Assembly (NCBI GenBank): GCA_902765855.1
Contig: CACXBF010000001.1
Location: 253,117 to 317,116, forward strand
Reading direction: 5' to 3'
Length of the DNA: 64,000 nt
DNA from: an uncultured Ruminococcus sp.
GTDB lineage: Bacteria > Bacillota > Clostridia > Oscillospirales > Acutalibacteraceae
Part shown: in pieces, positions 1 to 64,000 of the stretch
How positions within the stretch are numbered: position 1 is the first letter of the stretch
Layout: each line of letters starts with the position of its first letter
Notes under the pieces: model-generated
The model's database searches: none
The model's input: only the letters and a program-made list of their open reading frames with translations
Told to the model about the DNA's origin: nothing
Program-made: the position numbers and the translations under genes

Positions 1-2679
1 AGAAGAGATGACCTCGTTCCAAAGCACATTATCATTGATGATATTTTTGCAAGTATCAACTATATGAACTGCCTTGCAAACGGCATCGGTAATACTGACG
101 ATATCGACCACCTCGGCAACCGTCGTATCCGTTCTGTTGGCGAACTTCTTCAAAATCAGTTCAGAATAGGTTTCTCCCGTCTTGAAAGAGTTATTCGTGA
201 GAGAATGACTCTTCAAGCTCAGGACCTTGAAAATATGTCCCCTAATGCACTTATCAATATTCGTCCTGTAACAGCTGCAATCAAGGAATTCTTTGGTTCA
301 TCACCACTTTCACAGTTCATGGACCAGAATAACCCTCTTGCAGAGCTTACACATAAGAGAAGACTTTCAGCTCTTGGTCCTGGTGGTCTTTCAAGAGATA
401 GAGCAGGATTCGAAGTTCGAGATGTTCACTATAGCCACTATGGTCGTATGTGTCCTATCGAAACTCCTGAAGGTCCTAACATCGGTCTTATCTCATATCT
501 TGCAACCTTTGCAAAGATTAACGAATATGGCTTGATAGAAGCACCTTTCCGTAAAGTTGATAAAGATAAGGGCGTTGTTACAAATGAAGTTGTCTATATG
601 ACAGCTGATGTTGAGGATAACTATATCGTTGCACAGGCTAACGAACCACTCGATGAAGAAGGACACTTCATTCACGAGAAAATCAACGGTAGATGCAGAG
701 ATGAATTCGTTGAAGTTGAGCGTGATAAAGCTGACTATATGGATGTATCTCCAAGAATGGTTGTTTCTGTTGCTACTGCAATGATTCCGTTCCTCGAAAA
801 CGATGACGCAAACCGTGCTTTGATGGGTTCTAACATGCAGCGACAGGCTGTTCCGCTTCTCGTAACAGAGTCACCTATCGTTGGTACAGGTATGGAATAC
901 AAAGCAGGCGTTGACTCAGGTGTTTGTATCCTTGCTTCCGAAGATGGTGTTGTTGAGAGTGTAAGTGCTGACCAAATCAAGATGAGATATGATTCAGGCA
1001 AGACTGAAACTTTCCACATTATTAAGTTTACACGCTCAAACCAGGATACATGTATCAACCAGATTCCAATAGTTGACAGAGGTCAGCGTGTTAAGAAGGG
1101 TGAAGTCCTTGCTGATGGTCCTTCAACAAATAACGGTGAAATCAGCCTTGGTAAGAACGCTCTTATCGGATTTATGACTTGGGAAGGTTATAACTACGAA
1201 GACGCTGTTCTTATCAGTGAAAAGATAGTTCGTGATGATGTTTATACATCAATTCATATAGAAGAGTACGAAACAGAAGCTCGTGACACTAAGCTTGGTG
1301 CTGAGGAAATCACAAGAGATATTCCTAATGTCGGCGATGATATGCTTAAAGACCTCGACGAGCGTGGTATTATCCACATCGGTGCAGAGGTTCACACAGG
1401 CGATATTCTTGTCGGTAAGGTTACACCAAAGGGTGAAACAGAGCTTACAGCAGAAGAAAGACTTCTCAGAGCAATCTTCGGTGAGAAAGCTCGTGAGGTC
1501 AGAGATACTTCCCTTAGAGTTCCTCATGGTGAATACGGTATCGTTGTCGATGTTAAGGTATTCACAAGAGAAAATAGTAAAGATGAGCTTCAACCAGGTG
1601 TAAATCAGGTTGTCAGATGTTATATCGCACAGAAGAGAAAGATTTCTGTTGGTGATAAGATGGCTGGTCGTCATGGTAACAAGGGTGTTGTTTCCAGAAT
1701 ACTCCCTGTTGAAGATATGCCATTCCTCCCAGACGGTACACCGCTCGATATCGTTCTTAACCCATTGGGCGTTCCTTCTCGTATGAACATCGGTCAGGTT
1801 CTTGAGGTTCACCTCGGATATGCTGCTAAGGCACTTGGCTGGAAGATTATGACGCCTGTTTTTGACGGTGCTCACGAAGATGACATCTTTAATATTTATA
1901 AGGATATAGAGAAAAAGGCGAAGGCAGGAGAATTGCCGCCGCCTGAGAATCCAAGCAAGATTGACTTTACAGAATGCTTCAAAAAGGACGGCATTATTAC
2001 TAACGAGTGTAAGACAAGAATGCGTGACGGTAGAACCGGTGAGTGGTTCGATAACCCTGTTACAGTCGGTTATATGTACTACCTCAAACTCCATCACCTT
2101 GTCGATGATAAGATTCATGCTCGTTCTACCGGTCCATACTCACTTGTTACTCAGCAACCTTTGGGTGGTAAAGCTCAGTTCGGCGGACAGAGATTCGGTG
2201 AAATGGAAGTTTGGGCACTTGAAGCTTACGGTGCTGCTTATACACTTCAGGAAATCCTTACAGTTAAGTCTGACGATGTTGTCGGTCGTGTTAAGACTTA
2301 TGAGGCTATCGTTAAGGGACAGAATATTCCTACACCTGGTATTCCTGAATCATTTAAGGTTCTTATTAAGGAACTCCAGTCACTTGCTCTTGATGTTAAG
2401 GTTCTCGATAAGGATAATAACGAAATCGACCTCAGACAAAACTTTGATGAGGACGATGATGTCGGTCTGAACGCTGATTCCGACTCCGAATTTAACGAGA
2501 AGAATGTCATGACCACTATGGATGGCTATATGCTCGATGGCGACGATGAGGACGAGGACAATATGTTTGACGAAAGAGGAATCGTAAACGATAAGGACGA
2601 TGCCGATGAAGATATGTTCGGAGAGGATTCCGACTATGAAGGCGGCGACTTCTTCAGCGATTCCGATGATGATAAATAA
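1..2679 (+). CDS. rpoB: RNA polymerase beta subunit RpoB (5' end outside window)
   Basis: The frame is open from base 1, so the first few hundred residues are missing. The product is the beta subunit of core RNA polymerase, which forms half of the active-site cleft. The rifampicin-pocket segment is visible near bases 295-390 ([25 protein letters not shown]), with the residues usually changed in resistance all in wild-type form. The C-terminal hallmark [19 protein letters not shown] lies near base 2180. After the conserved core, from about base 2430, the protein carries a roughly 80-residue tail made mostly of Asp and Glu, which is longer than the usual end of RpoB. The stop is 20 bases before rpoC, with AGGAGG between them, so the two are one operon. 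Confidence 0.98.
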
Positions 2680-2699
2680 TCGACAGGAGGAAGCATTTA

Positions 2700-5600
2700 A
2701 TGGAATTTAATGTATTTGAATCTATAAAGATTGGTCTTGCTTCACCCGAAAAGATAAGAGAATGGTCTTATGGCGAGGTTAAAAAACCTGAAACCATCAA
2801 CTACCGTACTCTAAAACCAGAACGCGATGGTCTTTTCTGCGAAACTATCTTTGGCCCGCAAAAGGACTGGGAATGCCACTGCGGTAAGTATAAGAAAATT
2901 CGCTTTAAGGGAAAAATCTGCGACCGTTGCGGTGTTGAAGTTACTCGTTCCAAGGTAAGAAGAGAGCGTATGGGACATATCGAGCTTGCTGCTCCTGTAT
3001 CTCATATCTGGTATTTCAAGGGCATTCCATCAAGAATGGGACTTATCCTTGATATATCCCCAAGAACACTCGAAAAGGTTCTCTACTTTGCAATGTATAT
3101 TGTTACTGACCCGGGCAATGTACGAGAAATCGAGAAAAAGCAGTGCCTTACAGAAAAAGAGTATAGAGATCTTAAAGAAAAGTATGAAGACGATTTTGAG
3201 GCTATGATGGGTGCAGAAGCTATCAAAAAGCTTCTTGCAGAAATAGACCTCGACCAGCTCTCCGCTGAACTTAAAGAAGAACTCGAAAATGCTTCTGGTC
3301 AAAAGAGAGTAAGACTCCTCAAGAGAATTGAAGTTGTAGAATCCTTCCGTCTCTCAGGCAACAGACCTGAATGGATGATTCTCGATGTAATTCCTGTTAT
3401 TCCTCCGGATATTCGTCCTATGGTTCAGCTTGACGGCGGACGCTTTGCAACATCTGACCTCAACGACCTTTATAGACGAGTTATCAACAGAAATAACAGA
3501 CTTAGCAGACTTTTAGAGCTTAACGCTCCTGATATTATCATCAGAAATGAAAAGAGAATGCTTCAGGAAGCTGTTGATGCACTTATAGATAACGGCAGAA
3601 GAGGCAGACCGGTTACAGGCCCTAATAACAGAGCCTTGAAGTCACTTTCCGATATGCTTAAAGGTAAGCAGGGACGCTTCCGTCAGAACCTTCTCGGTAA
3701 GCGTGTTGACTACTCAGGCCGTTCAGTTATCGTTGTTGGTCCTGAACTTAAAATGTACCAGTGCGGTCTTCCTAAGGAAATGGCTCTCGAACTCTTCAAG
3801 CCTTTCGTTATGAAAATTCTTGTTGAAAATAATGCCGCCGGCAACATCAAGGCAGCTCGTAAGGCTGTTGAGAGAGCAAAGCCAGAGGTTTGGGACGCAC
3901 TCGAAAAGGTTATCAAGGGACATCCGGTTCTCCTCAACCGTGCTCCTACACTTCATAGACTTGGTATTCAGGCATTCGAGCCTGTTCTCGTAGAGGGTAG
4001 AGCATTGAAACTCCACCCACTTGCTTGTACAGCATTTAACGCCGACTTCGATGGCGACCAGATGGCTGTCCATGTACCGCTTTCAGCAGAGGCTCAGGCA
4101 GAAGCAAGATTTCTTATGCTTGCTTCAAATAACCTCCTCAAGCCATCAGACGGACGACCGGTTACAGTTCCTACACAGGATATGGTTCTTGGTTCATACT
4201 ATCTTACACTCGATAAGGACGGAGAGCCAGGTGAGGGCAAAATCTTCCGTGACTGCGATGAAGCTATTATGGCTTATGATGCAAAGGTTGTCAGCCTTCA
4301 TGCTAAGATTAAGGTCAGAAGAACTCTCGAAATCAATGGTGTTATGAAGACAGGTCTTGTCGATACAACTGTTGGTAGAATCATATTTAATAGACCTATT
4401 CCACAGGATTTGGGCTTTGTTGATAGAACTAACCCTGAAAATGACCTCAAGTTTGAGATTGACTTCCTTGTTGGTAAAAAGCAGCTTGGAAAAATCTTTG
4501 ATAAGTGTATAAGAATACACGGCACACAGAGAACATCTGAAGTTCTCGATGCTGTTAAGGCACAGGGTTATAAGTATTCTACAAAGAGTGCTATTACTGT
4601 TGCTGTTTGTGATGCTGAAATCCCACCTGCAAAGAAAGATATTATCGCTCGTGCAGAAAAGCAGGTTGACCAGGTTACAAAGATGTATAAGCGAGGCTTT
4701 ATGTCTAACCAAGAGCGTTACGAAAAGGTTCTTAAAGTTTGGGAAACTGCAACAAACGATGTTTCTGATGCACTTCAAGCAAACCTCGGCAGATATAACC
4801 CAATCTTTATGATGGCTGACTCCGGTGCCCGTGGTTCTATGAGCCAGATTAGACAGCTTGCCGGTATGCGTGGACTTATTGCGAATACAGCAGGTAAAAC
4901 AATCGAAATTCCTATCAGAGCTAACTATCGTGAAGGTCTTAACATTTTGGAATACTTTATTTCATCTCGTGGTGCGAGAAAAGGTCTTGCCGATACAGCT
5001 CTTAGAACAGCTGACTCAGGTTACCTTACAAGAAGACTTGTTGATGTTTCACAAGATGTTATCATCAGAGAGGACGACTGCGGTACTACTGAGGGTATCG
5101 AAGTATTTGAGATTAAAGAGGGTAAGGAATCTATCGAAAGCTTCCACGAAAGACTTCTCGGCAGATACCTTTGCGAAGACTTCAAAGACCCAGCAACAGG
5201 CGAAGTTCTTGTTTCTAAGGATAAGCTTATGGGTGATGATGAAGCAGACCTTATCGTCAGCAAGGGCGTTGAACGCATTAAACTTCGTTCAATTCTCCAT
5301 TGTCGTGCAAAGCACGGCGTCTGCAAGCGTTGCTATGGTGCTAACCTTGCAAACGGTCAGCCTGTTACAGTCGGTGAGGCTGTTGGTATTATTGCTGCTC
5401 AGTCTATCGGTGAACCTGGTACACAGCTCACAATGAGAACCTTCCATACAGGTGGTGTCGCAGGAGCTGAAGATATTACACAGGGTCTTCCTCGTGTTGA
5501 GGAACTCTTTGAGGGCAGAAAGCCTAAGCATCTCGCTATCATCAGTGAAATTGCTGGTGTTGTCAAGTTCGAGGAAATCAAGAAGAACCGTCACGCTGTT

Positions 5601-6236
5601 ATTTATAATGATGAAACAGGCGAGCAAAGGTCTTACCTCATTCCGTTCGGTTCAAGAGTTCGTGTTGAAGAAGGTCAGGTAATTGAGGCCGGTGAAATGA
5701 TTACAGAAGGTTCTGTAAATCCACACGATGTTCTTGCAATTAAGGGTACAGAAGCTGTTCAGAACTACCTTATTCAGGAAGTTCAGAAAGCATATCGTAT
5801 GCAGGGTGTTGATATCAACGATAAGCATATCGAAGTTATCATTCGTCAGATGATGAAGAAAGTCAGAATTGATGATAACGGCTCTACAAAGCTTCTGCCA
5901 ACAACTCTCGTTGATAAGAGCGAGCTTTATGCCGCTAACGATGAAATTCGTGCAAGAATTGCAAACGGTGAAGAGGGACTTACAGAGGCAACCTACACAC
6001 CAATGCTTCTCGGTATCACAAAGGCTTCACTCGCAACAGATTCCTTCCTTTCAGCCGCATCATTCCAGGAAACAACAAGGGTTCTTACAGATGCAGCTAT
6101 CAAGGGTAAAGTTGACCCACTTATGGGACTCAAGGAAAATGTTATTATCGGTAAGCTTGTTCCTGCCGGTACAGGTATGCACCGTTATAGAGATGTTGAG
6201 TATAGAGAGGAAACTCCTTCTAACTCGGCTGAATAA
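2700..6236 (+). CDS. rpoC: RNA polymerase beta' subunit RpoC
   Basis: This 1178-residue protein is the beta' subunit of core RNA polymerase. The N-terminal zinc-binding cysteines are visible (CHCGKYK followed by CDRCGVEV, residues about 60-80), and the catalytic Mg-binding motif NADFDGDQM begins at residue 447. The trigger-loop region is near residue 905 ([17 protein letters not shown]). The length fits clostridial RpoC, without the large insertions of proteobacteria. The start ATG follows a GACAGGAGGAAG ribosome site in the gap after rpoB. The gene is followed directly by a strong terminator, and the rpsL-rpsG-fusA genes that often come next are not here. Confidence 0.98.
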
Positions 6237-6253
6237 AAACATTTAGATTATTG

Positions 6254-6294
6254 AATCGGGCATAGCTCAAATTATGGGCTATGCCTGATTTTTA
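6254..6294 (+). terminator. Rho-independent terminator of rpoBC
   Basis: A 13-bp stem (AATCGGGCATAGC with GCTATGCCTGATT, one G-T pair) is followed by a short T run 18 bases after the rpoC stop. Confidence 0.85.
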
Positions 6295-6402
6295 TATTGA
6301 TAAAGTAATTTAAAATTTTTATTATTTGTTCTAAAGTTTCACTCTGATTATATAAAATTTAATATTTCATTTTTTATACTGAGCGATATGTTTTTGGTAA
6401 AA

Positions 6403-6442
6403 AAACCTCCTATGGTAATTTTTATTCTACCATAGGAGGTTT
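6403..6442 (-). terminator. Terminator of the minus-strand hemW group (bidirectional in form)
   Basis: A perfect 15-bp inverted repeat (AAACCTCCTATGGTA / TACCATAGGAGGTTT) is flanked by A and T tracts on either side. It lies 40 bases past the stop of the minus-strand gene ending at 6483 and can also act for leftover plus-strand transcription from rpoC. The stem includes an AGGAGG-like string, which is probably chance. Confidence 0.75.
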
Positions 6443-6482
6443 ATTTTTCTATTATTCCTTTTTAAGGACTCGTTTATTGATT

Positions 6483-6926
6483 TTATATTACGCCTTCTTT
6501 TTCAAGGTATTCTTTAGAGCGTATAGGTATAGTTGGAATTATTTCAGGATTTTTCTTCAGATAACCACCTAACCCAGTTGTTTCTATAATCCGCATAAAT
6601 TTATCAATAGAATTTCTTAGGATATTTGATATTTCCTCTTTGCTATAATCTTTTAGGCTTATAGTTTCAACTTCACACTTGTCGGTAACGAGTTTTTCAC
6701 GGCCTGTTATATCAGCTGTAAGAAAGCTTGAAAGTAATGCGCTGCTATTCATATCTTTAATCAAAAAATAGCAGTTGAAATGATATTCGTCATTTTCCAG
6801 ATAATTTTGTAAGCTTATTCTGAGTATGAATTTTTCGTATTCCTTTATAAACATATACCTATGCTTTTTAAATCCATATTCCGCTGCAATTTCACCAAAA
6901 AGCTTTTTTAAATCTTTTTCAGTCAT
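6483..6926 (-). CDS. Hypothetical protein, DUF4304-like
   Basis: I do not firmly recognise this 147-residue soluble protein. It begins with a short helix and a GFKK(H)RYMFIK segment, followed by alternating hydrophobic strands, a layout that recalls DUF4304-type proteins, whose function is unknown. There is no signal peptide or membrane segment. The ATG at 6926 is chosen because GGTGAGG lies 6 bases before it; the GTG 12 bases further upstream lies inside that ribosome site. It follows hemW by 81 bases on the same strand and shares the terminator at 6403-6442, so it may be the last gene of that transcript. Confidence 0.6.
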   Translation of the reverse strand: MTEKDLKKLFGEIAAEYGFKKHRYMFIKEYEKFILRISLQNYLENDEYHFNCYFLIKDMNSSALLSSFLTADITGREKLVTDKCEVETISLKDYSKEEISNILRNSIDKFMRIIETTGLGGYLKKNPEIIPTIPIRSKEYLEKEGVI

Positions 6927-7007
6927 AATAATCCTCACCGCCGTTTAGTGATAACATCACAATTTTTTTATAATATACTGTAATTATATATTAAATTTTA
7001 CAACATT

Positions 7008-8117
7008 TCAACCGTTTGCTGATAATATTTCGAGGATTAGTGTATTAGATATAAGGAAACCATCTTTCGTAAGCTTTATTCCATTATCGTCGCATATAAG
7101 AAGATTTGTATTTGCAAATTTTTTTGCATTTTTAATATAATTTTCAGGGATTTTTATGCCAAAGCGTTGTTTAAAGTCTTTTTGAGTAAGTCCTTTTGCA
7201 AGTCTAAGTCTTAGCATAATATATTCTTCGATATAACCGCCATTCCCATCTTGATGAGTTATTCCTTTATAAAATTCATCAAAAGAGCGCTCCGTATAAA
7301 AGCGTTTTCCATTTATAAAGGAATGTGCTGCACAGCCAATTCCGAGATACTCATCACAATTCCAATATTTAAGATTATGCTTGCTTTCCATACCATTTTT
7401 TGCAAAATTGGATATTTCGTACTGATGATATCCAAATTGTTCAAGCTTTTCACAGGCGAAAAGATAAAATTCTGCTTGAGTATCCTCGTCAAGAGTAAGT
7501 GCGTCTTTTTCTTTATAGAAAGGTGTTCCTTCTTCGATTTTAAGTATATAAGCTGAAATATGGTCAACGCCAAGTTCTGAACAATATTCAATAGAATGTG
7601 CAAGGCTTTCTTTTGTTTGTTCTGGAATACAGAGCATTAGGTCGAGTGAAATATTTTTAAAACCTGCTTTTCTTGCATTTAGAACTGTTGTTTTGACATC
7701 TTCTGCTGTATGAAGTCTGCCCAGTCTTTTAAGTTCATTGTTATTAGCGGATTGCATACCTATTGAAAGCCTGTTGAAACCGGCTTGTCTGAGTCTTGCA
7801 AAATCAAAGCTTTCATCAGCTGAGGCAGGATTAAGTTCGGCAGTGATTTCTGCATTCTCATCAATCATAAAGGCAGATTTAGCTGTTTCTGCGATTGATG
7901 ATAGCCTTTCTGCACCAATAATTCCCGGAGTACCTCCGCCAATATAAAGAGTATCCGCTGTACGATTAAGCTCTTTGCCATATTTAGTAAGCCTTTCGTT
8001 TACAGCGGATACATAATGATTTATTTCATCAACATTACCATTTTTAGAAAAGAAATCGCAATATTTACATTTAGAGGCACAAAAGGGAATATGAACATAA
8101 ATTCCGATGTTGTCCAT
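7008..8117 (-). CDS. hemW: Radical SAM protein HemW (heme chaperone family)
   Basis: The protein has 369 residues. The N-terminus reads YVHIPFCASKCKYCDFF, giving the radical SAM CxxxCxxC motif at C13, C17 and C20. It is followed by the GGGTP motif near residue 60 and a C-terminal HemN-like domain. Proteins of this length with CDF after the cluster motif are HemW, a heme-binding protein often misannotated as coproporphyrinogen oxidase, rather than true HemN. The ATG follows AAAGGAA. The gene starts 3 bases after the stop of the small membrane protein gene upstream, so they are co-transcribed with the Nudix gene. No other heme genes are in the window. Confidence 0.92.
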   Translation of the reverse strand: MDNIGIYVHIPFCASKCKYCDFFSKNGNVDEINHYVSAVNERLTKYGKELNRTADTLYIGGGTPGIIGAERLSSIAETAKSAFMIDENAEITAELNPASADESFDFARLRQAGFNRLSIGMQSANNNELKRLGRLHTAEDVKTTVLNARKAGFKNISLDLMLCIPEQTKESLAHSIEYCSELGVDHISAYILKIEEGTPFYKEKDALTLDEDTQAEFYLFACEKLEQFGYHQYEISNFAKNGMESKHNLKYWNCDEYLGIGCAAHSFINGKRFYTERSFDEFYKGITHQDGNGGYIEEYIMLRLRLAKGLTQKDFKQRFGIKIPENYIKNAKKFANTNLLICDDNGIKLTKDGFLISNTLILEILSANG

Positions 8118-8120
8118 ATT

Positions 8121-8543
8121 TTAAATTCCTTTCACAGAATGATTTGTTTGTTCTGTATTATTTTCAGGTTCATTATTTTTAGATTTTCCCCGTTCAGAAT
8201 AAACTGAAATAAGAATTGCTCTGAGTTCTACATACATAGAAATTATAGTTACAGCAAACAATCCAATGTCTATCCATGCAAAAATTCTGAATGAGGTTTC
8301 AAGCTTAACAGTGTCATGGATTCTTGTAGATGTCACAAAAGAAACTATGCTTTTCTCGAAATCATTCATAAGTTCTGAACCATATATAGAAGTATCTATC
8401 ATACTTGTTACAATTACAAATAAGATAAGCATTAAAAGCAATGCGCCTGTGAATATTGGCTTTTTAGGCTTTACAACTATTCTAAGAACAAGAAAGCTTA
8501 GTATATATGCTGCAAGGATAATTATTACAATAGGATTTATCAA
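8121..8543 (-). CDS. Small integral membrane protein
   Basis: The protein has 140 residues and no recognised family. The sequence shows a hydrophobic helix at residues 3-22, a second at about 32-48, and a third at about 92-112, with a polar Asn/Glu-rich C-terminal tail. The start is a TTG, supported by a strong GGAGG 9 bases upstream. It sits between the Nudix gene (16-base gap) and hemW (3-base gap) on the same strand, so it is clearly translated as part of that operon. Function unknown. Confidence 0.75.
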   Translation of the reverse strand: MINPIVIIILAAYILSFLVLRIVVKPKKPIFTGALLLMLILFVIVTSMIDTSIYGSELMNDFEKSIVSFVTSTRIHDTVKLETSFRIFAWIDIGLFAVTIISMYVELRAILISVYSERGKSKNNEPENNTEQTNHSVKGI

Positions 8544-8559
8544 TTTAATCTACCTCCTA

Positions 8560-9117
8560 TTATAATTCCGGATGTCCTTTTAGCCTATCAATCATCATAG
8601 CAGTTTTTAAAACTGCGGTTTGTGTTTTAGCATCAGGAATTTCATTATTGAGAACCATTTCTACGGCCCTATTTAGCGGGATTTTTATGACATTCAGAAA
8701 TTCGCCTTCATCAAGCTTTTGAGCCTCAAAATGAGCTATTCTGCAAAAATACATATGGATAATCTCTCCGCAGTAGCCTGGACTCGGATATAGCTTTCCT
8801 AAGCTTATATATCCGCTTCCGATAGCACCGGTTTCCTCTAAAAGTTCACGCTTTCCATTTTCAAGTGGGTTTTGACCCTTTTCGAGTTTGCCGGCAGGAA
8901 GTTCGATTGTAACTTCTTTATATGGGTATCTGAATTGTTTTACAAAAAGTAGCTCGTCATTTTCGGTGAGGGCGGCAACGCAAACTCCTCCGGGGTGTCC
9001 TACAATCTCGCGAAAAGAAGTTTTTCCATCTTGAAGTTCTACCTTATCTAAGGTGACATGAATAACCTTACCATCGAATATTTCTTTGCTTTCGAGCGTC
9101 TTTTCAAATAAATCCAT
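8560..9117 (-). CDS. Nudix hydrolase, ADP-ribose pyrophosphatase type
   Basis: The protein has 185 residues, the usual size for Firmicute ADP-ribose pyrophosphatases (NudF), which split ADP-ribose into AMP and ribose 5-phosphate. The Nudix box is GKLEKGQNPLENGKRELLEE followed by TGA. The REllEE metal-binding core is intact, but the first conserved Glu of Gx5E is Gln here. A Pro-Gly pair in SPGYCGE downstream of the box fits the ADPRase subgroup. The ATG at 9117 is chosen because GGAGG lies 8 bases before it; an ATG 21 bases upstream precedes that ribosome site. It is the first gene of the hemW operon. Confidence 0.85.
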   Translation of the reverse strand: MDLFEKTLESKEIFDGKVIHVTLDKVELQDGKTSFREIVGHPGGVCVAALTENDELLFVKQFRYPYKEVTIELPAGKLEKGQNPLENGKRELLEETGAIGSGYISLGKLYPSPGYCGEIIHMYFCRIAHFEAQKLDEGEFLNVIKIPLNRAVEMVLNNEIPDAKTQTAVLKTAMMIDRLKGHPEL

Positions 9118-9196
9118 TATATTTTCCTCCAAGCTCATGCTACTTTATTAAGTATACAACAATTACTTGGATTTTTCAAGAAGGTGGAAAAACTGA

Positions 9197-9730
9197 CTAC
9201 AAAAGACCGTAGCCGCCATTGATTGCATCATAAAATAATGCTCCGTGAGGTGCGTGTGGTGTAAAGAATATAAACATAGCCATAAATAAGACTAATGCCA
9301 CAAGTGAGGGTATAAAAAAACTACTGATAATTTTTATCTTGGTAATTATCTTATAGGAAATATAATGCGATACTAAGATTATTATAAATAAGCCTACAAA
9401 AAGTAATATTCTCCATAACCCTTCAAAAAATGAATTATATACAGCCATATAGAAAAGCCCTAACGCCAAATATATGTAAAATGCAGCAACCTTAGACGGT
9501 ACAAACCGTATAACAGGAAGCCGCAATACCGCAAGCTCTATAACGCTCCATATAAAAAATGGAAAGGTAAAAGGTTTTAGCTGTTCCCAAGCACTGTTAT
9601 TAACACTGGATATGAAAAAGCTCCATACATCACCTTCTGATAGTATAAAAGCATATTTTACTAACATTCCAAATGAAAAAACAAATGCTGAGCCAATAAA
9701 CTCCATAAGTGCAAGTTTCTTGTTATCCAT
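9197..9730 (-). CDS. Integral membrane protein, possibly DUF6512 family
   Basis: The 177-residue protein has five likely membrane helices (about residues 10-30, 55-70, 82-100, 107-128 and 136-158). The loop SVNNSAWEQLKPFTFPFF after the first helix and the FFTPHAPHGALFYD motif near the end look like conserved functional stretches. The family name is offered from memory of similar Firmicute proteins and is tentative. AGAGGG lies 5 bases before the ATG. It is monocistronic as far as can be seen. Function unknown. Confidence 0.7.
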   Translation of the reverse strand: MDNKKLALMEFIGSAFVFSFGMLVKYAFILSEGDVWSFFISSVNNSAWEQLKPFTFPFFIWSVIELAVLRLPVIRFVPSKVAAFYIYLALGLFYMAVYNSFFEGLWRILLFVGLFIIILVSHYISYKIITKIKIISSFFIPSLVALVLFMAMFIFFTPHAPHGALFYDAINGGYGLL

Positions 9731-9861
9731 AAGCCCTCTGATTTATTAAAAATTATATTAAATGAAATAAAGCGGAAATATTATTTTAGTCTGTCTTTTT
9801 AACAAATCATGGCTATTATACTATCTTATTTTAATTATATTGTATTCTACATAAAATATGA

Positions 9862-10122
9862 TTAAATCAAAAAACACAGGGCAGTAAAAATTGCACCTAT
9901 AGCGGCTGCTATACAAAAAGTGACAATATTTTTAAAGCGTCTTTTACTGCGTTTAAGGGACGATGGTTCTCCCATATTTTCGAGAAGCTTTTTTGCCTCT
10001 TGTTCAAGCAATTCTCTTTGAGCTGAGGCATATTCCGGTCTTATTACAAGCAAGGCTCTTTCATAATAAACGCTGCCTGTATCAAGAACCTCAATTATAC
10101 TTCTGTTAATACCCTTAATCAT
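9862..10122 (-). CDS. Small protein with C-terminal membrane anchor
   Basis: The 86-residue protein has a soluble helical N-terminal part (YYERALLVIRPEYASAQRELLEQEAKKLL, given here only as a description of residues 19-47), a basic stretch KRSKRRFKN and one C-terminal membrane helix at about residues 66-86. This is a tail-anchored layout. GGGAGG lies 8 bases before the ATG, which supports translation. No family recognised. Confidence 0.65.
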   Translation of the reverse strand: MIKGINRSIIEVLDTGSVYYERALLVIRPEYASAQRELLEQEAKKLLENMGEPSSLKRSKRRFKNIVTFCIAAAIGAIFTALCFLI

Positions 10123-10447
10123 AAAAACAACCTCCCGAATTTTTGTTATTTTAGCTACTATATAATTGTCTATTTTTAAGAAAATTATTCAAATTTTTAG
10201 TTCTTTTAAATAATTATACTATTTGTAATCAGAGTTTTCCCCCATAAATGTTGAAAACCCTGTTGAAAGTGTGGATAACTTTCTTAAAAACCCTTGAAAC
10301 TATGCGAAATTCTATGTTTGAAAACTTTTCCACCGTGTACTTTTAATATGTTTTATTAAACTTTCTGTAATTTTTATATTGTCAATATTTTTTAAAATTT
10401 TCTTGCTAAAATCTGTATTTTTTTGATTATTTAATTAAGTATCAAGC
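10123..10447. other. AT-rich intergenic region with DnaA-box-like 9-mers
   Basis: This spacer separates divergent genes. Between 10249 and 10278 on the minus strand lie a perfect DnaA box (TTATCCACA, read at 10278-10270) and two degenerate ones (TGTTGAAAG at 10261-10269 and TGTTGAAAA at 10249-10257 on the plus strand). TTTTCCACC lies at 10326-10334 on the plus strand. The rest is AT-rich. No dnaA, dnaN or other replication gene is next to it. Confidence 0.5.
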
Positions 10448-10476
10448 TTGACAAAAGGATTTTTTTGCAGTATATT
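10448..10476 (+). promoter_or_regulatory. Promoter of the DUF1700 gene
   Basis: TTGACA (10448-10453) and TATATT (10471-10476) are separated by 17 bases. Transcription would begin near 10483, which rules out any start codon before that point for the gene downstream. Confidence 0.75.
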
Positions 10477-10500
10477 TTCTTTGAATTTAAGGACGGGATA

Positions 10501-11076
10501 GTGATATTATTGACAAAGCAAGAGTATATGCAAAGGCTTTATACAGCACTTAAACCTCTTTCTAAAGAAAATCGAAATAAGGTTATGAATGACTATGAAC
10601 TTCAGTTTTCACAAGAGATGAAAAATGGCAAGACTGAACAGGATATTATATACGATTTAGGAAGTCCTGAAGATGCCGCAGAATATTTTATCAATATGTA
10701 TCAATCTGATAGAGGTTATCATGACCATTATAATATTGAGCAGGCTGGAAATAAAAATAGCGGCACTGCCCATTCATGGGAGGCTGCTATCTGGGGAACT
10801 CTTTCAATTATTATTGTACCTACTATGATTGCAATTATGCTTGCTTTTTTCGCTTTAGGAATAGCTTTTTGCATAGCCGGTATGGTTATGGTATTTTCAA
10901 GCTTTATTCTTAATTCACTTAGTGTAGGTTTTTTCTTTATTGCTGTGGCAGGAGTTTTTCTGGCTGTTTTCGGAATATTTATAGCAATTCTTTCTATATA
11001 TGACGGAATAAAGCTTATCGGAAAATACTTTAGATTTATAAGAAATAGAATCAAATATGGAGGTAAAGCAAAATGA
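10501..11076 (+). CDS. DUF1700 (HAAS domain) membrane protein
   Basis: The N-terminal soluble part (TKQEYMQRLYTALKPL... DYELQFSQEMKNGKTEQDIIYDLGSP) is the helical DUF1700/HAAS domain, and three or four membrane helices follow from about residue 95. Such proteins usually work with a PadR regulator and an outer-surface DUF4097 protein, as in the operon at 57.6 kb, but no PadR gene is here. The GTG at 10501 is preferred because AAGGA lies 7 bases before it; TTG at 10510 is the alternative. The stop overlaps the start of the next small gene (ATGA). Confidence 0.85.
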   Translation: MILLTKQEYMQRLYTALKPLSKENRNKVMNDYELQFSQEMKNGKTEQDIIYDLGSPEDAAEYFINMYQSDRGYHDHYNIEQAGNKNSGTAHSWEAAIWGTLSIIIVPTMIAIMLAFFALGIAFCIAGMVMVFSSFILNSLSVGFFFIAVAGVFLAVFGIFIAILSIYDGIKLIGKYFRFIRNRIKYGGKAK

Positions 11077-11243
11077 AGACAATAAGAATACTTGCTGTAA
11101 TTTTCTTTTTAGTATTTTTAATTCTTACAGCTATTGGCGTATACCTCATAATAAAAGATTCCATTTCGCTTTATAGCATTGTAGATAGTCTGCCATATGG
11201 CTTTATTCGTGATAGTGCAATCTATTTATTTAACTTATTCTGA
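11073..11243 (+). CDS. 56-residue membrane peptide
   Basis: The ATG overlaps the TGA of the DUF1700 gene (ATGA), and GGAGGTAAAGCAAA precedes it as a ribosome site. The peptide begins MKTIRILAVIFFLVFLILTA, one long membrane helix, followed by about 30 mixed residues ending YLFNLF. Translational coupling suggests that it belongs with the DUF1700 protein. Its last 22 bases overlap the 3' end of queH on the other strand. It is too short for most gene callers. Confidence 0.6.
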   Translation: MKTIRILAVIFFLVFLILTAIGVYLIIKDSISLYSIVDSLPYGFIRDSAIYLFNLF

Positions 11244-11854
11244 CTTTCAGCTTGAGCTTTTGAAAATCTGCAACCGCAATAATTTTGGCGATAAAGATTA
11301 TATTGCTTTGAAAGCTCTATTGAGCGTTTATAACCCTCTTTCTTTTTGAAGTCAGAAAAAAGATATGGGACGCCGTATTTATCCGCAAGAGCCGAACCAA
11401 TAGAATTAAGAGCGTCTGCATTTTTCATAGGACTTATTGAAAGCGTAGTTGTGAAATAATCAAAGTTTTGCTCCTTTGCAATTTTTGCAGAGCTTTCAAG
11501 GCGAAGACGGTAGCATTTTATACATCTTGCACCTCGTTCGGGTTCGTCTTCAAGTCCCTTTGCAATTTCTTCAAAGGCCTCGGGTTCGTAATCGCCGTCA
11601 ATTATTTTAACGCTTATGCCCATTTCAGAAACGAGTCTATGTAATTCGCTTATTCTGAAATTGTATTCGCTTTCAGGAGATATATTTGGATTATAATAAT
11701 ACAATGTAATATCAAAATATTGATTAAGGTATTCAAGAACATAGCTGCTGCATGGAGCACAACACGAATGTAGCAACAGCTTTGGTCGAATACCTTTTTT
11801 TGTTATATTGTTGATTACAGAATCAAGCTCTTTTTGATAGTTTCGTTTCTGCAA
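11222..11854 (-). CDS. queH: Epoxyqueuosine reductase QueH
   Basis: The 210-residue protein catalyses the last step of queuosine synthesis in tRNA, reducing epoxyqueuosine to queuosine, and replaces QueG in many anaerobes. The family cysteines are visible: LLHSCCAPCSSY (C31, C32, C35), RCIKCYRLRLE near residue 110 and NYCGCRF near residue 197. These bind an iron-sulfur cluster and the second metal. The start is a TTG with GGAGG 7 bases upstream. The stop lies 22 bases inside the opposing small membrane gene. The methyltransferase gene upstream on the same strand is 16 bases away. Confidence 0.9.
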   Translation of the reverse strand: MQKRNYQKELDSVINNITKKGIRPKLLLHSCCAPCSSYVLEYLNQYFDITLYYYNPNISPESEYNFRISELHRLVSEMGISVKIIDGDYEPEAFEEIAKGLEDEPERGARCIKCYRLRLESSAKIAKEQNFDYFTTTLSISPMKNADALNSIGSALADKYGVPYLFSDFKKKEGYKRSIELSKQYNLYRQNYCGCRFSKAQAESQNKLNK

Positions 11855-11870
11855 GGCTATACCTCCAAGT

Positions 11871-12665
11871 TTACTTCTTAACTTGCAATACCTTTATTGC
11901 AGCATAGTGCTTAATTGCAAAGGATTCGTCTGCAATTTCCTCAAGGAGCTTTTTATGCTCATTTTCCCATTTTACGAGTTCTTCTTCGGAGAGAGACGCA
12001 CCTGTTCCACGACACGCTTTCATTCTTCCGTTCCAGCTCTCTCTTGTAAACGGAACATCAAGGTCAAATTCTTCACTGTAAACCGTATCAAAATACTTGT
12101 CCACAAATTCAGGCAGAATTATTGGGTGTTTGATTTCGCCTGCACCATTCCATTTTGGATTGTATTTCAGAACAAGATCTTCACTTGCTTTTGCGATTTT
12201 ATCCTCAAACGGAAGCCACTCCATATATAAAACTGCCAGCTTGCCACCCTTTTTCAACATTTTTGCAAAATTCGGTATGACAGTTTCATAATGAAAATAG
12301 AAAAAGCACTGACACGCTGTAATCACATCAAAGCTATCCTGTGGAAAATCAATATCTTCTGCAGATGAAACAATAAACTGAATATTCTGCTTATTTTCCT
12401 TTGCGAGAACTTTTGCGGCTTCTATCTGATTTTCTGAAATATCCGCACCGACAAAATCTGCACCGTATTCATACAAATGTCTTGGGAGAACTCCTGTTCC
12501 AGTACCTACATCAAGAACCTTTTGTCCTTTTGTACATAAGCCTAAGCTTATAATTTTATCATAAAATTCCTTAGGGTAAATATCCCTATATTTCACATAT
12601 TCAGCGGAAACTCTGCCCCAGTCAAAGGCTTTGCCGTTATCAATTTTTTCGTTTGTTATATCCAT
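11871..12665 (-). CDS. Class I SAM-dependent methyltransferase
   Basis: The 264-residue protein has the SAM-binding motif VLDVGTGTGVLPRHL (residues about 50-64) followed by the acidic VGADIS loop, placing it in the UbiE/MenG-like group of small-molecule methyltransferases. The substrate is not evident. The ribosome site AAAGGAG lies 13 bases before the ATG, longer than usual. A second copy of the first 13 codons together with this ribosome site occurs at 13274-13333, so the locus has undergone a partial duplication. It lies just upstream of queH, 16 bases away, but a role in queuosine synthesis is not implied by the motifs. Confidence 0.85.
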   Translation of the reverse strand: MDITNEKIDNGKAFDWGRVSAEYVKYRDIYPKEFYDKIISLGLCTKGQKVLDVGTGTGVLPRHLYEYGADFVGADISENQIEAAKVLAKENKQNIQFIVSSAEDIDFPQDSFDVITACQCFFYFHYETVIPNFAKMLKKGGKLAVLYMEWLPFEDKIAKASEDLVLKYNPKWNGAGEIKHPIILPEFVDKYFDTVYSEEFDLDVPFTRESWNGRMKACRGTGASLSEEELVKWENEHKKLLEEIADESFAIKHYAAIKVLQVKK

Positions 12666-12688
12666 ATTGTCAATAGTTCTCCTTTCGT
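12629..12688 (-). repeat. Direct repeat, copy 1 (5' end of methyltransferase gene)
   Basis: This 60-base segment covers the ribosome site and first codons of the methyltransferase gene and matches 13274-13333 with three mismatches. Confidence 0.85.
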
Positions 12689-12766
12689 GAAGTTTTTGGG
12701 TTTGAAAGCTTTTTCTACAAAGAAAAACGGATTTATTTTCTGATATAATACGGTAGATATTATATG

Positions 12767-13201
12767 TTATGGATCCTGAATATATTTTCTTTTAAAATCT
12801 GAAAGTCTCAAAATATCTCTTCCGAAAACAAATATTCTACATAACCTTCTATGTTCCATATCACAATTATGAACATCATTTCTTTCAAAAGCAATATGCA
12901 TTCTACTTAATTCTCTTTCAGCTTCAGTAGCATCATATTCTGACCACATTCGTGCAACTAAATGTGCTCTATTCCACTTGTAACTTGCTAAGTCTTTTAG
13001 TGCATAATTAACAAGTTCTTCTTCTGATTCAGAAGCCTTAATCGTACGAAGAAAACCTCTTTCGGAATAGCCATATATATATTCTTGTCCATCTTGCTTT
13101 ATAACAAACCCTTCAGGTGCCATATGTTTTCCAATAGTTATTGCATAAAAGGAGTAGCATTCTTCTTCTAAATATTTTTCTAATTCGGCTATGGTTTTCA
13201 T
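12767..13201 (-). CDS. Hypothetical protein, possibly Imm63-like
   Basis: This 144-residue soluble protein is not firmly recognised. The pattern YIYGYSERG, then a run of acidic and hydrophobic residues (SEEELVNYAL), then RIFVFGRD, recalls immunity protein family 63, which protects against polymorphic toxins, but the similarity is from memory only. GAGG lies 9-10 bases before the ATG. It sits between the methyltransferase and a truncated duplicate of that gene's 5' end, so it may have arrived with the rearrangement. No toxin gene is nearby. Confidence 0.5.
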   Translation of the reverse strand: MKTIAELEKYLEEECYSFYAITIGKHMAPEGFVIKQDGQEYIYGYSERGFLRTIKASESEEELVNYALKDLASYKWNRAHLVARMWSEYDATEAERELSRMHIAFERNDVHNCDMEHRRLCRIFVFGRDILRLSDFKRKYIQDP

Positions 13202-13259
13202 AATATTTTTTACCTCTTTGTTTACTTAAATATCTCTAAAATTAAAATCTGTATATAAT

Positions 13260-13310
13260 TTAACACCCATATTCTTTGCCGTTATCAATCTTTTCGTTTG
13301 TTATATCCAT
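13260..13310 (-). pseudogene. Vestigial 16-codon remnant of a duplicated methyltransferase start
   Basis: On the minus strand the sequence opens MDITNEKIDNGKEYGC and then stops. The first 12 residues are identical to the start of the methyltransferase at 12665, and the upstream ribosome site is also copied. It reads as what was left when a tandem duplicate lost its body, or as the footprint of an insertion between the gene and its leader. Confidence 0.65.
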
Positions 13311-13333
13311 ATTGTTGATAGTTCTCCTTTCGT
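13274..13333 (-). repeat. Direct repeat, copy 2
   Basis: This is the partner of 12629-12688, with 57 of 60 bases identical. It covers the ribosome site and the first codons of the vestigial reading frame. Confidence 0.85.
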
Positions 13334-13393
13334 AGATTTTATGTAATTATAAACTGGAAGTTGTAAAGCTATTCCCCAAAAAAATTTGTATAT

Positions 13394-13681
13394 TTATTGT
13401 TTTGGAAACCAAATCGATGTTGCTCCATTATTATCGCAAAATGTAATGCACTTATATTTTGTTCCAAAATCTTTTAATTCATCATATTGCTCATTTGCTT
13501 TATGGCTAAACCGAATAATTATGTAAGTTTCATCCGGCAAAGCTCCTGCGTTTCCAATAGCCAATATCGTATTCTTATTTTCTAACTCTTTTTCAATAAT
13601 GCCAATAGTTTTTTTGAATTTAGGAATTTCGTTCGCTTTGCTTTTTATATATTCTAACGATGGATTATCTCTATTTATCAT
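13394..13681 (-). CDS. Small hypothetical protein
   Basis: This 95-residue soluble protein has no family that I recognise. It looks like an alpha/beta fold with a conserved-looking AIGNAGALPDETYIIIRF stretch in the middle and a CITFCDNNGATSIWFP end. The ATG at 13681 is chosen because GGAGG is 6 bases before it; a GTG 12 bases upstream lies inside that ribosome site. It is an orphan between the duplicated methyltransferase leader and the HAD phosphatase gene. Confidence 0.55.
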   Translation of the reverse strand: MINRDNPSLEYIKSKANEIPKFKKTIGIIEKELENKNTILAIGNAGALPDETYIIIRFSHKANEQYDELKDFGTKYKCITFCDNNGATSIWFPKQ

Positions 13682-13734
13682 TTTTACCTCCACAGATACC
13701 GATTTACTTATCTTGAACAGGCTAATTTTGTAAT

Positions 13735-14388
13735 CTACAGTCTTGCAAGAATATCATCGGCAGTCTTTGCGATAAATGTTGCACCCTCTGCAATAAGTTC
13801 ACTTTCGGGACGGAAGCCCCAATTTACACCGCAGAAATCTATTTCGGCATTTTTCGCAGTTTGGACATCAACATTGCTGTCGCCTATATACAGGCAATCG
13901 CTCTTATCAAAGCCAAGCTCTGAAAGCATTGCAAGCAGTGCGTCAGGACAAGGCTTTCTCTCAAAATCAGGTCGCTGCCCCCAAGCTGCCGCAAATTTAT
14001 TATTAGGGAAAAGCTTTGCAGCAATAGATTTTGTGAATTTATCAGGCTTATTTGACATAATCGCATATTTGATTGAAAGCTCGTCTAACTTTGTGAGCAA
14101 CTCTGTTATACCATCATATGGTACGGTTTTATCGAGGCTGTGTTCTGTATAGTATTCGTTGAAATCTGCAAGAACCTGCTTTTTCTGCTCATCAGTTGCC
14201 ATTCCTTTTGGGATAACCATAGCTCTGTCAGCCAATGTTGAAATGCCGTTGCCAACCATAAAACGGTATTTTTCTGTTTCGTGAGGCTCAAAGCCGTTTT
14301 TTACAAGAGCGTAGTTCATAGCGTCGGCGAGATCATAGATTGAGTTGACGAGAGTTCCGTCCAAATCAAATACACAAATTTTTTTCAT
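13735..14388 (-). CDS. HAD hydrolase, phosphoglycolate phosphatase-like
   Basis: The 217-residue protein has the HAD nucleophile motif FDLDGT (D7 and D9), a helical cap, SNKPDKF as motif II, a KPCPDALL segment with the motif III lysine and GDSNVD as motif IV. The layout is that of Gph/PpaX-type phosphatases, but the actual substrate cannot be read from the sequence. It starts 13 bases after the alcohol dehydrogenase gene on the same strand, so the two are probably co-transcribed. Confidence 0.85.
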   Translation of the reverse strand: MKKICVFDLDGTLVNSIYDLADAMNYALVKNGFEPHETEKYRFMVGNGISTLADRAMVIPKGMATDEQKKQVLADFNEYYTEHSLDKTVPYDGITELLTKLDELSIKYAIMSNKPDKFTKSIAAKLFPNNKFAAAWGQRPDFERKPCPDALLAMLSELGFDKSDCLYIGDSNVDVQTAKNAEIDFCGVNWGFRPESELIAEGATFIAKTADDILARL

Positions 14389-14401
14389 CTTTAATCATTC
14401 C

Positions 14402-15568
14402 TTAATCAAGTGCTAATTTGTAAATCTTATAAATATCGCTTGCATCAAGCTTCTTGAAGTTTCCGCATGAATTAGCTTTTTTAGCCATTTCTTCAAGACG
14501 AGAACTATCTATTCCAACCGCTGAAAGTCTTGTCGGAAGTCCGAGAGATGTATAGAACCCCTCAAGTCGGGAGATACCCTCCATTATAGTTTCATAAACC
14601 ATTGAATTAGGCAATTCAACGCTCATAACTCTCTGTGCAAACTGGACAAAGCGTTCTTCATTTTCTCTGTATACATGCTTCATCCATGCCGGAAATACTA
14701 TTGCAAGTCCTGCACCGTGTGCAATATCATAAATTGCAGAAAGTTCATGCTCTATTGCATGAGAGCCCCAGTCTTCTTCTCTGCCCATACCTATTAAACC
14801 GCTGTGTGCAAGAGTTCCTGCCCACATTATTTCGGCTCTTGCATCATAATTTTCCGGGTCTTGCTTTACGAGTTTTGCATTAGAGATTATTGCTCGCATA
14901 AGACCTTCGCAAAGTCTATCACTGACATCAACATGCTCTGTTTTTGTAAAATAGCGTTCCATTATATGTGCGAGCATATCTGATATTCCGCAAGCTGTCT
15001 GGTAGAATGGTAGGGAATAAGTTGTTTCAGGATTCATAATTGCAAACTGTGGACGAAGTTTTTCACTTCCATAACCACGCTTTAGAAGTCCGTCTTCTTT
15101 AGTGATGACAAGATTCTTGCTCGATTCACTTCCTGCGGCAGGTATAGTAAGAACCACACCAACCGGCAGACAGGTTTCCGGTTCATTTCTGTTTTCAAAG
15201 AAATCCCAAACATCGCCTTCATACGAAAATCCGAGTGCGATAGCTTTTGCGGTATCAATTACACTTCCACCACCAACAGCAAGTATAAATTCGATATTTT
15301 GTTGTCTGCAAATGTCTATTCCTTCATAAACCTTTCTGAGTCTCGGATTTGGTACTATTCCGGAAAGTTCAAAATATTCAAATTCGTTTTCATTGAGCAT
15401 AGTTGTAATTCTATCATAAAGACCGATTTCTTTTATACTTTCTCCGCCATAAACAAGTAAAATTTTAGAGCCGTATTCCTTTATAATCTGTGGAAGTTGA
15501 TTTTCGGAATTTCTTCCAAATACTATTTTAGTTTTATTTTGATAGGTAAAATCGTTCAAATTTTTCAT
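14402..15568 (-). CDS. Iron-containing alcohol dehydrogenase (BdhA/YqhD-like)
   Basis: The 388-residue protein starts MKNLNDFTYQNKTKIVFG, the usual start of the NAD(P)H-dependent butanol or aldehyde reductase group. The nucleotide loop is AVGGGSVIDTAKAI, and the iron ligands come from DMLAHIMERYF and the later HAIEHE and IAHGAGLA histidines. It likely reduces aldehydes to alcohols during fermentation. A longer frame with 32 extra residues exists upstream, but those residues do not fit the family; AGAAGGGA lies right before the chosen ATG, which is unusually close. It is the first gene of a pair with the HAD phosphatase. Confidence 0.88.
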   Translation of the reverse strand: MKNLNDFTYQNKTKIVFGRNSENQLPQIIKEYGSKILLVYGGESIKEIGLYDRITTMLNENEFEYFELSGIVPNPRLRKVYEGIDICRQQNIEFILAVGGGSVIDTAKAIALGFSYEGDVWDFFENRNEPETCLPVGVVLTIPAAGSESSKNLVITKEDGLLKRGYGSEKLRPQFAIMNPETTYSLPFYQTACGISDMLAHIMERYFTKTEHVDVSDRLCEGLMRAIISNAKLVKQDPENYDARAEIMWAGTLAHSGLIGMGREEDWGSHAIEHELSAIYDIAHGAGLAIVFPAWMKHVYRENEERFVQFAQRVMSVELPNSMVYETIMEGISRLEGFYTSLGLPTRLSAVGIDSSRLEEMAKKANSCGNFKKLDASDIYKIYKLALD

Positions 15569-15850
15569 TCCCTTCTGAAATTTTGGGTATAGAGCTGTTG
15601 CTTTTATTTTACCATAATACGCATATATTTCAAGTGAAAAAGCGAGAAATTTGTAATAAATCACAAAACTTAAAATACTTTATACTATATCATATAATAT
15701 GTTCATAGTGGAAATTTTTTATGTTTGGAAAAGACAGAAAGTATATTTATAGATATTAAAAATCATAAATTAGCATAAGAGAGTATAATTAAGAAAAATA
15801 AAGATAAAGAGAGTTTTTTCTATTCAAAATTTAAAAAATCAAAAAAACCC
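15569..15850. other. AT-rich divergent spacer
   Basis: This stretch lies between the alcohol dehydrogenase start and the rplM promoter. It is very AT-rich, and I see no gene, repeat or clear hairpin in it. Confidence 0.6.
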
Positions 15851-15879
15851 TTGACTTCACTGTTTGTCTGTGATATTAT
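15851..15879 (+). promoter_or_regulatory. Promoter of rplM-rpsI
   Basis: TTGACT (15851-15856) and TATTAT (15874-15879) are 17 bases apart. The leader from about 15886 to 15958 is some 70 bases long and could hold an autoregulatory L13 leader, but I could not match that structure. Confidence 0.8.
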
Positions 15880-15958
15880 CTATCTTGTGACTTGAAAAGG
15901 GTACTGTCAGTATCCTTGAGAATATGCAAAATGTTTATGAAAACAGGAGGAAACGCTA

Positions 15959-16387
15959 ATGTCAACTTATATGGCTAAGCCCGCTGAGATTGAACGCAAG
16001 TGGTACATCATTGATGCTGCCGGTAAGCCACTCGGACGCGTTGCTGTTCAGGCTGCTGATCTTCTCCGCGGTAAGCTTAAGACAACTTACACACCACATG
16101 TAGACTGTGGTGACCATGTTATTGTTATCAACTGCGATAAGGTTGTTCTCACAGGCAACAAGCTTCAGCAGAAGTATTATTATCGCCACACAGGCTATAT
16201 CGGCCACATGAAGGCTACTCGCTATGATACACTCATGGCTACTAAGCCGGAAAAGGCTGTTGAGCTTGCTATCTATGGTATGATCCCTAACAACACTATC
16301 GGCCGCGCTGCTATGACAAGACTCCGTCTCTATAAGGGTGCAGAGCATAAGCACGAGGCTCAGAAGCCTGAAGTTTGGGATAAATAA
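15959..16387 (+). CDS. rplM: Ribosomal protein L13
   Basis: This 142-residue protein has the family's usual length. It starts [20 protein letters not shown] and contains the conserved GKPLGRVA and YYRHTGYIG(H)MK segments. It binds 23S rRNA early in 50S assembly. AGGAGG lies 8 bases before the ATG. It is followed after 19 bases by rpsI, the standard bacterial pair. Confidence 0.98.
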
Positions 16388-16406
16388 GAAAGGAGGCAAT
16401 ATTTAA

Positions 16407-16808
16407 ATGTACGATAAGACACCTTATTTTTACGGTACTGGTAGAAGAAAAAGCTCTGTTGCAAGAGTAAGACTTTATCAGGGTACAGGCAAAATCACAA
16501 TTAATGACAGAGATATTGATGAATATTTCGGTCTTGAAACATTAAAGCTCATCGTTCGTCAGCCTCTCGTTCTTACAGAAACTGACGGCAAGTTCGATAT
16601 CGTTTGCAGAGTTGCAGGCGGCGGCGTTTCCGGTCAGGCTGGTGCTATCCGTCATGGCGTAGCAAGAGCACTTCTCCAATACGATAGCGAAGCACTTCGT
16701 CCAAAGCTCAAGAAGGCTGGCTTCCTCACTCGTGACCCAAGAATGAAAGAGCGTAAGAAGTACGGTCTCAAGGCTGCTCGTCGCGCACCGCAGTTCTCAA
16801 AGAGATAA
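16407..16808 (+). CDS. rpsI: Ribosomal protein S9
   Basis: This 133-residue protein has the S9 motif [15 protein letters not shown] near the start, [19 protein letters not shown] in the middle and the basic C-terminal end finishing QFSKR, which reaches into the decoding site of the 30S subunit. It is co-transcribed with rplM and has its own AGGAGG. Confidence 0.98.
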
Positions 16809-16894
16809 TCAAACAACCGAATTTTTTCATATTTTTGGTGGTTTCAAAACAAATATTGGCCAAATGGTTTTTGTTTGGCCTTAATTCAGAAATA

Positions 16895-16932
16895 AAAATC
16901 CGTTCCGTAAAAATGCGGAACGGATTTTTTTT
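16895..16932 (+). terminator. Terminator of rplM-rpsI
   Basis: The stem AAAAATCCGTTCCG / CGGAACGGATTTTT ends in a T run. A second weaker hairpin (GGCCAAA / TTTGGCC) lies just upstream near 16858-16880. Confidence 0.85.
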
Positions 16933-17020
16933 ATTGTATTTAAGAAAAAATAAAACCTCTTTTTGTTAAACTAAGAGCGGGTAATGCCAACTGTGCAAAA
17001 ACAAAGGAGGTCGAATCCAA

Positions 17021-17457
17021 ATGGATGAAAAAAGTTTATCACATACAAGATGTAAATATCAACCTCTTAACACTGGAGTGTTGGATAAAAGTGATATATT
17101 AAGATGAAAAAATGATATTGGAGAGATACTGAGAAGATTGTGTTACTTTAAATGTGCGGAAATAATAGAAGCACATGAAATTCCGGACCATATTCATATG
17201 TTGGTATCCATTCAGCCAAAATTGGCAGTATCAAATTTTGTTTGGTATCTTAAAGGAAAATATTAAAAAACCTGCAAATATGAAGTATTAAGTATGACAA
17301 AAGAGTATTTTGTATAAAATGATACAGTAGGAGCAAATAAAAAGGTAGTGAAGGAATACATCCGAAATCAAGAAATAGAAGATATAATAGTTAGTTAAGC
17401 TTTAAGGATTATAAAGATTTCGATGGTGATTCCTCAGACATTCCTGCGATAGAATAA
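17021..17457 (+). pseudogene. Decayed IS200-type transposase TnpA
   Basis: The reading begins MDEKSLSHTR, the common N-terminus of IS200/IS605 Y1 transposases, with AGGAGG upstream. An in-frame TGA follows after 28 codons; the same frame then reads through EIPDHIHMLVSI, which holds the HUH metal-binding motif, to a TAA. Further on, in other frames, come VGANKKVVKEYIRNQ, with the catalytic tyrosine, and SFKDYKDFDGDS as the tail. Segments of the core are missing. No tnpB and no intact copy are in the window. The hairpin at 17461-17495 may be the element's right end. Confidence 0.8.
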
Positions 17458-17460
17458 AGT

Positions 17461-17495
17461 AAAAAGCAACGCCTGCGGTTGGCGTTGCTTTTTTT
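17461..17495 (+). terminator. Strong hairpin with T run after the IS200 remnant
   Basis: AAAGCAACGCC and GGCGTTGCTTT form an 11-bp stem with a 7-base loop, followed by T residues. It may be a terminator or the subterminal hairpin of the decayed insertion element. Confidence 0.6.
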
Positions 17496-17567
17496 GCACC
17501 TTTAGGTGTGGCTGGTATATTGGATTCCTATGGGGTTGTTTTGCAAACTCCATGTTTTTGTGTGGGG

Positions 17568-18950
17568 TTATGATTTATTGTATATTTCAAGAGCCTTATT
17601 CATAACTTGTGCGGCAACAGGTAAAGCTGCATAATATCCAGAATTGCCATTTTCAATGATAACAGCAAATGCCAAAGGACAGCTTTCATCTCGGCTAAAA
17701 CCAGTTACCCAAGCATGAGCGGCTTTGCCACCGCCGACTTCAGCAGTACCGGTTTTAGCACAAACTTCTCCGTTAAAGCCACCGCCGTAGTATTCGTTCT
17801 CTACGGTATATCGCATCATATCAGAAAGTGTTTTTGCATTTTTCTCGCTTAACATCTGATTTCCGTTGCTTCCGCTTTGAGGAATATTTGGCAATCCAAA
17901 CGGTAATGAAATTTGCTTTATGAGATATGGCATTACAGGTGTACCGCCATTTGCGATACCTCCGGAAATAACAGCCATAGTCATAGGACTTGCAAGGGTT
18001 GTATATTGACCGACACCGCTCCAACCAAGCTGATTTTTATCAGCATTAGAAACATCATAGATACTTTTTGCAGTGTTAATATCGTTTATAGAAACGCTCT
18101 TATTAAAACCCATTCTGTTGGCTTGAGTAGTCATTTTATCAGCACCAAGATCAACAGCTAATTGTGCGAAGTAACTGTTGCAGGAGTGTGCGAGGGCTTG
18201 TTCAAAATTTTCCTCGCCGTGAGCTTCGTAGCAGGTAATTTCGTTTCCGCCGATAGTATCACTTCCTGTGCAAGTGTAAGTTCGGTTTTTGAGTTCGGCT
18301 TCAGAAATATTTTCAAGGGCGGCCGATGCAGTGACAAGCTTAAAAGTAGAACCGGGCGGATATGTTGCCATAATACTTCTGTCAACATAAACTCCCTCAT
18401 ATTCGTCATTGCCATCAATATCAGGAATATTCTGAGGGTCGTAAGAAGGATTGCTTACCTTTGCAACGATTTCGCCCGTTTTATAATTATAGACAAATAC
18501 CGCACCACGATTATTGCCCAGTGCCTGATAAGCAGTTTTACAAATTTCGCTGTTTACAGTAAGCTGAATATTTCTGCCAAGAGTCAGACCATTAGGAAGT
18601 CCCATACCAAAGATAAAGCTATATCCTGAAAGCTGAGAACGGTAAACATTTTGTACTGAACCGCCGATATTTCTTCCCTCATCGCCAACAGTATGAAGCA
18701 GAGAACAGCGAACGTCTGCGTCAGAATTATAGTATCGGTTTCCGTCCTCGCTATAAGCAAGAACTTCACCATTTATATCTGTTATAGTTCCAGCTGTTCC
18801 CATTCCATCTACACCAATGTGTGCATTTTGTGGTTTTGAGGCCCAAATATCAGCGTGGATTATAAGATTAATTGAAAAATATATCATTCCACCGATAAAA
18901 GCCATAACCAAAAGCCAAACAATCAGAGAACGATTGCGTATTTTTTTCAT
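17568..18950 (-). CDS. Class B penicillin-binding protein (PbpA/FtsI-like transpeptidase)
   Basis: The 460-residue protein has one N-terminal membrane anchor (residues about 8-32) and an extracellular transpeptidase domain that cross-links peptidoglycan. The three catalytic motifs are intact: STFK (S201-K204), SCN (S256-N258) and KTG (K399-G401). The pedestal domain is short, as in PbpA of actinobacteria and clostridia, rather than the longer FtsI or SpoVD form; no PASTA domain is present. It stands alone on the minus strand, without a neighbouring rodA/ftsW gene. Confidence 0.9.
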   Translation of the reverse strand: MKKIRNRSLIVWLLVMAFIGGMIYFSINLIIHADIWASKPQNAHIGVDGMGTAGTITDINGEVLAYSEDGNRYYNSDADVRCSLLHTVGDEGRNIGGSVQNVYRSQLSGYSFIFGMGLPNGLTLGRNIQLTVNSEICKTAYQALGNNRGAVFVYNYKTGEIVAKVSNPSYDPQNIPDIDGNDEYEGVYVDRSIMATYPPGSTFKLVTASAALENISEAELKNRTYTCTGSDTIGGNEITCYEAHGEENFEQALAHSCNSYFAQLAVDLGADKMTTQANRMGFNKSVSINDINTAKSIYDVSNADKNQLGWSGVGQYTTLASPMTMAVISGGIANGGTPVMPYLIKQISLPFGLPNIPQSGSNGNQMLSEKNAKTLSDMMRYTVENEYYGGGFNGEVCAKTGTAEVGGGKAAHAWVTGFSRDESCPLAFAVIIENGNSGYYAALPVAAQVMNKALEIYNKS

Positions 18951-19133
18951 TATTTCACCGCCTTAGAATGAATCCTTTCTATATTTTTGTTACGCTATTA
19001 TAGCACAATGAGCGCAAAAACTCAATAGATATGCAAAATGGCAGGATTCTATATGTACTTGTTGTTTTTAATTTTTGATATATAGTCTTGAATATAACGA
19101 ACAAAAACAAGTAAACCGTCATATTATAGATAG

Positions 19134-19608
19134 TTTAATTTTGGTGATAGTTATGAAATTAACGAGGAAGAAATCCTGTTTGATTATATTTTTTCATTCT
19201 GTAAGATAGAAAATGTAGAAGAAAATGAGATTATTTGTAATAAATGCCGGTAAAAGCATTTAGTAATATACTAAAAATAGTTTTCCAAAAAAATATCCGA
19301 CTTGGTGGTTAGAAAAAAGAACTAATTTATCGATACTTTTGGGCATAATACTTTTTCTAATTATAGTAGATTTTATATTCAGATTATATATAAAACGAAA
19401 AATTTTTCTTATGGGTGTTGATAGGGGAATTATATTGTACACAGATGAAAAGTACGGAAGTTTTACCATAAGAATACCCAAAAATCTTGAATGGCAGTTA
19501 GATACAAAACCTTATGATTCGAATAAAAATATAGATGAAGTTGAGGAAAGTATTTTTAATAGGCGTGATTTTACTTATTATGACTATGAAACATATTTTT
19601 ACCCATAA
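19134..19608 (+). pseudogene. Broken zinc-ribbon membrane protein gene
   Basis: Two open stretches in different frames look like parts of one protein. The first (19134-19251) reads to EENEIICNKCR and stops, ending in half of a zinc ribbon. The second (19267-19608) reads through TWWLEKRTNLSILLGIILFL, with a membrane helix, to an acidic end finishing YETYFYP. Neither has a ribosome site with a plausible start. A frameshift near 19250 would join them roughly. The function is unknown and the interpretation is tentative. Confidence 0.4.
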
Positions 19609-19659
19609 ATAATTGGAAGATTTTAAATTCTCATGATTTTATAAATTTATCTGTGAGTG

Positions 19660-19688
19660 TTGAGAAATTCTTCTAAATATGGTATATT
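19660..19688 (+). promoter_or_regulatory. Promoter of ychF
   Basis: TTGAGA (19660-19665) and TATATT (19683-19688) are separated by 17 bases, about 50 bases before the ychF ATG. Confidence 0.65.
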
Positions 19689-19741
19689 AATTTTATTATG
19701 CAAAGTTTTTTGCTCGTTTTATAATGAAAGGAACTTGAAAT

Positions 19742-20836
19742 ATGAAATTAGGAATTGTTGGTTTACCAAATGTCGGAAAAAGTACGCTCTTTAACGCTAT
19801 TACAAATGCAGGCGCTCAGTCTGCTAACTACCCATTCTGCACAATAGAGCCAAATGTTGGTGTTGTTGCAGTTCCGGATTCAAGACTTGATAAGCTTGCA
19901 GAAATGTATCATCCGGAAAAGTTTACGCCGGCAACTATCGAGTTTGTTGATATTGCAGGACTTGTAAAGGGTGCTTCTAAGGGCGAAGGCCTTGGAAATA
20001 AATTCCTCTCAAATATAAGAGAATGTGACGCTATCGTTCATGTTGTACGTTGTTTCGATAATGACGATATTATTCATGTTGACGGTTCAGTTGACCCTAA
20101 GCGTGATATAGATACTATCAATGTTGAGCTTATTCTTTCTGATATAGAAATGCTTGATAGAAGAATTGATAAAACTCAAAAGCTCCTCAAGGGTGATAAG
20201 AAATATCAGACAGAGCTTGATTTCTTCAAGCGTGTAAAGGAAGCACTCGATGCAGGTAAATCCGCTCGTTCTGTTGAGTGTACAGAAGATGAAGCAGAGC
20301 TGCTTAAGAGCGTTGCATTGCTTACAAATAAGCCTATTATTTATGCAGCAAATGTCAGCGAAGATGATTTCGCAAAAGGTATAGAAAATAATAAATATGT
20401 AAATAGTGTTAAGGAAGTTGCTGCAAGTGAACACGCAGCCGTTCTGCCGATTTGTGCAGAGAGTGAAGCTGAAATTTCAGATATGGACTACGAAGAAAAG
20501 GCAATGTTCCTTGCTGAAATGGGACTTGAAAGTTCAGGTCTTGATCGTCTTATTACAGAGTGTTATAGCTTACTTGGACTTATTTCTTATCTCACAGCAG
20601 GCAAACCGGAAGTAAGAGCATGGACAATTACAAAGGGTACAAAAGCACCACAGGCAGCAGGTAAGATTCATACTGACTTTGAGCGTGGTTTTATTCGTGC
20701 AGAGGTAGTTGCATTTGATGATTTGATGGCTTGTGGTTCTATGGCAGCCGCAAAGGAAAAGGGACTTGTTCGTTCAGAGGGTAAGGACTATGTTATGAAA
20801 GATGGAGATATAGTTCTTTTCCGATTCAATGTTTAA
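19742..20836 (+). CDS. ychF: Redox-regulated ATPase YchF (OLA1 family)
   Basis: The 364-residue protein begins [19 protein letters not shown], with the P-loop at residues 7-14. It continues with the [10 protein letters not shown] switch region and the [20 protein letters not shown] motif, and ends in a TGS-like domain ([16 protein letters not shown]). YchF is an Obg-related protein that prefers ATP and binds ribosomes; it affects the oxidative stress response and start-codon use in other species. AAAGGAAC precedes the ATG. The DUF1015 gene follows after 46 bases. Confidence 0.96.
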
Positions 20837-20882
20837 TTATTGTTCTATAATCAAATTTTATAATTGAAAGGAGAATTTTAAA

Positions 20883-22157
20883 ATGGCAGAAATTAGAGCA
20901 TTTCGTGCATTGAGATTTGATACAGCTGTTGCCGGAAAAATTGATGAGCTTGTATGCCCGCCTTATGATATAATAAGCGAGGAACAGCGTCAGGCATATC
21001 TCAGTGAGAATGAAAACAACATCATCAGACTTGAGCTTCCAAGAGGTGAAAATCCTTATGAGGACGCAAAAGCAACACTTAAAAAGTGGCTTGATACAGG
21101 CGTTCTGAAACAGGATGAGAAAGATAGCATTTATATCTACGAAGAAGAATTTACAGCTTATGGTGTAAAAAATAAATTCAAGGGCTGTATAACTCGTGTT
21201 AAGCTTGAAGAATTTTCTAAGGGAATAGTTCTTCCACACGAAGAAACTCTTTCAAAGGCAAAGAAAGACCGCTTCGAGCTTATGAAAGCTACAAACTGCA
21301 ATTTCAGCCAGATATATTCTCTTTATATGGACGAAAAACATACCATAAGAAACGCACTTGACAAACTTTCCGCAGGTAAACCTGAAATTGAATTGACAGA
21401 CAATGACGGCGTTACTCATCGCCTTTGGATTGTAACAGATGAAGCAGAAATTTCTGCTATCTGCAAGGAGTTTGATGATAAAAAACTCTATATTGCAGAC
21501 GGTCATCATCGCTATGAAACCGCCCTCAATTATAGAAACTATTGCCGTGAGAATAAAATCGGTGATGGCGGCGAGGATTATGTAATGATGATGCTTGTTG
21601 ATATGGAACACGAGGGATTGGTCGTATTCCCAACGCATAGAATAGTGCGTGATTTGGAAAGCTTTGATGCTGAAAAGGCAGAAAAGCTTTGCGAGGAATA
21701 CTTTGATGTAGAGAAGAAACCGTCATATGAAACTATGGAAAAAGACCTTCGCACTTTATATGATATGGGCAAGAAGGCTTACGGCTTTTATAGTGGCGGC
21801 AATGGCTATACCTTGCTTACTTTCAAGAATTCCGATGTTTTGGAAAAGCTTTTGCCGGATATGTTAAAGCCTGTTAGAGAACTTGATGTTACTGTACTTC
21901 ATTCCCTCATACTCGAAAAACTTTTTGGCATAGATAAGGAAAATATGGCTAATCAAGTCAACCTTACATACACAAAAGATTTCAATGAGGCGATAGAAAG
22001 TGTTAGAGAAGGCAAAGCTAATTGTGCATTTATTTTAAATCCTACAAGAGTTACTGAAATCAGAGATGTAGCCGCCGCAGGCGGAAAGATGCCGCAAAAG
22101 TCTACATATTTTTATCCAAAGCTCATTACAGGTCTTGTAATGAATAAGCTATTTTAA
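20883..22157 (+). CDS. DUF1015 family protein
   Basis: The 424-residue soluble protein begins MAEIRAFRALRFD, followed by the CPPYDII motif and, near residue 120, LPHEETLSKAKKDRFELM, and later IADGHHRYETAL. These are hallmarks of DUF1015 (sometimes annotated as a SerB-cotranscribed protein or putative HTH protein). In some genomes it is linked to serine metabolism, but no serine gene is here. Its biochemical role is not known. AAAGGAG lies 9 bases before the ATG. Confidence 0.88.
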   Translation: MAEIRAFRALRFDTAVAGKIDELVCPPYDIISEEQRQAYLSENENNIIRLELPRGENPYEDAKATLKKWLDTGVLKQDEKDSIYIYEEEFTAYGVKNKFKGCITRVKLEEFSKGIVLPHEETLSKAKKDRFELMKATNCNFSQIYSLYMDEKHTIRNALDKLSAGKPEIELTDNDGVTHRLWIVTDEAEISAICKEFDDKKLYIADGHHRYETALNYRNYCRENKIGDGGEDYVMMMLVDMEHEGLVVFPTHRIVRDLESFDAEKAEKLCEEYFDVEKKPSYETMEKDLRTLYDMGKKAYGFYSGGNGYTLLTFKNSDVLEKLLPDMLKPVRELDVTVLHSLILEKLFGIDKENMANQVNLTYTKDFNEAIESVREGKANCAFILNPTRVTEIRDVAAAGGKMPQKSTYFYPKLITGLVMNKLF

Positions 22158-22205
22158 AATACAGATTGAACACTATTATAATCAAATTGTGAAAAGAGAA
22201 TATTG

Positions 22206-22694
22206 ATGAAATTGATTATTACAGATATAAAAGATTTCAACATTCCTATACAAGAAGAACATAAAATTATTAGCCCTCAAGGTGATATTCGTAATTGTAT
22301 CGGATGCTTTGGTTGCTGGGTTAAAACTCCTGGGAAATGTGTTATTCATGATGGTTATGAAGAAACAGGCATTGATATGAGCAAATGTACAGAGATGATT
22401 CTCATTAGTGAATGTTGTTATGGCAGCGTTAGCCCTTTTGTTAAAGCAGTGCAGGATAGAGCACTTTCTTATATTCATCCTGATTTTGTAATTCGTAAAG
22501 GTGAAATGCATCATAAACGCAGATATGAAAATGTAATCTCAATTTCTGCATATTTTTATGGAGATAATATTACAGAAACTGAAAAAGAAACTGCACGAAA
22601 TATCATAGAAGCAAATGCGGATAACTACTGCGGATTAGTAAAGAATGTCCAATTTTATAAAACGGTAAAAGAATTGGAGGACATTACTTTATGA
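22206..22694 (+). CDS. Flavodoxin-fold protein lacking the FMN phosphate loop
   Basis: The 162-residue protein has the CIGCFGCW motif and ECCYGSVSPFVKAVQDR, typical of the NADPH-dependent FMN reductase group. The N-terminal beta strand is followed by TDIKDF rather than the usual GSPR-type loop that holds the FMN phosphate, so flavin binding may be weak or lost. It ends 4 bases into the next gene, a full flavodoxin-fold oxidoreductase, so the two are translationally coupled and may form a heterodimer. AAAGAG lies upstream of the ATG at 22206. Confidence 0.75.
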   Translation: MKLIITDIKDFNIPIQEEHKIISPQGDIRNCIGCFGCWVKTPGKCVIHDGYEETGIDMSKCTEMILISECCYGSVSPFVKAVQDRALSYIHPDFVIRKGEMHHKRRYENVISISAYFYGDNITETEKETARNIIEANADNYCGLVKNVQFYKTVKELEDITL

Positions 22695-23323
22695 AAATTG
22701 CATTGATTAACGGAAGCCCAAAGGTTAATAATAGTGCCAGCGGTGTTATTTTAGAGGATTTGAAATACTACATTTCCGAAAAGGCAGAGATTTTAGATAT
22801 AGATTTTCATAAATCTGTTGTATCAGAAGAACAGTTGAAAATTTTAAATAGTGCCGAAGCATGGGTATTTGCATATCCACTTTATGTAGATGGTATTCCG
22901 TCCCATTTATTGTCTTGCCTTGTTCAGTTAGAAAAGGCTCGTTTACAAAACCATAATATACATATTTATGGTATAGTGAATTGTGGATTTTATGAAGGAA
23001 TTCAAGCTGAATTTGCATTGAAGATTTTGCAGAACTGGTGTATAAAAGCTGGATTCACTTGGGGTGGCGGTATTGGTATTGGTGGAGGCGGATGCCTTAG
23101 TATGATGCCAAAAACAAAGTATGGACAAGGCCCCAAAGCACCGATTCATAAAGCACTAGAATTAATAACAGACAAAATTATTCGACATGAAACACAGGAA
23201 AACAATTATGTATCAGTTGCTTTTCCAAGATTCTTATATAAAATGGCTGCAGAAATGGGATGGCGACAGCTAATTAAATATAATGGTGGCAAGGCAAAAG
23301 ATTTAAAGAAACAATGGAAATAA
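22691..23323 (+). CDS. NAD(P)H-dependent oxidoreductase, flavodoxin fold
   Basis: The 210-residue protein begins MKIALINGSPKVNNSASG, an intact FMN phosphate loop, followed by AYPLYVDGIPSHLL and a Gly-rich loop (GGGIGIGGGGC) near residue 120. It is likely an FMN-dependent quinone or nitro-compound reductase. Its start overlaps the stop of the preceding flavodoxin-fold gene by 4 bases (ATGA), with TTGGAGGA as ribosome site inside that gene. Confidence 0.8.
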   Translation: MKIALINGSPKVNNSASGVILEDLKYYISEKAEILDIDFHKSVVSEEQLKILNSAEAWVFAYPLYVDGIPSHLLSCLVQLEKARLQNHNIHIYGIVNCGFYEGIQAEFALKILQNWCIKAGFTWGGGIGIGGGGCLSMMPKTKYGQGPKAPIHKALELITDKIIRHETQENNYVSVAFPRFLYKMAAEMGWRQLIKYNGGKAKDLKKQWK

Positions 23324-23347
23324 ATTATTAAAATCAAATCTTAAACA

Positions 23348-23384
23348 AAAAGCCCGAACACAAATTTGTGTTCGGGCTTTATTT
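23348..23384. terminator. Bidirectional terminator between convergent genes
   Basis: A near-perfect palindrome, AAAGCCCGAACACAAA / TTTGTGTTCGGGCTTT, with T or A tracts on both sides serves the plus-strand oxidoreductase pair and the minus-strand gene ending at 23392. Confidence 0.85.
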
Positions 23385-23391
23385 AATATAT

Positions 23392-24279
23392 TTAGTTTGG
23401 CGGAAGTGTGCCGAATTTTTTTAGCATAAAGTCGATTCTTTCTCTTGTCAGACCTTTTAACAGGATATTCTGTGCGTCATAATGCAGATAATCCTCTTTT
23501 TTCAATGCTTTGAGAAAATCGTCATAAATAAGATGTCCGAGAACAGTTTCCTCATCGTGTGAGTAAAGGCAGATATACCAATCTTCAATCTCAATAGGTC
23601 TGCCAGTTTTAGCGTTCTTAAAGCCAAATGGGCATCTTGGTATAGCAGGAACGATGCTTACAACGCCTTCTGTAAAAACATACATTCCAAAAATACAATC
23701 ATGGCGGTTTGTTGTCATAATGTTAGGACGAGCATAATATGCGTCAATATTTTGCATTCTGTGCATATATTCGCCAAATGTTTCTAATGGACTGCCCTCT
23801 TTGAGAAATTTTATATCGCCCTCACCAAGGTATAATGCCCATCTTGCACAGAATAAAATCGGATTTTTAAATTTTTCGCTTGTTATTTCTTTAATTGATT
23901 CAATAGAGCTTGCTTTTGCATTCTCTGCAAGTTTATTTGAATTATATGGGTCGAATACTTCTCCACCCTGACTCGCCTCAACTTTTTTATCCCAAAAATC
24001 AGCTACACGAGTGGCTGTAGCATAGAAATCAGAAATTTCTTCAGCAGATGTAGGAAGCGGCAAAAATAAGCTTATTTCATTATCGCCAAAACCTACGCTC
24101 ATACCTCTGCCGATTCTTTCGGGATTAAACATACTTATACTGCCATCAGGACCTTTTTGTTCCATATTAAGGCGAACACCATCGAAGGAGCCATATTTGA
24201 ACTTGCCGCCCGTAAGTATATCAATAGATGGCAATTCTTTTTTAGCGGATTTATTTTTGATTATAATTTCAATAGCCAT
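23392..24279 (-). CDS. Hypothetical protein, possibly DUF4299
   Basis: This soluble protein of 295 residues begins MAIEIIIKNKSAKKELPSID. It contains several Trp/Tyr/Cys-rich strands (WYICLYSHDEETVLGHLIY) and no catalytic motif that I recognise. The layout recalls DUF4299 proteins of Firmicutes, whose function is unknown; this is tentative. The ATG at 24279 is preferred over the TTG that directly follows the murC stop because GGGTGA lies between them. It is co-transcribed with murC. Confidence 0.6.
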   Translation of the reverse strand: MAIEIIIKNKSAKKELPSIDILTGGKFKYGSFDGVRLNMEQKGPDGSISMFNPERIGRGMSVGFGDNEISLFLPLPTSAEEISDFYATATRVADFWDKKVEASQGGEVFDPYNSNKLAENAKASSIESIKEITSEKFKNPILFCARWALYLGEGDIKFLKEGSPLETFGEYMHRMQNIDAYYARPNIMTTNRHDCIFGMYVFTEGVVSIVPAIPRCPFGFKNAKTGRPIEIEDWYICLYSHDEETVLGHLIYDDFLKALKKEDYLHYDAQNILLKGLTRERIDFMLKKFGTLPPN

Positions 24280-24291
24280 AAATTCACCCAA

Positions 24292-25668
24292 TTATTCAGC
24301 ATATTTCTGCTTGAGTCTGTCGTAAATCATATTTGCACACATATATACATTACCGCCGCCGAGAGTGATAATCAAATCTCCGGGCTTAACGCTGTTCACA
24401 ACAAAATCTGTGATTTCCTCAAAGGTTTCAAACCATACGCAACCCTTGATTTTCTCCGCCAAGTCTTTGGAGTAAATATTATATGTATTTGTTTCACGAA
24501 CGGCAAGAATTTCAGATAGTACCGTATGGTCAGGGATTGAAAGAGCGTCTGCAAAATCATCAAGAAGCATAGCGGTTCTTGAGTAAGTATGTGGCTGGAA
24601 TACAGCCCAAACATTCTTGTAGCCCATTTCCATAGCGGCAGTGAGAGTTGCGCGAAGTTCTGTTGGGTGATGTGCAAAGTCATCAGCAACAGTAATTCCA
24701 CCCTCAGTTCCGAGAATTTCAAAGCGTCTGTGAGCGCCTGTAAATTCACCAAGACCATTTGCAATATCACGAGCCGAAACGCCAAGCTCAAAGCAGGCAA
24801 CCGCAGCCGCAAGAGCATTCATTACATTATGCTTACCGGGAACTTTAAGTTTAACAGTTGTAAGCTTTATGTTGCCCTTTATAATATCAAATTCGTCCAT
24901 AACGCCTTCATTGGTGATAACTGCACGATAATCGTTTTTCTCACCAAAACCAAAGGTTATTGCACGACACTCAACACCTTCAACAGCTTTGAGCGTATTT
25001 GCATCATCGCCATTTACGATAAGGAGTGAAGTTGTCTGCTGTGCAAATTTATGGAAAGATTCGATAATTCTGTCAAGAGTTCCGAAGTAGTCGAGGTGGT
25101 CTGCATCAATATTAAGGATAATAGAGATTGCAGGATTAAGATGTAAGAAAGTATCTACATACTCGCAAGCTTCGCAAACAATAATATCACTTTTGCCGAT
25201 TCTGCTGTTACTGCCCAAGAAAGGAAGTTTACCACCGATAATTGCGGTAGGGTCATAATCAGCCATAGTTAAAAGCTGAGTGAGCATAGAAGTTGTTGTA
25301 GTTTTTCCGTGAGTACCGGAAACGCCGATTGAACGATTATACTTTCTTGTTACCTCGCCAAGCATTATACAGCGTTCAACAGCAGGAATTCCAAGATGTT
25401 TTGCAGCGACAAGCTCAGGATTATCGAGCTTAACAGCAGCAGTATAAACGATAAGGTCGGCACCCTCAACATTTTCAGGGTAATGTCCCATAGTAACAGG
25501 GATTCCGTAAGAGCGTATACGCTCTAAAGTATCAGATTCCGCCATATCGGAACCCGTAATTTTATAGCCTTCATTAAAAAGTATTTCGGCAAGAGGACAC
25601 ATACCTGAGCCGCCGATACCTATAAAATGTATAGTTTTAACACCGTCCAAAAGATTTTGTTTATCCAA
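24292..25668 (-). CDS. murC: UDP-N-acetylmuramate--L-alanine ligase MurC
   Basis: MurC adds L-alanine to UDP-MurNAc with ATP, the first step of peptide stem assembly for peptidoglycan. The N-terminal Rossmann motif HFIGIGGSGM, the ATP loop GVSGTHGKTTTTSML and HPTELRATL are all visible in a protein of about 458 residues, the expected length. The TTG at 25668 is preferred because GGAG lies 8 bases before it; a GTG 9 bases upstream overlaps that ribosome site. It has no other mur gene next to it and is followed by a hypothetical gene in the same transcript. Confidence 0.95.
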   Translation of the reverse strand: MDKQNLLDGVKTIHFIGIGGSGMCPLAEILFNEGYKITGSDMAESDTLERIRSYGIPVTMGHYPENVEGADLIVYTAAVKLDNPELVAAKHLGIPAVERCIMLGEVTRKYNRSIGVSGTHGKTTTTSMLTQLLTMADYDPTAIIGGKLPFLGSNSRIGKSDIIVCEACEYVDTFLHLNPAISIILNIDADHLDYFGTLDRIIESFHKFAQQTTSLLIVNGDDANTLKAVEGVECRAITFGFGEKNDYRAVITNEGVMDEFDIIKGNIKLTTVKLKVPGKHNVMNALAAAVACFELGVSARDIANGLGEFTGAHRRFEILGTEGGITVADDFAHHPTELRATLTAAMEMGYKNVWAVFQPHTYSRTAMLLDDFADALSIPDHTVLSEILAVRETNTYNIYSKDLAEKIKGCVWFETFEEITDFVVNSVKPGDLIITLGGGNVYMCANMIYDRLKQKYAE

Positions 25669-25769
25669 GAAATCCACTCCAATCTTAAAAATGGTTTACA
25701 TAACTGCACACAAATAATATTTTTAAAGATTATTAAAGAAATTTGTCGTATTTTTACGGTAAAAAGAAA

Positions 25770-25798
25770 AAGCACTCGCAAGGCGAATGCTTTCTTTT
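25770..25798 (-). terminator. Terminator of tRNA-Gly
   Basis: On the minus strand AAAGCATTCGC and GCGAGTGCTTT form a stem with two mismatches or wobble pairs, followed by T residues. It lies 9 bases after the tRNA 3' end. Confidence 0.7.
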
Positions 25799-25806
25799 TG
25801 GAGCGT

Positions 25807-25882
25807 TGGAGCGGATGACGAGGCTCGAACTCGCTACCTCCACCTTGGCAAGGTGGCGCTCTACCGGATGAGCTACATCCGC
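25807..25882 (-). tRNA. tRNA-Gly (anticodon GCC)
   Basis: The minus strand folds as a full cloverleaf. The acceptor stem is GCGGATG / CATCCGC, the anticodon stem CCACC / GGTGG with loop TTGCCAA (anticodon GCC), and the T loop GTTCGAG. The CCA end is encoded (TCCA). It has its own consensus promoter and terminator, so it is a single-gene unit. Confidence 0.97.
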
Positions 25883-25901
25883 ATCTCTTTAATGCTTGAT
25901 T

Positions 25902-25930
25902 ATTATAACCTATGGTTTCAAATTTGTCAA
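25902..25930 (-). promoter_or_regulatory. Promoter of tRNA-Gly
   Basis: On the minus strand TTGACA (25930-25925) and TATAAT (25907-25902) are 17 bases apart, a perfect consensus. The upstream string GCGCTTGACAAATT recurs at 63.88 kb. Confidence 0.9.
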
Positions 25931-26094
25931 GCGCTTTTTTAATTTTTTAGAAAATATATTTTAAATTCAAACTTTAAAATTCATCTTCCAAAAAATTTAC
26001 ATATTTAAAAATTCCTTTTAAGAAACAAACTGTCTTATAGCTATGCTACTATTTATAAAAGTTATTTGAAGATTTTTTAGAGGAGAATATATAA

Positions 26095-26556
26095 ATGAAA
26101 ACTATTGCAAGCTTTACTATTAACCACGATTTACTTGATGTCGGTATGTATACATCTCGTGTTGACGGCGATGTTGTAACCTATGATGTAAGAATGAAAA
26201 AACCAAATGCAGGAGAATACCTTGAGGATAGCGGTTTGCATACTTTTGAGCATCTTTTTGCAACCTTTGCAAGAAATTCTGAATATTCAGATAGTGTTGT
26301 TTATGTAGGTCCTATGGGTTGCCGTACAGGATTTTATTTTCTTGTAAGAGATAGCATATCTCCGGAAAAGGCTATTAAGATAGTATATGATGCTTTTTGT
26401 TTTATATCAGATTTTGAGGGAACTATCCCTGGCAGTGAACGCAAAGAATGTGGAAATTATGTAGCCCACGATTTAGTTGCCGCAAAGAAGTATGCCAAAG
26501 ATATGTTGCCTATTTTAAGGGATTGGACAGTTGAAAAATTGGTTTATCCGAAGTAA
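26095..26556 (+). CDS. luxS: S-ribosylhomocysteine lyase LuxS
   Basis: LuxS splits S-ribosylhomocysteine into homocysteine and the AI-2 precursor. The 153-residue length is normal. The metal ligands are H49 and H53 in HTFEH and C119 in KECGN, and the catalytic cysteine is C76 in GPMGCRTGFY. GAGGAG lies upstream of the ATG. The homocysteine it releases is also the product of the sulfhydrylase encoded next, so the two neighbours both feed methionine synthesis, although the perfect promoter between them indicates separate control. Confidence 0.97.
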   Translation: MKTIASFTINHDLLDVGMYTSRVDGDVVTYDVRMKKPNAGEYLEDSGLHTFEHLFATFARNSEYSDSVVYVGPMGCRTGFYFLVRDSISPEKAIKIVYDAFCFISDFEGTIPGSERKECGNYVAHDLVAAKKYAKDMLPILRDWTVEKLVYPK

Positions 26557-26565
26557 ACCTAAAAA

Positions 26566-26592
26566 CCTATAAAATTTATAGGAAATATTTTT
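26566..26592 (+). terminator. Weak terminator-like hairpin after luxS
   Basis: CCTATA and TATAGG flank an A/T loop, followed by AAATATTTTT. The stem is AT-rich and weak. Confidence 0.4.
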
Positions 26593-26601
26593 GAAAAAGC
26601 C

Positions 26602-26630
26602 TTGACAAGCGAAAGGGATTAGTGTATAAT
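26602..26630 (+). promoter_or_regulatory. Consensus promoter of the leader ORF and metY
   Basis: TTGACA (26602-26607), a 17-base spacer and TATAAT (26625-26630) match the vegetative consensus exactly. The transcript would start near 26637, some 38 bases before the leader ORF. Confidence 0.88.
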
Positions 26631-26674
26631 TCAAAACATAGCAATCCGATATGAATTGTGGAAGGTGATTGATT

Positions 26675-26737
26675 ATGAAAATCAGTAAGTATTTTAAACC
26701 CTATAAATCACGCACAGAACGAATGTGCTGTTGCTGA
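26675..26737 (+). CDS. Polycysteine leader peptide (20 residues)
   Basis: The ORF starts with ATG 6 bases after AAGGTGA and encodes a basic peptide whose last residues are Arg-Met-Cys-Cys-Cys (codons TGC TGT TGC). Three stop codons in a row follow in frame (TGA TAG TAA). It lies between a perfect promoter and a sulfur-assimilation gene, which is the arrangement of a regulatory leader. A ribosome short of charged Cys-tRNA would stall just before the stops. Polycysteine leaders of this kind are known in mycobacteria; I see no classical terminator hairpin between this ORF and the gene, so control would be by coupling or message decay. It is too short for standard gene calling. Confidence 0.65.
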   Translation: MKISKYFKPYKSRTERMCCC

Positions 26738-26808
26738 TAGTAAAATCTGAACACAATAAATTTTGATTATAAATGAATTATACTGAATAAATGAAAGAGG
26801 TAATAATA

Positions 26809-28113
26809 ATGAGCGAACTTAAAGAAAGAAATTTAAAATTTGAAACACTTCAACTTCATGTTGGTCAAGAACAAGCTGACCCTGTAACAGACGCAAGAGC
26901 AGTTCCGATATATGCTTCAACTTCATATGTTTTCCATAACTCACAGCATGCCGCAGATAGATTTGCGCTTAAAGACGCAGGTAATATTTATGGCAGACTT
27001 ACAAACCCAACACAAGATGTTTTTGAGCAGAGAATTGCAGCTCTTGAGGGTGGCGTAGCAGCTCTTGCAGTAGCAAGCGGTGCAGCAGCCGTAACATATA
27101 CAATCCAAAACCTCGCAGGTGCAGGCGATCACATTGTTGCCGCAAAAACAATCTATGGCGGTTCTTACAATCTTCTTGAGCATACACTTCCAACATATGG
27201 CATTAAGACAACTTTTGTAGACCCTGACGAAGAGGGTGCGTTTGAAAATGCTATTCAGGATAACACAAAGGCTATCTATATTGAATCCCTCGGCAATCCG
27301 AACTCTAACATCATAGACATAGAAAAGGTTGCGGCAATCGCACACGCACATAAGATTCCGCTTGTTGTCGATAGCACATTCGCAACACCATATCTTTTAA
27401 GACCTATCGAGCATGGTGCAGATATTGTTGTTCATTCAGCAACAAAGTTCATCGGTGGTCATGGTACAGCAATCGGCGGTGTTATCGTTGATAGTGGTAA
27501 GTTCGATTGGGAAGCAAGTGGAAAATTCCCATCACTTGTAGAGCCAAACCCAAGCTACCACGGTGTAAGTTTCACAAAGGCAGCTGGACCAGCAGCATTT
27601 GTTACAAAGATTCGTGCAATCTTGCTTCGTGATACTGGTGCAACAATTTCTCCTTTCCACGCATTTATCTTCCTTCAAGGTCTTGAAACACTCTCACTCC
27701 GTGTAGAGCGTCATGTTGAAAATGCGCTTAAGGTTGTAGATTTCCTCAAAAATCACCCACAGGTTGAAAGAGTTAATCACCCGTCACTCCCAGAGAGCGG
27801 TTATAAGGACCTTTACGATAAGTACTTCCCGAAGGGTGCTGGTTCTATCTTCACATTTGAGATTAAGGGTACATCTGAGGACGCACAAAAGTTCATTGAT
27901 AATCTCAAGGTATTCTCACTTCTTGCAAATGTTGCCGATGTTAAATCTCTTGCAATCCACCCAGCAACAACAACACATTCACAGCTCAACGAAGAAGAGC
28001 TTGCAGAGCAGGGCATTAAGCCAAACACAATCAGACTGTCAATCGGTACAGAGCATATTGATGATATTATCTTTGACCTTGAAGAAGCATTTAAGGCAGT
28101 TGCAAATAAATAA
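26809..28113 (+). CDS. metY: O-acetylhomoserine sulfhydrylase (MetY type)
   Basis: The 434-residue PLP enzyme joins O-acetylhomoserine with sulfide to give homocysteine. It has the Cys/Met metabolism family features: FETLQLHVGQEQADP at the start, YGRLTNPTQDVFEQR, and the PLP lysine K213 in VHSATKFIGGHGTAIGG. The long form of about 430 residues fits MetY rather than the shorter MetB/MetC. The ATG at 26809 is used, with AAAGAGG 9 bases upstream; an ATG 18 bases earlier precedes that site. The polycysteine leader lies 71 bases upstream in the same transcript. Confidence 0.92.
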   Translation: MSELKERNLKFETLQLHVGQEQADPVTDARAVPIYASTSYVFHNSQHAADRFALKDAGNIYGRLTNPTQDVFEQRIAALEGGVAALAVASGAAAVTYTIQNLAGAGDHIVAAKTIYGGSYNLLEHTLPTYGIKTTFVDPDEEGAFENAIQDNTKAIYIESLGNPNSNIIDIEKVAAIAHAHKIPLVVDSTFATPYLLRPIEHGADIVVHSATKFIGGHGTAIGGVIVDSGKFDWEASGKFPSLVEPNPSYHGVSFTKAAGPAAFVTKIRAILLRDTGATISPFHAFIFLQGLETLSLRVERHVENALKVVDFLKNHPQVERVNHPSLPESGYKDLYDKYFPKGAGSIFTFEIKGTSEDAQKFIDNLKVFSLLANVADVKSLAIHPATTTHSQLNEEELAEQGIKPNTIRLSIGTEHIDDIIFDLEEAFKAVANK

Positions 28114-28300
28114 TTAAATCTTCCCCTTGGGAAAATTAAAAGTTTTGCTCAAGCTTTTTGTGTCGAGTTGCCGTTCCAAAGCTGAGTAATTGTTTGGTAA
28201 ATCTCGTTCGTGGTATATTAAATAAACTTACGATTATTAAAAATTCCCCTGATAAATTTAAGCCATATTGATACAATTTCCCCTATACCTTCTAATAAAT
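28114..28300. other. Spacer with a MITE-like fragment
   Basis: After metY the sequence ATTAAAAGTTTTGCTCAAG (28135-28153) matches the left inner part of the repeats at 57.28 and 60.95 kb with one or two changes. The left end of those repeats is not present here, and the right end is unclear, so this is at most a decayed copy. Nothing else is seen. Confidence 0.4.
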
Positions 28301-28302
28301 TT

Positions 28303-28340
28303 AAGTCCTTGCATCAAAATTCGATGCAAGGGCTTTTACT
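28303..28340 (+). terminator. Terminator before purL
   Basis: TCCTTGCATC and GATGCAAGGG form a stem with loop AAAATTC, followed by CTTTTACTTTT. Confidence 0.75.
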
Positions 28341-28364
28341 TTTGCATAAAGTTTAATTTTCCGC

Positions 28365-28393
28365 TTTACCTATTCGACAATGTGTGATAAAAT
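28365..28393 (+). promoter_or_regulatory. Probable promoter of purL
   Basis: TTTACC (28365-28370) and TAAAAT (28388-28393) are separated by 17 bases. The -35 box is imperfect. No purine riboswitch or other leader structure fits in the short distance to the start. Confidence 0.5.
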
Positions 28394-28441
28394 AAACATA
28401 GTATGTCAAGATTTCATTATACTGAAAGGATTGGTAGTGAA

Positions 28442-31400
28442 ATGTCAGAAGTAAAAAGAATTTTTGTTGAAAAAAGAAAGGGCTTCGATGTCGAAGCGGT
28501 AAACCTGCTCGCAGATTTAAAGCAAAATCTCGGTATTAAAAATGCAGAAGCAGTAAGAATTATTAACCGCTATGATATTTCAGGCCTTGACGGTGAAAGC
28601 TTTGAAAAAGCTAAGAATACTATTCTTAGCGAAACAAATGCTGATACTGTTTATGATGAAAAGATTTCTATCGGTGATGAATTTAAGGTATTTGCTATGG
28701 AATATCTTCCAGGTCAGTATGACCAAAGAGCCGATTCAGCTGCACAATGTGTTCAGCTTCTCACACAGGGCGAAAGACCACAGGTAGTTACAGCTAAAGT
28801 TATCGCAGTTTCAGGCAATATTTCAGACACTGATTTTGAAAAGATTAAGGATTATCTTATCAACCCAGTTGAATCCAGACTTGCTTCCTTTGAAAAGCCA
28901 GAAAGCCTTGATATGAAAGCAAATGTTCCAGATAATGTTGCAGTTATAAAGGGTTTCACAGTCTGGAATGATGAGGAAATGGAAAAGTATTATTCCTCTA
29001 TGGGCTTTGCTATGACACTTTCAGACTTGAAGTTCTGTCGTGATTATTTCAGAGATGAAGAACATCGTGACCCAACAGTTACAGAACTTCGTGTTATCGA
29101 CACATATTGGTCAGACCATTGCCGTCATACAACCTTCCTCACAAGACTTGAGAAGATTGAGATTGAAAAAGGTGCATTGTCTGAGGCTATCGAGAATGCT
29201 CTTAAAGAATACTATTCAGCTCGTGATGAAATTTATGGCAAGGATACAAAGAGAGATGTATCCCTTATGGATATGGCTATCATTGGTATGAAGCTTCTTC
29301 GTAAGCGTGGACTTATTCCTGACCTTGATGTCAGTGACGAAATCAACGCTTGCTCTATTGAAGTTCCAGTAACTATTGATGGCAAGACAGAAAAATGGCT
29401 CGTTCAGTTCAAGAATGAAACACATAACCACCCAACAGAAATTGAGCCTTTCGGTGGTGCGGCTACTTGTCTTGGTGGTGCTATCAGAGACCCACTTTCA
29501 GGCAGAGCATATGTTTATCAGGCTATGCGTGTTACAGGTTCAGGTGACCCGACACTTCCTTTTGAAAAGACAATGAAGGGTAAGCTTCCGTCAAGAAAAA
29601 TTACAACAGGCGCAGCACAGGGTTATAGCTCATACGGTAACCAAATCGGACTTGCAACAGGTCAGGTTACAGAGCTTTACGATATGGGTTATGCAGCAAA
29701 AAGACTTGAAATAGGTGCAGTTATCGGTGCGTCACCAAAAGAAAATGTTGTTCGTGGCGTTCCAAGCGAGGGCGATATTATAGTTCTCCTCGGCGGTAGA
29801 ACAGGTCGTGACGGATGCGGCGGTGCAACAGGTTCTTCTAAGGCACATACACTCGAATCAATCGAAACTTGTGGTGCTGAGGTTCAGAAGGGTAATCCTC
29901 CGACAGAACGCAAGATTCAAAGACTTTTCAGAAACGAAAAAGCTGCTAAGATGATTAAGCGTTGCAACGACTTCGGTGCAGGCGGCGTTTGTGTTGCTAT
30001 CGGTGAGCTTGCAGACGGTCTTGACATTGACCTCGATAAGGTTCGCAAGAAGTATGACGGTCTTGACGGCACAGAGCTTGCAATCTCCGAATCTCAGGAG
30101 AGAATGGCTGTTGTACTTGATAAGAGCGATGTTGACGCATTTATCGCTCTTGCAGGCGAGGAAAACCTCGAAGCATATCCTGTTGCAATAGTTGCAAAGA
30201 ATCCAAGACTTACAATGAAATGGCGTGGCGATGTTATCGTAAGTCTCAGCCGTGAATTTCTTAATACAAACGGTGTCACACAGGTAGCTACTTCATATAT
30301 TACTGCTCCTGATGCTGATAATTGTTATAGAACTTCTGTTCCAAAGGCTCTTGAAGGACTTGACACCAAGACTGCATTCAAGAAGAACCTTTCTCGTCTT
30401 GAGTGCTGTTCACAGAGAGGACTTGTTGAACGCTTTGATGCAAGTATCGGTGCAGCAACAGTTATGATGCCATTCGGTGGTAAAACTCAGCTTACACCGG
30501 AAGATGCTATGGCTGCAAAGCTTCCACTTCTCAAGGGCGAAACTGATGACGCAACTGCAATGAGCTATGGTTATATTCCGGGAATTTCTCGTTGGAGTCC
30601 ATTCCACGGCGCAGCTTATGCTGTTGCAGAATCTCTCTCAAAATTAGCTGCAATCGGTGCAGACCCACTCACTTCAAGACTTACTTTCCAAGAATATTTT
30701 GAAAGACTTCACGAAGTTCCTTCTCGTTGGGGCAAGCCTACGGCCGCTCTTCTCGGTGCATTGACAGCACAGATAAATATGGGTATTCCGTCAATCGGTG
30801 GTAAGGACAGTATGTCAGGTTCATTCGAGGATTTAGATGTACCGCCTACACTCGTAAGTTTTGCCGTAGCAATGACAAAGGCCTCTAAGACAATTTCCGC
30901 TGAATTCAAGAAGTCAGGCTCTAAGGTTGTTTATATCCCACTTCCAGAGGATAAGGCAACCGGACTTCCGGCTTGGGAAGAACTCAAAAAAGCATATAAG
31001 GCAATCTATGCACTTGCAAATGATGGCAAAATTCTTGCAGCATCTGTTGTCCGTGAGGGTGGTGCAGCTGCAACTGTCGCAAGAATGAGCTTTGGTAATA
31101 AGATAGGCTTTGAGTTCAAGAATGAGCTTACAGCAAAAGAACTTTTCGCTCCACTTTCAGGTTCATTCGTTATTGAGCTTGCAGACGGTGCAGAAATTTC
31201 CGATATTCTCTATTACGACTTAGGTACAACAGTTGACGCAGAAACAATCACAGTCAACGGTGAAACTCTCACTATTGATGAGCTTATCGAAGAATGGAAC
31301 TTCAAGCTTGAGGGCGTATTCCCAACCAAATCATATTGCCCGGTAAATGAGCAGGAAATTCCACTTTATACAGAACGCAATACCTCATCACCTGTCATCA

Positions 31401-32206
31401 AGACAGCAAAACCAAAGGTATTTATCCCTGTATTCCCGGGAACAAACTGCGAAATTGATACAGCAAGAGCCTTTGAAAAGGCTGGTGCAGAACCTAAGCT
31501 TCTCATTGTAAAGAACCTTACTCCGGCAGCTATCGAGGAAACAATTTCTGAGATGGTTAAGCTCATTGATGATGCACAGATGGTTATGCTCCCAGGTGGT
31601 TTCTCAGGCGGTGACGAGCCGGACGGTTCAGGTAAGTTTATCGCAACAACTTTCAGAAACCCAAGAGTCAGTGAGGCAGTTGCAAGACTTCTCAATCAGC
31701 GTGACGGTCTTATGCTCGGTATCTGTAATGGTTTCCAGGCACTTATCAAGCTCGGACTTGTACCTTACGGCGAAATTCGTGAACTTAAAGCAGATGACCC
31801 AACACTTACATTTAACACAATCGGTCGTCATATTTCCCATATGGCATATACTCGTGTTACTTCCACAAAGTCACCATGGTTCTCATCTGTAAACGCAGGC
31901 GATGTATTCTCAGTGCCGATTTCTCATGGTGAAGGCAGATTCGTGGTTTCTGACGAAATGCTCCAGAAGCTTATTGCAAACGGACAGATTGCAACGCAGT
32001 ATGTTGACCTTAACGGCAAGCAGGCTGACACAATCGAGTTCAACCCGAACGGCTCTGTTTGTGCTATTGAGGGTATTACAAGCCCAGACGGTCGTGTTCT
32101 TGGTAAGATGGGACACTCCGAAAGAAAGGGCGACAACCTTTATAAGAATGTACCATTCGAGAAAGACCAGAAGATTTTCGAGAGCGGCGTAAAATACTTC
32201 AAGTAA
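28442..32206 (+). CDS. purL: Phosphoribosylformylglycinamidine synthase, single-chain PurL
   Basis: This large enzyme of about 1254 residues makes FGAM from FGAR, glutamine and ATP in purine synthesis. It joins a PurS-like N-terminus, two FGAM-synthase ATP-binding halves (WSDHCRHTTF near residue 225 and KNETHNHPTEIEPFGGAATC near 325) and a C-terminal glutaminase. The glutaminase has the nucleophile in LGICNGFQAL (C1095) and SHGEGRFV. The length fits the Firmicute single-chain clade. The ATG at 28442 follows AAAGGA; an in-frame ATG at 28403 would be almost leaderless on the predicted transcript and has no ribosome site. No other pur genes adjoin it. Confidence 0.95.
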   Translation: MSEVKRIFVEKRKGFDVEAVNLLADLKQNLGIKNAEAVRIINRYDISGLDGESFEKAKNTILSETNADTVYDEKISIGDEFKVFAMEYLPGQYDQRADSAAQCVQLLTQGERPQVVTAKVIAVSGNISDTDFEKIKDYLINPVESRLASFEKPESLDMKANVPDNVAVIKGFTVWNDEEMEKYYSSMGFAMTLSDLKFCRDYFRDEEHRDPTVTELRVIDTYWSDHCRHTTFLTRLEKIEIEKGALSEAIENALKEYYSARDEIYGKDTKRDVSLMDMAIIGMKLLRKRGLIPDLDVSDEINACSIEVPVTIDGKTEKWLVQFKNETHNHPTEIEPFGGAATCLGGAIRDPLSGRAYVYQAMRVTGSGDPTLPFEKTMKGKLPSRKITTGAAQGYSSYGNQIGLATGQVTELYDMGYAAKRLEIGAVIGASPKENVVRGVPSEGDIIVLLGGRTGRDGCGGATGSSKAHTLESIETCGAEVQKGNPPTERKIQRLFRNEKAAKMIKRCNDFGAGGVCVAIGELADGLDIDLDKVRKKYDGLDGTELAISESQERMAVVLDKSDVDAFIALAGEENLEAYPVAIVAKNPRLTMKWRGDVIVSLSREFLNTNGVTQVATSYITAPDADNCYRTSVPKALEGLDTKTAFKKNLSRLECCSQRGLVERFDASIGAATVMMPFGGKTQLTPEDAMAAKLPLLKGETDDATAMSYGYIPGISRWSPFHGAAYAVAESLSKLAAIGADPLTSRLTFQEYFERLHEVPSRWGKPTAALLGALTAQINMGIPSIGGKDSMSGSFEDLDVPPTLVSFAVAMTKASKTISAEFKKSGSKVVYIPLPEDKATGLPAWEELKKAYKAIYALANDGKILAASVVREGGAAATVARMSFGNKIGFEFKNELTAKELFAPLSGSFVIELADGAEISDILYYDLGTTVDAETITVNGETLTIDELIEEWNFKLEGVFPTKSYCPVNEQEIPLYTERNTSSPVIKTAKPKVFIPVFPGTNCEIDTARAFEKAGAEPKLLIVKNLTPAAIEETISEMVKLIDDAQMVMLPGGFSGGDEPDGSGKFIATTFRNPRVSEAVARLLNQRDGLMLGICNGFQALIKLGLVPYGEIRELKADDPTLTFNTIGRHISHMAYTRVTSTKSPWFSSVNAGDVFSVPISHGEGRFVVSDEMLQKLIANGQIATQYVDLNGKQADTIEFNPNGSVCAIEGITSPDGRVLGKMGHSERKGDNLYKNVPFEKDQKIFESGVKYFK

Positions 32207-32267
32207 TATTATAAAGCTGCGAAAATCTTGTTAGTTTTTTAAGACTTAAAGAGTAAGGTAATTAAGC

Positions 32268-32308
32268 AAAAACGGAAACAGCTCTTAATAGACTGTTTCC
32301 GTTTTTTA
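32268..32308 (+). terminator. Terminator of purL
   Basis: AAAACGGAAACAG and CTGTTTCCGTTTT form a 13-bp stem ending in a T run. Confidence 0.9.
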
Positions 32309-32384
32309 ATCGTACACATCAAAGCAATAATTAACAGGATTTTTCTAAGAAAATCAGTTATAGTTATTATACGAGGTGAGAACA

Positions 32385-33275
32385 ATGGAATGGACAGAGA
32401 GCCTGAGAAAATCAATAGCATTTATAGAAAATCACTTACTTGATGACATAACTGCAGAAGATGTTGCAAAAGAAGTGAATATTTCTTCGTTTTATCTGCA
32501 AAAAGGCTTTAAGACTATAACAAACTATTCAATCAGTGAATATATCAAAAATCGTAGATTATACTTAGCAGCGTTAGAGCTTATCTCCAAGCCGAATAAA
32601 GTAATAGACTTAGCCTATAAATATGGATATGAAACGCCAGAGAGTTTTTCAAAGGCATTCAGTCGCTTTCATGGAATTTCTCCCTCAAGGATAAAGGGCA
32701 ATTCGAGAAACATAAAACCGTTTTTGCCCCTGAAAATAACTATTTCGATTCAAGGAGGAAATGATATGGATTACATTGTTGAGAAGATGAGTGGTTTTAA
32801 GGTTATCGGTTTTGAGAAGATTTTTTCTATGGAAACCTCATATCAAGAAATACCTAAATTTTGGGATGAAGCCAGAGAAAAATACATAGCAAGGCTTATG
32901 GTTAAAGGTAACCCACAAAATGCTATTGAAAAAGCAATTTTAGATAATCATATCGGTATGCTTGGGGTATCTGTTGATGATATGGGTAGTAACGGCGAAT
33001 TTCGTTATCTTATCGCAGGAATATATAGCAGTGGAGAAATTCCAGAAGGCATGGTGACTTATGATTTACCTGATATGGAATGGGCAAAATTCCGTTGTGT
33101 GGGTTCTATGCCTGGAGCTTTGCAGTCTGTTAACACAAAGATCTTCAATGAATGGCTTCCAAATAACGGCGAGTATAAAATCGCTATGGGATGTAATATA
33201 GAATATTATTCCAAAGGAAACCCGAATTCTTCAGATTACGAAAGTGCTATTTGGATTCCTGTTAAGCGAGTTTGA
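32385..33275 (+). CDS. AraC-family regulator with GyrI-like effector domain
   Basis: The 296-residue protein has two AraC helix-turn-helix motifs at the N-terminus (residues 5-105; DLAYKYGYETPESFSKAFSRF is reflected in the second one) and a GyrI-like small-molecule-binding domain at residues about 127-296, the layout of Rob/SoxS-related multidrug sensors. GAGGTGAG precedes the ATG. A perfect AAGGAGG lies inside the gene, 7 bases before an in-frame ATG at 32766, exactly at the start of the effector domain, so a free effector domain could also be made. No transporter adjoins it. Confidence 0.88.
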   Translation: MEWTESLRKSIAFIENHLLDDITAEDVAKEVNISSFYLQKGFKTITNYSISEYIKNRRLYLAALELISKPNKVIDLAYKYGYETPESFSKAFSRFHGISPSRIKGNSRNIKPFLPLKITISIQGGNDMDYIVEKMSGFKVIGFEKIFSMETSYQEIPKFWDEAREKYIARLMVKGNPQNAIEKAILDNHIGMLGVSVDDMGSNGEFRYLIAGIYSSGEIPEGMVTYDLPDMEWAKFRCVGSMPGALQSVNTKIFNEWLPNNGEYKIAMGCNIEYYSKGNPNSSDYESAIWIPVKRV

Positions 33276-33286
33276 ATAATAAATAA

Positions 33287-33327
33287 AACTCCGAGATACT
33301 TTCAGTTTGCTGAGTATCTCGGAGTTT
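33287..33327 (+). terminator. Terminator of the AraC-type gene
   Basis: AAACTCCGAGATACT and AGTATCTCGGAGTTT form a perfect 15-bp stem with a short loop, followed by CTGCTTTTAT. Confidence 0.8.
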
Positions 33328-33367
33328 CTGCTTTTATATAAAAATTTTTGAGAATAATGACTTATTT

Positions 33368-34096
33368 TTATTTACCACAATATATGCAGATTGCTTTTGA
33401 TACAAAAGTTGCTGTTCCTACTCCTCCGGCATTGTCTATGTTTATAGTGAATTCACTGTTTCCGGCATACATTTGTCCTAAATTAGATAGAATTTCATCA
33501 GAGCATTTATAAAAATGTTCAGAAATATAATCTTGTAGCTTTTGAACTTGGTTTTGCACCTTTGCCGAATCAGGCAGCATATTCTTTAAAGCTCCAAATT
33601 CTACAAAAATTTGCATGAAATTTTGGATTATTTCATTTTGTTTTTCTTTTGTTTGATTTTTAGATTTTTGTTGGAATTCAAAATATTCTTGCGAATTACC
33701 CCATTGCTCTTTTGCTCGTTTTGTATATTCGTCAATCTTACTTGTGTCAAATGCTGAAAAATTCATTGCTTTCACTCCTATAAATTGTATTCCACGGGCA
33801 AAGCTAATCAGATTTTCCAAACGCTCTTTCTTTAAGGTTAACAAAGTGATTTGTTGCTCGAGTGCTTTGTTTTTGTCAAAATCTTTCTTGGATATAATTT
33901 CTTTGATTTCCTTTAAAGAAAACTCAAATTCACGAAACAGTAGAATTTGTTGCAATTTTTCTAATGCTATATCGTCATATAGCCTATAACCAGATTCTGT
34001 ATACTTTGTAGGTTTCAGTAATCCGATTTTATCATAATATTGCAGAGTGCGTATACTCACTCCAGTTAATTTACTTACTTCGTTTACGGTCATCAT
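33368..34096 (-). CDS. MerR-family regulator with TipAS domain
   Basis: The 242-residue protein has a MerR winged helix (MTVNEVSKLTGVSIRTLQYYDKIGLLKP, residues 2-30, described only by position), a coiled-coil dimer helix near residues 75-100 and a C-terminal TipAS antibiotic-recognition domain (residues about 115-242). TipA proteins bind thiopeptide or other drugs and activate their own promoter. GGGAGG lies upstream of the two tandem ATG codons. The promoter upstream has a 19-base spacer and a dyad, which fits autoactivation. Confidence 0.88.
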   Translation of the reverse strand: MMTVNEVSKLTGVSIRTLQYYDKIGLLKPTKYTESGYRLYDDIALEKLQQILLFREFEFSLKEIKEIISKKDFDKNKALEQQITLLTLKKERLENLISFARGIQFIGVKAMNFSAFDTSKIDEYTKRAKEQWGNSQEYFEFQQKSKNQTKEKQNEIIQNFMQIFVEFGALKNMLPDSAKVQNQVQKLQDYISEHFYKCSDEILSNLGQMYAGNSEFTINIDNAGGVGTATFVSKAICIYCGK

Positions 34097-34113
34097 ATAG
34101 CTTTTTACCTCCC

Positions 34114-34154
34114 GTGTAATTATAGAATAAACTATTACACAACGTAGGAGTCAA
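34114..34154 (-). promoter_or_regulatory. MerR-type promoter and operator
   Basis: On the minus strand TTGACT (34154-34149) and TATTCT (34129-34124) are separated by 19 bases, the long spacer typical of MerR-activated promoters. The inverted repeat GTGTAAT-N13-ATTACAC (34114-34140) covers the spacer and -10 region. Confidence 0.65.
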
Positions 34155-34226
34155 TACTTTTTATGAAATTTTTTTGAAAATTATTTTATTATATTTTCAT
34201 ATAAATGAGTTGATTTATTTCATTTA

Positions 34227-35750
34227 CTAATTCCAATATTTCTTATCAAGATTTCTGAATTGTATAGCCTCAAATATATGGTCACGCTTAATAACTTCAC
34301 TGTTGTCCATATCTGCGATAGTTCTTGCAATCTTCAAAATTCTGTCATAGGCTCTTGCAGATAAGCCCATAGCATCAAACGAACGCTTCATAATAGCAGT
34401 TGCGGCATCATCAAGTGGACAAAATTCGTGTAGTTTATCCGTAGTAATTCTCGCATTACAAGTTATAGAAGTACCTTTAAAGCGTTCAAGCTGTAATTTT
34501 CGTTGATGATTAACCCTTGCACGAATTGTTGCAGAACTCTCGCTTTTTTCATTGGAGGAAAGTTCATCAAATTTAACAGGCTGAACCTCGATATGTATAT
34601 CAAGTCTGTCAAGCAGAGGTCCTGAAACTCTTGAAAGATACTGATTTACAGCCTTTCTGCTACATATACATGGCTTAGTAGGGTGACCGAAATATCCGCA
34701 AGGACAAGGGTTCATTGCGGCAATAAGCATAACTGAGCTTGGATAGCTTATTGAACCGCTGACGCGAGAAATAGTAACCTTTCCGTCTTCAAGTGGTTGA
34801 CGAAGGACTTCCATTGCAGTTCTGCTAAATTCAGGAAGTTCATCAAGAAAAAGTACGCCGTTATGTGCAAGAGAGATTTCACCAGGCCTTAGGATAGTTC
34901 CACCGCCGGAAAGTCCTGCAGGGGAAACTGTATGATGAGGAGAGCGGAAGGGCCTTTCTGTTATAAGTGATTGTCCGTTCGACATAGTCCCCGCAATGGA
35001 ATGTATTTTGCTTGTTTCAATCATTTCATCAAAGGTCATATCAGGAAGTATAGACGGAACACGCTTTGCAAGCATGCTTTTTCCTGCGCCGGGACTTCCT
35101 ATCATAAGGATATTGTGTCCGCCGGCGGCAGCAATTTCCAATGCTCTCTTAGCAAGAACCTGACCTTTAACATCAGAAAAATCATATGAGAAAGTAGCTT
35201 GTGCTGTGTCACGGGTTATTGTTTTATATGGTTGAGGTGAAGTTTGATTTCTCAGAACTGATATAAGTTCTGAAACTTTCTTAATAGGGAAGACATCTAT
35301 TCCGTCAACAACAGCACCTTCTGCGGCATTGTCGAAAGGAATGAATATACGCTTAAAGCCAAGATTTTTTGCCTCAATAGCCATAGGCAATACGCCGTTT
35401 ATAGGTCTAAGCTCGCCCGAAAGTGAAAGTTCACCTATAAAAACAGCATCATCAAAGGTATTAGTCAATGCCCCCATAGAAGTGAGAATAGAAACTAAAA
35501 TCGGCAAATCATATAATGCACCGGCTTTTTTGATGTCTGCGGGGGCAAGATTTACGGTTATTCTTTGAGATGGAAAAGTAAATCCACTGTTTTTAATAGC
35601 GGAACGAACTCTGTCACGAGATTCTTTAACAGCGATTCCTGGCAAGCCAACAATTTCAAATCCAGGTAAGCCTCTCGAAATATCAGTTTCTACGCAGACA
35701 GCATAAGCTTCTATGCCGTAAATTCCCATACTATTTATTTTAACAACCAC
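34227..35750 (-). CDS. comM: YifB/ComM-family Mg-chelatase-like AAA+ ATPase
   Basis: The 507-residue protein has an N-terminal Lon-protease-like domain, the Walker A loop GSPGAGKS (residues 218-225), FLDELPEF as Walker B and a C-terminal Mg-chelatase lid (RAYDRILKIARTIADM). ComM is a hexameric helicase that promotes branch migration in natural transformation; YifB is its common name in other genomes. The start is GTG with GGGGAG upstream. It stands alone between the MerR gene and the divergent sigma factor gene; no dprA gene follows. Confidence 0.93.
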   Translation of the reverse strand: MVVKINSMGIYGIEAYAVCVETDISRGLPGFEIVGLPGIAVKESRDRVRSAIKNSGFTFPSQRITVNLAPADIKKAGALYDLPILVSILTSMGALTNTFDDAVFIGELSLSGELRPINGVLPMAIEAKNLGFKRIFIPFDNAAEGAVVDGIDVFPIKKVSELISVLRNQTSPQPYKTITRDTAQATFSYDFSDVKGQVLAKRALEIAAAGGHNILMIGSPGAGKSMLAKRVPSILPDMTFDEMIETSKIHSIAGTMSNGQSLITERPFRSPHHTVSPAGLSGGGTILRPGEISLAHNGVLFLDELPEFSRTAMEVLRQPLEDGKVTISRVSGSISYPSSVMLIAAMNPCPCGYFGHPTKPCICSRKAVNQYLSRVSGPLLDRLDIHIEVQPVKFDELSSNEKSESSATIRARVNHQRKLQLERFKGTSITCNARITTDKLHEFCPLDDAATAIMKRSFDAMGLSARAYDRILKIARTIADMDNSEVIKRDHIFEAIQFRNLDKKYWN

Positions 35751-35959
35751 TGCAAATCTCCCCTAAGCATTATTATCTTTATTATACAACCATAATTTAT
35801 TTATATCAATATTTTATTCAATTTAATTCAAGTAAACTTCAATGTTTTATTCAAAAGAAATATTTTGTGTGATATAATTGAAAGTAATTTCATATAAGAA
35901 AATAAATTATTTTTATACACAAAATTATAAGAAATTTTGCAAATTGTATAAAATGTGCA

Positions 35960-35988
35960 TTGACTTATTCGTTCAAATAGTGTATTAT
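35960..35988 (+). promoter_or_regulatory. Promoter of the sigma factor gene
   Basis: TTGACT (35960-35965) and TATTAT (35983-35988) are separated by 17 bases, about 30 bases before the ATG. Confidence 0.75.
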
Positions 35989-36020
35989 TTATTAGTACGA
36001 GAGTGCAATGAGGTGAAATC

Positions 36021-36605
36021 ATGTTCGAGAATCAGGCTTTTGGTAATTTTGACAGTCTTTCAGATGTAGAACTTGTGAAACTTGCCAAAAATTCTGACGA
36101 AGGTGCATTTCGTGAACTTGTTGTGAGATATTTATACCTTATCCGTTCCGTTGCTGCGGAATATAAAAAAAGTGGTTTAGAGCCTGACGATTTGATTCAA
36201 GAAGGTTTACTCGGACTTTTAAGTGCAGTTAATAGCTATGACGAAACAAAAGGTTCAGCATTTAAATCCTACGCGGGGGTATGCGTAAAGAACAAAATTG
36301 TTTCGGCTGTCCGAACCGCCCTGAGTGATAAGAATAAGATTTTGAATGATTCTGTTTTGCTTGATGATGAGACTGAACTTTCTGCCGATCATCTTTCAGA
36401 GCCTGAGTCTGTTGTAATATCTCAAGAGGCGGAGGAACGACTTTATACATCAATAGAGCAAAATCTTACTGAGCTTGAAAAAAAGGTTCTTTCTCTATAT
36501 CTGCTCGGTTATTCATATGCAGAAATTTCTGCCGAAATTGGTATAAATGAAAAAGCTTGTGATAATGCTATGCAGCGAGTACGAAAAAAACTCAAAAAGC
36601 ACTAA
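36021..36605 (+). CDS. RNA polymerase sigma factor, SigH-like
   Basis: The 194-residue protein contains sigma region 2 (FRELVVRYLYLIRSVAAEY, then LEPDDLIQEGLLGLLSAVNSYD) and region 4 (LTELEKKVLSLYLLGYSYAEISAEIG near residues 150-178). The size and the DLIQEG motif fit SigH, the early stationary-phase and sporulation sigma factor, although competence-type ComX sigmas look similar. GAGGTGAAATC precedes the ATG. It is not within the usual rlmB-sigH-secE neighbourhood, so the SigH name is a family-level guess. Confidence 0.85.
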   Translation: MFENQAFGNFDSLSDVELVKLAKNSDEGAFRELVVRYLYLIRSVAAEYKKSGLEPDDLIQEGLLGLLSAVNSYDETKGSAFKSYAGVCVKNKIVSAVRTALSDKNKILNDSVLLDDETELSADHLSEPESVVISQEAEERLYTSIEQNLTELEKKVLSLYLLGYSYAEISAEIGINEKACDNAMQRVRKKLKKH

Positions 36606-36614
36606 TTCGTGTAT

Positions 36615-36719
36615 TATATGCCCAAGTAGCTTAAAGTAGAGCGTTGTAAACTTTTCAAAGGCGGCGGTGCAAAACCGTCCTAGGGCAAAATTATAATTTA
36701 CCAAAGCGAGGTTAATCAA
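36615..36719 (+). promoter_or_regulatory. Foldable leader of the zinc-ribbon gene
   Basis: The sequence can form a three-way junction. P1 pairs TGCCC (36619-36623) with GGGCA (36683-36687), P2 pairs AAAGT (36633-36637) with ACTTT (36650-36654), and P3 pairs GGCGG (36663-36667) with CCGTC (36675-36679) around TGCAAAA. There is no T run, so it is not a plain terminator. I could not match it to a known riboswitch class. It ends about 30 bases before the gene's ATG. Confidence 0.4.
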
Positions 36720-36995
36720 ATGTACGAAGACAAGACTCTCATCTGTAAGGAATGTGGCAAAGAATTTGTTTTCACAGCTGGCGAACAAGAATTTTATGCA
36801 TCTAAGGGTTTCGTAAATGAACCACAAAGATGTAAGGCATGCCGTGACGCAAGAAAGAATGCATCTAAGCCAGAGCGTGAAATGTTCACAGCTATCTGTG
36901 CTTCTTGCGGCAAGGAAGCTAAGGTTCCATTCAAGCCTCGTGAAGACAGACCTGTATACTGCAGCGAGTGCTTTGCAAAGATGAGAGAAGAATAA
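36720..36995 (+). CDS. Zinc-ribbon protein (CxxC pairs)
   Basis: The 91-residue protein has two zinc ribbons: CKECGKEF (residues about 10-17) with CKACRDAR (38-45), and CASCGKEA (61-68) with CSECFAKM (81-88). Proteins with this layout are common and abundant in clostridia, but their role is not established. There is no membrane segment. A GCGAGGTTAATCAA site precedes the ATG. It has its own terminator, and the leader before it may control it. Confidence 0.8.
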   Translation: MYEDKTLICKECGKEFVFTAGEQEFYASKGFVNEPQRCKACRDARKNASKPEREMFTAICASCGKEAKVPFKPREDRPVYCSECFAKMREE

Positions 36996-37037
36996 TACTT
37001 TTAAATAATTTTTAAGTTTATTCGCCCGGAAAAAATT

Positions 37038-37072
37038 CTCGGTGTCAGTCGTAGACTGGCACCGAGTTTTTG
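37038..37072 (+). terminator. Terminator of the zinc-ribbon gene
   Basis: CTCGGTGTCAGTC and GACTGGCACCGAG form a 13-bp stem with loop GTA and a T run. Confidence 0.9.
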
Positions 37073-37149
37073 TTTCAAGTTTTTTATAGTCTTGAGTTTA
37101 TAAAAAATTTAAGGTATGATTAGCTTATAATTTTATAGGGGATAAGCAT

Positions 37150-37911
37150 ATGAAAGATTTCACAGCTAAATATACAACCATTGATGAACAGAAAATTCTA
37201 CTCAGAAAAATCAGCGACCTTATCGCAAGAAGTGAAAAAACTTACTCTGTTGAATATTCACATTTTCTGACACCTGCGGAACAAACTCTAATTTCCAAAG
37301 TAGAAGAATTTCGTGGATATATAGATTTTGTCGGCGGTTTTGATGATGCCGAACGAAGGCTTTGTCGTGTCAGGGATAACGAATATTGCAATGATGAGGG
37401 CTTGCCGATTAAGCTGTATTCAGTTATTTCCTCTAATGCGGAATTTACACATAGAGATATTCTTGGCTCGCTTATGGGGCTTGGAATAAAGCGTGAGATG
37501 ATAGGCGATATAATTATAAATGAAGATAAAGCACAATTTTTCTGTCATAATTCCATTTCGGAATTTGTAGAATTTAATTTGAAAAAGGTTGGCAGATATA
37601 ATGTTGAAATCCGAGAAAGCGAAAGCTATGAAGTACCTGTTTTGAAAACTCAGGATATAAGCATAAATGTAAGTTCTATGCGTTTGGATAGCATTTCGGC
37701 AGAGTGTTTCGGACTTTCAAGGACAAAATCTGCGGAATTTATCACAAAAGGAGCGGTGTCGCTTAATTGGCTTGTATGTATAGATACATCAAAAGAGGTT
37801 AAAGCAGGCGATAAAATTTCTATGCGTGGCAAGGGCAAAGCAGAAGTTGTCGGAATTTCAGGCAAAAGCCGTAAAGGCAGACTTTTCGTAGATGTAAAAA
37901 AATATATTTAA
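37150..37911 (+). CDS. ylmH: S4-domain RNA-binding protein YlmH (RqcP2)
   Basis: The 253-residue protein has the YlmH N-terminal domain (with RREMIGDI-like segment KREMIGDIIIN near residue 118) and a C-terminal S4 RNA-binding domain (RLDSISAECFGLSRTKSAEFI, residues about 177-197). YlmH, or RqcP2, takes part in ribosome rescue by stabilising the P-site tRNA during Ala tailing. In many Firmicutes it sits in the division cluster after sepF and ylmG; here it stands alone. GGGGATA precedes the ATG. Confidence 0.9.
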   Translation: MKDFTAKYTTIDEQKILLRKISDLIARSEKTYSVEYSHFLTPAEQTLISKVEEFRGYIDFVGGFDDAERRLCRVRDNEYCNDEGLPIKLYSVISSNAEFTHRDILGSLMGLGIKREMIGDIIINEDKAQFFCHNSISEFVEFNLKKVGRYNVEIRESESYEVPVLKTQDISINVSSMRLDSISAECFGLSRTKSAEFITKGAVSLNWLVCIDTSKEVKAGDKISMRGKGKAEVVGISGKSRKGRLFVDVKKYI

Positions 37912-37942
37912 TTTATATACCTTTTATTTTAAGATTTATATT

Positions 37943-37965
37943 GAACTCAACTTATGGTTGAGTTC
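37943..37965 (+). promoter_or_regulatory. Inverted repeat upstream of the XRE-PurM gene (candidate operator)
   Basis: GAACTCAAC and GTTGAGTTC form a perfect 9-bp inverted repeat with a 5-base spacer. There is no T run, so it is unlikely to be a terminator of ylmH. The half-site TCAACTTA recurs at 38025-38032, between the -10 box and the ribosome site. Confidence 0.5.
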
Positions 37966-37991
37966 GGTTCATAATCTCAATTATTTGGTTA

Positions 37992-38020
37992 TTGTTTTGA
38001 TAGTTAGAATTTAATATAAT
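37992..38020 (+). promoter_or_regulatory. Promoter of the XRE-PurM gene
   Basis: TTGTTT (37992-37997) and TATAAT (38015-38020) are separated by 17 bases. Confidence 0.6.
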
Positions 38021-38051
38021 AAATTCAACTTAACAAAACGGAGGGTATATA

Positions 38052-39296
38052 ATGCTTGATAATCAAAAAATAGCTCGATTTATAGCTGAAAGGCGTAAGG
38101 CAATAGGGATAACTCAAGCAGAAGCGGCACAAAGACTTAATGTCACATTTCAGACTGTTTCAAAATGGGAAAACGGTTCGTTGCCATGTGCTGAAATGCT
38201 GGTTGAGCTTGCACAGCTTTTGAATGTCAGTGTTGACGAAATACTTATGGGGCAAAAAAGAAATAGCGAAAATTTCTCTTACAGCAAGGCTGGCGTTGAT
38301 GTGTCCTATACGGATTCTATAAAAAGAGAAATGGCGAGCTTCCTTGAAACTGATAATAGGCGTGTATTGAATAAACTGGGAGCATTTGCTTCTTTATATG
38401 ATATATCATTTGCAGATATTTCAAACCCTGTTTTGGTGCTGAAATCAGAAGAACCTGGTTCAAAGCAAAAATTAGCTATGGAATACGGCTATAGTGAATC
38501 TATATGTCATGATATGATTAACCATTTAGTGAATGATATTGCAGTTATGGGAGCAAAGCCATTAGCTGTGCTTGATACTATCGTTTGTGGAAATGCCGAA
38601 AAAGAAACTATAAAGTCTTTTGTTAAAGGCATAGCCGAAGCCTGTGAAGAAAATGAATGTGCATTGGTTGGCGGTGAAACATCTATTCAGCCACAAGTTG
38701 TTGATAAGGGTGTTTATATTCTTACATCAAGTATAGCAGGCATTGTTGATAAAAACAAAGTAATAGATGGAACAACAATTTCTGAGGGAGATTCTGTTTT
38801 AGCTATTGCTTCAAATGGACTTCATACAAATGGCTATTCACTTGTGCGTATGCTTATGGATAAAATGCCTCAAATTAAGCTTGATAAAATAAATGGTAAA
38901 ACTTTTATTGAAAATATTATGACACCACATACAGCATATTATAAAGCAATTAAGGAAATTTTTGGATTTAAGGGTTTAAAGGGTATGGCACATATTACAG
39001 GAGGCGGTATAGAGGGAAATCTTTGTAGAATTATACAAAATGGTTTATCTGCAAAGATTGATTTATCCAAGATAAATCCTATTCCAATATTTTCATATAT
39101 AAAATCAGTAGGAAATATTGAAGATAAAGAGATGCTTTCAACATTTAATTGTGGGGTTGGTTTTAATATAGTTGTATCACAGGCAGACAAAAATAATATT
39201 ATTGAAATTATCTCAAAATATTACAACTGCTATGAAATTGGAGAAATAGTCAAAGCAGATAAGAAAATCATATTTGAAAATAAAATTTTATGGTAA
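38052..39296 (+). CDS. Fusion of XRE helix-turn-helix and PurM-like (AIR synthase) domain
   Basis: Residues 5-65 are an XRE DNA-binding domain (ITQAEAAQRLNVTFQTVSKW). Residues about 76-413 match AIR synthase: YSKAGVDVSY, HLVNDIAVMGAKPLAVLD, LVGGETS, SNGLHTNGYSLVR, HITGGGIEGNL and FNCGVGFNI. PurM closes FGAM to AIR with ATP. The ATP/substrate loop, normally GTDGVGTK, reads KSEEPGSK (131-138), so activity is doubtful. Joining a repressor-type domain to a PurM fold suggests a sensor of FGAM, AIR or ATP. GGAGGG precedes the ATG. The gene is preceded by an inverted repeat and ends in its own terminator. Whether a separate purM exists elsewhere cannot be seen. Confidence 0.85.
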   Translation: MLDNQKIARFIAERRKAIGITQAEAAQRLNVTFQTVSKWENGSLPCAEMLVELAQLLNVSVDEILMGQKRNSENFSYSKAGVDVSYTDSIKREMASFLETDNRRVLNKLGAFASLYDISFADISNPVLVLKSEEPGSKQKLAMEYGYSESICHDMINHLVNDIAVMGAKPLAVLDTIVCGNAEKETIKSFVKGIAEACEENECALVGGETSIQPQVVDKGVYILTSSIAGIVDKNKVIDGTTISEGDSVLAIASNGLHTNGYSLVRMLMDKMPQIKLDKINGKTFIENIMTPHTAYYKAIKEIFGFKGLKGMAHITGGGIEGNLCRIIQNGLSAKIDLSKINPIPIFSYIKSVGNIEDKEMLSTFNCGVGFNIVVSQADKNNIIEIISKYYNCYEIGEIVKADKKIIFENKILW

Positions 39297-39300
39297 CAGA

Positions 39301-39338
39301 AAAAACGTATGAGAAAATAAAGCTCATACGGTTTTATA
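39301..39338. terminator. Bidirectional terminator
   Basis: CGTATGAG and CTCATACG pair with A and T tracts on the flanks, between the XRE-PurM gene and the convergent DUF2262 gene. Confidence 0.75.
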
Positions 39339-39352
39339 TACTTAATATCAAA

Positions 39353-40204
39353 TTATCCTGCTATATCAGCACTGTCATAGTTACCATTTTCATCTATAAT
39401 TATTTGAATAGTATGACCCCAGAACATATCTCCATCATCATAAAATAATGTTATACTGCCATCTGGTGATATACACAATTCAGACATTTTAATGTTATCT
39501 ATAAACATTTCTTTTGTGATTTTATCTGGCTTGTCTTCATCTTCGTTATCTTCAAGCCAATCATTTGCCAAATCAAGTAATTCTTTTGCAGCAAACTCAC
39601 GATTTTTTTGGTCAAAGCCTTGTTTATCCTTTGCATATTTAAGTAAAGTAGTCATAGCTGAATTTGCTGTTTCATCACAGTTTTCATCTACTTCCAAATA
39701 TATAAGTATATCTGCACCATTCCAGTCTACATTATTACATTCAAACCAAGAAAAATATCTGTTAAGAGTAAAAGTACCCATATCATTTTCAAGAATTACA
39801 GGCTTTAAATAATATTCTTTTAATTCTTGCAAATCCTTATTCAAAACATCTTTTTCAAGTAATTTTACTAACATAAATCTGTTATTCCATGTTTCTGATT
39901 GATATTTGTCCAGTTCAATAGGAATACTTTTTCTAACAAGAACCTTATATATCCCATATTTTTCAAAATCATATCCATAGCCATTTCTAGATTTTTCGTC
40001 TTTAATAAGCCATGTTAAACAACCTTCAGATTTTATTAGTTTTCCTGTTTTACAATCTATACTGGCAACAAAATGTACAGATGGATTAAGGTATTTATTG
40101 TCTAACATTATAGCACCTTTACATTCTTCGTTTGTGAGTATCAATAATTCAAATTCTTCTTCATAAAATTCTTTTTCAAACTGTTCTTTTACTTTATCTG
40201 ACAT
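39353..40204 (-). CDS. DUF2262 domain protein
   Basis: The 283-residue soluble protein is acidic. Its C-terminus has the DUF2262 signature: SPDGSITLFYDDGDMFWGHTI, then IIDENG and SADIAG at the end. The N-terminal 130 residues form a separate region with several predicted strands. DUF2262 has no settled function and is sometimes found near toxin-immunity loci. AGGAGG lies 7 bases before the ATG. It is flanked by terminators and stands alone. Confidence 0.78.
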   Translation of the reverse strand: MSDKVKEQFEKEFYEEEFELLILTNEECKGAIMLDNKYLNPSVHFVASIDCKTGKLIKSEGCLTWLIKDEKSRNGYGYDFEKYGIYKVLVRKSIPIELDKYQSETWNNRFMLVKLLEKDVLNKDLQELKEYYLKPVILENDMGTFTLNRYFSWFECNNVDWNGADILIYLEVDENCDETANSAMTTLLKYAKDKQGFDQKNREFAAKELLDLANDWLEDNEDEDKPDKITKEMFIDNIKMSELCISPDGSITLFYDDGDMFWGHTIQIIIDENGNYDSADIAG

Positions 40205-40238
40205 CTCAATTCCTCCTGAAAATTTTATAATAACTAAA

Positions 40239-40288
40239 AAATAACCACAAAGCTTTCAGTTAAAATTTCTGAGCTTTGTGGCTATTTC
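40239..40288 (-). terminator. Terminator of the glucokinase gene
   Basis: On the minus strand AATAGCCACAAAGCT and AGCTTTGTGGTTATT pair with one G-T pair around a roughly 17-base A/T-rich loop, followed by a T run. Confidence 0.75.
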
Positions 40289-40302
40289 TGATAAGTCGAA
40301 TT

Positions 40303-41253
40303 TTAGTCTAAGAAAGCTGCACCGATAATGCCAGCGTCATTGCCGAGAGTTGCAGCACAAAGTTTTGTTTGCTTTTTGTTGTGTTTTGTATAGCGTTCTT
40401 TTTCAACGATTGCACGAAGTGGAGCAAGGAGAGTTTCGCCCTCTCTGCTGATACCGCCACCGATGCAAAGAACATCAGGTTGGAATACATTGATAACATT
40501 AGTAATACCGCAAGCAAGATAGCTGATATACTTATCAACAACGCTCTTGCCGTATTCGTCACCTTCACGCATAGCGTTGAAAGCAGTAATTCCGTTTACC
40601 TTGTTAATATCTCCGCCGGCAAGACGAAGCATACAAGCACCCTTTTCGCTATCTGCGAGAATAGCTTCTTTTGTCATCTTGATAAGACCTGAAGCAGAAG
40701 CATAAGCTTCCCAACAACCGTGTCTGCCACAACCGCACTTCCAGCCATTATATACAATAACAGTATGTCCAAGCTCTGCACCTGCGAAGTTTGAACCGCT
40801 GTAAATCTTGCCGTCAATGATAATTCCGCCGCCTACACCTGTTCCGAGTGTGATAGCAACAGCGTTTTTAGAGCCTTTTGCCGCACCGGCAAGATATTCG
40901 CCGAGAGCTGCAGCATTTGCGTCATTTTCAATTTTGACCTTAGTTCCAAGTCGTTCTTCCATCATCTTTACGATAGGCCAGTTATGGAAACCGAGGTTAG
41001 CAGCATATTCAATCATACCTGTTTCGCCGTTAACAGCACCGGGAACACCAATACCCACGAAAGAAATATCGTCAGTTGTAAGTTTAGCGGCTGCAAGAGC
41101 CTTTTTTGCTACAAGAGCCATATCGTCACAGATTTCTTCCTCTGGTCGTGGAACATTTGTCTTACAGCTTTCCTTTGCGATAATTTTGTAGTTTTTGTCA
41201 ACTACACCAGCGACAATGTTAGTTCCGCCGAGGTCGATTCCAAGATAATACAT
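40303..41253 (-). CDS. glcK: ROK-family glucokinase
   Basis: The 316-residue protein has the ATP phosphate motif LGIDLGGTNIVAGVV at the start, the catalytic IENDANAAALGE (Asp near residue 110), GTGVGGGIIIDG and the ROK zinc site CGCGRHGCWEAYAS. The EDANAAALGE-type context and overall length match GlcK, which phosphorylates glucose to glucose 6-phosphate. The ATG at 41253 is used; a GTG one codon upstream has a better distance from the GGAG site and is the alternative. The VanY-like gene upstream on the same strand ends 164 bases away. Confidence 0.92.
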   Translation of the reverse strand: MYYLGIDLGGTNIVAGVVDKNYKIIAKESCKTNVPRPEEEICDDMALVAKKALAAAKLTTDDISFVGIGVPGAVNGETGMIEYAANLGFHNWPIVKMMEERLGTKVKIENDANAAALGEYLAGAAKGSKNAVAITLGTGVGGGIIIDGKIYSGSNFAGAELGHTVIVYNGWKCGCGRHGCWEAYASASGLIKMTKEAILADSEKGACMLRLAGGDINKVNGITAFNAMREGDEYGKSVVDKYISYLACGITNVINVFQPDVLCIGGGISREGETLLAPLRAIVEKERYTKHNKKQTKLCAATLGNDAGIIGAAFLD

Positions 41254-41417
41254 CACTAATTCACTCCGATTCTAATGTTTGACATATATACATATGTGTC
41301 TAAGCTTTATTATAACATATAGCATAAACTTATAAAAGAGAAAGTTTACAATATTTTATTTTTAGGAGAATATCACAAAAAATTCAGCTTATAAATGTTT
41401 ATTTCGCACAGCGAAAT

Positions 41418-42164
41418 TTATCTGCTGTTGACATAATCGACATATTCGTCTAAGGTCATACCAAGTATGAGTATTTTCTTAGCATTTTCTATTCCGACAT
41501 ATCTGAAAAGCGAATTGTCAGCCTTAACCTTTGTTTCCTCCTCGCCGGATTTTGTATATCGTTGGATAAAGCCATATTTGTAAGCGTTTGCTTCAAGCCA
41601 AGCATAATTATCATTTGTTGAAAGAGTTATAGAAAGTCCTGTTTGTCTGTCGCAATGATTGCCCTTAGGGATAGATTTTTCTGCTTCCGTTTCAGCCTTA
41701 ACCTGAGAATAATCCTTTTCTTGCATAAGACGCTCTACTTCTGCTTTAAATAGTTTATCCTGTTCATTTTTAGAAACATATCCACCGGTAACTTTAATAG
41801 TAACTCCGTCCTCTTTCGCAGAACTGATAAGTGCGGAGAGAGGTTCTTCAAGCGTAGAATCATATTGTATGCCATTATAATTTTCAAGATTTGGTTTATA
41901 ATCATCAGAAAGCGGAGAATAAACCGAAGCAAGCGTCAGAAGCTTTTCTTCATCTTCAGAATTGTATAATACAACACTTTGAGTATCATATGAATTATCA
42001 ATAGGATTTTCAGGGTTTTGCTTTATTTGAGTAAATATAATAAGCGCTATAAGCAAAAGCAAAATAATGATAGCGAATGGAATCAAGAATAGATAAATGG
42101 TAAGTCCGCTTGTATCATAACTTCGTTCCATAGTTTCACGAGCGGGAAGAATTTTATTTTTCAA
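41418..42164 (-). CDS. VanY-like (M15B) protein with missing zinc ligands
   Basis: The 248-residue protein has a membrane anchor at residues 21-46 and an extracellular domain related to VanY/DdcB D,D-carboxypeptidases. GGYVSKNEQ matches the substrate loop, HCDRQTGLSITL (from H170) matches SxHxxGLAxD and FRYVG matches the WHFRYVG end. The Asp zinc ligand is Thr (T180), the His before RYVG is replaced (SLFRYVG, residues 218-224), and the catalytic Glu is absent. It may bind peptidoglycan without cleaving it. The start is TTG with GAGGTGA 8 bases upstream. Confidence 0.75.
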   Translation of the reverse strand: MKNKILPARETMERSYDTSGLTIYLFLIPFAIIILLLLIALIIFTQIKQNPENPIDNSYDTQSVVLYNSEDEEKLLTLASVYSPLSDDYKPNLENYNGIQYDSTLEEPLSALISSAKEDGVTIKVTGGYVSKNEQDKLFKAEVERLMQEKDYSQVKAETEAEKSIPKGNHCDRQTGLSITLSTNDNYAWLEANAYKYGFIQRYTKSGEEETKVKADNSLFRYVGIENAKKILILGMTLDEYVDYVNSR

Positions 42165-42453
42165 GATAAATCACCTCAAAATCACTCTATTCTTATAATA
42201 ACACATTAAGTCCAAAACTCCAACAGATGATATTATTAAATAATATTGATAGCATTAAAATTAAAGATATTTTTGTGGTATATGTTCAGTTAATATTGCA
42301 ATATAAAATTTTCTCTAAAATAATAAGGGTTTAATATACCTACTATGTTAGTGAAAACTGTCTTTTTTAGATTTTAGAAAAGGCATTTTTTGTGTTAGTT
42401 AAAAACCTTACTCTTAACATACATACTATACTCAAAGTGTTCGTAAAAGTTTA
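42165..42453. other. AT-rich divergent spacer
   Basis: This lies between the VanY-like gene and the aroA promoter. It is strongly AT-rich. I looked for a T-box or other leader and saw none; there is no gene. Confidence 0.55.
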
Positions 42454-42483
42454 TGGACATTTTTAGTCGTTTTATGCTATAAT
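42454..42483 (+). promoter_or_regulatory. Promoter of aroA-aroC-pheA
   Basis: TGGACA (42454-42459) and an extended -10 TGCTATAAT (TATAAT at 42478-42483) are separated by 18 bases. Confidence 0.7.
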
Positions 42484-42514
42484 TATATTAATTATTGTTT
42501 TAGGGTGAGGAAAT

Positions 42515-43786
42515 ATGAGTAATGTTGTATTAGAACCAAAAATGCTCTCAGGATTGGTGACCGTTCCACCGTCAAAAAGTGCCGCCCATAGAGCCGTTAT
42601 CTGTGCGGCATTGGCTCAAGGAGTAAGCGTAATGGAGCCGGTCGAGCTTTCAAACGATATTCGTGCCACAATAGACTGCGTAAAGGAGCTCGGCGCAGCA
42701 GTTTCACTCATCGGTAAAAGACTTACCATTGATGGAAAAATGATGTTTACAAATACCGAAGTAACCCTTGATTGTGGAGAATCAGGTTCTACACTAAGAT
42801 TTATGATTCCGGTTGTAGGAGCAGGAAATGTAAATGCAAAATTTATAGGTCACGGCAGATTGCCCGAAAGACCTATCGGAATTTACCTTGATTGCTTGCC
42901 AAAGGCGGGCGTAAATTGTGTAACAGAGGGCGGGTTGCCGCTTTCGATAAATGGACAACTCAAGCCCGGAATATTTGAAGTTCCAGGAAATGTCAGTTCG
43001 CAATTTATCACAGGCTTACTTCTTGCATTACCGCTTTTAAAGGCTGATAGTGAGATTGTAATTACTTCCGCTCTCGAATCCAAAAGTTATATTGATATGA
43101 CGCTTTCCGCTATGGATAGATTTGGTGTAACGGCAATAGAGACTAAAAACGGCTATAAAATTTATGGTAATCAAAGTTACAAGCCGCAGCATTTGAATAT
43201 AGAGGGCGATTGGTCGCAGGCAGCGTTTTTCCTTGCGGCTGGTGCTTTGGGCGGAAATATTTTTATTGAGAATCTTGATACTGAATCATATCAAGGAGAT
43301 AAAGCTATATATGAATTGCTCCGTCAATTTGGTGCGGATATAACAATAAACGGACAAGTTCTCAGCTGTAATCACAATAAACTTCATGGAATAGAAATTG
43401 ATGCAGAAAATATTCCTGATTTAGTTCCGATTCTTGCAGTTGTAGCGTCACTTGCAGAGGGGACAACCACTATTACGGGTGCGGCAAGACTTCGCATAAA
43501 AGAAAGCGACAGACTTCACGCAATCACAGAGGGTTTAAATAAACTCGGCGCAGATATAACAGAACTGCCGGACGGTTTGAAGATAAACGGTGTAAAATCG
43601 CTTCATGGCGGAGCAGTTCAGGGCTATAATGACCATAGAATAGTTATGGCACTTTCCGTTGCGGCAACAAGAGCTACAGAACCAGTTATCATCACAGACG
43701 CAGAAAGTATCAATAAATCATATCCGAGCTTCTTTGAGGACTATAATAATCTTGGAGGTAACGCTAATGTCATCAACATGGGGTAA
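42515..43786 (+). CDS. aroA: 3-phosphoshikimate 1-carboxyvinyltransferase (EPSP synthase)
   Basis: The 423-residue enzyme joins shikimate 3-phosphate and PEP in aromatic amino-acid synthesis. PSKSAAHRA near the start binds the phosphate, and CGESGSTLRFMIPV (residues about 88-101) fills the place of the classic NAGTAMRPL glyphosate-contact loop, a variant seen in clostridia. AARLRIKESDRL and YNDHRIVMAL are present near the end. GTGAGG precedes the ATG. The last 20 bases overlap aroC, so the two are coupled. Confidence 0.95.
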   Translation: MSNVVLEPKMLSGLVTVPPSKSAAHRAVICAALAQGVSVMEPVELSNDIRATIDCVKELGAAVSLIGKRLTIDGKMMFTNTEVTLDCGESGSTLRFMIPVVGAGNVNAKFIGHGRLPERPIGIYLDCLPKAGVNCVTEGGLPLSINGQLKPGIFEVPGNVSSQFITGLLLALPLLKADSEIVITSALESKSYIDMTLSAMDRFGVTAIETKNGYKIYGNQSYKPQHLNIEGDWSQAAFFLAAGALGGNIFIENLDTESYQGDKAIYELLRQFGADITINGQVLSCNHNKLHGIEIDAENIPDLVPILAVVASLAEGTTTITGAARLRIKESDRLHAITEGLNKLGADITELPDGLKINGVKSLHGGAVQGYNDHRIVMALSVAATRATEPVIITDAESINKSYPSFFEDYNNLGGNANVINMG

Positions 43787-44855
43787 AAATATAGAAATTT
43801 CAATTTTCGGAGAAAGTCATGGCAATGGCATAGGCGTTGTAATAAACGGACTTCCGGCGGGTGAAAAGATTGATATGGATAAGCTTTTAGTACAAATGGC
43901 AAGGAGAGCACCGGGCAACGATAAAGCCGCTACTCCGAGAAAAGAAAGCGATTTGCCGGAAATTCTTTCAGGTATGCTCAACGATACAACAACAGGCGCT
44001 CCACTTTGTGCTGTAATCCACAATACAAACACACGCTCTCAAGATTACGGAAATCTTATGACCTCGCCAAGACCATCTCACGCAGACTATACAGGACATA
44101 TTCGTTACGGCGGTTTTAATGATGTCAGAGGCGGAGGACATTTTTCAGGAAGGTTAACAGCGCCGCTTGTATTTGCAGGAGCAGTCGCAAGACAGATTCT
44201 CGAAAAGCGTGGAATTAAAATTGCCGCTCATATAGCAAGCGTCGGAACGGTTGAAGATAAGCTTTTCAACCCAGTAGATATATCAGACGAACTTTTAGAA
44301 AGACTTTCAACAGAAAAATTCTGTCTTATAGATGAAAGTGCAGAAACACATATGCGTGAACTTATTGAGGATTGCCGTATGTCACAGGATAGCATTGGCG
44401 GCGTTGTAGAATGTGCTATAAAAGGCGTACATGTTGGGATAGGTTCTCCTATGTTCGACGGCGTTGAAAATGTTATTGCGTCTATGATTTTTGGTGTTCC
44501 GGCAGTTAAGGGAATAGAGTTCGGTTCAGGTTTTGAGGGGTCTAAGCATAGAGGAAGTGAAAATAACGACCCGTTTGTTTATGACGGAGATACCATAAAG
44601 ACCGAAACCAACAATCATGGTGGTATTCTTGGCGGAATTACTTCGGGTATGCCTATTATTTTCAGAGCGGCTATTAAACCGACAGCCTCTATATCTCAGA
44701 AGCAGAACACAGTAAATCTCGAAACTCACGAAAATACAGAGCTTGAGATAAAAGGCAGACACGACCCTTGCATAGTAGTTCGTGCCGTACCGGTTATAGA
44801 AAATGCGGCAGCGATTGCAATACTTGACCTTATGATGGATAAGTATACCATATGA
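43767..44855 (+). CDS. aroC: Chorismate synthase
   Basis: This 362-residue enzyme needs reduced FMN and converts EPSP to chorismate. The start MSSTWGKNIEISIFGESHG is the family N-terminus; longer upstream frames belong to aroA. RPSHADYTGHIRYGGFNDVRGGGHFSGR (described by its RPSHADY and GGGHFSGR ends) and GRHDPCIVVRAVPV are visible. GGAGG lies 8 bases before the ATG inside aroA. Confidence 0.96.
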   Translation: MSSTWGKNIEISIFGESHGNGIGVVINGLPAGEKIDMDKLLVQMARRAPGNDKAATPRKESDLPEILSGMLNDTTTGAPLCAVIHNTNTRSQDYGNLMTSPRPSHADYTGHIRYGGFNDVRGGGHFSGRLTAPLVFAGAVARQILEKRGIKIAAHIASVGTVEDKLFNPVDISDELLERLSTEKFCLIDESAETHMRELIEDCRMSQDSIGGVVECAIKGVHVGIGSPMFDGVENVIASMIFGVPAVKGIEFGSGFEGSKHRGSENNDPFVYDGDTIKTETNNHGGILGGITSGMPIIFRAAIKPTASISQKQNTVNLETHENTELEIKGRHDPCIVVRAVPVIENAAAIAILDLMMDKYTI

Positions 44856-44882
44856 ATGAAAAATAAAAAGGAAGATTACGGA

Positions 44883-46019
44883 ATGGATTTAAAGGATATA
44901 AGAGCAGAAATTGACGAGATAGATAGTCAACTTGTTGAGTTATTGATTCGCAGAATGAACTGTTCAGAAGATGTTGCAAGATATAAGGCAGAAAACAATA
45001 TGCCAATCTTCAATAATGAGAGAGAACAGCAAATTATAGATAAGGTTACTGCAAATTCAGGCAGATATGCCGATTGTACAAGGATTCTTTTCCAAAATAT
45101 TATGGAGATAAGCCGAGGCTTACAGCATGATATAATAGGTTCAGGAAAAGAGCTAAGAAAGCTTTTTGATTTAGCGGATAGCAAGGTCAGAATCAATGAA
45201 ACCCACGAAAAAGTAGCTTGCTTTGGAAATGCAGGCTCAAATACACACATAGCCTTGATGAAGCTTTTCCCTGAAAGCAAGCCTGTTTTTTATGGAAAGT
45301 TCAGCAGTGTATTTGAGGCATTAGAAAATAAAGAAGCTGATTATGGTATTATTCCGATAGAAAATTCCTCCGCTGGTTCAGTTATAGATGTATACGACCT
45401 TATGTTGCAATATCGTTATTACATAGTAAGTGCAGTCGATTTAAAGATAAATCATTGCATAGCAGGAGTTGAGGGAGCGGAACTTTCTGATGTAAAGGAA
45501 GTATATTCAAAAGACCAAGCTTTAGCACAATGCTCCAAGTTTATAGATGAGCATAAACTTTCAGCTATGCTTTATGCAAGTACATCAGCCGCCGCAAAAA
45601 TGGTTGCCGAAAAAGGCGATAAGAGCCTTTCAGCAGTTTGTTCAGCATATGCCGCTAAGGAATATGGCTTAAAAGTATTTGCAGAGGGCATACAAAATGA
45701 TGAAAATAACTGCACACGCTTTATAATAATATCCAAGAATCCTATAATTTCCGATGATGCAGATAGAATAAGCCTTTGTTTCTCTGTTTCTCATGTCAAA
45801 GGTTCACTTTGCAGTGTGCTTTCACGCTTTTCCTCTCATGGCTTAAATCTTACTAAGATAGAATCTCGTCCTATGGTAGGAAAAAGCTTTGAATATCTTT
45901 TCTATCTTGATTTCACAGGAAACGCACAGAGCGAGCATATTAAAAATCTTCTCTGTTCGCTTTCAGAAGAACTTCCGGAATTTTCGTTCTTAGGCAACTA
46001 TAAAGAGCTTCGCTTCTAA
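44883..46019 (+). CDS. pheA: Bifunctional chorismate mutase/prephenate dehydratase
   Basis: The 378-residue protein has an AroQ-type chorismate mutase domain (DLKDIRAEIDEIDSQLVELL), a prephenate dehydratase domain from about residue 105 with NNCTRFIII as its catalytic Thr-Arg-Phe motif, and a C-terminal ACT domain (GSLCSVLSRF, KIESRP) that senses phenylalanine. It leads from chorismate to phenylpyruvate. The ATG at 44883 is chosen with AAGGAAG upstream; an earlier ATG directly follows the aroC stop without a ribosome site. It ends the operon. Confidence 0.94.
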   Translation: MDLKDIRAEIDEIDSQLVELLIRRMNCSEDVARYKAENNMPIFNNEREQQIIDKVTANSGRYADCTRILFQNIMEISRGLQHDIIGSGKELRKLFDLADSKVRINETHEKVACFGNAGSNTHIALMKLFPESKPVFYGKFSSVFEALENKEADYGIIPIENSSAGSVIDVYDLMLQYRYYIVSAVDLKINHCIAGVEGAELSDVKEVYSKDQALAQCSKFIDEHKLSAMLYASTSAAAKMVAEKGDKSLSAVCSAYAAKEYGLKVFAEGIQNDENNCTRFIIISKNPIISDDADRISLCFSVSHVKGSLCSVLSRFSSHGLNLTKIESRPMVGKSFEYLFYLDFTGNAQSEHIKNLLCSLSEELPEFSFLGNYKELRF

Positions 46020-46039
46020 AAAATATTAAATCTAAAAAT

Positions 46040-46076
46040 GACCGTCCACAGCTTTTAAATAAACTGTGGACGGTTT
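46040..46076 (+). terminator. Terminator of aroA-aroC-pheA
   Basis: ACCGTCCACAG and CTGTGGACGGT form an 11-bp stem with an A/T loop, followed by a T run. Confidence 0.9.
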
Positions 46077-46172
46077 TTCTATTTAATCAATTAAATTTAT
46101 TTAAAATATCGTTTCTGCATTATTTTTATATAATTTCTTACTAAATTCAGCATAAAATAAGCACTTTCCCTA

Positions 46173-46218
46173 AAATATCCCAAAACGGGATATTTACATT
46201 ATACTACCAGAGTATAAT
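46173..46218 (+). promoter_or_regulatory. Two inverted repeats before the XRE gene (candidate operators)
   Basis: AAATATCCC-AAAAC-GGGATATTT (46173-46195) and ATTATACT-ACCAG-AGTATAAT (46198-46218) are perfect repeats, each with a 5-base spacer. The second contains a TATAAT (46213-46218) that is likely the -10 box, so binding would block transcription of the gene. Confidence 0.6.
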
Positions 46219-46228
46219 TATATTAGGG

Positions 46229-46471
46229 GTGGTAAAAATTTTTAGATTAAAAGAATTGCGAAAAACAAAGAAAATATCTCAAGTAAAGTTAGCAATGGAT
46301 TTAAACATGAGTCAAAATAATATTAGTAGATATGAAACAGAAGTACGCCAAGCTGATTATAAAACGTTAATTGCTTTTGGCGATTATTTTAATGTTTCAG
46401 TAGATTTTTTACTTGGCAGAACTGATAACCCCGAATTAAATTGTAAGTTTTTGATTGATACAAAAAAATAA
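46229..46471 (+). CDS. XRE-family regulator
   Basis: The 80-residue protein is little more than one helix-turn-helix domain: RLKELRKTKKISQVKLAMDL, MSQNNISRYE, and a C-terminal DFLLGRTDNP. The start is uncertain. The GTG at 46229 lies only about 10 bases after a likely -10 box and inside AGGGGTGG; that ribosome site is best placed for the ATT at 46238, which would give the usual (M)FRLKELRK start. It opens an AT-rich three-gene cassette and probably represses its own promoter. Confidence 0.8.
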   Translation: MVKIFRLKELRKTKKISQVKLAMDLNMSQNNISRYETEVRQADYKTLIAFGDYFNVSVDFLLGRTDNPELNCKFLIDTKK

Positions 46472-46495
46472 ATCTATTTTAGGAGTGATTAAATT

Positions 46496-47443
46496 ATGAA
46501 AAAATTGAAAATTTTAGTTTCTCTGGCTTTAGCTGTTACATCTGTGGCATCATTAGCAGCTTGTCAGAAAAATGAAGAAGTTTTATCAGAAAACTATGAT
46601 TTTGATGAAAGTTCTGATTCATATGAATCTTCTGTCGTACTTTCGTCTGAAACAAAATCTGAAATATCAGAACTTTCTAAATCATCAGAAAAAGTTTTAG
46701 ACCCATTTGAAAAACTTAAAATTACATATACTGGAACTTCACCATATATAGTTGTATCTACTGATAACTCATCGTGCGATAGTATTATAAAAGAAAATTT
46801 TAATTATCAGATTGAGGATAAAAAATATAAAAATGGTGATAGTTTTGAAGTTACGGCTGTATATGATTCGTATAGTATAGAAACATTAGGATATTCAGTG
46901 TTAAATAATAAGAAAAGTTACACAATCAAAGATTGTCCCGAATTTATAACTAATATAGATGGTTTAGATTTATCTGAAATGCAATCAGAAATAAACGACA
47001 AATTAACTGTTGTAACTGCAGCGAAGGAGGGAGATAATTTTTTTGCGGGATTTCCTCTTGATTGGACTTCTGGATATAAATTTAATTCATATGAAAATAA
47101 AGGCTTGAAATCTGCTTATTTAATATCTTTAAAAAGTGATTTTGAAGATAAATACAGCAATGATGCGTATAACAAACTTATGTTAGTGTATGATTATAAC
47201 GTAACAAGTAAGAGGAACGAAGATGATGTAAGAAAAGAAAAAAGGTATGTTATGATAATCGTAAATAACATAAGCTTAGATTGTGACAGTACTGTTAATT
47301 GGGATGTAAATATAGATTATAAAAGTTCAGACAATTATGATGGTTTGATTATTGATGAAGTTACATCTCAAAAAGAGTATTACAATGTAACAGAATTAAG
47401 TACTGCGAAAGATACTTGGGGTGTGCCCAAAATATCAAATTGA
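46496..47443 (+). CDS. Lipoprotein of unknown function
   Basis: The 315-residue protein has a lipoprotein signal (residues 1-22) with lipobox SLAAC and the lipid-modified C23. It continues with a Ser/Glu-rich linker (residues about 25-68) and a folded part with many beta strands. It is presumably anchored on the outer face of the cell membrane. AGGAG lies upstream of the ATG. It follows the XRE gene after 24 bases and precedes the zinc-ribbon membrane gene, with no family recognised. Codon use is more A/T-rich than in the aro and nad operons either side. Confidence 0.75.
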   Translation: MKKLKILVSLALAVTSVASLAACQKNEEVLSENYDFDESSDSYESSVVLSSETKSEISELSKSSEKVLDPFEKLKITYTGTSPYIVVSTDNSSCDSIIKENFNYQIEDKKYKNGDSFEVTAVYDSYSIETLGYSVLNNKKSYTIKDCPEFITNIDGLDLSEMQSEINDKLTVVTAAKEGDNFFAGFPLDWTSGYKFNSYENKGLKSAYLISLKSDFEDKYSNDAYNKLMLVYDYNVTSKRNEDDVRKEKRYVMIIVNNISLDCDSTVNWDVNIDYKSSDNYDGLIIDEVTSQKEYYNVTELSTAKDTWGVPKISN

Positions 47444-47470
47444 ATTTAAAGAAGAAAGGTATTGTTAATT

Positions 47471-48106
47471 ATGGAAAATATAATTGAAAAATTAAATCTT
47501 TCTATTGAATTGATAAATAAGAGAAAAACTTTACAGGAAAAAGTAAATGAGCTTTCACAGTATAATGATTATTTGAATACTCCACAAGTGGATTTTAAAA
47601 TATATAAAGCAAATAATAAAATTACGTCTGCTTCTGTATTTAGAGTTATAAGCAATGTTATGGCTGTCATAGGTGTTATAATGATAATTTCATACTATGC
47701 GTCACTGGCAGGAATTTTTTGGTTAGTTATTGCTGCTATTTTGGGTACTGTTGCAACTACTATTAAAAAAAGTAAATATCAAAAATACATACAGCAAGAT
47801 AATCAATACCGCAGTATGTGTCAAGCTAAATTTGGAGAATATCAAAAAGCAGTAGAAGAATTAAACTCACTTGAAATATATATGAGTAATGCACAGGTTT
47901 GTGTTATACCAAAAGATTATTGGGATAATGCGTTAGAAATCTCAGGATATATACGCAACGGAATTGCAAAAACTGTCGAAGAAGCTATTAGACTTTTACC
48001 TCCGAAGATAAAAGAAACAAATAATATTATATTCTGCCAAAATTGCGGAACACAAAATACTGCAACATCAGCTTTTTGTGTTAAATGCGGTCAAAAATTG
48101 ACTTAA
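47471..48106 (+). CDS. Zinc-ribbon membrane protein
   Basis: The 211-residue protein has an N-terminal coiled coil (residues about 5-30), two close membrane helices (about 57-93), a second helical stretch, and a C-terminal zinc ribbon FCQNCGTQNTATSAFCVKCG. The ATG is 11 bases after AAAGG. It ends the accessory cassette and is followed by a terminator. Function unknown; zinc-ribbon membrane proteins of this shape often accompany lipoproteins in clostridial genomes. Confidence 0.75.
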   Translation: MENIIEKLNLSIELINKRKTLQEKVNELSQYNDYLNTPQVDFKIYKANNKITSASVFRVISNVMAVIGVIMIISYYASLAGIFWLVIAAILGTVATTIKKSKYQKYIQQDNQYRSMCQAKFGEYQKAVEELNSLEIYMSNAQVCVIPKDYWDNALEISGYIRNGIAKTVEEAIRLLPPKIKETNNIIFCQNCGTQNTATSAFCVKCGQKLT

Positions 48107-48117
48107 TTTCGCCTAAA

Positions 48118-48150
48118 ATAAAAAGTGTCGTTCAGTCGGCACTTTTTTTA
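48118..48150 (+). terminator. Terminator of the accessory cassette
   Basis: AAAAAGTGTCG and CGGCACTTTTT pair with one G-T pair around TTCAGT. Confidence 0.8.
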
Positions 48151-48255
48151 TTTTTCCTATTTAATTTTGATGTGATTTATGATACAATAAAATAAGTCTA
48201 AGGTTTTTTAGAATAATAAAATTTTAGAAATGTAAAATAAAAAGAGGTACTGATT

Positions 48256-49725
48256 ATGAAGCGGGAATATGATGTTATTATTGTTGGAGCAGGTGCTGCC
48301 GGACTTTACGGAGCATTGCAGTTTCCTGAGAATGTAAGTGTTTTGCTTATTTCCAAAAGAGAACTTCCACTTTCCAATTCCTCATTGGCACAGGGCGGTG
48401 TTGCGGCTGTTCTTGATAAGAGCCATGATAATTTTAAACTACATATAGCTGATACGCTTATTGCAGGTAAGTATAAAAATAATTTAGCTGCAATCGAGGT
48501 ACTTGTTTCCGAAGGTCCTCAAGATGTTCTAAAGCTTAAAGAGATGGGCGTTGCATTCGACCTTGACGAATCAGGTAAAATGATGATGACACTTGAGGCG
48601 GGACATTCAAGACATAGAATAGTTCACCATAAAGATTCAACGGGCAGAGCTATTGTCGATGCACTTATCGAAAAGGTTAAGGAACATAAGAATGTTGATA
48701 TTCTTGAGAATACACTTCTTTATTCTCTCGAAAAGGCAGATAATGGATTCTTTGCAGGTTTAATTCTCGATAACGGAGAACAGGCTTTTGTTGGTGCAAA
48801 ATACTGCATTATGGCATCTGGCGGTATCGGCAGAGTTTATCAGTATACTACAAACTCGGCTATCGCAACGGGTGACGGTATTACTCTTGCACATATGCTT
48901 GGTGCAAGAATTAAACACCTTAGTTGGATTCAGTTCCACCCAACGGCTTTTGCCGCAGAAGCGGATAGAGAGCGTTTCCTTATAAGCGAGGCTGTTCGTG
49001 GTGAAGGAGCAGTTTTGCTCAACTGCGATGGCGAAAGATTTGCCTTTAATTATGATGAGCGTGGAGAGCTTGCTCCAAGAGATGTTGTTTCAAATGCAAT
49101 CATTCTTGAATCACGCAAAAAGGGCAATGAGAATTTCTATCTTGATATTACACATAAAGACCCAGAATTCGTAAAAAATCGTTTCCCAATGATTTATGAG
49201 CGTTGCCTTGAAGAAGGTATTGATATTACAAAGGATAGAATACCGGTATTCCCATGCCAGCATTACCTTATGGGCGGAATAGATGTTGACCTTAATGCAA
49301 GAACTACTGTCGATAGACTTTATGCCGCAGGAGAATGCTCACACACAGGCGTTCATGGTGCAAACCGCCTTGCGAGTAACTCTTTGCTTGAGGCATTGGT
49401 ATTCTCACGCCGTGCCGCACAGGATATTACAGAAAAGCTCAAAAATGATAAGGGAGTTTCTGTTGGTGAACTTCCACCTAAGGAATCTCTTGAGGGTAAT
49501 GAACTTCCACATGGACTTAGAACCGAAATCAGAAAGATTATGCAGACAGCTCATTTCGTAATTCCGGACCCAAGTGCTGTTCCGGCAGGTTTAAAGCGAG
49601 CAAAGGAAATCAGAGATTTACTCCTTAATGGGCACTACAAAATCGACCACAATTTTGTTGAAGCAAGGAGTCTTGCTTCTGTTGCTTGCATAATTCTTGA
49701 GGAGGTTAGCAATGATTCTGAATAA
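48256..49725 (+). CDS. nadB: L-aspartate oxidase NadB
   Basis: The 489-residue flavoprotein oxidises aspartate to iminoaspartate for NAD synthesis. It has the FAD loop VGAGAAGLYGAL, SSLAQGGVAAV, HRIVHHKDSTGRAIVDAL and YAAGECSHTGVHGANRLASNSLLEALVF (given by its ends), the marks of the fumarate reductase/NadB family. AGAGG precedes the ATG. The last 14 bases overlap nadC. NadA, quinolinate synthase, which normally acts between NadB and NadC, is not in this operon. Confidence 0.95.
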   Translation: MKREYDVIIVGAGAAGLYGALQFPENVSVLLISKRELPLSNSSLAQGGVAAVLDKSHDNFKLHIADTLIAGKYKNNLAAIEVLVSEGPQDVLKLKEMGVAFDLDESGKMMMTLEAGHSRHRIVHHKDSTGRAIVDALIEKVKEHKNVDILENTLLYSLEKADNGFFAGLILDNGEQAFVGAKYCIMASGGIGRVYQYTTNSAIATGDGITLAHMLGARIKHLSWIQFHPTAFAAEADRERFLISEAVRGEGAVLLNCDGERFAFNYDERGELAPRDVVSNAIILESRKKGNENFYLDITHKDPEFVKNRFPMIYERCLEEGIDITKDRIPVFPCQHYLMGGIDVDLNARTTVDRLYAAGECSHTGVHGANRLASNSLLEALVFSRRAAQDITEKLKNDKGVSVGELPPKESLEGNELPHGLRTEIRKIMQTAHFVIPDPSAVPAGLKRAKEIRDLLLNGHYKIDHNFVEARSLASVACIILEEVSNDSE

Positions 49726-50548
49726 AATTTATGTTGATAATTTAATTAAAACAGCTCTTTTAGAGGATATCAATTATTGTGATGTTACAACAGATTACCT
49801 CATTCCTGCCGAGCAGATGGGCAAGGGTAGACTTGTTGCAAAGGCAGAGGGCATACTTTGTGGTGCAGAGGTTGCCGCAAGAGTTTTTGAACTTATAGAT
49901 AGTGATATTAAAATCGAAATTCTCATCAAAGACGGTGAGAGCGTAAAATATGGCGATGAGATTATGCGTCTTGAGGGCAGAACAGCTTCACTTTTAAAGG
50001 GCGAGAGAACTGCACTCAACCTTATTCAGCATATGAGCGGTATTGCTACGGCAGCTAATCAAGCGATGAAAATTGTTGAGGGTACTAATGCAAGTATCGC
50101 TGATACAAGAAAGACGCTTCCTGGTATGCGTCCTCTTCAGAAGTATGCTGTTATGACAGGCGGTGCAAAAAATCACCGTTATAATCTTTCTGATGCAGCT
50201 ATGCTCAAGGATAATCATATTGATGCAGCAGGCGGAATCACAGCAGCAGTTACTGCTTTGAGAAAGAAAATCGGTCATATGACAAAGATTGAGGTTGAAA
50301 CAAGAAACCTCGACGAACTCAAAGAGGCTCTTGCAGTTAGAGCAGATATAATTATGCTCGATAATATGAGTCCTGAACTTATGAAAGAAGCTGTTGCAAT
50401 TACTAACGGCCGAGCAGTGCTTGAGGCTTCAGGCGGTATCACTAATGAAACTTTGAGAGCTGTTGCTGAAAGTGGTGTTGATATTATTTCAATAGGAGCA
50501 TTAACACACTCAGTAAAAGCTTTTGATATTTCTATGTATATAAAATAA
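49712..50548 (+). CDS. nadC: Quinolinate phosphoribosyltransferase NadC
   Basis: The 278-residue enzyme makes nicotinate mononucleotide from quinolinate and PRPP. DTRKTLPGMRPLQKYAV, GGAKNHRYNLSDAAMLKDNH and IEVETRNLDE are characteristic. The ATG at 49712 follows GAGGAGG within the end of nadB; longer frames belong to nadB. It ends the pair and is followed by a terminator. Confidence 0.96.
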   Translation: MILNKIYVDNLIKTALLEDINYCDVTTDYLIPAEQMGKGRLVAKAEGILCGAEVAARVFELIDSDIKIEILIKDGESVKYGDEIMRLEGRTASLLKGERTALNLIQHMSGIATAANQAMKIVEGTNASIADTRKTLPGMRPLQKYAVMTGGAKNHRYNLSDAAMLKDNHIDAAGGITAAVTALRKKIGHMTKIEVETRNLDELKEALAVRADIIMLDNMSPELMKEAVAITNGRAVLEASGGITNETLRAVAESGVDIISIGALTHSVKAFDISMYIK

Positions 50549-50556
50549 TCAAAGAT

Positions 50557-50586
50557 AAAGAGAATCCGAAAGGGTTCTCTTTTTTA
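50557..50586 (+). terminator. Terminator of nadBC
   Basis: AGAGAATCC and GGGTTCTCT (one G-T pair) around GAAA are followed by a T run. Confidence 0.85.
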
Positions 50587-50608
50587 TGTCTTTATTTTGG
50601 AAAAATTA

Positions 50609-50637
50609 TTGACAAGATAGATGTGCAGTGCTATAAT
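50609..50637 (+). promoter_or_regulatory. Consensus promoter of the TetR gene
   Basis: TTGACA (50609-50614) and TATAAT (50632-50637) are exactly 17 bases apart. Two copies of AATAAAAATTCAAT follow in tandem (50645-50672), with the palindrome ATTCAATGAAT across their junction; this may be the TetR operator. Confidence 0.8.
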
Positions 50638-50700
50638 TTCGTTAAATAAAAATTCAATGAATAAAAATTCAATAAAATAACTTTTCGTAGGAGCTTATTT

Positions 50701-51273
50701 ATGAATAAACGAGAAGAGCAAAAGGAAGAACGAAGAAATAAAATACTCGAGGTTAGCTTAGATTTATTCGTCGAAAAAGGCTTTGCAGGAACTAAGATAA
50801 GTGACATTTCTGCGGCGGCAAATATGAGTGCGGGGCTTTTCTTTCATTACTTTGAGTCTAAGGAGCAGGTTTATAAAGAACTTGTAGAGATGGGGCTTGG
50901 TGGAACTCAAAATTCTATGCAAATTCAGTTTGATGACCCGATTGATTTTTTTGAATGTGTTACTGATTGGATTTTTTCATCAATAAATTTGAATAGAAAT
51001 GTTGCAAAGATGTTTGTGCTTATGGCTAATGCACAGATAGACAAAGGAACACCTGAACATATTCGTGAAATTGCATTAAAGGTTAATAACATCTCCGAAT
51101 CTGTCAAGCTGATTGAAGAAGGTCAGAAATCGGGTTCAATTCGACAAGGAAATCCTATAGAGCTTTCAATAGCTTTTTGGTGTGCAATACAAGGAATTGC
51201 AACATTTGCGGCAATAAATCCTGATGCACCTTGTCCAAAGGCTGAATGGATAGTTGATATTTTAAGAGCATAA
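50701..51273 (+). CDS. TetR-family regulator
   Basis: The 190-residue protein has a TetR helix-turn-helix (RRNKILEVSLDLFVEKGFAGTKISDISAAANMSAGLFFHYFESK, residues 11-54, described by position) and a C-terminal ligand-binding domain. GGAG precedes the ATG. It is co-transcribed with the oxidoreductase gene 26 bases downstream and likely controls it. The substrate sensed is unknown. Confidence 0.88.
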   Translation: MNKREEQKEERRNKILEVSLDLFVEKGFAGTKISDISAAANMSAGLFFHYFESKEQVYKELVEMGLGGTQNSMQIQFDDPIDFFECVTDWIFSSINLNRNVAKMFVLMANAQIDKGTPEHIREIALKVNNISESVKLIEEGQKSGSIRQGNPIELSIAFWCAIQGIATFAAINPDAPCPKAEWIVDILRA

Positions 51274-51299
51274 ATAAATTTAATAGGAGGAAAACTGCT

Positions 51300-52784
51300 A
51301 TGAAAAAAATTGTTATTGTAGGTGGAGGAATTTCGGGCCTTACTTCTGGAATCTTTGCACAGAAATATGGCTTTGAAAGCATAGTGCTTGAAAAAAATTC
51401 TGTCGCAGGCGGAGAATGTACAGGCTGGGATAGGCAGGGCAGTCATATAGACGGCTGTATTCATTGGCTTACAGGTACTAAAAAGGATACTGAGCTTTAT
51501 GATTTGTGGTGCGAAGTTGGCGCTTTAGACGGCATTGATATAATCAATTTAGACTATTATTATATGTTTGAATATGATGGAAAAAAGATATGTTTCTATA
51601 ATGATTATAATAAGTTAAGAGAGGAACTTTTGTCTGTATCTGCTGAAGATTCTGAACTGATTGATGAATTTATCTCCGCTTGCAAGGCTGTGGAAAGTAT
51701 TGAAATGCCTACATCAAAGCCTATGGATATGATGAGTATCATTGATATGATGAAGCTCGGCAAAAAGATGATGTCAGGCTTTGGTGCTATGAAAAAATAT
51801 AGTGCAGTAAGCTGTAAGGAATTTGCAGAGAGGTTCAAAAGTCCTATTCTGCAAAAAGTGTTTAGGAGCTTTATGCCGGATAATTATTCCATTTCACAGG
51901 TTATGTTTTCTTATGCTACCATTGTGAGTGGCAACGGCGGTATTCCTGTTGGAGGCTCTAAAGCTATGGCTATGAGAATGGCAGATAAATATAAATCTCT
52001 CGGCGGTCAGCTAAGACTTAATACAAGCGTAGATGAAATTATCATAAAGGACGGCAAAGCAGTAGGAGTAAAACTTCAGAATGGGGATATTATTGACGCA
52101 GATTATGTTATTTCAACCTGTGATGCAAATGTCACCCTACAAAAACTACTTCGTGGCAAGTATGTTGATAAACAGCTTCAACCATACTACGATGACCTTG
52201 AAAATAATCCCCTGCAATCAAATGTTCTTGTAGCATTTGCTGTTGACGGCGATGTTAGCAATTTGCCGATTTCATTTATATTTGATTCTGAAAAGTATGA
52301 AATTGCAGGAAAAACCGAAGATAGAGTTGGTATGAGGGTATACTCATACGATAAATCTCTTGTTAAAAATGGCAAGACAACCATTACATCTTATATTTCT
52401 CAAAACACACAACAATTTGATTACTGGAAAAAGCTTTATGAAAATAAAGAAGCCTATAAAGCTGAAAAAATGCGTATTGCTGAGGAAATTCTAAAGCGTA
52501 TTTTAAAGCATTTTCCAGAGCTTGAGAGCAGAATTAAGATTATAGATGTAGCAACGCCTGCAACCTATGAGAGATATTGCGGAGCATATAAAGGCTCTTG
52601 GATGTCTTTTATGTCTACACCTAAATCTAAACAATCACGAGGTCATAACGGTAAAATTGACGGTATCGATAATTTCCAACTTTCGGGACAGTGGATATAT
52701 TCACCGGGCGGTTTACCATGTGCCGTAGCAACCGGTAAATTTGCTGTTCAAAGAATATGCAAGGCAGAGAAAATTAAATTATAA
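51300..52784 (+). CDS. CrtI-like FAD-dependent oxidoreductase
   Basis: The 494-residue protein begins MKKIVIVGGGISGLTSGIFA, an FAD dinucleotide loop, and ends with the phytoene desaturase-type region QLSGQWIYSPGGLPCAVATG. It belongs to the phytoene desaturase/carotenoid isomerase group of flavin amine oxidase-like proteins. In gut clostridia such genes are not followed by carotenoid genes and are usually of unknown substrate, possibly lipid or polyketide. AGGAGG precedes the ATG. The neighbours are a TetR gene and a GNAT gene. Confidence 0.85.
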   Translation: MKKIVIVGGGISGLTSGIFAQKYGFESIVLEKNSVAGGECTGWDRQGSHIDGCIHWLTGTKKDTELYDLWCEVGALDGIDIINLDYYYMFEYDGKKICFYNDYNKLREELLSVSAEDSELIDEFISACKAVESIEMPTSKPMDMMSIIDMMKLGKKMMSGFGAMKKYSAVSCKEFAERFKSPILQKVFRSFMPDNYSISQVMFSYATIVSGNGGIPVGGSKAMAMRMADKYKSLGGQLRLNTSVDEIIIKDGKAVGVKLQNGDIIDADYVISTCDANVTLQKLLRGKYVDKQLQPYYDDLENNPLQSNVLVAFAVDGDVSNLPISFIFDSEKYEIAGKTEDRVGMRVYSYDKSLVKNGKTTITSYISQNTQQFDYWKKLYENKEAYKAEKMRIAEEILKRILKHFPELESRIKIIDVATPATYERYCGAYKGSWMSFMSTPKSKQSRGHNGKIDGIDNFQLSGQWIYSPGGLPCAVATGKFAVQRICKAEKIKL

Positions 52785-52799
52785 ATTCGGAGGACTAAA

Positions 52800-53258
52800 A
52801 TGAATATCAGACGAGCAAAAAAAGAGGATATACCACAGATAGAGGAATTGTTATATCAAGTTCAAAAAGTACATTCAGACGGCAGACCGGACCTTTTCAA
52901 AGCAGGCGAGAAAAAGTATACAACAGAAGAACTTGAAACCTTAGTTAAAAATGATGAGAAACCAATGTTTGTCGCAGAAGATGATGTAATACTCGGTTAT
53001 GCTTTTTGCATATTTCAGCATCATGGCAGTTCTATGTATAATAAGACTACTCTTTATATAGACGATTTATGTGTTTCAGAGAAATCAAGAGGTTATAAGG
53101 TCGGTACAAAACTTTATGAATTTGTTTTAGATTTCGCTAAGAAAAACGGTTGCTATAATGTCACTCTTAATGTATGGGATTGTAATGAATCTGCAAAAAT
53201 CTTTTATGAAAAATGCGGCTTAAGTATTCAGAAATACGGTATGGAAAAAATTCTTTAA
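52800..53258 (+). CDS. GNAT-family N-acetyltransferase
   Basis: The 152-residue protein has the GNAT fold. The acetyl-CoA loop is SEKSRGYKVGTKL (residues about 98-110), in the consensus RxxGxG position with one change (GYKVG). NVWDCNESAKIFYEKCGL is the last helix region. The substrate is unknown. GGAGG precedes the ATG, 15 bases after the oxidoreductase stop, so it is in the TetR operon. Confidence 0.85.
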   Translation: MNIRRAKKEDIPQIEELLYQVQKVHSDGRPDLFKAGEKKYTTEELETLVKNDEKPMFVAEDDVILGYAFCIFQHHGSSMYNKTTLYIDDLCVSEKSRGYKVGTKLYEFVLDFAKKNGCYNVTLNVWDCNESAKIFYEKCGLSIQKYGMEKIL

Positions 53259-53361
53259 AAATACTGGAATAAGTTTTTTATTGGTTATTTCCACTTGCCT
53301 ATTGCAGTAATTTATATTAGGATATAATATTATAGCAATAAAAGATACTGCGGAGGGAATT

Positions 53362-53595
53362 ATGCGAAAATCTAACGAAAGAGGTTTGAAGAAAACAGCA
53401 AAGCTTACTGGGGCTATAGCATTTATTGTTGTGTTTACAACATTGATGGCTTTATTAGGCTTTCATCTTGCGTCAAGATATAGAGCAACCATAATGGGCT
53501 TGTTTAATAATGTTACTGAAAAAATATCAGGCATAGAAAACGATATACGAGAAGAAGCAGAAATTGTAGTTTCAATGCCAGAATCTAAAAAATAA
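53362..53595 (+). CDS. Small membrane protein
   Basis: The 77-residue protein has a basic N-terminus, one membrane helix (residues about 15-37) and an acidic C-terminal tail (DIREEAEIVVSMPESKK). GGAGGG lies 4 bases before the ATG. It stands alone with its own terminator. No family recognised. Confidence 0.6.
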   Translation: MRKSNERGLKKTAKLTGAIAFIVVFTTLMALLGFHLASRYRATIMGLFNNVTEKISGIENDIREEAEIVVSMPESKK

Positions 53596-53615
53596 TAATC
53601 TTTTTAATAAAATTT

Positions 53616-53643
53616 AAGCGAGTCTTTTGACTCGCTTGATTTG
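53616..53643 (+). terminator. Terminator of the small membrane gene
   Basis: AAGCGAGTC and GACTCGCTT form a perfect 9-bp stem with a TTTT loop, followed by GATTTG. Confidence 0.75.
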
Positions 53644-53678
53644 CGTTTAATATAAAATAAAATATGAGGAAAAACAAA

Positions 53679-54602
53679 ATGGAAAAAATGTTCTGGGGTG
53701 GCAGAAGATATCGCTCTTTAGATTATATGTTAAAGGAAAGATACGGCGAAAAGCTTTATAAACTATCACTAAATGGTGGAATGACTTGTCCTAATCGTGA
53801 TGGTAAGATTTCCAAGGGCGGTTGTATTTTTTGCAGTGCTGGAGGTTCAGGAGATTTTGCCGCAAATTTTAATACTGATATTGCTAAGCAGATTGAGCAA
53901 GCAAAAACTCTTGTCAGCAAAAAATATCAGGGAGATAGATTTATAGCATATTTTCAAGCCTATACTAATACATATGCTCCTGTTGAATATCTTCGCAAAC
54001 TATTTATAAATACAATTATGCGAGATGATATAGCAATATTGTCGATTGCCACAAGACCCGATTGCCTTGGCGATGATGTTATAGAATTGCTTTCCGAACT
54101 TAATCGCATAAAACCCGTATGGGTAGAATTAGGCTTGCAAACAATAAATGAATCAACGGCAAAGCTTATAAATAGAGGTTACGAGCTTTCGTGTTATGAT
54201 GAAGCAGTCAGAAAACTTAGAAATATTGGTGTTGAAATTATAACTCATATGATTATAGGCTTGCCTCACGAAACAAAAGAAGATATTCTTTCTACAGCAA
54301 AATATATCGGAAAAACAGCCGACGGCATTAAATTACAGCTTATGCATATTTTAAAAAATACAAAACTTCTTGAAATGTATGAAAATGGCGAATTTAAAGC
54401 ACTTACTGAGGAAGAATATATAGAAATAGTTTGTGAGATTATTTCTGTTTTGCCAGAGAAAATGGTAATACACAGATTGACGGGAGATGGAAACCCTGAT
54501 GAACTTATTGCTCCGCTTTGGAGTTTAAGAAAGATGCCGGTGCTTAATGCAATAAACCATAGGTTAAAAGAGTTAGACATTATACAAGGAATAAAATCTT
54601 AA
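53679..54602 (+). CDS. TIGR01212-family radical SAM protein (YtqA/YhcC)
   Basis: The 307-residue protein has a radical SAM cluster motif spread as CPNRDGKISKGGCIFCS near residue 37, the hallmark of this family. IPFQAY-type segment FIAYFQAYTNTYAP and GLQTINESTAKLINRGY follow. The reaction is unknown. The ATG at 53679 follows GAGG with 9 bases between; an ATG 15 bases upstream overlaps that site. It is preceded and followed by spacers, so it is probably monocistronic. Confidence 0.88.
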   Translation: MEKMFWGGRRYRSLDYMLKERYGEKLYKLSLNGGMTCPNRDGKISKGGCIFCSAGGSGDFAANFNTDIAKQIEQAKTLVSKKYQGDRFIAYFQAYTNTYAPVEYLRKLFINTIMRDDIAILSIATRPDCLGDDVIELLSELNRIKPVWVELGLQTINESTAKLINRGYELSCYDEAVRKLRNIGVEIITHMIIGLPHETKEDILSTAKYIGKTADGIKLQLMHILKNTKLLEMYENGEFKALTEEEYIEIVCEIISVLPEKMVIHRLTGDGNPDELIAPLWSLRKMPVLNAINHRLKELDIIQGIKS

Positions 54603-54814
54603 ATAGCAAGAAATTTATTTTTACAATTTTTACTAAATCTAATTTGTTGTTTTATTCTACAATTTATTAGAAAATTTTGTTGAAATAGTAGGAATTTTGC
54701 GGTTTTTATGTGTTGCTACTATATTTTTTTCGTTTGTTGTGTTAAAATACAATTTGGTATCACTGTTTTTAATGCAAATCTTTTGACGAATAAATCATAA
54801 GGATTGATTGGATA

Positions 54815-55309
54815 ATGAAGCATATCATATTCAGAAAAAAACTTATAGCTATACTTTCGGCGATGATTCTTGTAGCTTCTTGTCCGATAGTCGCTATGGC
54901 TGATAATGATTATAGTAGTTCAAGTACTATTAAAACCGAAACTTCTAAGGAAACCTCAAGAATGACTTCTTCCGATTGGGCAGAACTTCAAAGCCAGGTT
55001 GAAGCAGAGATTAGTTCACAGAATGCAGAGCAGAGTGATAAAAAATCAAGTAATGAAAATTCTAAGGGTGGAAGCTTTAAAGATTTTAAAGACGGCAAAT
55101 ATGTCGGAAACGGCGAATGGCTTTTGGTTATAGGTATAATTTTAATAGTACTCGGTGTTGCAGGGATAGGCTTTGTTGTGATTATGATGCTCAGAAGAAA
55201 AAAGATTTCTCAGAGAGCGAATAGCAAACAATATTCTGTAAACAGCCAAAGAAGACCACCGAACAAAAGCGATGGTTCTTCTGGCAGGAGAATTGCACCA
55301 AAAAAATAA
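54815..55309 (+). CDS. Secreted or membrane-anchored Ser-rich protein
   Basis: The 164-residue protein has a signal peptide (residues 1-29, cleaved near AMA-DND), a Ser/Thr/Lys/Glu-rich exported segment, one membrane helix at about residues 104-126, and a basic cytoplasmic tail ending GRRIAPKK. No fold is recognised. It lies upstream of the transketolase genes but is separated by an 84-base gap. AAGGA precedes the ATG. Confidence 0.65.
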   Translation: MKHIIFRKKLIAILSAMILVASCPIVAMADNDYSSSSTIKTETSKETSRMTSSDWAELQSQVEAEISSQNAEQSDKKSSNENSKGGSFKDFKDGKYVGNGEWLLVIGIILIVLGVAGIGFVVIMMLRRKKISQRANSKQYSVNSQRRPPNKSDGSSGRRIAPKK

Positions 55310-55393
55310 CAGGTCAATAAATACGCAATGGATTTCGCATAAAGCGAAAGTCTAAATATATTTCTTATTCATTTTACGGGAGGAATATTATCC

Positions 55394-56257
55394 ATGGACA
55401 AAAGAGAAAAAGCAGAGCTGAAAATTACTGCCAACAAAGTACGACAGCTTATCATTGAGGGTGTTTTCAACGCTAAATCAGGCCATCCGGGTGGCTCACT
55501 TTCTGCCGCTGATATTTTTACATACCTCTACTTTAAGGAGCTTAATGTAGACCCTAAAAATCCTAAGTGGGCAGACAGAGATAGATTTGTACTTTCTAAG
55601 GGCCATTGTTGCCCGGGTTTGTATGCAGCACTTGCAATCAAGGGTTATTTCCCAGAGAAAGAGATAAAATCTCTTCGTCATATAGGTGCAATGCTTCAAG
55701 GTCACCCGGATATGAAGGGTACTCCGGGCGTTGATATGAGTTCAGGCTCACTCGGACAAGGTGTTTCTGCGGCTTGCGGTATGGCTCTTGCAGCTAAGAT
55801 GGATAATGCCTCCTATCGTGTATACGCAATGCTTGGTGACGGCGAATGTGAAGAAGGACAAGTTTGGGAGTCCGCAATGTTTGCAGCGCATCATAATCTT
55901 GATAATCTTTGCTATATCGTAGATTATAATGGCTTGCAGATTGATGGTAAGGTTAGCGAAGTTGCTGGTCTTGAGCCTCTCGATAAGAAATTTGAAAGCT
56001 TTGGTTTTGAGGTTATCAAGATTTGCGGCCATTGCTTCAATCAGATTGAGGAAGCTTTTGAAAAGGCTAAATCCATAAAGGGTAAGCCAACAGTTATTAT
56101 TGCAGAAACAATCAAGGGTAAGGGCGTTTCCTATATGGAAGACCAGGTAGGTTGGCACGGAAAAGCTCCTAACCAAGAGCAGTATGAGCTTGCACTTAAT
56201 GAACTCAAGGAACAGCAAAAAGTTCTTGAAGAGCAGCTTGCAGAAATTAAAGATTGA
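55394..56257 (+). CDS. Transketolase, N-terminal subunit
   Basis: The 287-residue protein holds the thiamine-diphosphate domain of a split transketolase: SGHPGGSLSAADIFTYLYF, then GDGECEEGQVWES and the Asn/Gly motif YIVDYNGLQIDGK that bind TPP and Mg. The pentose phosphate pathway would use it to move two-carbon units between sugars. Together with the following gene it forms one complete enzyme. GGGAGG precedes the ATG. Confidence 0.94.
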   Translation: MDKREKAELKITANKVRQLIIEGVFNAKSGHPGGSLSAADIFTYLYFKELNVDPKNPKWADRDRFVLSKGHCCPGLYAALAIKGYFPEKEIKSLRHIGAMLQGHPDMKGTPGVDMSSGSLGQGVSAACGMALAAKMDNASYRVYAMLGDGECEEGQVWESAMFAAHHNLDNLCYIVDYNGLQIDGKVSEVAGLEPLDKKFESFGFEVIKICGHCFNQIEEAFEKAKSIKGKPTVIIAETIKGKGVSYMEDQVGWHGKAPNQEQYELALNELKEQQKVLEEQLAEIKD

Positions 56258-56298
56258 TTTTAAATAAAACCCTTTATTATTGAAAGGAATGGTTATAA

Positions 56299-57243
56299 AT
56301 GGCAGAGAGTGTTAAAATAGCAACCAGAGAGAGCTTCGGAAAGGCTCTTTGTGAGCTTGCAAAGACACATTCAGATATAGTCGTTCTTGATGCAGACCTT
56401 TCCGCTGCAACAAAAACAGACATTTTCGCAAAACAATATCCAGATAAATTCATCGATTGCGGTATCGCAGAATGTAATATGATAGGCGTTGCAGCAGGTC
56501 TTGCAGCAGCAGGAAAAGTTCCATTTGCAGCATCATTCGCAATGTTTGCAACAGGTCGTGCATACGAGCAAATCAGAAACACAGTAGCTTATCCTGCGCT
56601 TAATGTTAAAATTGCAGGTTCACACGCAGGTATTTCTGTAGGTGAAGACGGCGCGACTCACCAGTGTCTTGAGGATATTGCCCTTATGAGAACTATTCCG
56701 GGTATGGTTATCCTCAATCCTGCTGACCATTATGAAATGGTAGCGGCTACTAAGGCAGCCTATGAGCATAAAGGTCCAGTTTATATCAGACTTGGCAGAC
56801 TCGCTATTGATAGCTTTAATGACCCTGATAGTTATAAGTTTGAAATCGGTAAGGGTATTACTCTCCATGAAGGCAACGATGTTACTGTTATTGCAACAGG
56901 TCTTGTTGTTTATGAATCACTCAAAGCAGTTAAGGCACTTGAGGCAGAGGGTATCAATGTAAGACTTATCAATATGCATACAATCAAGCCTATTGATAAG
57001 GATATTATCGTTAAGGCAGCAAAGGAAACAGGCAGAATTATCACTGTTGAGGAACATAATATCATCGGTGGTCTTGGCGAAGCTGTTGCATCTGCTGTAT
57101 GCGAAGAATACCCAGTACCAGTTACAAGAATCGGTATCAACGATACATACGGTCATTCAGGTCCGGCTGTTGGACTTATCGCTGAATACGGACTTGATTC
57201 TGTTTCTCTTGCAAAGAGATTTAAGGAAATTATCGGCAAATAA
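56299..57243 (+). CDS. Transketolase, C-terminal subunit
   Basis: The 314-residue protein contains the pyrimidine-binding and C-terminal domains of transketolase (VLDADLSAATKT, DCGIAECNMIGVAAGLA, GSHAGISVGEDGATHQ, and GHSGPAVGL near the end). It is translated 41 bases after the N-terminal subunit from AAAGGAATGG. The split form is common in clostridia and archaea. Confidence 0.94.
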   Translation: MAESVKIATRESFGKALCELAKTHSDIVVLDADLSAATKTDIFAKQYPDKFIDCGIAECNMIGVAAGLAAAGKVPFAASFAMFATGRAYEQIRNTVAYPALNVKIAGSHAGISVGEDGATHQCLEDIALMRTIPGMVILNPADHYEMVAATKAAYEHKGPVYIRLGRLAIDSFNDPDSYKFEIGKGITLHEGNDVTVIATGLVVYESLKAVKALEAEGINVRLINMHTIKPIDKDIIVKAAKETGRIITVEEHNIIGGLGEAVASAVCEEYPVPVTRIGINDTYGHSGPAVGLIAEYGLDSVSLAKRFKEIIGK

Positions 57244-57260
57244 TAGCTTTTAATTTATTA

Positions 57261-57455
57261 AATAACATGAGTTCGACAGAAATTAAAAGTTTCGCTCAAG
57301 CCTTTTTAAAGGCTTGCAGGGTCAAGGGACGGAGTCCCTTGTGGGTTTTAAGGGCAAAGCCCTTAACATTCTTTACCCAACGGGCGAACGCAGTTCGCCC
57401 CTACTTTTATAAATTATTATTAACTAAGGACATTCATCGAACTTACATTAAATAA
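57261..57455. mobile_element. MITE-like repeat A
   Basis: The element runs from TAACATGAGTTCGA (57263) to TCGAACTTACATTA (57437-57450). Its ends form an imperfect inverted repeat. The inside holds AAAAGTTTCGCTCAAG, then hairpins CAAGGGAC/GTCCCTTG, TTAAGGGC/GCCCTTAA and GGGCGAAC/GTTCGCCC. It carries no gene. The termini and the inner 16-mer recur in repeat B at 60.93 kb. Confidence 0.6.
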
Positions 57456-57460
57456 TTTCA

Positions 57461-57493
57461 AAAGAACGGTTCTATTTAGAACCGTTCTTTTTT
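57461..57493 (+). terminator. Terminator after transketolase
   Basis: AAAGAACGGTTC and GAACCGTTCTTT form a perfect 12-bp stem and a T run. It is separated from the gene by repeat A. Confidence 0.85.
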
Positions 57494-57515
57494 GTTGATT
57501 TTTTATTAATACCTC

Positions 57516-57549
57516 TTGACACGATATACTATGTATGATATAGTATATC
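57516..57549 (+). promoter_or_regulatory. PadR promoter and operator
   Basis: TTGACA (57516-57521) and TATAGT (57539-57544) are 17 bases apart. A perfect 10-bp inverted repeat, GATATACTAT-N7-ATAGTATATC (57523-57549), covers the spacer and -10 box, so bound PadR would shut off the operon. Confidence 0.8.
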
Positions 57550-57585
57550 ACATAAGACAGTATGTTTAAGAAAGGAGTGTATAAC

Positions 57586-57906
57586 TTGGATTCACAGCTA
57601 AAAAAAGGTATGCTTGAAGTTTGTGTGCTAAAGGTTTTAACTAAAGGAGAAAGCTATGGTTATAAAATTATCAGCGATTTGTCACCAAATATCGAAATTT
57701 CTGAATCAACGCTTTATCCGATTTTAAAGCGTTTGCAGTCATCAGGTTGTCTGACAGTAGAGGCAAAAGAGCATAACGGCAGATTAAGAAAATATTATAG
57801 AATAACAAACCTTGGCTTTGAGCGTATTGATGAATTTCTCAAAGATTGGGAACAAATCGACAAAATCTATAAATTTATTGCGGAGGTAAACTATGAATCA
57901 ATATGA
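57586..57906 (+). CDS. PadR-family repressor
   Basis: The 106-residue protein is a PadR winged helix: KKGMLEVCVLKVLTKGESYGYKI, SESTLYPILKRLQSSG and RKYYRITNLG. It controls the following DUF1700 and DUF4097 genes in many Firmicutes, often in response to envelope stress. The start is TTG at 57586, supported by AAGGAGTG 6 bases upstream; an ATG 24 bases earlier precedes that site. The stop overlaps the start of the DUF1700 gene. Confidence 0.9.
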   Translation: MDSQLKKGMLEVCVLKVLTKGESYGYKIISDLSPNIEISESTLYPILKRLQSSGCLTVEAKEHNGRLRKYYRITNLGFERIDEFLKDWEQIDKIYKFIAEVNYESI

Positions 57907-58447
57907 ATATCTTAAAGAACTAAGAAGCTATCTTTCACCGCTTGGCAGAATAGAAGAAGATAGAGTAATCGAATACTATGCCGAGCTTATCGTAGATAAA
58001 ATAGAATCAGGAATACCCGAAAAGGAGGTACTTACACAGCTTGGAACTCCTCGTCAGCTTGCGGATAAAATTCTTTCCGAAACACAAGAATATGAAGAAC
58101 CCCAGAATATTAAAGAGCCTAAAGAATTAAGTGTAGGTCGTATAGTAGGATTTTCAATTTTAATTCCATTTGTGATTACTGCCTTAGCAATTTTATATTC
58201 AGTAGCAGTTTCATTTGTAGCTGCGTCCGTTGGAATGCAGTTAGGTGGAGTTCTTACAATAATCGGTTCATTTTTTGTTATGTTCGTATCTTTTGGAGCA
58301 GGTATATGCCAATTTGGAGTAGCAATATTTGTTTCGGCTTTGGGACTTTTTGCAGCTTATGGTTCGTGGAAATTTATACTTCTCTGCATAAAAATCACAC
58401 AAAAAATATTTAAGGCATATGCAAAAACATATACAAAGGGGGCTTAA
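57893..58447 (+). CDS. DUF1700 (HAAS domain) membrane protein
   Basis: The 184-residue protein has the helical HAAS domain (YLKELRSYLSPL, IEYYAELIVDKIESG, LGTPRQLADKIL) and three membrane helices from about residue 80. It overlaps the PadR gene by 14 bases and is followed 2 bases later by the DUF4097 gene. This three-gene arrangement suggests a surface or envelope function in which the HAAS domain links the regulator or signalling to the membrane. Confidence 0.88.
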   Translation: MNQYEYLKELRSYLSPLGRIEEDRVIEYYAELIVDKIESGIPEKEVLTQLGTPRQLADKILSETQEYEEPQNIKEPKELSVGRIVGFSILIPFVITALAILYSVAVSFVAASVGMQLGGVLTIIGSFFVMFVSFGAGICQFGVAIFVSALGLFAAYGSWKFILLCIKITQKIFKAYAKTYTKGA

Positions 58448-58449
58448 AA

Positions 58450-59487
58450 ATGACAAAGAAATTTTTAACTATTACAGGAATTGCCTGTGCATTTGGTTTA
58501 ATCATAGCTTTAATAGGTTTCGCTATGATTGGTTTCGATTTTATTAAATTGGATCTAGATGAAGACTATACCGAAAAAGTTTTTACTGTCAGTGATAGTG
58601 AAATTTCATCGGTTAAGGTATATACAGACTTGATGAAAGTAAAAATTTGCTATCGCCAAGACGATAAAAACGAAATTCGCATAACATATTACGAAAATAA
58701 TAAACATAAGCCTACCGTTACAACTGAGGATGGAACAGTAATCCTAAATGACAGAAAAGGATTTAACAATTTGTTTTCTACAGACGGAATATTTTCAGGT
58801 ATAAAAAGAAGTAAGCTTGAAACAGTTGTCGAGATTCCTAAGGATAGTAAATCTCTTGAAATCAATATTGATAATAGTAATGCAAGTATATCCGCAGAAA
58901 ATATAAAAGCAGATAATATAAAACTAAAAACATCGAATGCAAGTATAAATATAAGTGGAGAATTTAAAAATGAAGTTTATTGCGAAACTTCAAATTCAAG
59001 CATTAACAGTAAGAATATAACCGCAAATTCAATAACTTTCAGCTCATCAAACGGATATTGTGGTGCTGAAAATGTTAAGAGTAAAGCTCTAAGCGTAAGC
59101 ACATCTAATGCGGCAATAAACATTACAAAGATAAATTCAAGCGTAGTAAAGCTCGAAACCTCAAATAGTTATATAAATATTGGCGATGTTATTGCAGATA
59201 TTTCGTTCTATGCAGAAACATCTAATGGAAATATTTCGACAAATAGTATAAATTCCAATAAAATAGAACTGGATACAAGCAACGGAAACATAAATTCAAC
59301 TGTTGTTGGAAAAGAAAAAGATTTCAGAATAGAGAGCGGAACATCTAATGGCAACGATAATATTTCAGGCCGCGGCAACGGTTCCGCAAGTAAAAGCCTT
59401 TCAGCATATACCTCAAACGGTAATATAAATGTTTACTTTGACGATGAATATACCGTTACCGAGGGTTTGCAGAAAATACTTGATTAA
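58450..59487 (+). CDS. DUF4097 beta-helix surface protein
   Basis: The 345-residue protein has an N-terminal membrane anchor (residues about 7-30) and a long repetitive region built around TSNA, TSNG and SSNG units (KTSNASINIS, ETSNSSINSK, SSSNGYC, STSNAAINIT, ETSNSYINIG, ETSNGNISTN, DTSNGNINST), as expected for a right-handed beta-helix of the DUF4097 family. It is presumably outside the cell membrane. It ends the PadR operon before a terminator. Confidence 0.88.
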   Translation: MTKKFLTITGIACAFGLIIALIGFAMIGFDFIKLDLDEDYTEKVFTVSDSEISSVKVYTDLMKVKICYRQDDKNEIRITYYENNKHKPTVTTEDGTVILNDRKGFNNLFSTDGIFSGIKRSKLETVVEIPKDSKSLEINIDNSNASISAENIKADNIKLKTSNASINISGEFKNEVYCETSNSSINSKNITANSITFSSSNGYCGAENVKSKALSVSTSNAAINITKINSSVVKLETSNSYINIGDVIADISFYAETSNGNISTNSINSNKIELDTSNGNINSTVVGKEKDFRIESGTSNGNDNISGRGNGSASKSLSAYTSNGNINVYFDDEYTVTEGLQKILD

Positions 59488-59503
59488 GTTTTAGAAGTTT
59501 ATA

Positions 59504-59545
59504 AAAATAAAGTGGGTTTCCGAAAGGATTCCCACTTTATTTTTA
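59504..59545 (+). terminator. Terminator of the PadR operon
   Basis: AATAAAGTGGG and CCCACTTTATT, with an inner TTCC/GGA(A) pairing, end in TTTTTAT. Confidence 0.85.
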
Positions 59546-59615
59546 TGCACTTGCAAAACATAAAAAAAGGTTATATACTATTATACGCACGGTAAATGTG
59601 CTTATGGAGGTTATA

Positions 59616-60920
59616 ATGGACTATTCTCAATCAATTCAAAAGGTAAATTCTTTGCTTAAATTTGGTATAAAACCGGGTCTTGAGCGAATTGGTGAACTTC
59701 TTAATCGTCTTGGCAATCCACAGGATAAGCTTAAATTCGTCCATGTTGCAGGAACAAATGGCAAAGGTACAGCTTGCACATTGATTTCAAATGTTCTTAC
59801 TGCAGCTGGTTATAAGACAGGGCTTTATACTTCACCGTATATAATGGATTTTCGTGAACGCTTTCGTATAAATGGAGAGATGATTCCAAAGGACGAACTT
59901 TCTAAGCTTACAGAAAGAGTTTCAAAAGTTGTTGACGAGATGAAACAGGAAGATTTAATCATAACTGAATTTGAATTTATTACAGCTTTAGCTTTTTTGT
60001 GGTATTTTGAGCAGAAATGTGATATAGTAGTATTAGAGGTCGGTTTAGGCGGTCGCTTTGACGCTACCAATATAATAAATACCTCGCTTATATCAGTTAT
60101 AATGTCAATTTCTCTCGACCATACAGCTATTCTCGGAGATACAGTCGAAAAGATAGCATATGAAAAGTGTGGAATAATAAAGCCTTGCGGTCAGGCGGTA
60201 GTCTACGCTAACCAGCCAGATGGAGTTATACCTGTTGTTGAAAATTCTGTCAAGGATAATAAAGCAACCTTGACTATTGCAGACGATTCCGCGGTAAAAT
60301 TGATTAAAACTGATATAAAGGGCTCAGAATTTATATATTCCGCAAATGGTAGATTCGGTATTGATAGTGATATGAAGTTGTTTATCCCATTTATCGGAGA
60401 ACATCAACTGCGAAATGCCTCAACTGCTCTTGAAGCCTTAAATATTCTTTATAAGCAAGGATATAAGATTACATCAGAAGCTATTGAAAAGGGTTTCCGC
60501 ACAGCGTCATTCTTTGCACGACTTGAGCTTATCAGTGAAAATCCTATTGTACTGCTTGATGGAGCTCATAATCCGGGAGGTGCAAAGGCTCTTGCAAATG
60601 CGATTAAAAAATATCTTTCCGGAAAGAAAAAAATACTTATTATGGGAATGTTGGCTGACAAAGATGTAGAAACAGCGGTTTCATACATTGCACCTAATTT
60701 TGATAAAGCGTATACTCTTTCGCCTGACAATCCAAGAGCTATGTCATCAGAAGAGCTTGCAAAAGTTGTTGAAAAATACTGCCAAGATATTACGCCGCTT
60801 GAGGATTATCGCAAAGCCTATGAGCTTGCTGTATCAGATGCGGGAGCCGACGGAGCGGTAGTTATCTGTGGTTCTTTATATCTTGCAGGAAAGATGAGAC
60901 ATATTATTTTTGAAAATTGA
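59616..60920 (+). CDS. folC: Folylpolyglutamate synthase FolC
   Basis: The 434-residue ligase adds glutamate to folates (and may also make dihydrofolate). The ATP loop VAGTNGKGTACTLISNVL near residue 46, ERFRINGEMI and LEVGLGGRFDATNII are visible, and DGAHNPGGAKAL lies in the C-terminal domain. The ATG at 59616 follows GGAGG by 5 bases. Nothing else of folate synthesis is nearby. Repeat B lies directly after it. Confidence 0.94.
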   Translation: MDYSQSIQKVNSLLKFGIKPGLERIGELLNRLGNPQDKLKFVHVAGTNGKGTACTLISNVLTAAGYKTGLYTSPYIMDFRERFRINGEMIPKDELSKLTERVSKVVDEMKQEDLIITEFEFITALAFLWYFEQKCDIVVLEVGLGGRFDATNIINTSLISVIMSISLDHTAILGDTVEKIAYEKCGIIKPCGQAVVYANQPDGVIPVVENSVKDNKATLTIADDSAVKLIKTDIKGSEFIYSANGRFGIDSDMKLFIPFIGEHQLRNASTALEALNILYKQGYKITSEAIEKGFRTASFFARLELISENPIVLLDGAHNPGGAKALANAIKKYLSGKKKILIMGMLADKDVETAVSYIAPNFDKAYTLSPDNPRAMSSEELAKVVEKYCQDITPLEDYRKAYELAVSDAGADGAVVICGSLYLAGKMRHIIFEN

Positions 60921-60927
60921 TTTTCTA

Positions 60928-61175
60928 ATATAACATGAGTTTGATAAACACTTAAAAGTTTCGCTCAAGTTTTTTCAGAGGCTTACAGTTTCCAAAGGTA
61001 ATCACCTGCGGCATAACCTTTGGTCGTTCTCCGCAGAGAGCGAAATACTTTATCCTTCACAAAGCGCAGGAGGATAGAAAAACATTCCAATGGAATGTTT
61101 ATAATAACTTTAAATTTGATAGTTTTTTAAAGCTGTTATAAGCTAATATCTATCATCAAACTTATGTTAATATAT
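60928..61175. mobile_element. MITE-like repeat B
   Basis: The ends form an inverted repeat: TAACATGAGTTTGAT at the left (60931) and ATCAAACTTATGTTA at the right (61155). The inner part begins TTAAAAGTTTCGCTCAAG as in repeat A. Internal hairpins are CCAAAGGT/ACCTTTGG, CTGCGG/CCGCAG and the palindrome AACATTCCAATGGAATGTT near 61081. It carries no gene. Apart from the ends and the shared 18-mer, its inside differs from repeat A. Confidence 0.6.
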
Positions 61176-61197
61176 TTTATCAAGGGAGATTTTATAA

Positions 61198-62070
61198 ATG
61201 GAGAAGCTTGGAAGAAATGAACCGTGTTGGTGCGGAAGTGGCAAGAAATATAAAAAATGCCACGAGGAATTTGATAACAAAATAGAAGAATTTGAACTTA
61301 TGGGACACGAAGTGCCAGACCACAGTATGATTAAAACACCGGCTCAGATTGAAGCTATTAAAGAAAGCTGTAAGATAAATATAGCTGTTCTTGATGAAGT
61401 CGCTAAAAAAATTCATGCAGGAATGACAACTCAGGAAATTGATGATATTGTCTATAAAAAGACCACAGAAATGGGTGGTATACCTGCACCATTGAATTAT
61501 GAGGGTTATCCTAAGAGTGTTTGCACATCAATAAATGAAGTTGTTTGCCACGGTATTCCATCAGATGATGTTGTGCTTAAAGATGGCGATATTGTAAATA
61601 TTGATTGCTCAACTATACTCAATGGATATTTTTCAGATTCCTCAAGAATGTTTTGTATAGGTGATGTCAGCGAAGAAAAACGCAAGCTTGTTGAGGTTAC
61701 AAAGGAAGCTGTTGAGTTAGGACTTAAAGAAGTAAAGCCATGGGGATTTCTTGGAGATATGGGCGAAGCCGTACATGAACACGCTGTCAAAAATGGCTAT
61801 TCAGTTGTCAGACAGATAGGCGGTCATGGCGTTGGTTTGGAATTTCACGAGGACCCATGGGTAGGATATTGCTCAAAGAGGGGAGAAGATATGCTTCTCG
61901 TTCCTGGAATGATATTCACAATAGAACCTATGATAAATATGGGTACAGATAAGATTTTCCAAGATGAAAATGACGGCTGGACTATTTATACAGCAGATAA
62001 GAAACCATCTGCACAGTGGGAAATTATGGTTCTCGTTACCGAAGATGGTGCGGAGGTTCTCTGTTACTAA
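61198..62070 (+). CDS. map: Type I methionine aminopeptidase with SEC-C motif
   Basis: The 290-residue enzyme removes the first methionine from new proteins. The N-terminal SEC-C zinc motif (NEPCWCGSGKKYKKCH, residues 6-21) is a ribosome- or SecB-type binding module also found in SecA. Metal ligands of the catalytic domain are seen in NIDCSTILNGYFSDSSR, GGHGVGLEFHEDP, FTIEPM and QWEIMV. GGGAGAT precedes the ATG. It stands alone after repeat B and is not in the usual ribosomal-protein operon, so a second map gene may exist elsewhere. Confidence 0.95.
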   Translation: MEKLGRNEPCWCGSGKKYKKCHEEFDNKIEEFELMGHEVPDHSMIKTPAQIEAIKESCKINIAVLDEVAKKIHAGMTTQEIDDIVYKKTTEMGGIPAPLNYEGYPKSVCTSINEVVCHGIPSDDVVLKDGDIVNIDCSTILNGYFSDSSRMFCIGDVSEEKRKLVEVTKEAVELGLKEVKPWGFLGDMGEAVHEHAVKNGYSVVRQIGGHGVGLEFHEDPWVGYCSKRGEDMLLVPGMIFTIEPMINMGTDKIFQDENDGWTIYTADKKPSAQWEIMVLVTEDGAEVLCY

Positions 62071-62082
62071 TTTTTAGATATT

Positions 62083-62119
62083 TTAAAGCGTTGGCAAGGA
62101 ATTTTGTCAACGCTTTTTG
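62083..62119. terminator. Terminator of map, near the end of the spoVB-like gene
   Basis: AAAGCGTTG and CAACGCTTT form a stem with a T run on the plus strand, one base before the stop codon of the convergent minus-strand gene. Confidence 0.8.
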
Positions 62120-63631
62120 TTAATCTATTCTTAACTTTTGTACTGAAAATTTCTTATCATTTCGCCTTGTTATGTATAATAATAAAATATATCCAATGCA
62201 CGAAAGTAAAATTTTTAGGATTAAGCCTAATATGCTGTCTTGCTTGAACGGTAACATTATAATCAATATACAAGGTAAGGCAACACAAAGCAAAGGACGA
62301 ATTATCCACTCAAATATTTTAAGTCTTAATTGCACAACTTTAAGAAATCTCCAGATACTAAGGCTTGTATTAAGTAATTCGCTGACAAATATCACGATGA
62401 TAAAACCTTTAATTCCCATAATCGGTAGTAGGAAATATGTCAATATAACTCTTATTACAGAATCTATGAAATTAAATATTAAATAGCTTACTTGCTCATT
62501 AAGTCCTTTTAGTATGCCGTCAACAACACTGTCGAGATACATAAGCGGGATTACAGGTGCAAGAATTGCTATATATATGCCTACATCGCTTGAATGATAA
62601 ATTACTGTTCCTAATTCATTTGATAAAAATATCATTATTGCCATAACCGGAATGGAATATAAAAGTCCGATTCTGAAAAGCCGTTCGGATATTCGTCTGA
62701 CGGAGTTTTCTTTATTTTGTGCCTTAGCTTGGGATATTTCTGGAATAATCAGCGTTGAAAGTGGCATTATAAAAATCGCTGGGAAAGTTATTATCGGCAT
62801 AACCATTCCGCTTATTGTTCCATAGGTTGAAAGTGCATTTGTGTAGTTTGAGCCGTTCTTGCGAAGTCCTGTAGGGATAAGCGAATTTTCGATAGCTGAT
62901 AATCCCGAACGCAGACAAGAACTTCCTGTAACGGGTAGGGCTATTGAGGTGAATGTGCTTATAAAATGTGGAACTCTTTTCGGTTTACCTTTGATTTTTG
63001 AAACGCTTATTCTGTAAAGTAAGTAGGAATATATGCACGAAATTACTTCTGCACCTGTTGTACCGATTACGATTGAACAGCAGGCGTATTCAAGTCCCAT
63101 AGGGGCAAGCTTTCCGACAAGAATTGCGAAAACGGCTATTTCTGCAATCTGTTCTAAAATCTGTTCAAAGGATGTTGTTATTACACTTCTTCTTGCAAGA
63201 AAGTATCCCCTTAAACAAGCTGAAACAGCCATAAATGGCAAACTTGGCGCAAGAATTTTAATTGATAAAACCGTTCTTGAATCGCCTAAAAAAACACTTC
63301 CAAGCTCATTAGAAAATGCAAACATCATAATTCCAAATGCCGTACTTATGCCTACTGAAATTATCAGACAAAGAGTTACACAGCGTTTGGCAATACCGTT
63401 TTCACCTCTTGCAAGATAATCTGTTACTAACCTTGTTACAAACAGGCTTATTCCTGCGGTTGTTACCGAGGCAAAGAACATATAAACTGTTAAAATAAGC
63501 TGATAAAGTCCGATTCCCTCTGCACCTATTGTATTTGACATATATACACGAAATGCAAGTCCCATACTTCTTATTATTAAGGCTGTTGCTACAAGAAGTA
63601 TTGAATTTACGAGAAATTTTTTCTTATTCAT
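62120..63631 (-). CDS. SpoVB-like MOP-family flippase
   Basis: The 503-residue membrane protein has about 14 helices and the MOP exporter pattern of SpoVB, MurJ and Wzx (VSNTIGAEGIGLYQLILTVY near the start, LRGYFLARRSVITTSFEQILEQI near residue 140). SpoVB-type proteins move lipid-linked cell-wall precursors across the membrane, in sporulation or for surface polymers. AAAGGCGG precedes the ATG. A strong promoter about 220 bases upstream reads towards it through a structured leader. Confidence 0.88.
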   Translation of the reverse strand: MNKKKFLVNSILLVATALIIRSMGLAFRVYMSNTIGAEGIGLYQLILTVYMFFASVTTAGISLFVTRLVTDYLARGENGIAKRCVTLCLIISVGISTAFGIMMFAFSNELGSVFLGDSRTVLSIKILAPSLPFMAVSACLRGYFLARRSVITTSFEQILEQIAEIAVFAILVGKLAPMGLEYACCSIVIGTTGAEVISCIYSYLLYRISVSKIKGKPKRVPHFISTFTSIALPVTGSSCLRSGLSAIENSLIPTGLRKNGSNYTNALSTYGTISGMVMPIITFPAIFIMPLSTLIIPEISQAKAQNKENSVRRISERLFRIGLLYSIPVMAIMIFLSNELGTVIYHSSDVGIYIAILAPVIPLMYLDSVVDGILKGLNEQVSYLIFNFIDSVIRVILTYFLLPIMGIKGFIIVIFVSELLNTSLSIWRFLKVVQLRLKIFEWIIRPLLCVALPCILIIMLPFKQDSILGLILKILLSCIGYILLLYITRRNDKKFSVQKLRID

Positions 63632-63743
63632 ATCAGTCCGCCTTTCGCAAAAGCTATGATATACATTTATATGCGGACAAGATTGAATTTAAGAATAATT
63701 AAATCGTAAAAATAGGATAATACAAGCTTATATATTTTTAGTG

Positions 63744-63814
63744 AGCTTTTAATTGGCAACGCTCTTATGCACCTACTTTTAGTAACTAATTTACTGCAAA
63801 TACAATTAAAAGCT
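63744..63814 (-). promoter_or_regulatory. Perfect 12-bp inverted repeat in the leader of the spoVB-like gene
   Basis: AGCTTTTAATTG (63744-63755) and CAATTAAAAGCT (63803-63814) are exactly complementary and close a 47-base loop that can itself form smaller stems (AGTAA/TTACT). On the transcript predicted from the promoter at 63853-63881 this forms a stable hairpin without a T run after it. It could be the body of a small RNA or a leader regulatory structure. Confidence 0.45.
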
Positions 63815-63852
63815 TTAAATTATATAACACTTAATGTGTATCTTATATATTT

Positions 63853-63881
63853 ATTATAAGTGGATAATTCTAATTTGTCAA
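63853..63881 (-). promoter_or_regulatory. Strong promoter reading towards the spoVB-like gene
   Basis: On the minus strand TTGACA (63881-63876) and TATAAT (63858-63853) are exactly 17 bases apart. The -35 region is embedded in AAAGCGCTTGACAAATT, which is shared with the tRNA-Gly promoter. Confidence 0.85.
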
Positions 63882-63889
63882 GCGCTTTA

Positions 63890-64000
63890 ACACAATTTGT
63901 GTAAATGATAGAGGGCTATATAGGTAGCAAAGACTTTTATAAATTATACAATATAAGCTTTATTTTTATAGGATGTTTTAAAATTGGACTTTGAACTACA
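63890..64000. other. AT-rich end of the window
   Basis: No gene, tRNA or clear regulatory site is seen between the minus-strand promoter and the end of the window. Confidence 0.5.

Follow-up and report, generated by a model that had tools for sequence, protein, structure and literature searches.

A conserved leader ORF with a CGA-AUG core upstream of metY in Ruminococcus and other Clostridia, and its possible role as a ribosome-based sensor

The closest described systems are the ribosome-mediated transcription attenuators of the trp, his and ilv type and the translational attenuators of the ermC type. Like the first, the locus reported here has a short open reading frame (ORF) led by a Shine-Dalgarno (SD) sequence, with end-product codons, before a biosynthetic gene, and its relatives of a second class have complementary arms at a fixed distance. 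It differs from them in having one Met codon only, preceded by a fixed CGA, with optional Cys codons and no run of one codon, and in lacking a terminator in the copy analysed. As in the ermC type, the coding part of the leader pairs in relatives with the SD of the gene that follows, and a ribosome pausing at the core would mask it; the cause proposed here is amino-acid shortage and not a macrolide, and such an arrangement was not predicted for the copy analysed. In Clostridia, methionine supply is usually controlled by T-boxes and riboswitches.

Leaders with Cys runs and without terminators were predicted in Actinobacteria (PMC1262725), and mycobacterial polycysteine leaders have been described (Canestrari 2020, as cited in PMC9094748 and PMC13236596). 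As far as the available text of these sources goes, the likeness lies in a short ORF, Cys codons near the stop, sulfur genes and no obvious terminator. In the present case the Cys run drifts whereas CGA-AUG is fixed, an SD and a 5′ UTR are present, and the targets are metY and metQ-like genes. The uORFC-8-2 motif before cysS in Rhodobacterales (PMC8632094) is likewise an upstream ORF (uORF) with Cys codons and an attenuation layout; unlike the present leader, it has two tandem Cys codons and its own terminator and belongs to another phylum, and the available part of that paper does not mention a CGA-AUG core. His leader peptides were reported in Bacilli by PMC2965389, according to the accessible part of which, ermC aside, none had been known before outside Proteobacteria and Actinobacteria. 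A literature search, limited to titles and the openings of abstracts, returned no metY leader or CGA-AUG leader by name, which is no proof of absence from print.

Layout of the metY locus

The window is the whole stretch of 64 000 nt that was analysed. The features of the metY unit were located as follows.

26566..26582, no strand assigned: perfect palindrome CCTATAAAATTTATAGG, about 20 nt 5′ of the −35 box
26602..26630, plus strand: consensus sigma-70-type promoter TTGACA-17-TATAAT, 12/12 consensus matches
26660..26667, plus strand: leader SD GGAAGGTG, 7 nt 5′ of the ATG at 26675
26675..26737, plus strand: leader ORF MKISKYFKPYKSRTERMCCC with stop, 20 codons; identical peptide in genome G084, related peptide in genome G150
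26720..26728, plus strand: CGA-AUG-UGC (Arg-Met-Cys), conserved core and proposed ribosome pause site
26729..26734, plus strand: UGU UGC, two more Cys codons, the variable part, lost in G150
26735..26743, plus strand: TGA TAG TAA, three in-frame stops
26738..26808, plus strand: gap of 71 nt between leader and metY, without plus-strand terminator or significant fold
26793..26801, plus strand: metY SD GAAAGAGGT; its pairing with the window's leader is weak
26809..28113, plus strand: metY, O-acetylhomoserine/O-acetylserine sulfhydrylase, 434 aa (TIGR01326, E 6e-194; PF01053)

The −35 hexamer TTGACA (26602-26607) is separated by a 17-nt spacer from the −10 hexamer TATAAT, which ends at 26630, and both hexamers are retained in G084 and G150. 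If transcription starts 7 nt past the −10 box, the leader would have a 5′ UTR of about 38 nt; having an SD, the ORF is not leaderless when compared with the mycobacterial polycysteine type. Its codons include one internal Met and three Cys, the latter forming a run near the stop, and its peptide was assigned to no known protein family by NCBIfam and Pfam. As an SD-led leader ORF upstream of an amino-acid gene it would be expected to be translated. The product of metY, read from the ATG at 26809, was identified as O-acetylhomoserine aminocarboxypropyltransferase/cysteine synthase (TIGR01326, 644.5 bits for a cut-off of 495.1).

In a preliminary description of this DNA, a promoter, an SD, a 20-codon ORF, three stops and metY 71 nt further on had been noted, and all were confirmed, as was its remark that the gap holds no classical terminator hairpin: no terminator-like site was found between leader and metY on the plus strand of the window. 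Alternative antiterminator and terminator hairpins were absent from the window locus. The leader RNA folded no better than its own shuffles (z 0.62). The Rfam scan of the window returned one tRNA and no other element, with no match to a T-box or SAM riboswitch.

Conservation of CGA-AUG among metY leaders

Homologues of metY were collected from a family sample (E 1e-200; 91 of 250 genomes, 93 places, upstream DNA used at 70), an order sample (E 1e-180; 98 of 245 genomes, 99 places, 66 used) and a phylum sample (E 1e-180; 38 of 299 genomes, 39 places, 29 used). Two order loci that failed the metY frame check (L221 and L268) were kept in the counts. A strict SD-led uORF with CGA-AUG was found at 59 of the 70 metY loci in the same family (shuffle expectation 1.05), at 41 of 66 in the same order (1.95 in shuffles) and at 8 of 29 farther out in the phylum (0.60 in shuffles); 11, 25 and 21 loci, respectively, were without one. 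When any of the five other Arg codons was placed before AUG in the same test, 0 to 3 loci were obtained for each. An unbiased count of 8-mers gave CGAATGTG upstream of metY in 45/70 family loci (0.4 expected) and 31/66 order loci (0.35 expected); it was present in 5/29 loci of the phylum sample and was not among the 14 commonest 8-mers there. Of 116 CGAATG sites, 96 shared their frame with an SD-led ATG, whereas each of the two other frames had such an ATG for 2.

Judged by sequence comparison, the CGA-AUG leader ORF upstream of metY is not a product of chance, and its conservation before metY across the family and the order extends to the ORF as such, to its frame and to its CGA and Met codons. 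Common descent may account for part of this conservation. The earlier proposal of a conserved regulatory leader ORF before a sulfur amino-acid gene is upheld, and the frame test makes its translation very probable; the leader of the window, too, is very probably translated. The preliminary description had named a shortage of Met as an alternative to one of Cys, and this was well placed. The Met codon is fixed across relatives. Exact conservation of nucleotides would also be seen if CGAAUG(UG) were an RNA or DNA site for a protein or a small RNA and the ORF incidental. This is extremely unlikely in view of the frame preference just given and of the variable distance from core to metY; moreover, sequence complementary to the core extends in the gap over 4.34 nt, just slightly more than the 3.89 nt of shuffles.

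Many metY relatives have a short upstream ORF with R-M-C close to its end. One family locus, that of G029, departs from the CGA rule, the codons in its short ORF being CGG-AUG-UGU. The leader peptide is identical in G084, of the window's genus, while metY there differs at 49 synonymous codons and 1 other of 430. In G150, of the same genus, the leader keeps S-R-x-E-R(CGA)-M-C and has MCGSRC in place of MCCC. Conservation at the peptide level is shared by the window leader within its genus only.

RMCxC sites elsewhere in the window's own genome were also inspected (seven found), which left the leader of metY: L098, L100, L102 and L104 are out of frame within longer ORFs, L101 is in frame in a 353-codon ORF, and L103 (S-M-C-G-C) belongs to a 74-codon frame. 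The pattern RNCGAATGTGH has 26 sites in this genome, 24 of them under stop-to-stop frames of at least 657 nt; the others are L357 (89-codon frame) and the metY leader. A one-mismatch match in G135 (L009) was discarded as lying inside a long ORF.

At the 108 strict-uORF loci, the codon after CGA-AUG was Cys (UGC or UGU) in 56, UGA in 22 and another in 30, and there are other leaders that end in R-M-stop. Two or more Cys in the last 12 residues of the upstream ORF were counted at 34/70 family loci, for 15% in shuffles and 17/70 on the reverse strand, a signal that, at the level of sequence, is far weaker than that of CGA-AUG. As a conserved element, poly-Cys was rejected: Cys codons are not conserved in relatives. 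The preliminary description had rested its weight on the polycysteine run and proposed that conservation of the ORF and its Cys codons be checked in relatives; the ORF came through this check and the run did not. A pure polycysteine leader, in which the three terminal Cys codons sense the charging of Cys-tRNA and Arg-Met is incidental, is quite unlikely. It would agree with Cys being the commonest residue coded after CGA-AUG, and with the clustering of Cys codons just before CGA-AUG in many leaders of the second class described below. The run, however, is lost within the genus, and CGA-AUG is retained where UGA comes next or, without exact CGAATGTG, UAC (Tyr), AGC (Ser), CGC (Arg), CAG (Gln), UUG (Leu) or CCG (Pro). 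The fixed part of the leader family is Arg (CGA) and then Met, often followed by Cys or UGA.

The peptide pattern NFRxGRMC[RC]C was searched in one genome per species (84 980 species), and 114 stretches were found. Among the 80 of these whose titles were listed, the names were Clostridia, Ruminococcus, Oscillospiraceae and the like, with one Prevotella, which was taken as a labelling error. In 113 the match is read in frame, MENYFEKLVRANFRFGRMCRC being one such ORF; the single out-of-frame match, L163, was excluded from the codon counts. Downstream, a metY homologue was identified by blastp in 94 (L163 included) and a MetQ-like lipoprotein in 12, while CysK, MetF (409 nt away), an Rrf2 regulator and a nitroreductase-like protein occurred once each and 4 were left without a call. 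For all 12 MetQ-like targets the MetQ/NlpA models came out on top, with scores under the curated cut-offs. A second search, in 394 genomes of the same order, gave 64 places in 61 genomes (2 matches for the reversed pattern). Of 30 loci read, 29 stand before metY, L327 being the remaining one; among five further places, L415 and L416 precede metY and L412-L414 precede MetQ-like genes, one of which is followed by a gene for a MetN-like ATPase (models under cut-offs). With metY and MetQ-like genes dominating downstream, these leaders chiefly target methionine genes.

The Arg codon before Met was CGA in all 113 in-frame NFRxGRMC loci, the search pattern having permitted all six Arg codons, and all six were used for the Arg three codons before it. 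Among the Arg codons of 603 ORFs at these loci, CGA accounts for 7.1%, and in the window for 5.9%. This codon is read by I:A wobble. Matches to tRNAs in the window's own genome numbered 41, with the Arg anticodons ACG, CCG, TCT and CCT; a TCG anticodon was found in none of the Arg tRNAs read there (one weak match was not called). That CGA is poorly read is indicated by Salmonella his-leader data, in the available part of PMC4046918. The idea that CGA-AUG is an avoided dicodon was rejected, 20 occurrences being seen in ordinary genes for 16.0 expected; since it is not avoided there, it is not strongly harmful by itself.

A master set of 165 loci, 155 of them unique, was assembled; loci were excluded if they had no exact CGAATGTG within 260 nt of the metY start or if no start was found. 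An unlikely explanation of the leader is nascent-chain arrest, by which F-x-x-L-[LV]-R-x-N-F-R-x-G-R-M would bind the exit tunnel and stall on a small molecule (Met, SAM or Cys) as TnaC and SpeFL do. Conservation of the nascent chain at the amino-acid level was indeed seen in the NFRxGRM leaders: beyond the search pattern, R(−2) was kept in 110 of the 113 loci with six synonymous codons in use, V/L/I(−3) in 110, L(−4) in 85 and F(−7) in 85. The best-scored start codon lies exactly 16 codons before CGA in 105/155 loci. Against arrest, other leaders, that of the window included, share little past R-M (LNRMCG, ISRMCM, RRYCRM), NFR is partly explained by pairing with the SD, and an arrest peptide has no need for one synonymous codon. 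The conservation of amino acids in NFR leaders leaves room for a contribution of the nascent chain.

Leader-SD pairing and terminator-type arms

The SD of metY was analysed in 154 and 145 loci of the 155-locus master set, and duplex and swap tests were made on 103 representatives. The duplex of the leader (−48 to +18 of CGA) with the metY SD was −11.78 kcal/mol for cognate and −9.78 kcal/mol for swapped partners (z −9.1, n=103), while four control duplexes (the leader against two stretches of metY coding sequence, the 5′ UTR against the SD, the leader against the gap) gave z of −1.3 to +1.0. By group, z for cognate pairing was −6.4 in NFRFG, −2.8 in other NFR, −3.6 in non-NFR and −4.4 in UGA leaders. 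The Asn codon of NFR covaried with the SD: AAT occurred with GGAAAT in 38 loci and with GGAAGT in 1, AAC with GGAAAT in 3 and with GGAAGT in 7, after 63 of 112 NFR loci carrying neither GGAAAT nor GGAAGT had been set aside. The same four counts in 23 representatives were 17, 1, 1 and 4 (Fisher p 0.003).

Opening of the SD was predicted to cost 6.30 kcal/mol in 74 NFRFG loci; shuffling the leader lowered this to 3.93, and masking CGA-AUG with a ribosome to 3.49. Outside NFRFG the effect was small (mean z about 0.6; 30 NFRNG and 41 other loci), and overall the opening energy exceeded that of the locus's own shuffles in 102/145 loci. In the window, the metY SD was predicted to be open with or without the leader, the cost of opening being 1.73 kcal/mol, and 2.40 kcal/mol with shuffled leaders; in G084 and G150 it was likewise not above their own shuffles. 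The window leader-SD duplex (−5.3) is among the weakest, and 88 of the 103 leaders pair better with the window SD. Sequestration of the SD by the leader was found for the relatives as a set and not for the window.

Terminator-type arms were analysed in 16 loci. L273 (no core) and L048 (no convincing arms) were dropped, and 14 metY leaders were kept as a second class (L069, L072, L074, L079, L086, L096, L246, L247, L249, L253, L255, L268, L307 and L231). These have an ORF with R(CGA)-M, a CYCGG arm, a complementary later arm and often a T-run. In all 14, C[C/T]CGG begins 13 nt downstream of the C of CGA. The first arm, mostly CUCCCGGGC, can pair with a later GCCCGGGAG, forming at least 9 pairs when the best 10-13 nt of each are taken, and changed pairs between the two arms occur in L231, L096 and L307. 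For the later arm, a CCCCGG-like stretch further on offers an alternative partner; behind this third arm, a T-run of at least 5 is present in 9/14 (missing in L086, L096, L246, L249 and L253). By usual ribosome footprint distances, a pause at the Cys codons before CGA, or at CGA itself, would best leave the first arm free. A riboswitch or T-box was rejected, the Rfam search having given no match at gathering score in the window or in 16 scanned loci of both classes, ten of the second class among them.

It had been suggested that the mechanism would not be standard attenuation. This fits the window and does not extend to some of its relatives, which show SD sequestration or terminator arms. The want of a switch structure in the window would suit a constitutive uORF, tuning metY translation by re-initiation or by an open 5′ end without sensing any amino acid; with CGA-AUG conserved, and switch structures present in relatives, such a function is very unlikely.

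Proposed mechanism and surroundings of the metY unit

The leaders probably form a family of leader-peptide attenuators, in which a ribosome at in-frame CGA-AUG, with UGY (Cys) or UGA often coming next, is the sensor and one sensor serves two outputs. The ribosome would be slowed at CGA, which is read by inosine wobble alone, and entry of Met-tRNA at AUG, then of Cys-tRNA at UGY, would become rate-limiting when these are scarce; the species sensed would be the tRNA of Met, of Cys or of both. A ribosome paused there would, in many relatives, mask the part of the leader that is otherwise paired with the SD of metY, and shortage would thus switch metY translation on. In the second class the ribosome would sit just before the first, antiterminator arm, and transcription would continue.

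In the window copy the sensor is intact, and the models predict neither closure of the SD nor a terminator. This lack of a predicted output is the main result against the attenuator reading; a single Met codon is also few for a classical attenuator, and the loci without a strict uORF, CGG in G029, the small SD effect outside NFRFG, the T-runs missing from 5 second-class loci and the lack of avoidance of CGA-AUG in ordinary genes weigh against it too. For the window, the output might lie in occlusion of the SD that is weak or escapes the models, in a Rho site kept out of reach, or in a 5′ end shielded from decay. A more specific proposal is given even chances: that this is a new class of leader, in which Met, with Cys as second input, is measured at a single Met codon sensitised by an obligatory I:A-decoded CGA, and which can be coupled to SD sequestration or to a terminator, one output being exchangeable for the other, before metY and metQ in many families of Clostridia. 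If true, a synonymous codon fixed beside a single Met would be a natural regulatory use of decoding geometry (the inosine-adenosine wobble), and methionine supply in Clostridia would be subject to leader-peptide control. It also suggests that one sensor has been coupled to two different outputs among related genomes.

Upstream of the promoter, the palindrome CCTATAAAATTTATAGG resembles an operator of the Rrf2/CymR type and is a candidate repressor site; from this resemblance, a second, transcriptional control of metY through a putative operator may exist. (CC)TATTGACA is common to relatives, TATTGACA being present in 21/70 family metY loci (0.35 expected). CCTATTGACA is also common to relatives at the palindrome site upstream of the metY promoter, and metY paralogues in G000 (L018) and G150 (L017) carry CCTATTGA...AAGTAGGTTATAAT. 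One NFRxGRMC leader (L162) lies about 240 nt before a gene for an Rrf2-type regulator (IscR/CymR models below cut-offs) and might provide a link to a regulator of the same genes.

The gene luxS (S-ribosylhomocysteine lyase, 26095-26556) is directly 5′ of the metY unit, so that homocysteine recycling and synthesis stand side by side. Upstream of luxS, a tRNA-Gly (GCC) gene was located on the minus strand at 25810-25882 by Rfam and ARAGORN. A purL-type gene follows metY, and between the two a terminator-like hairpin at 28303-28335 was matched on both strands. Finally, the stretch after the −10 box (26632-26657, CAAAACATAGCAATCC-ATATGAATT) differs by one base between G000 and G150, despite the drifted leader ORF.
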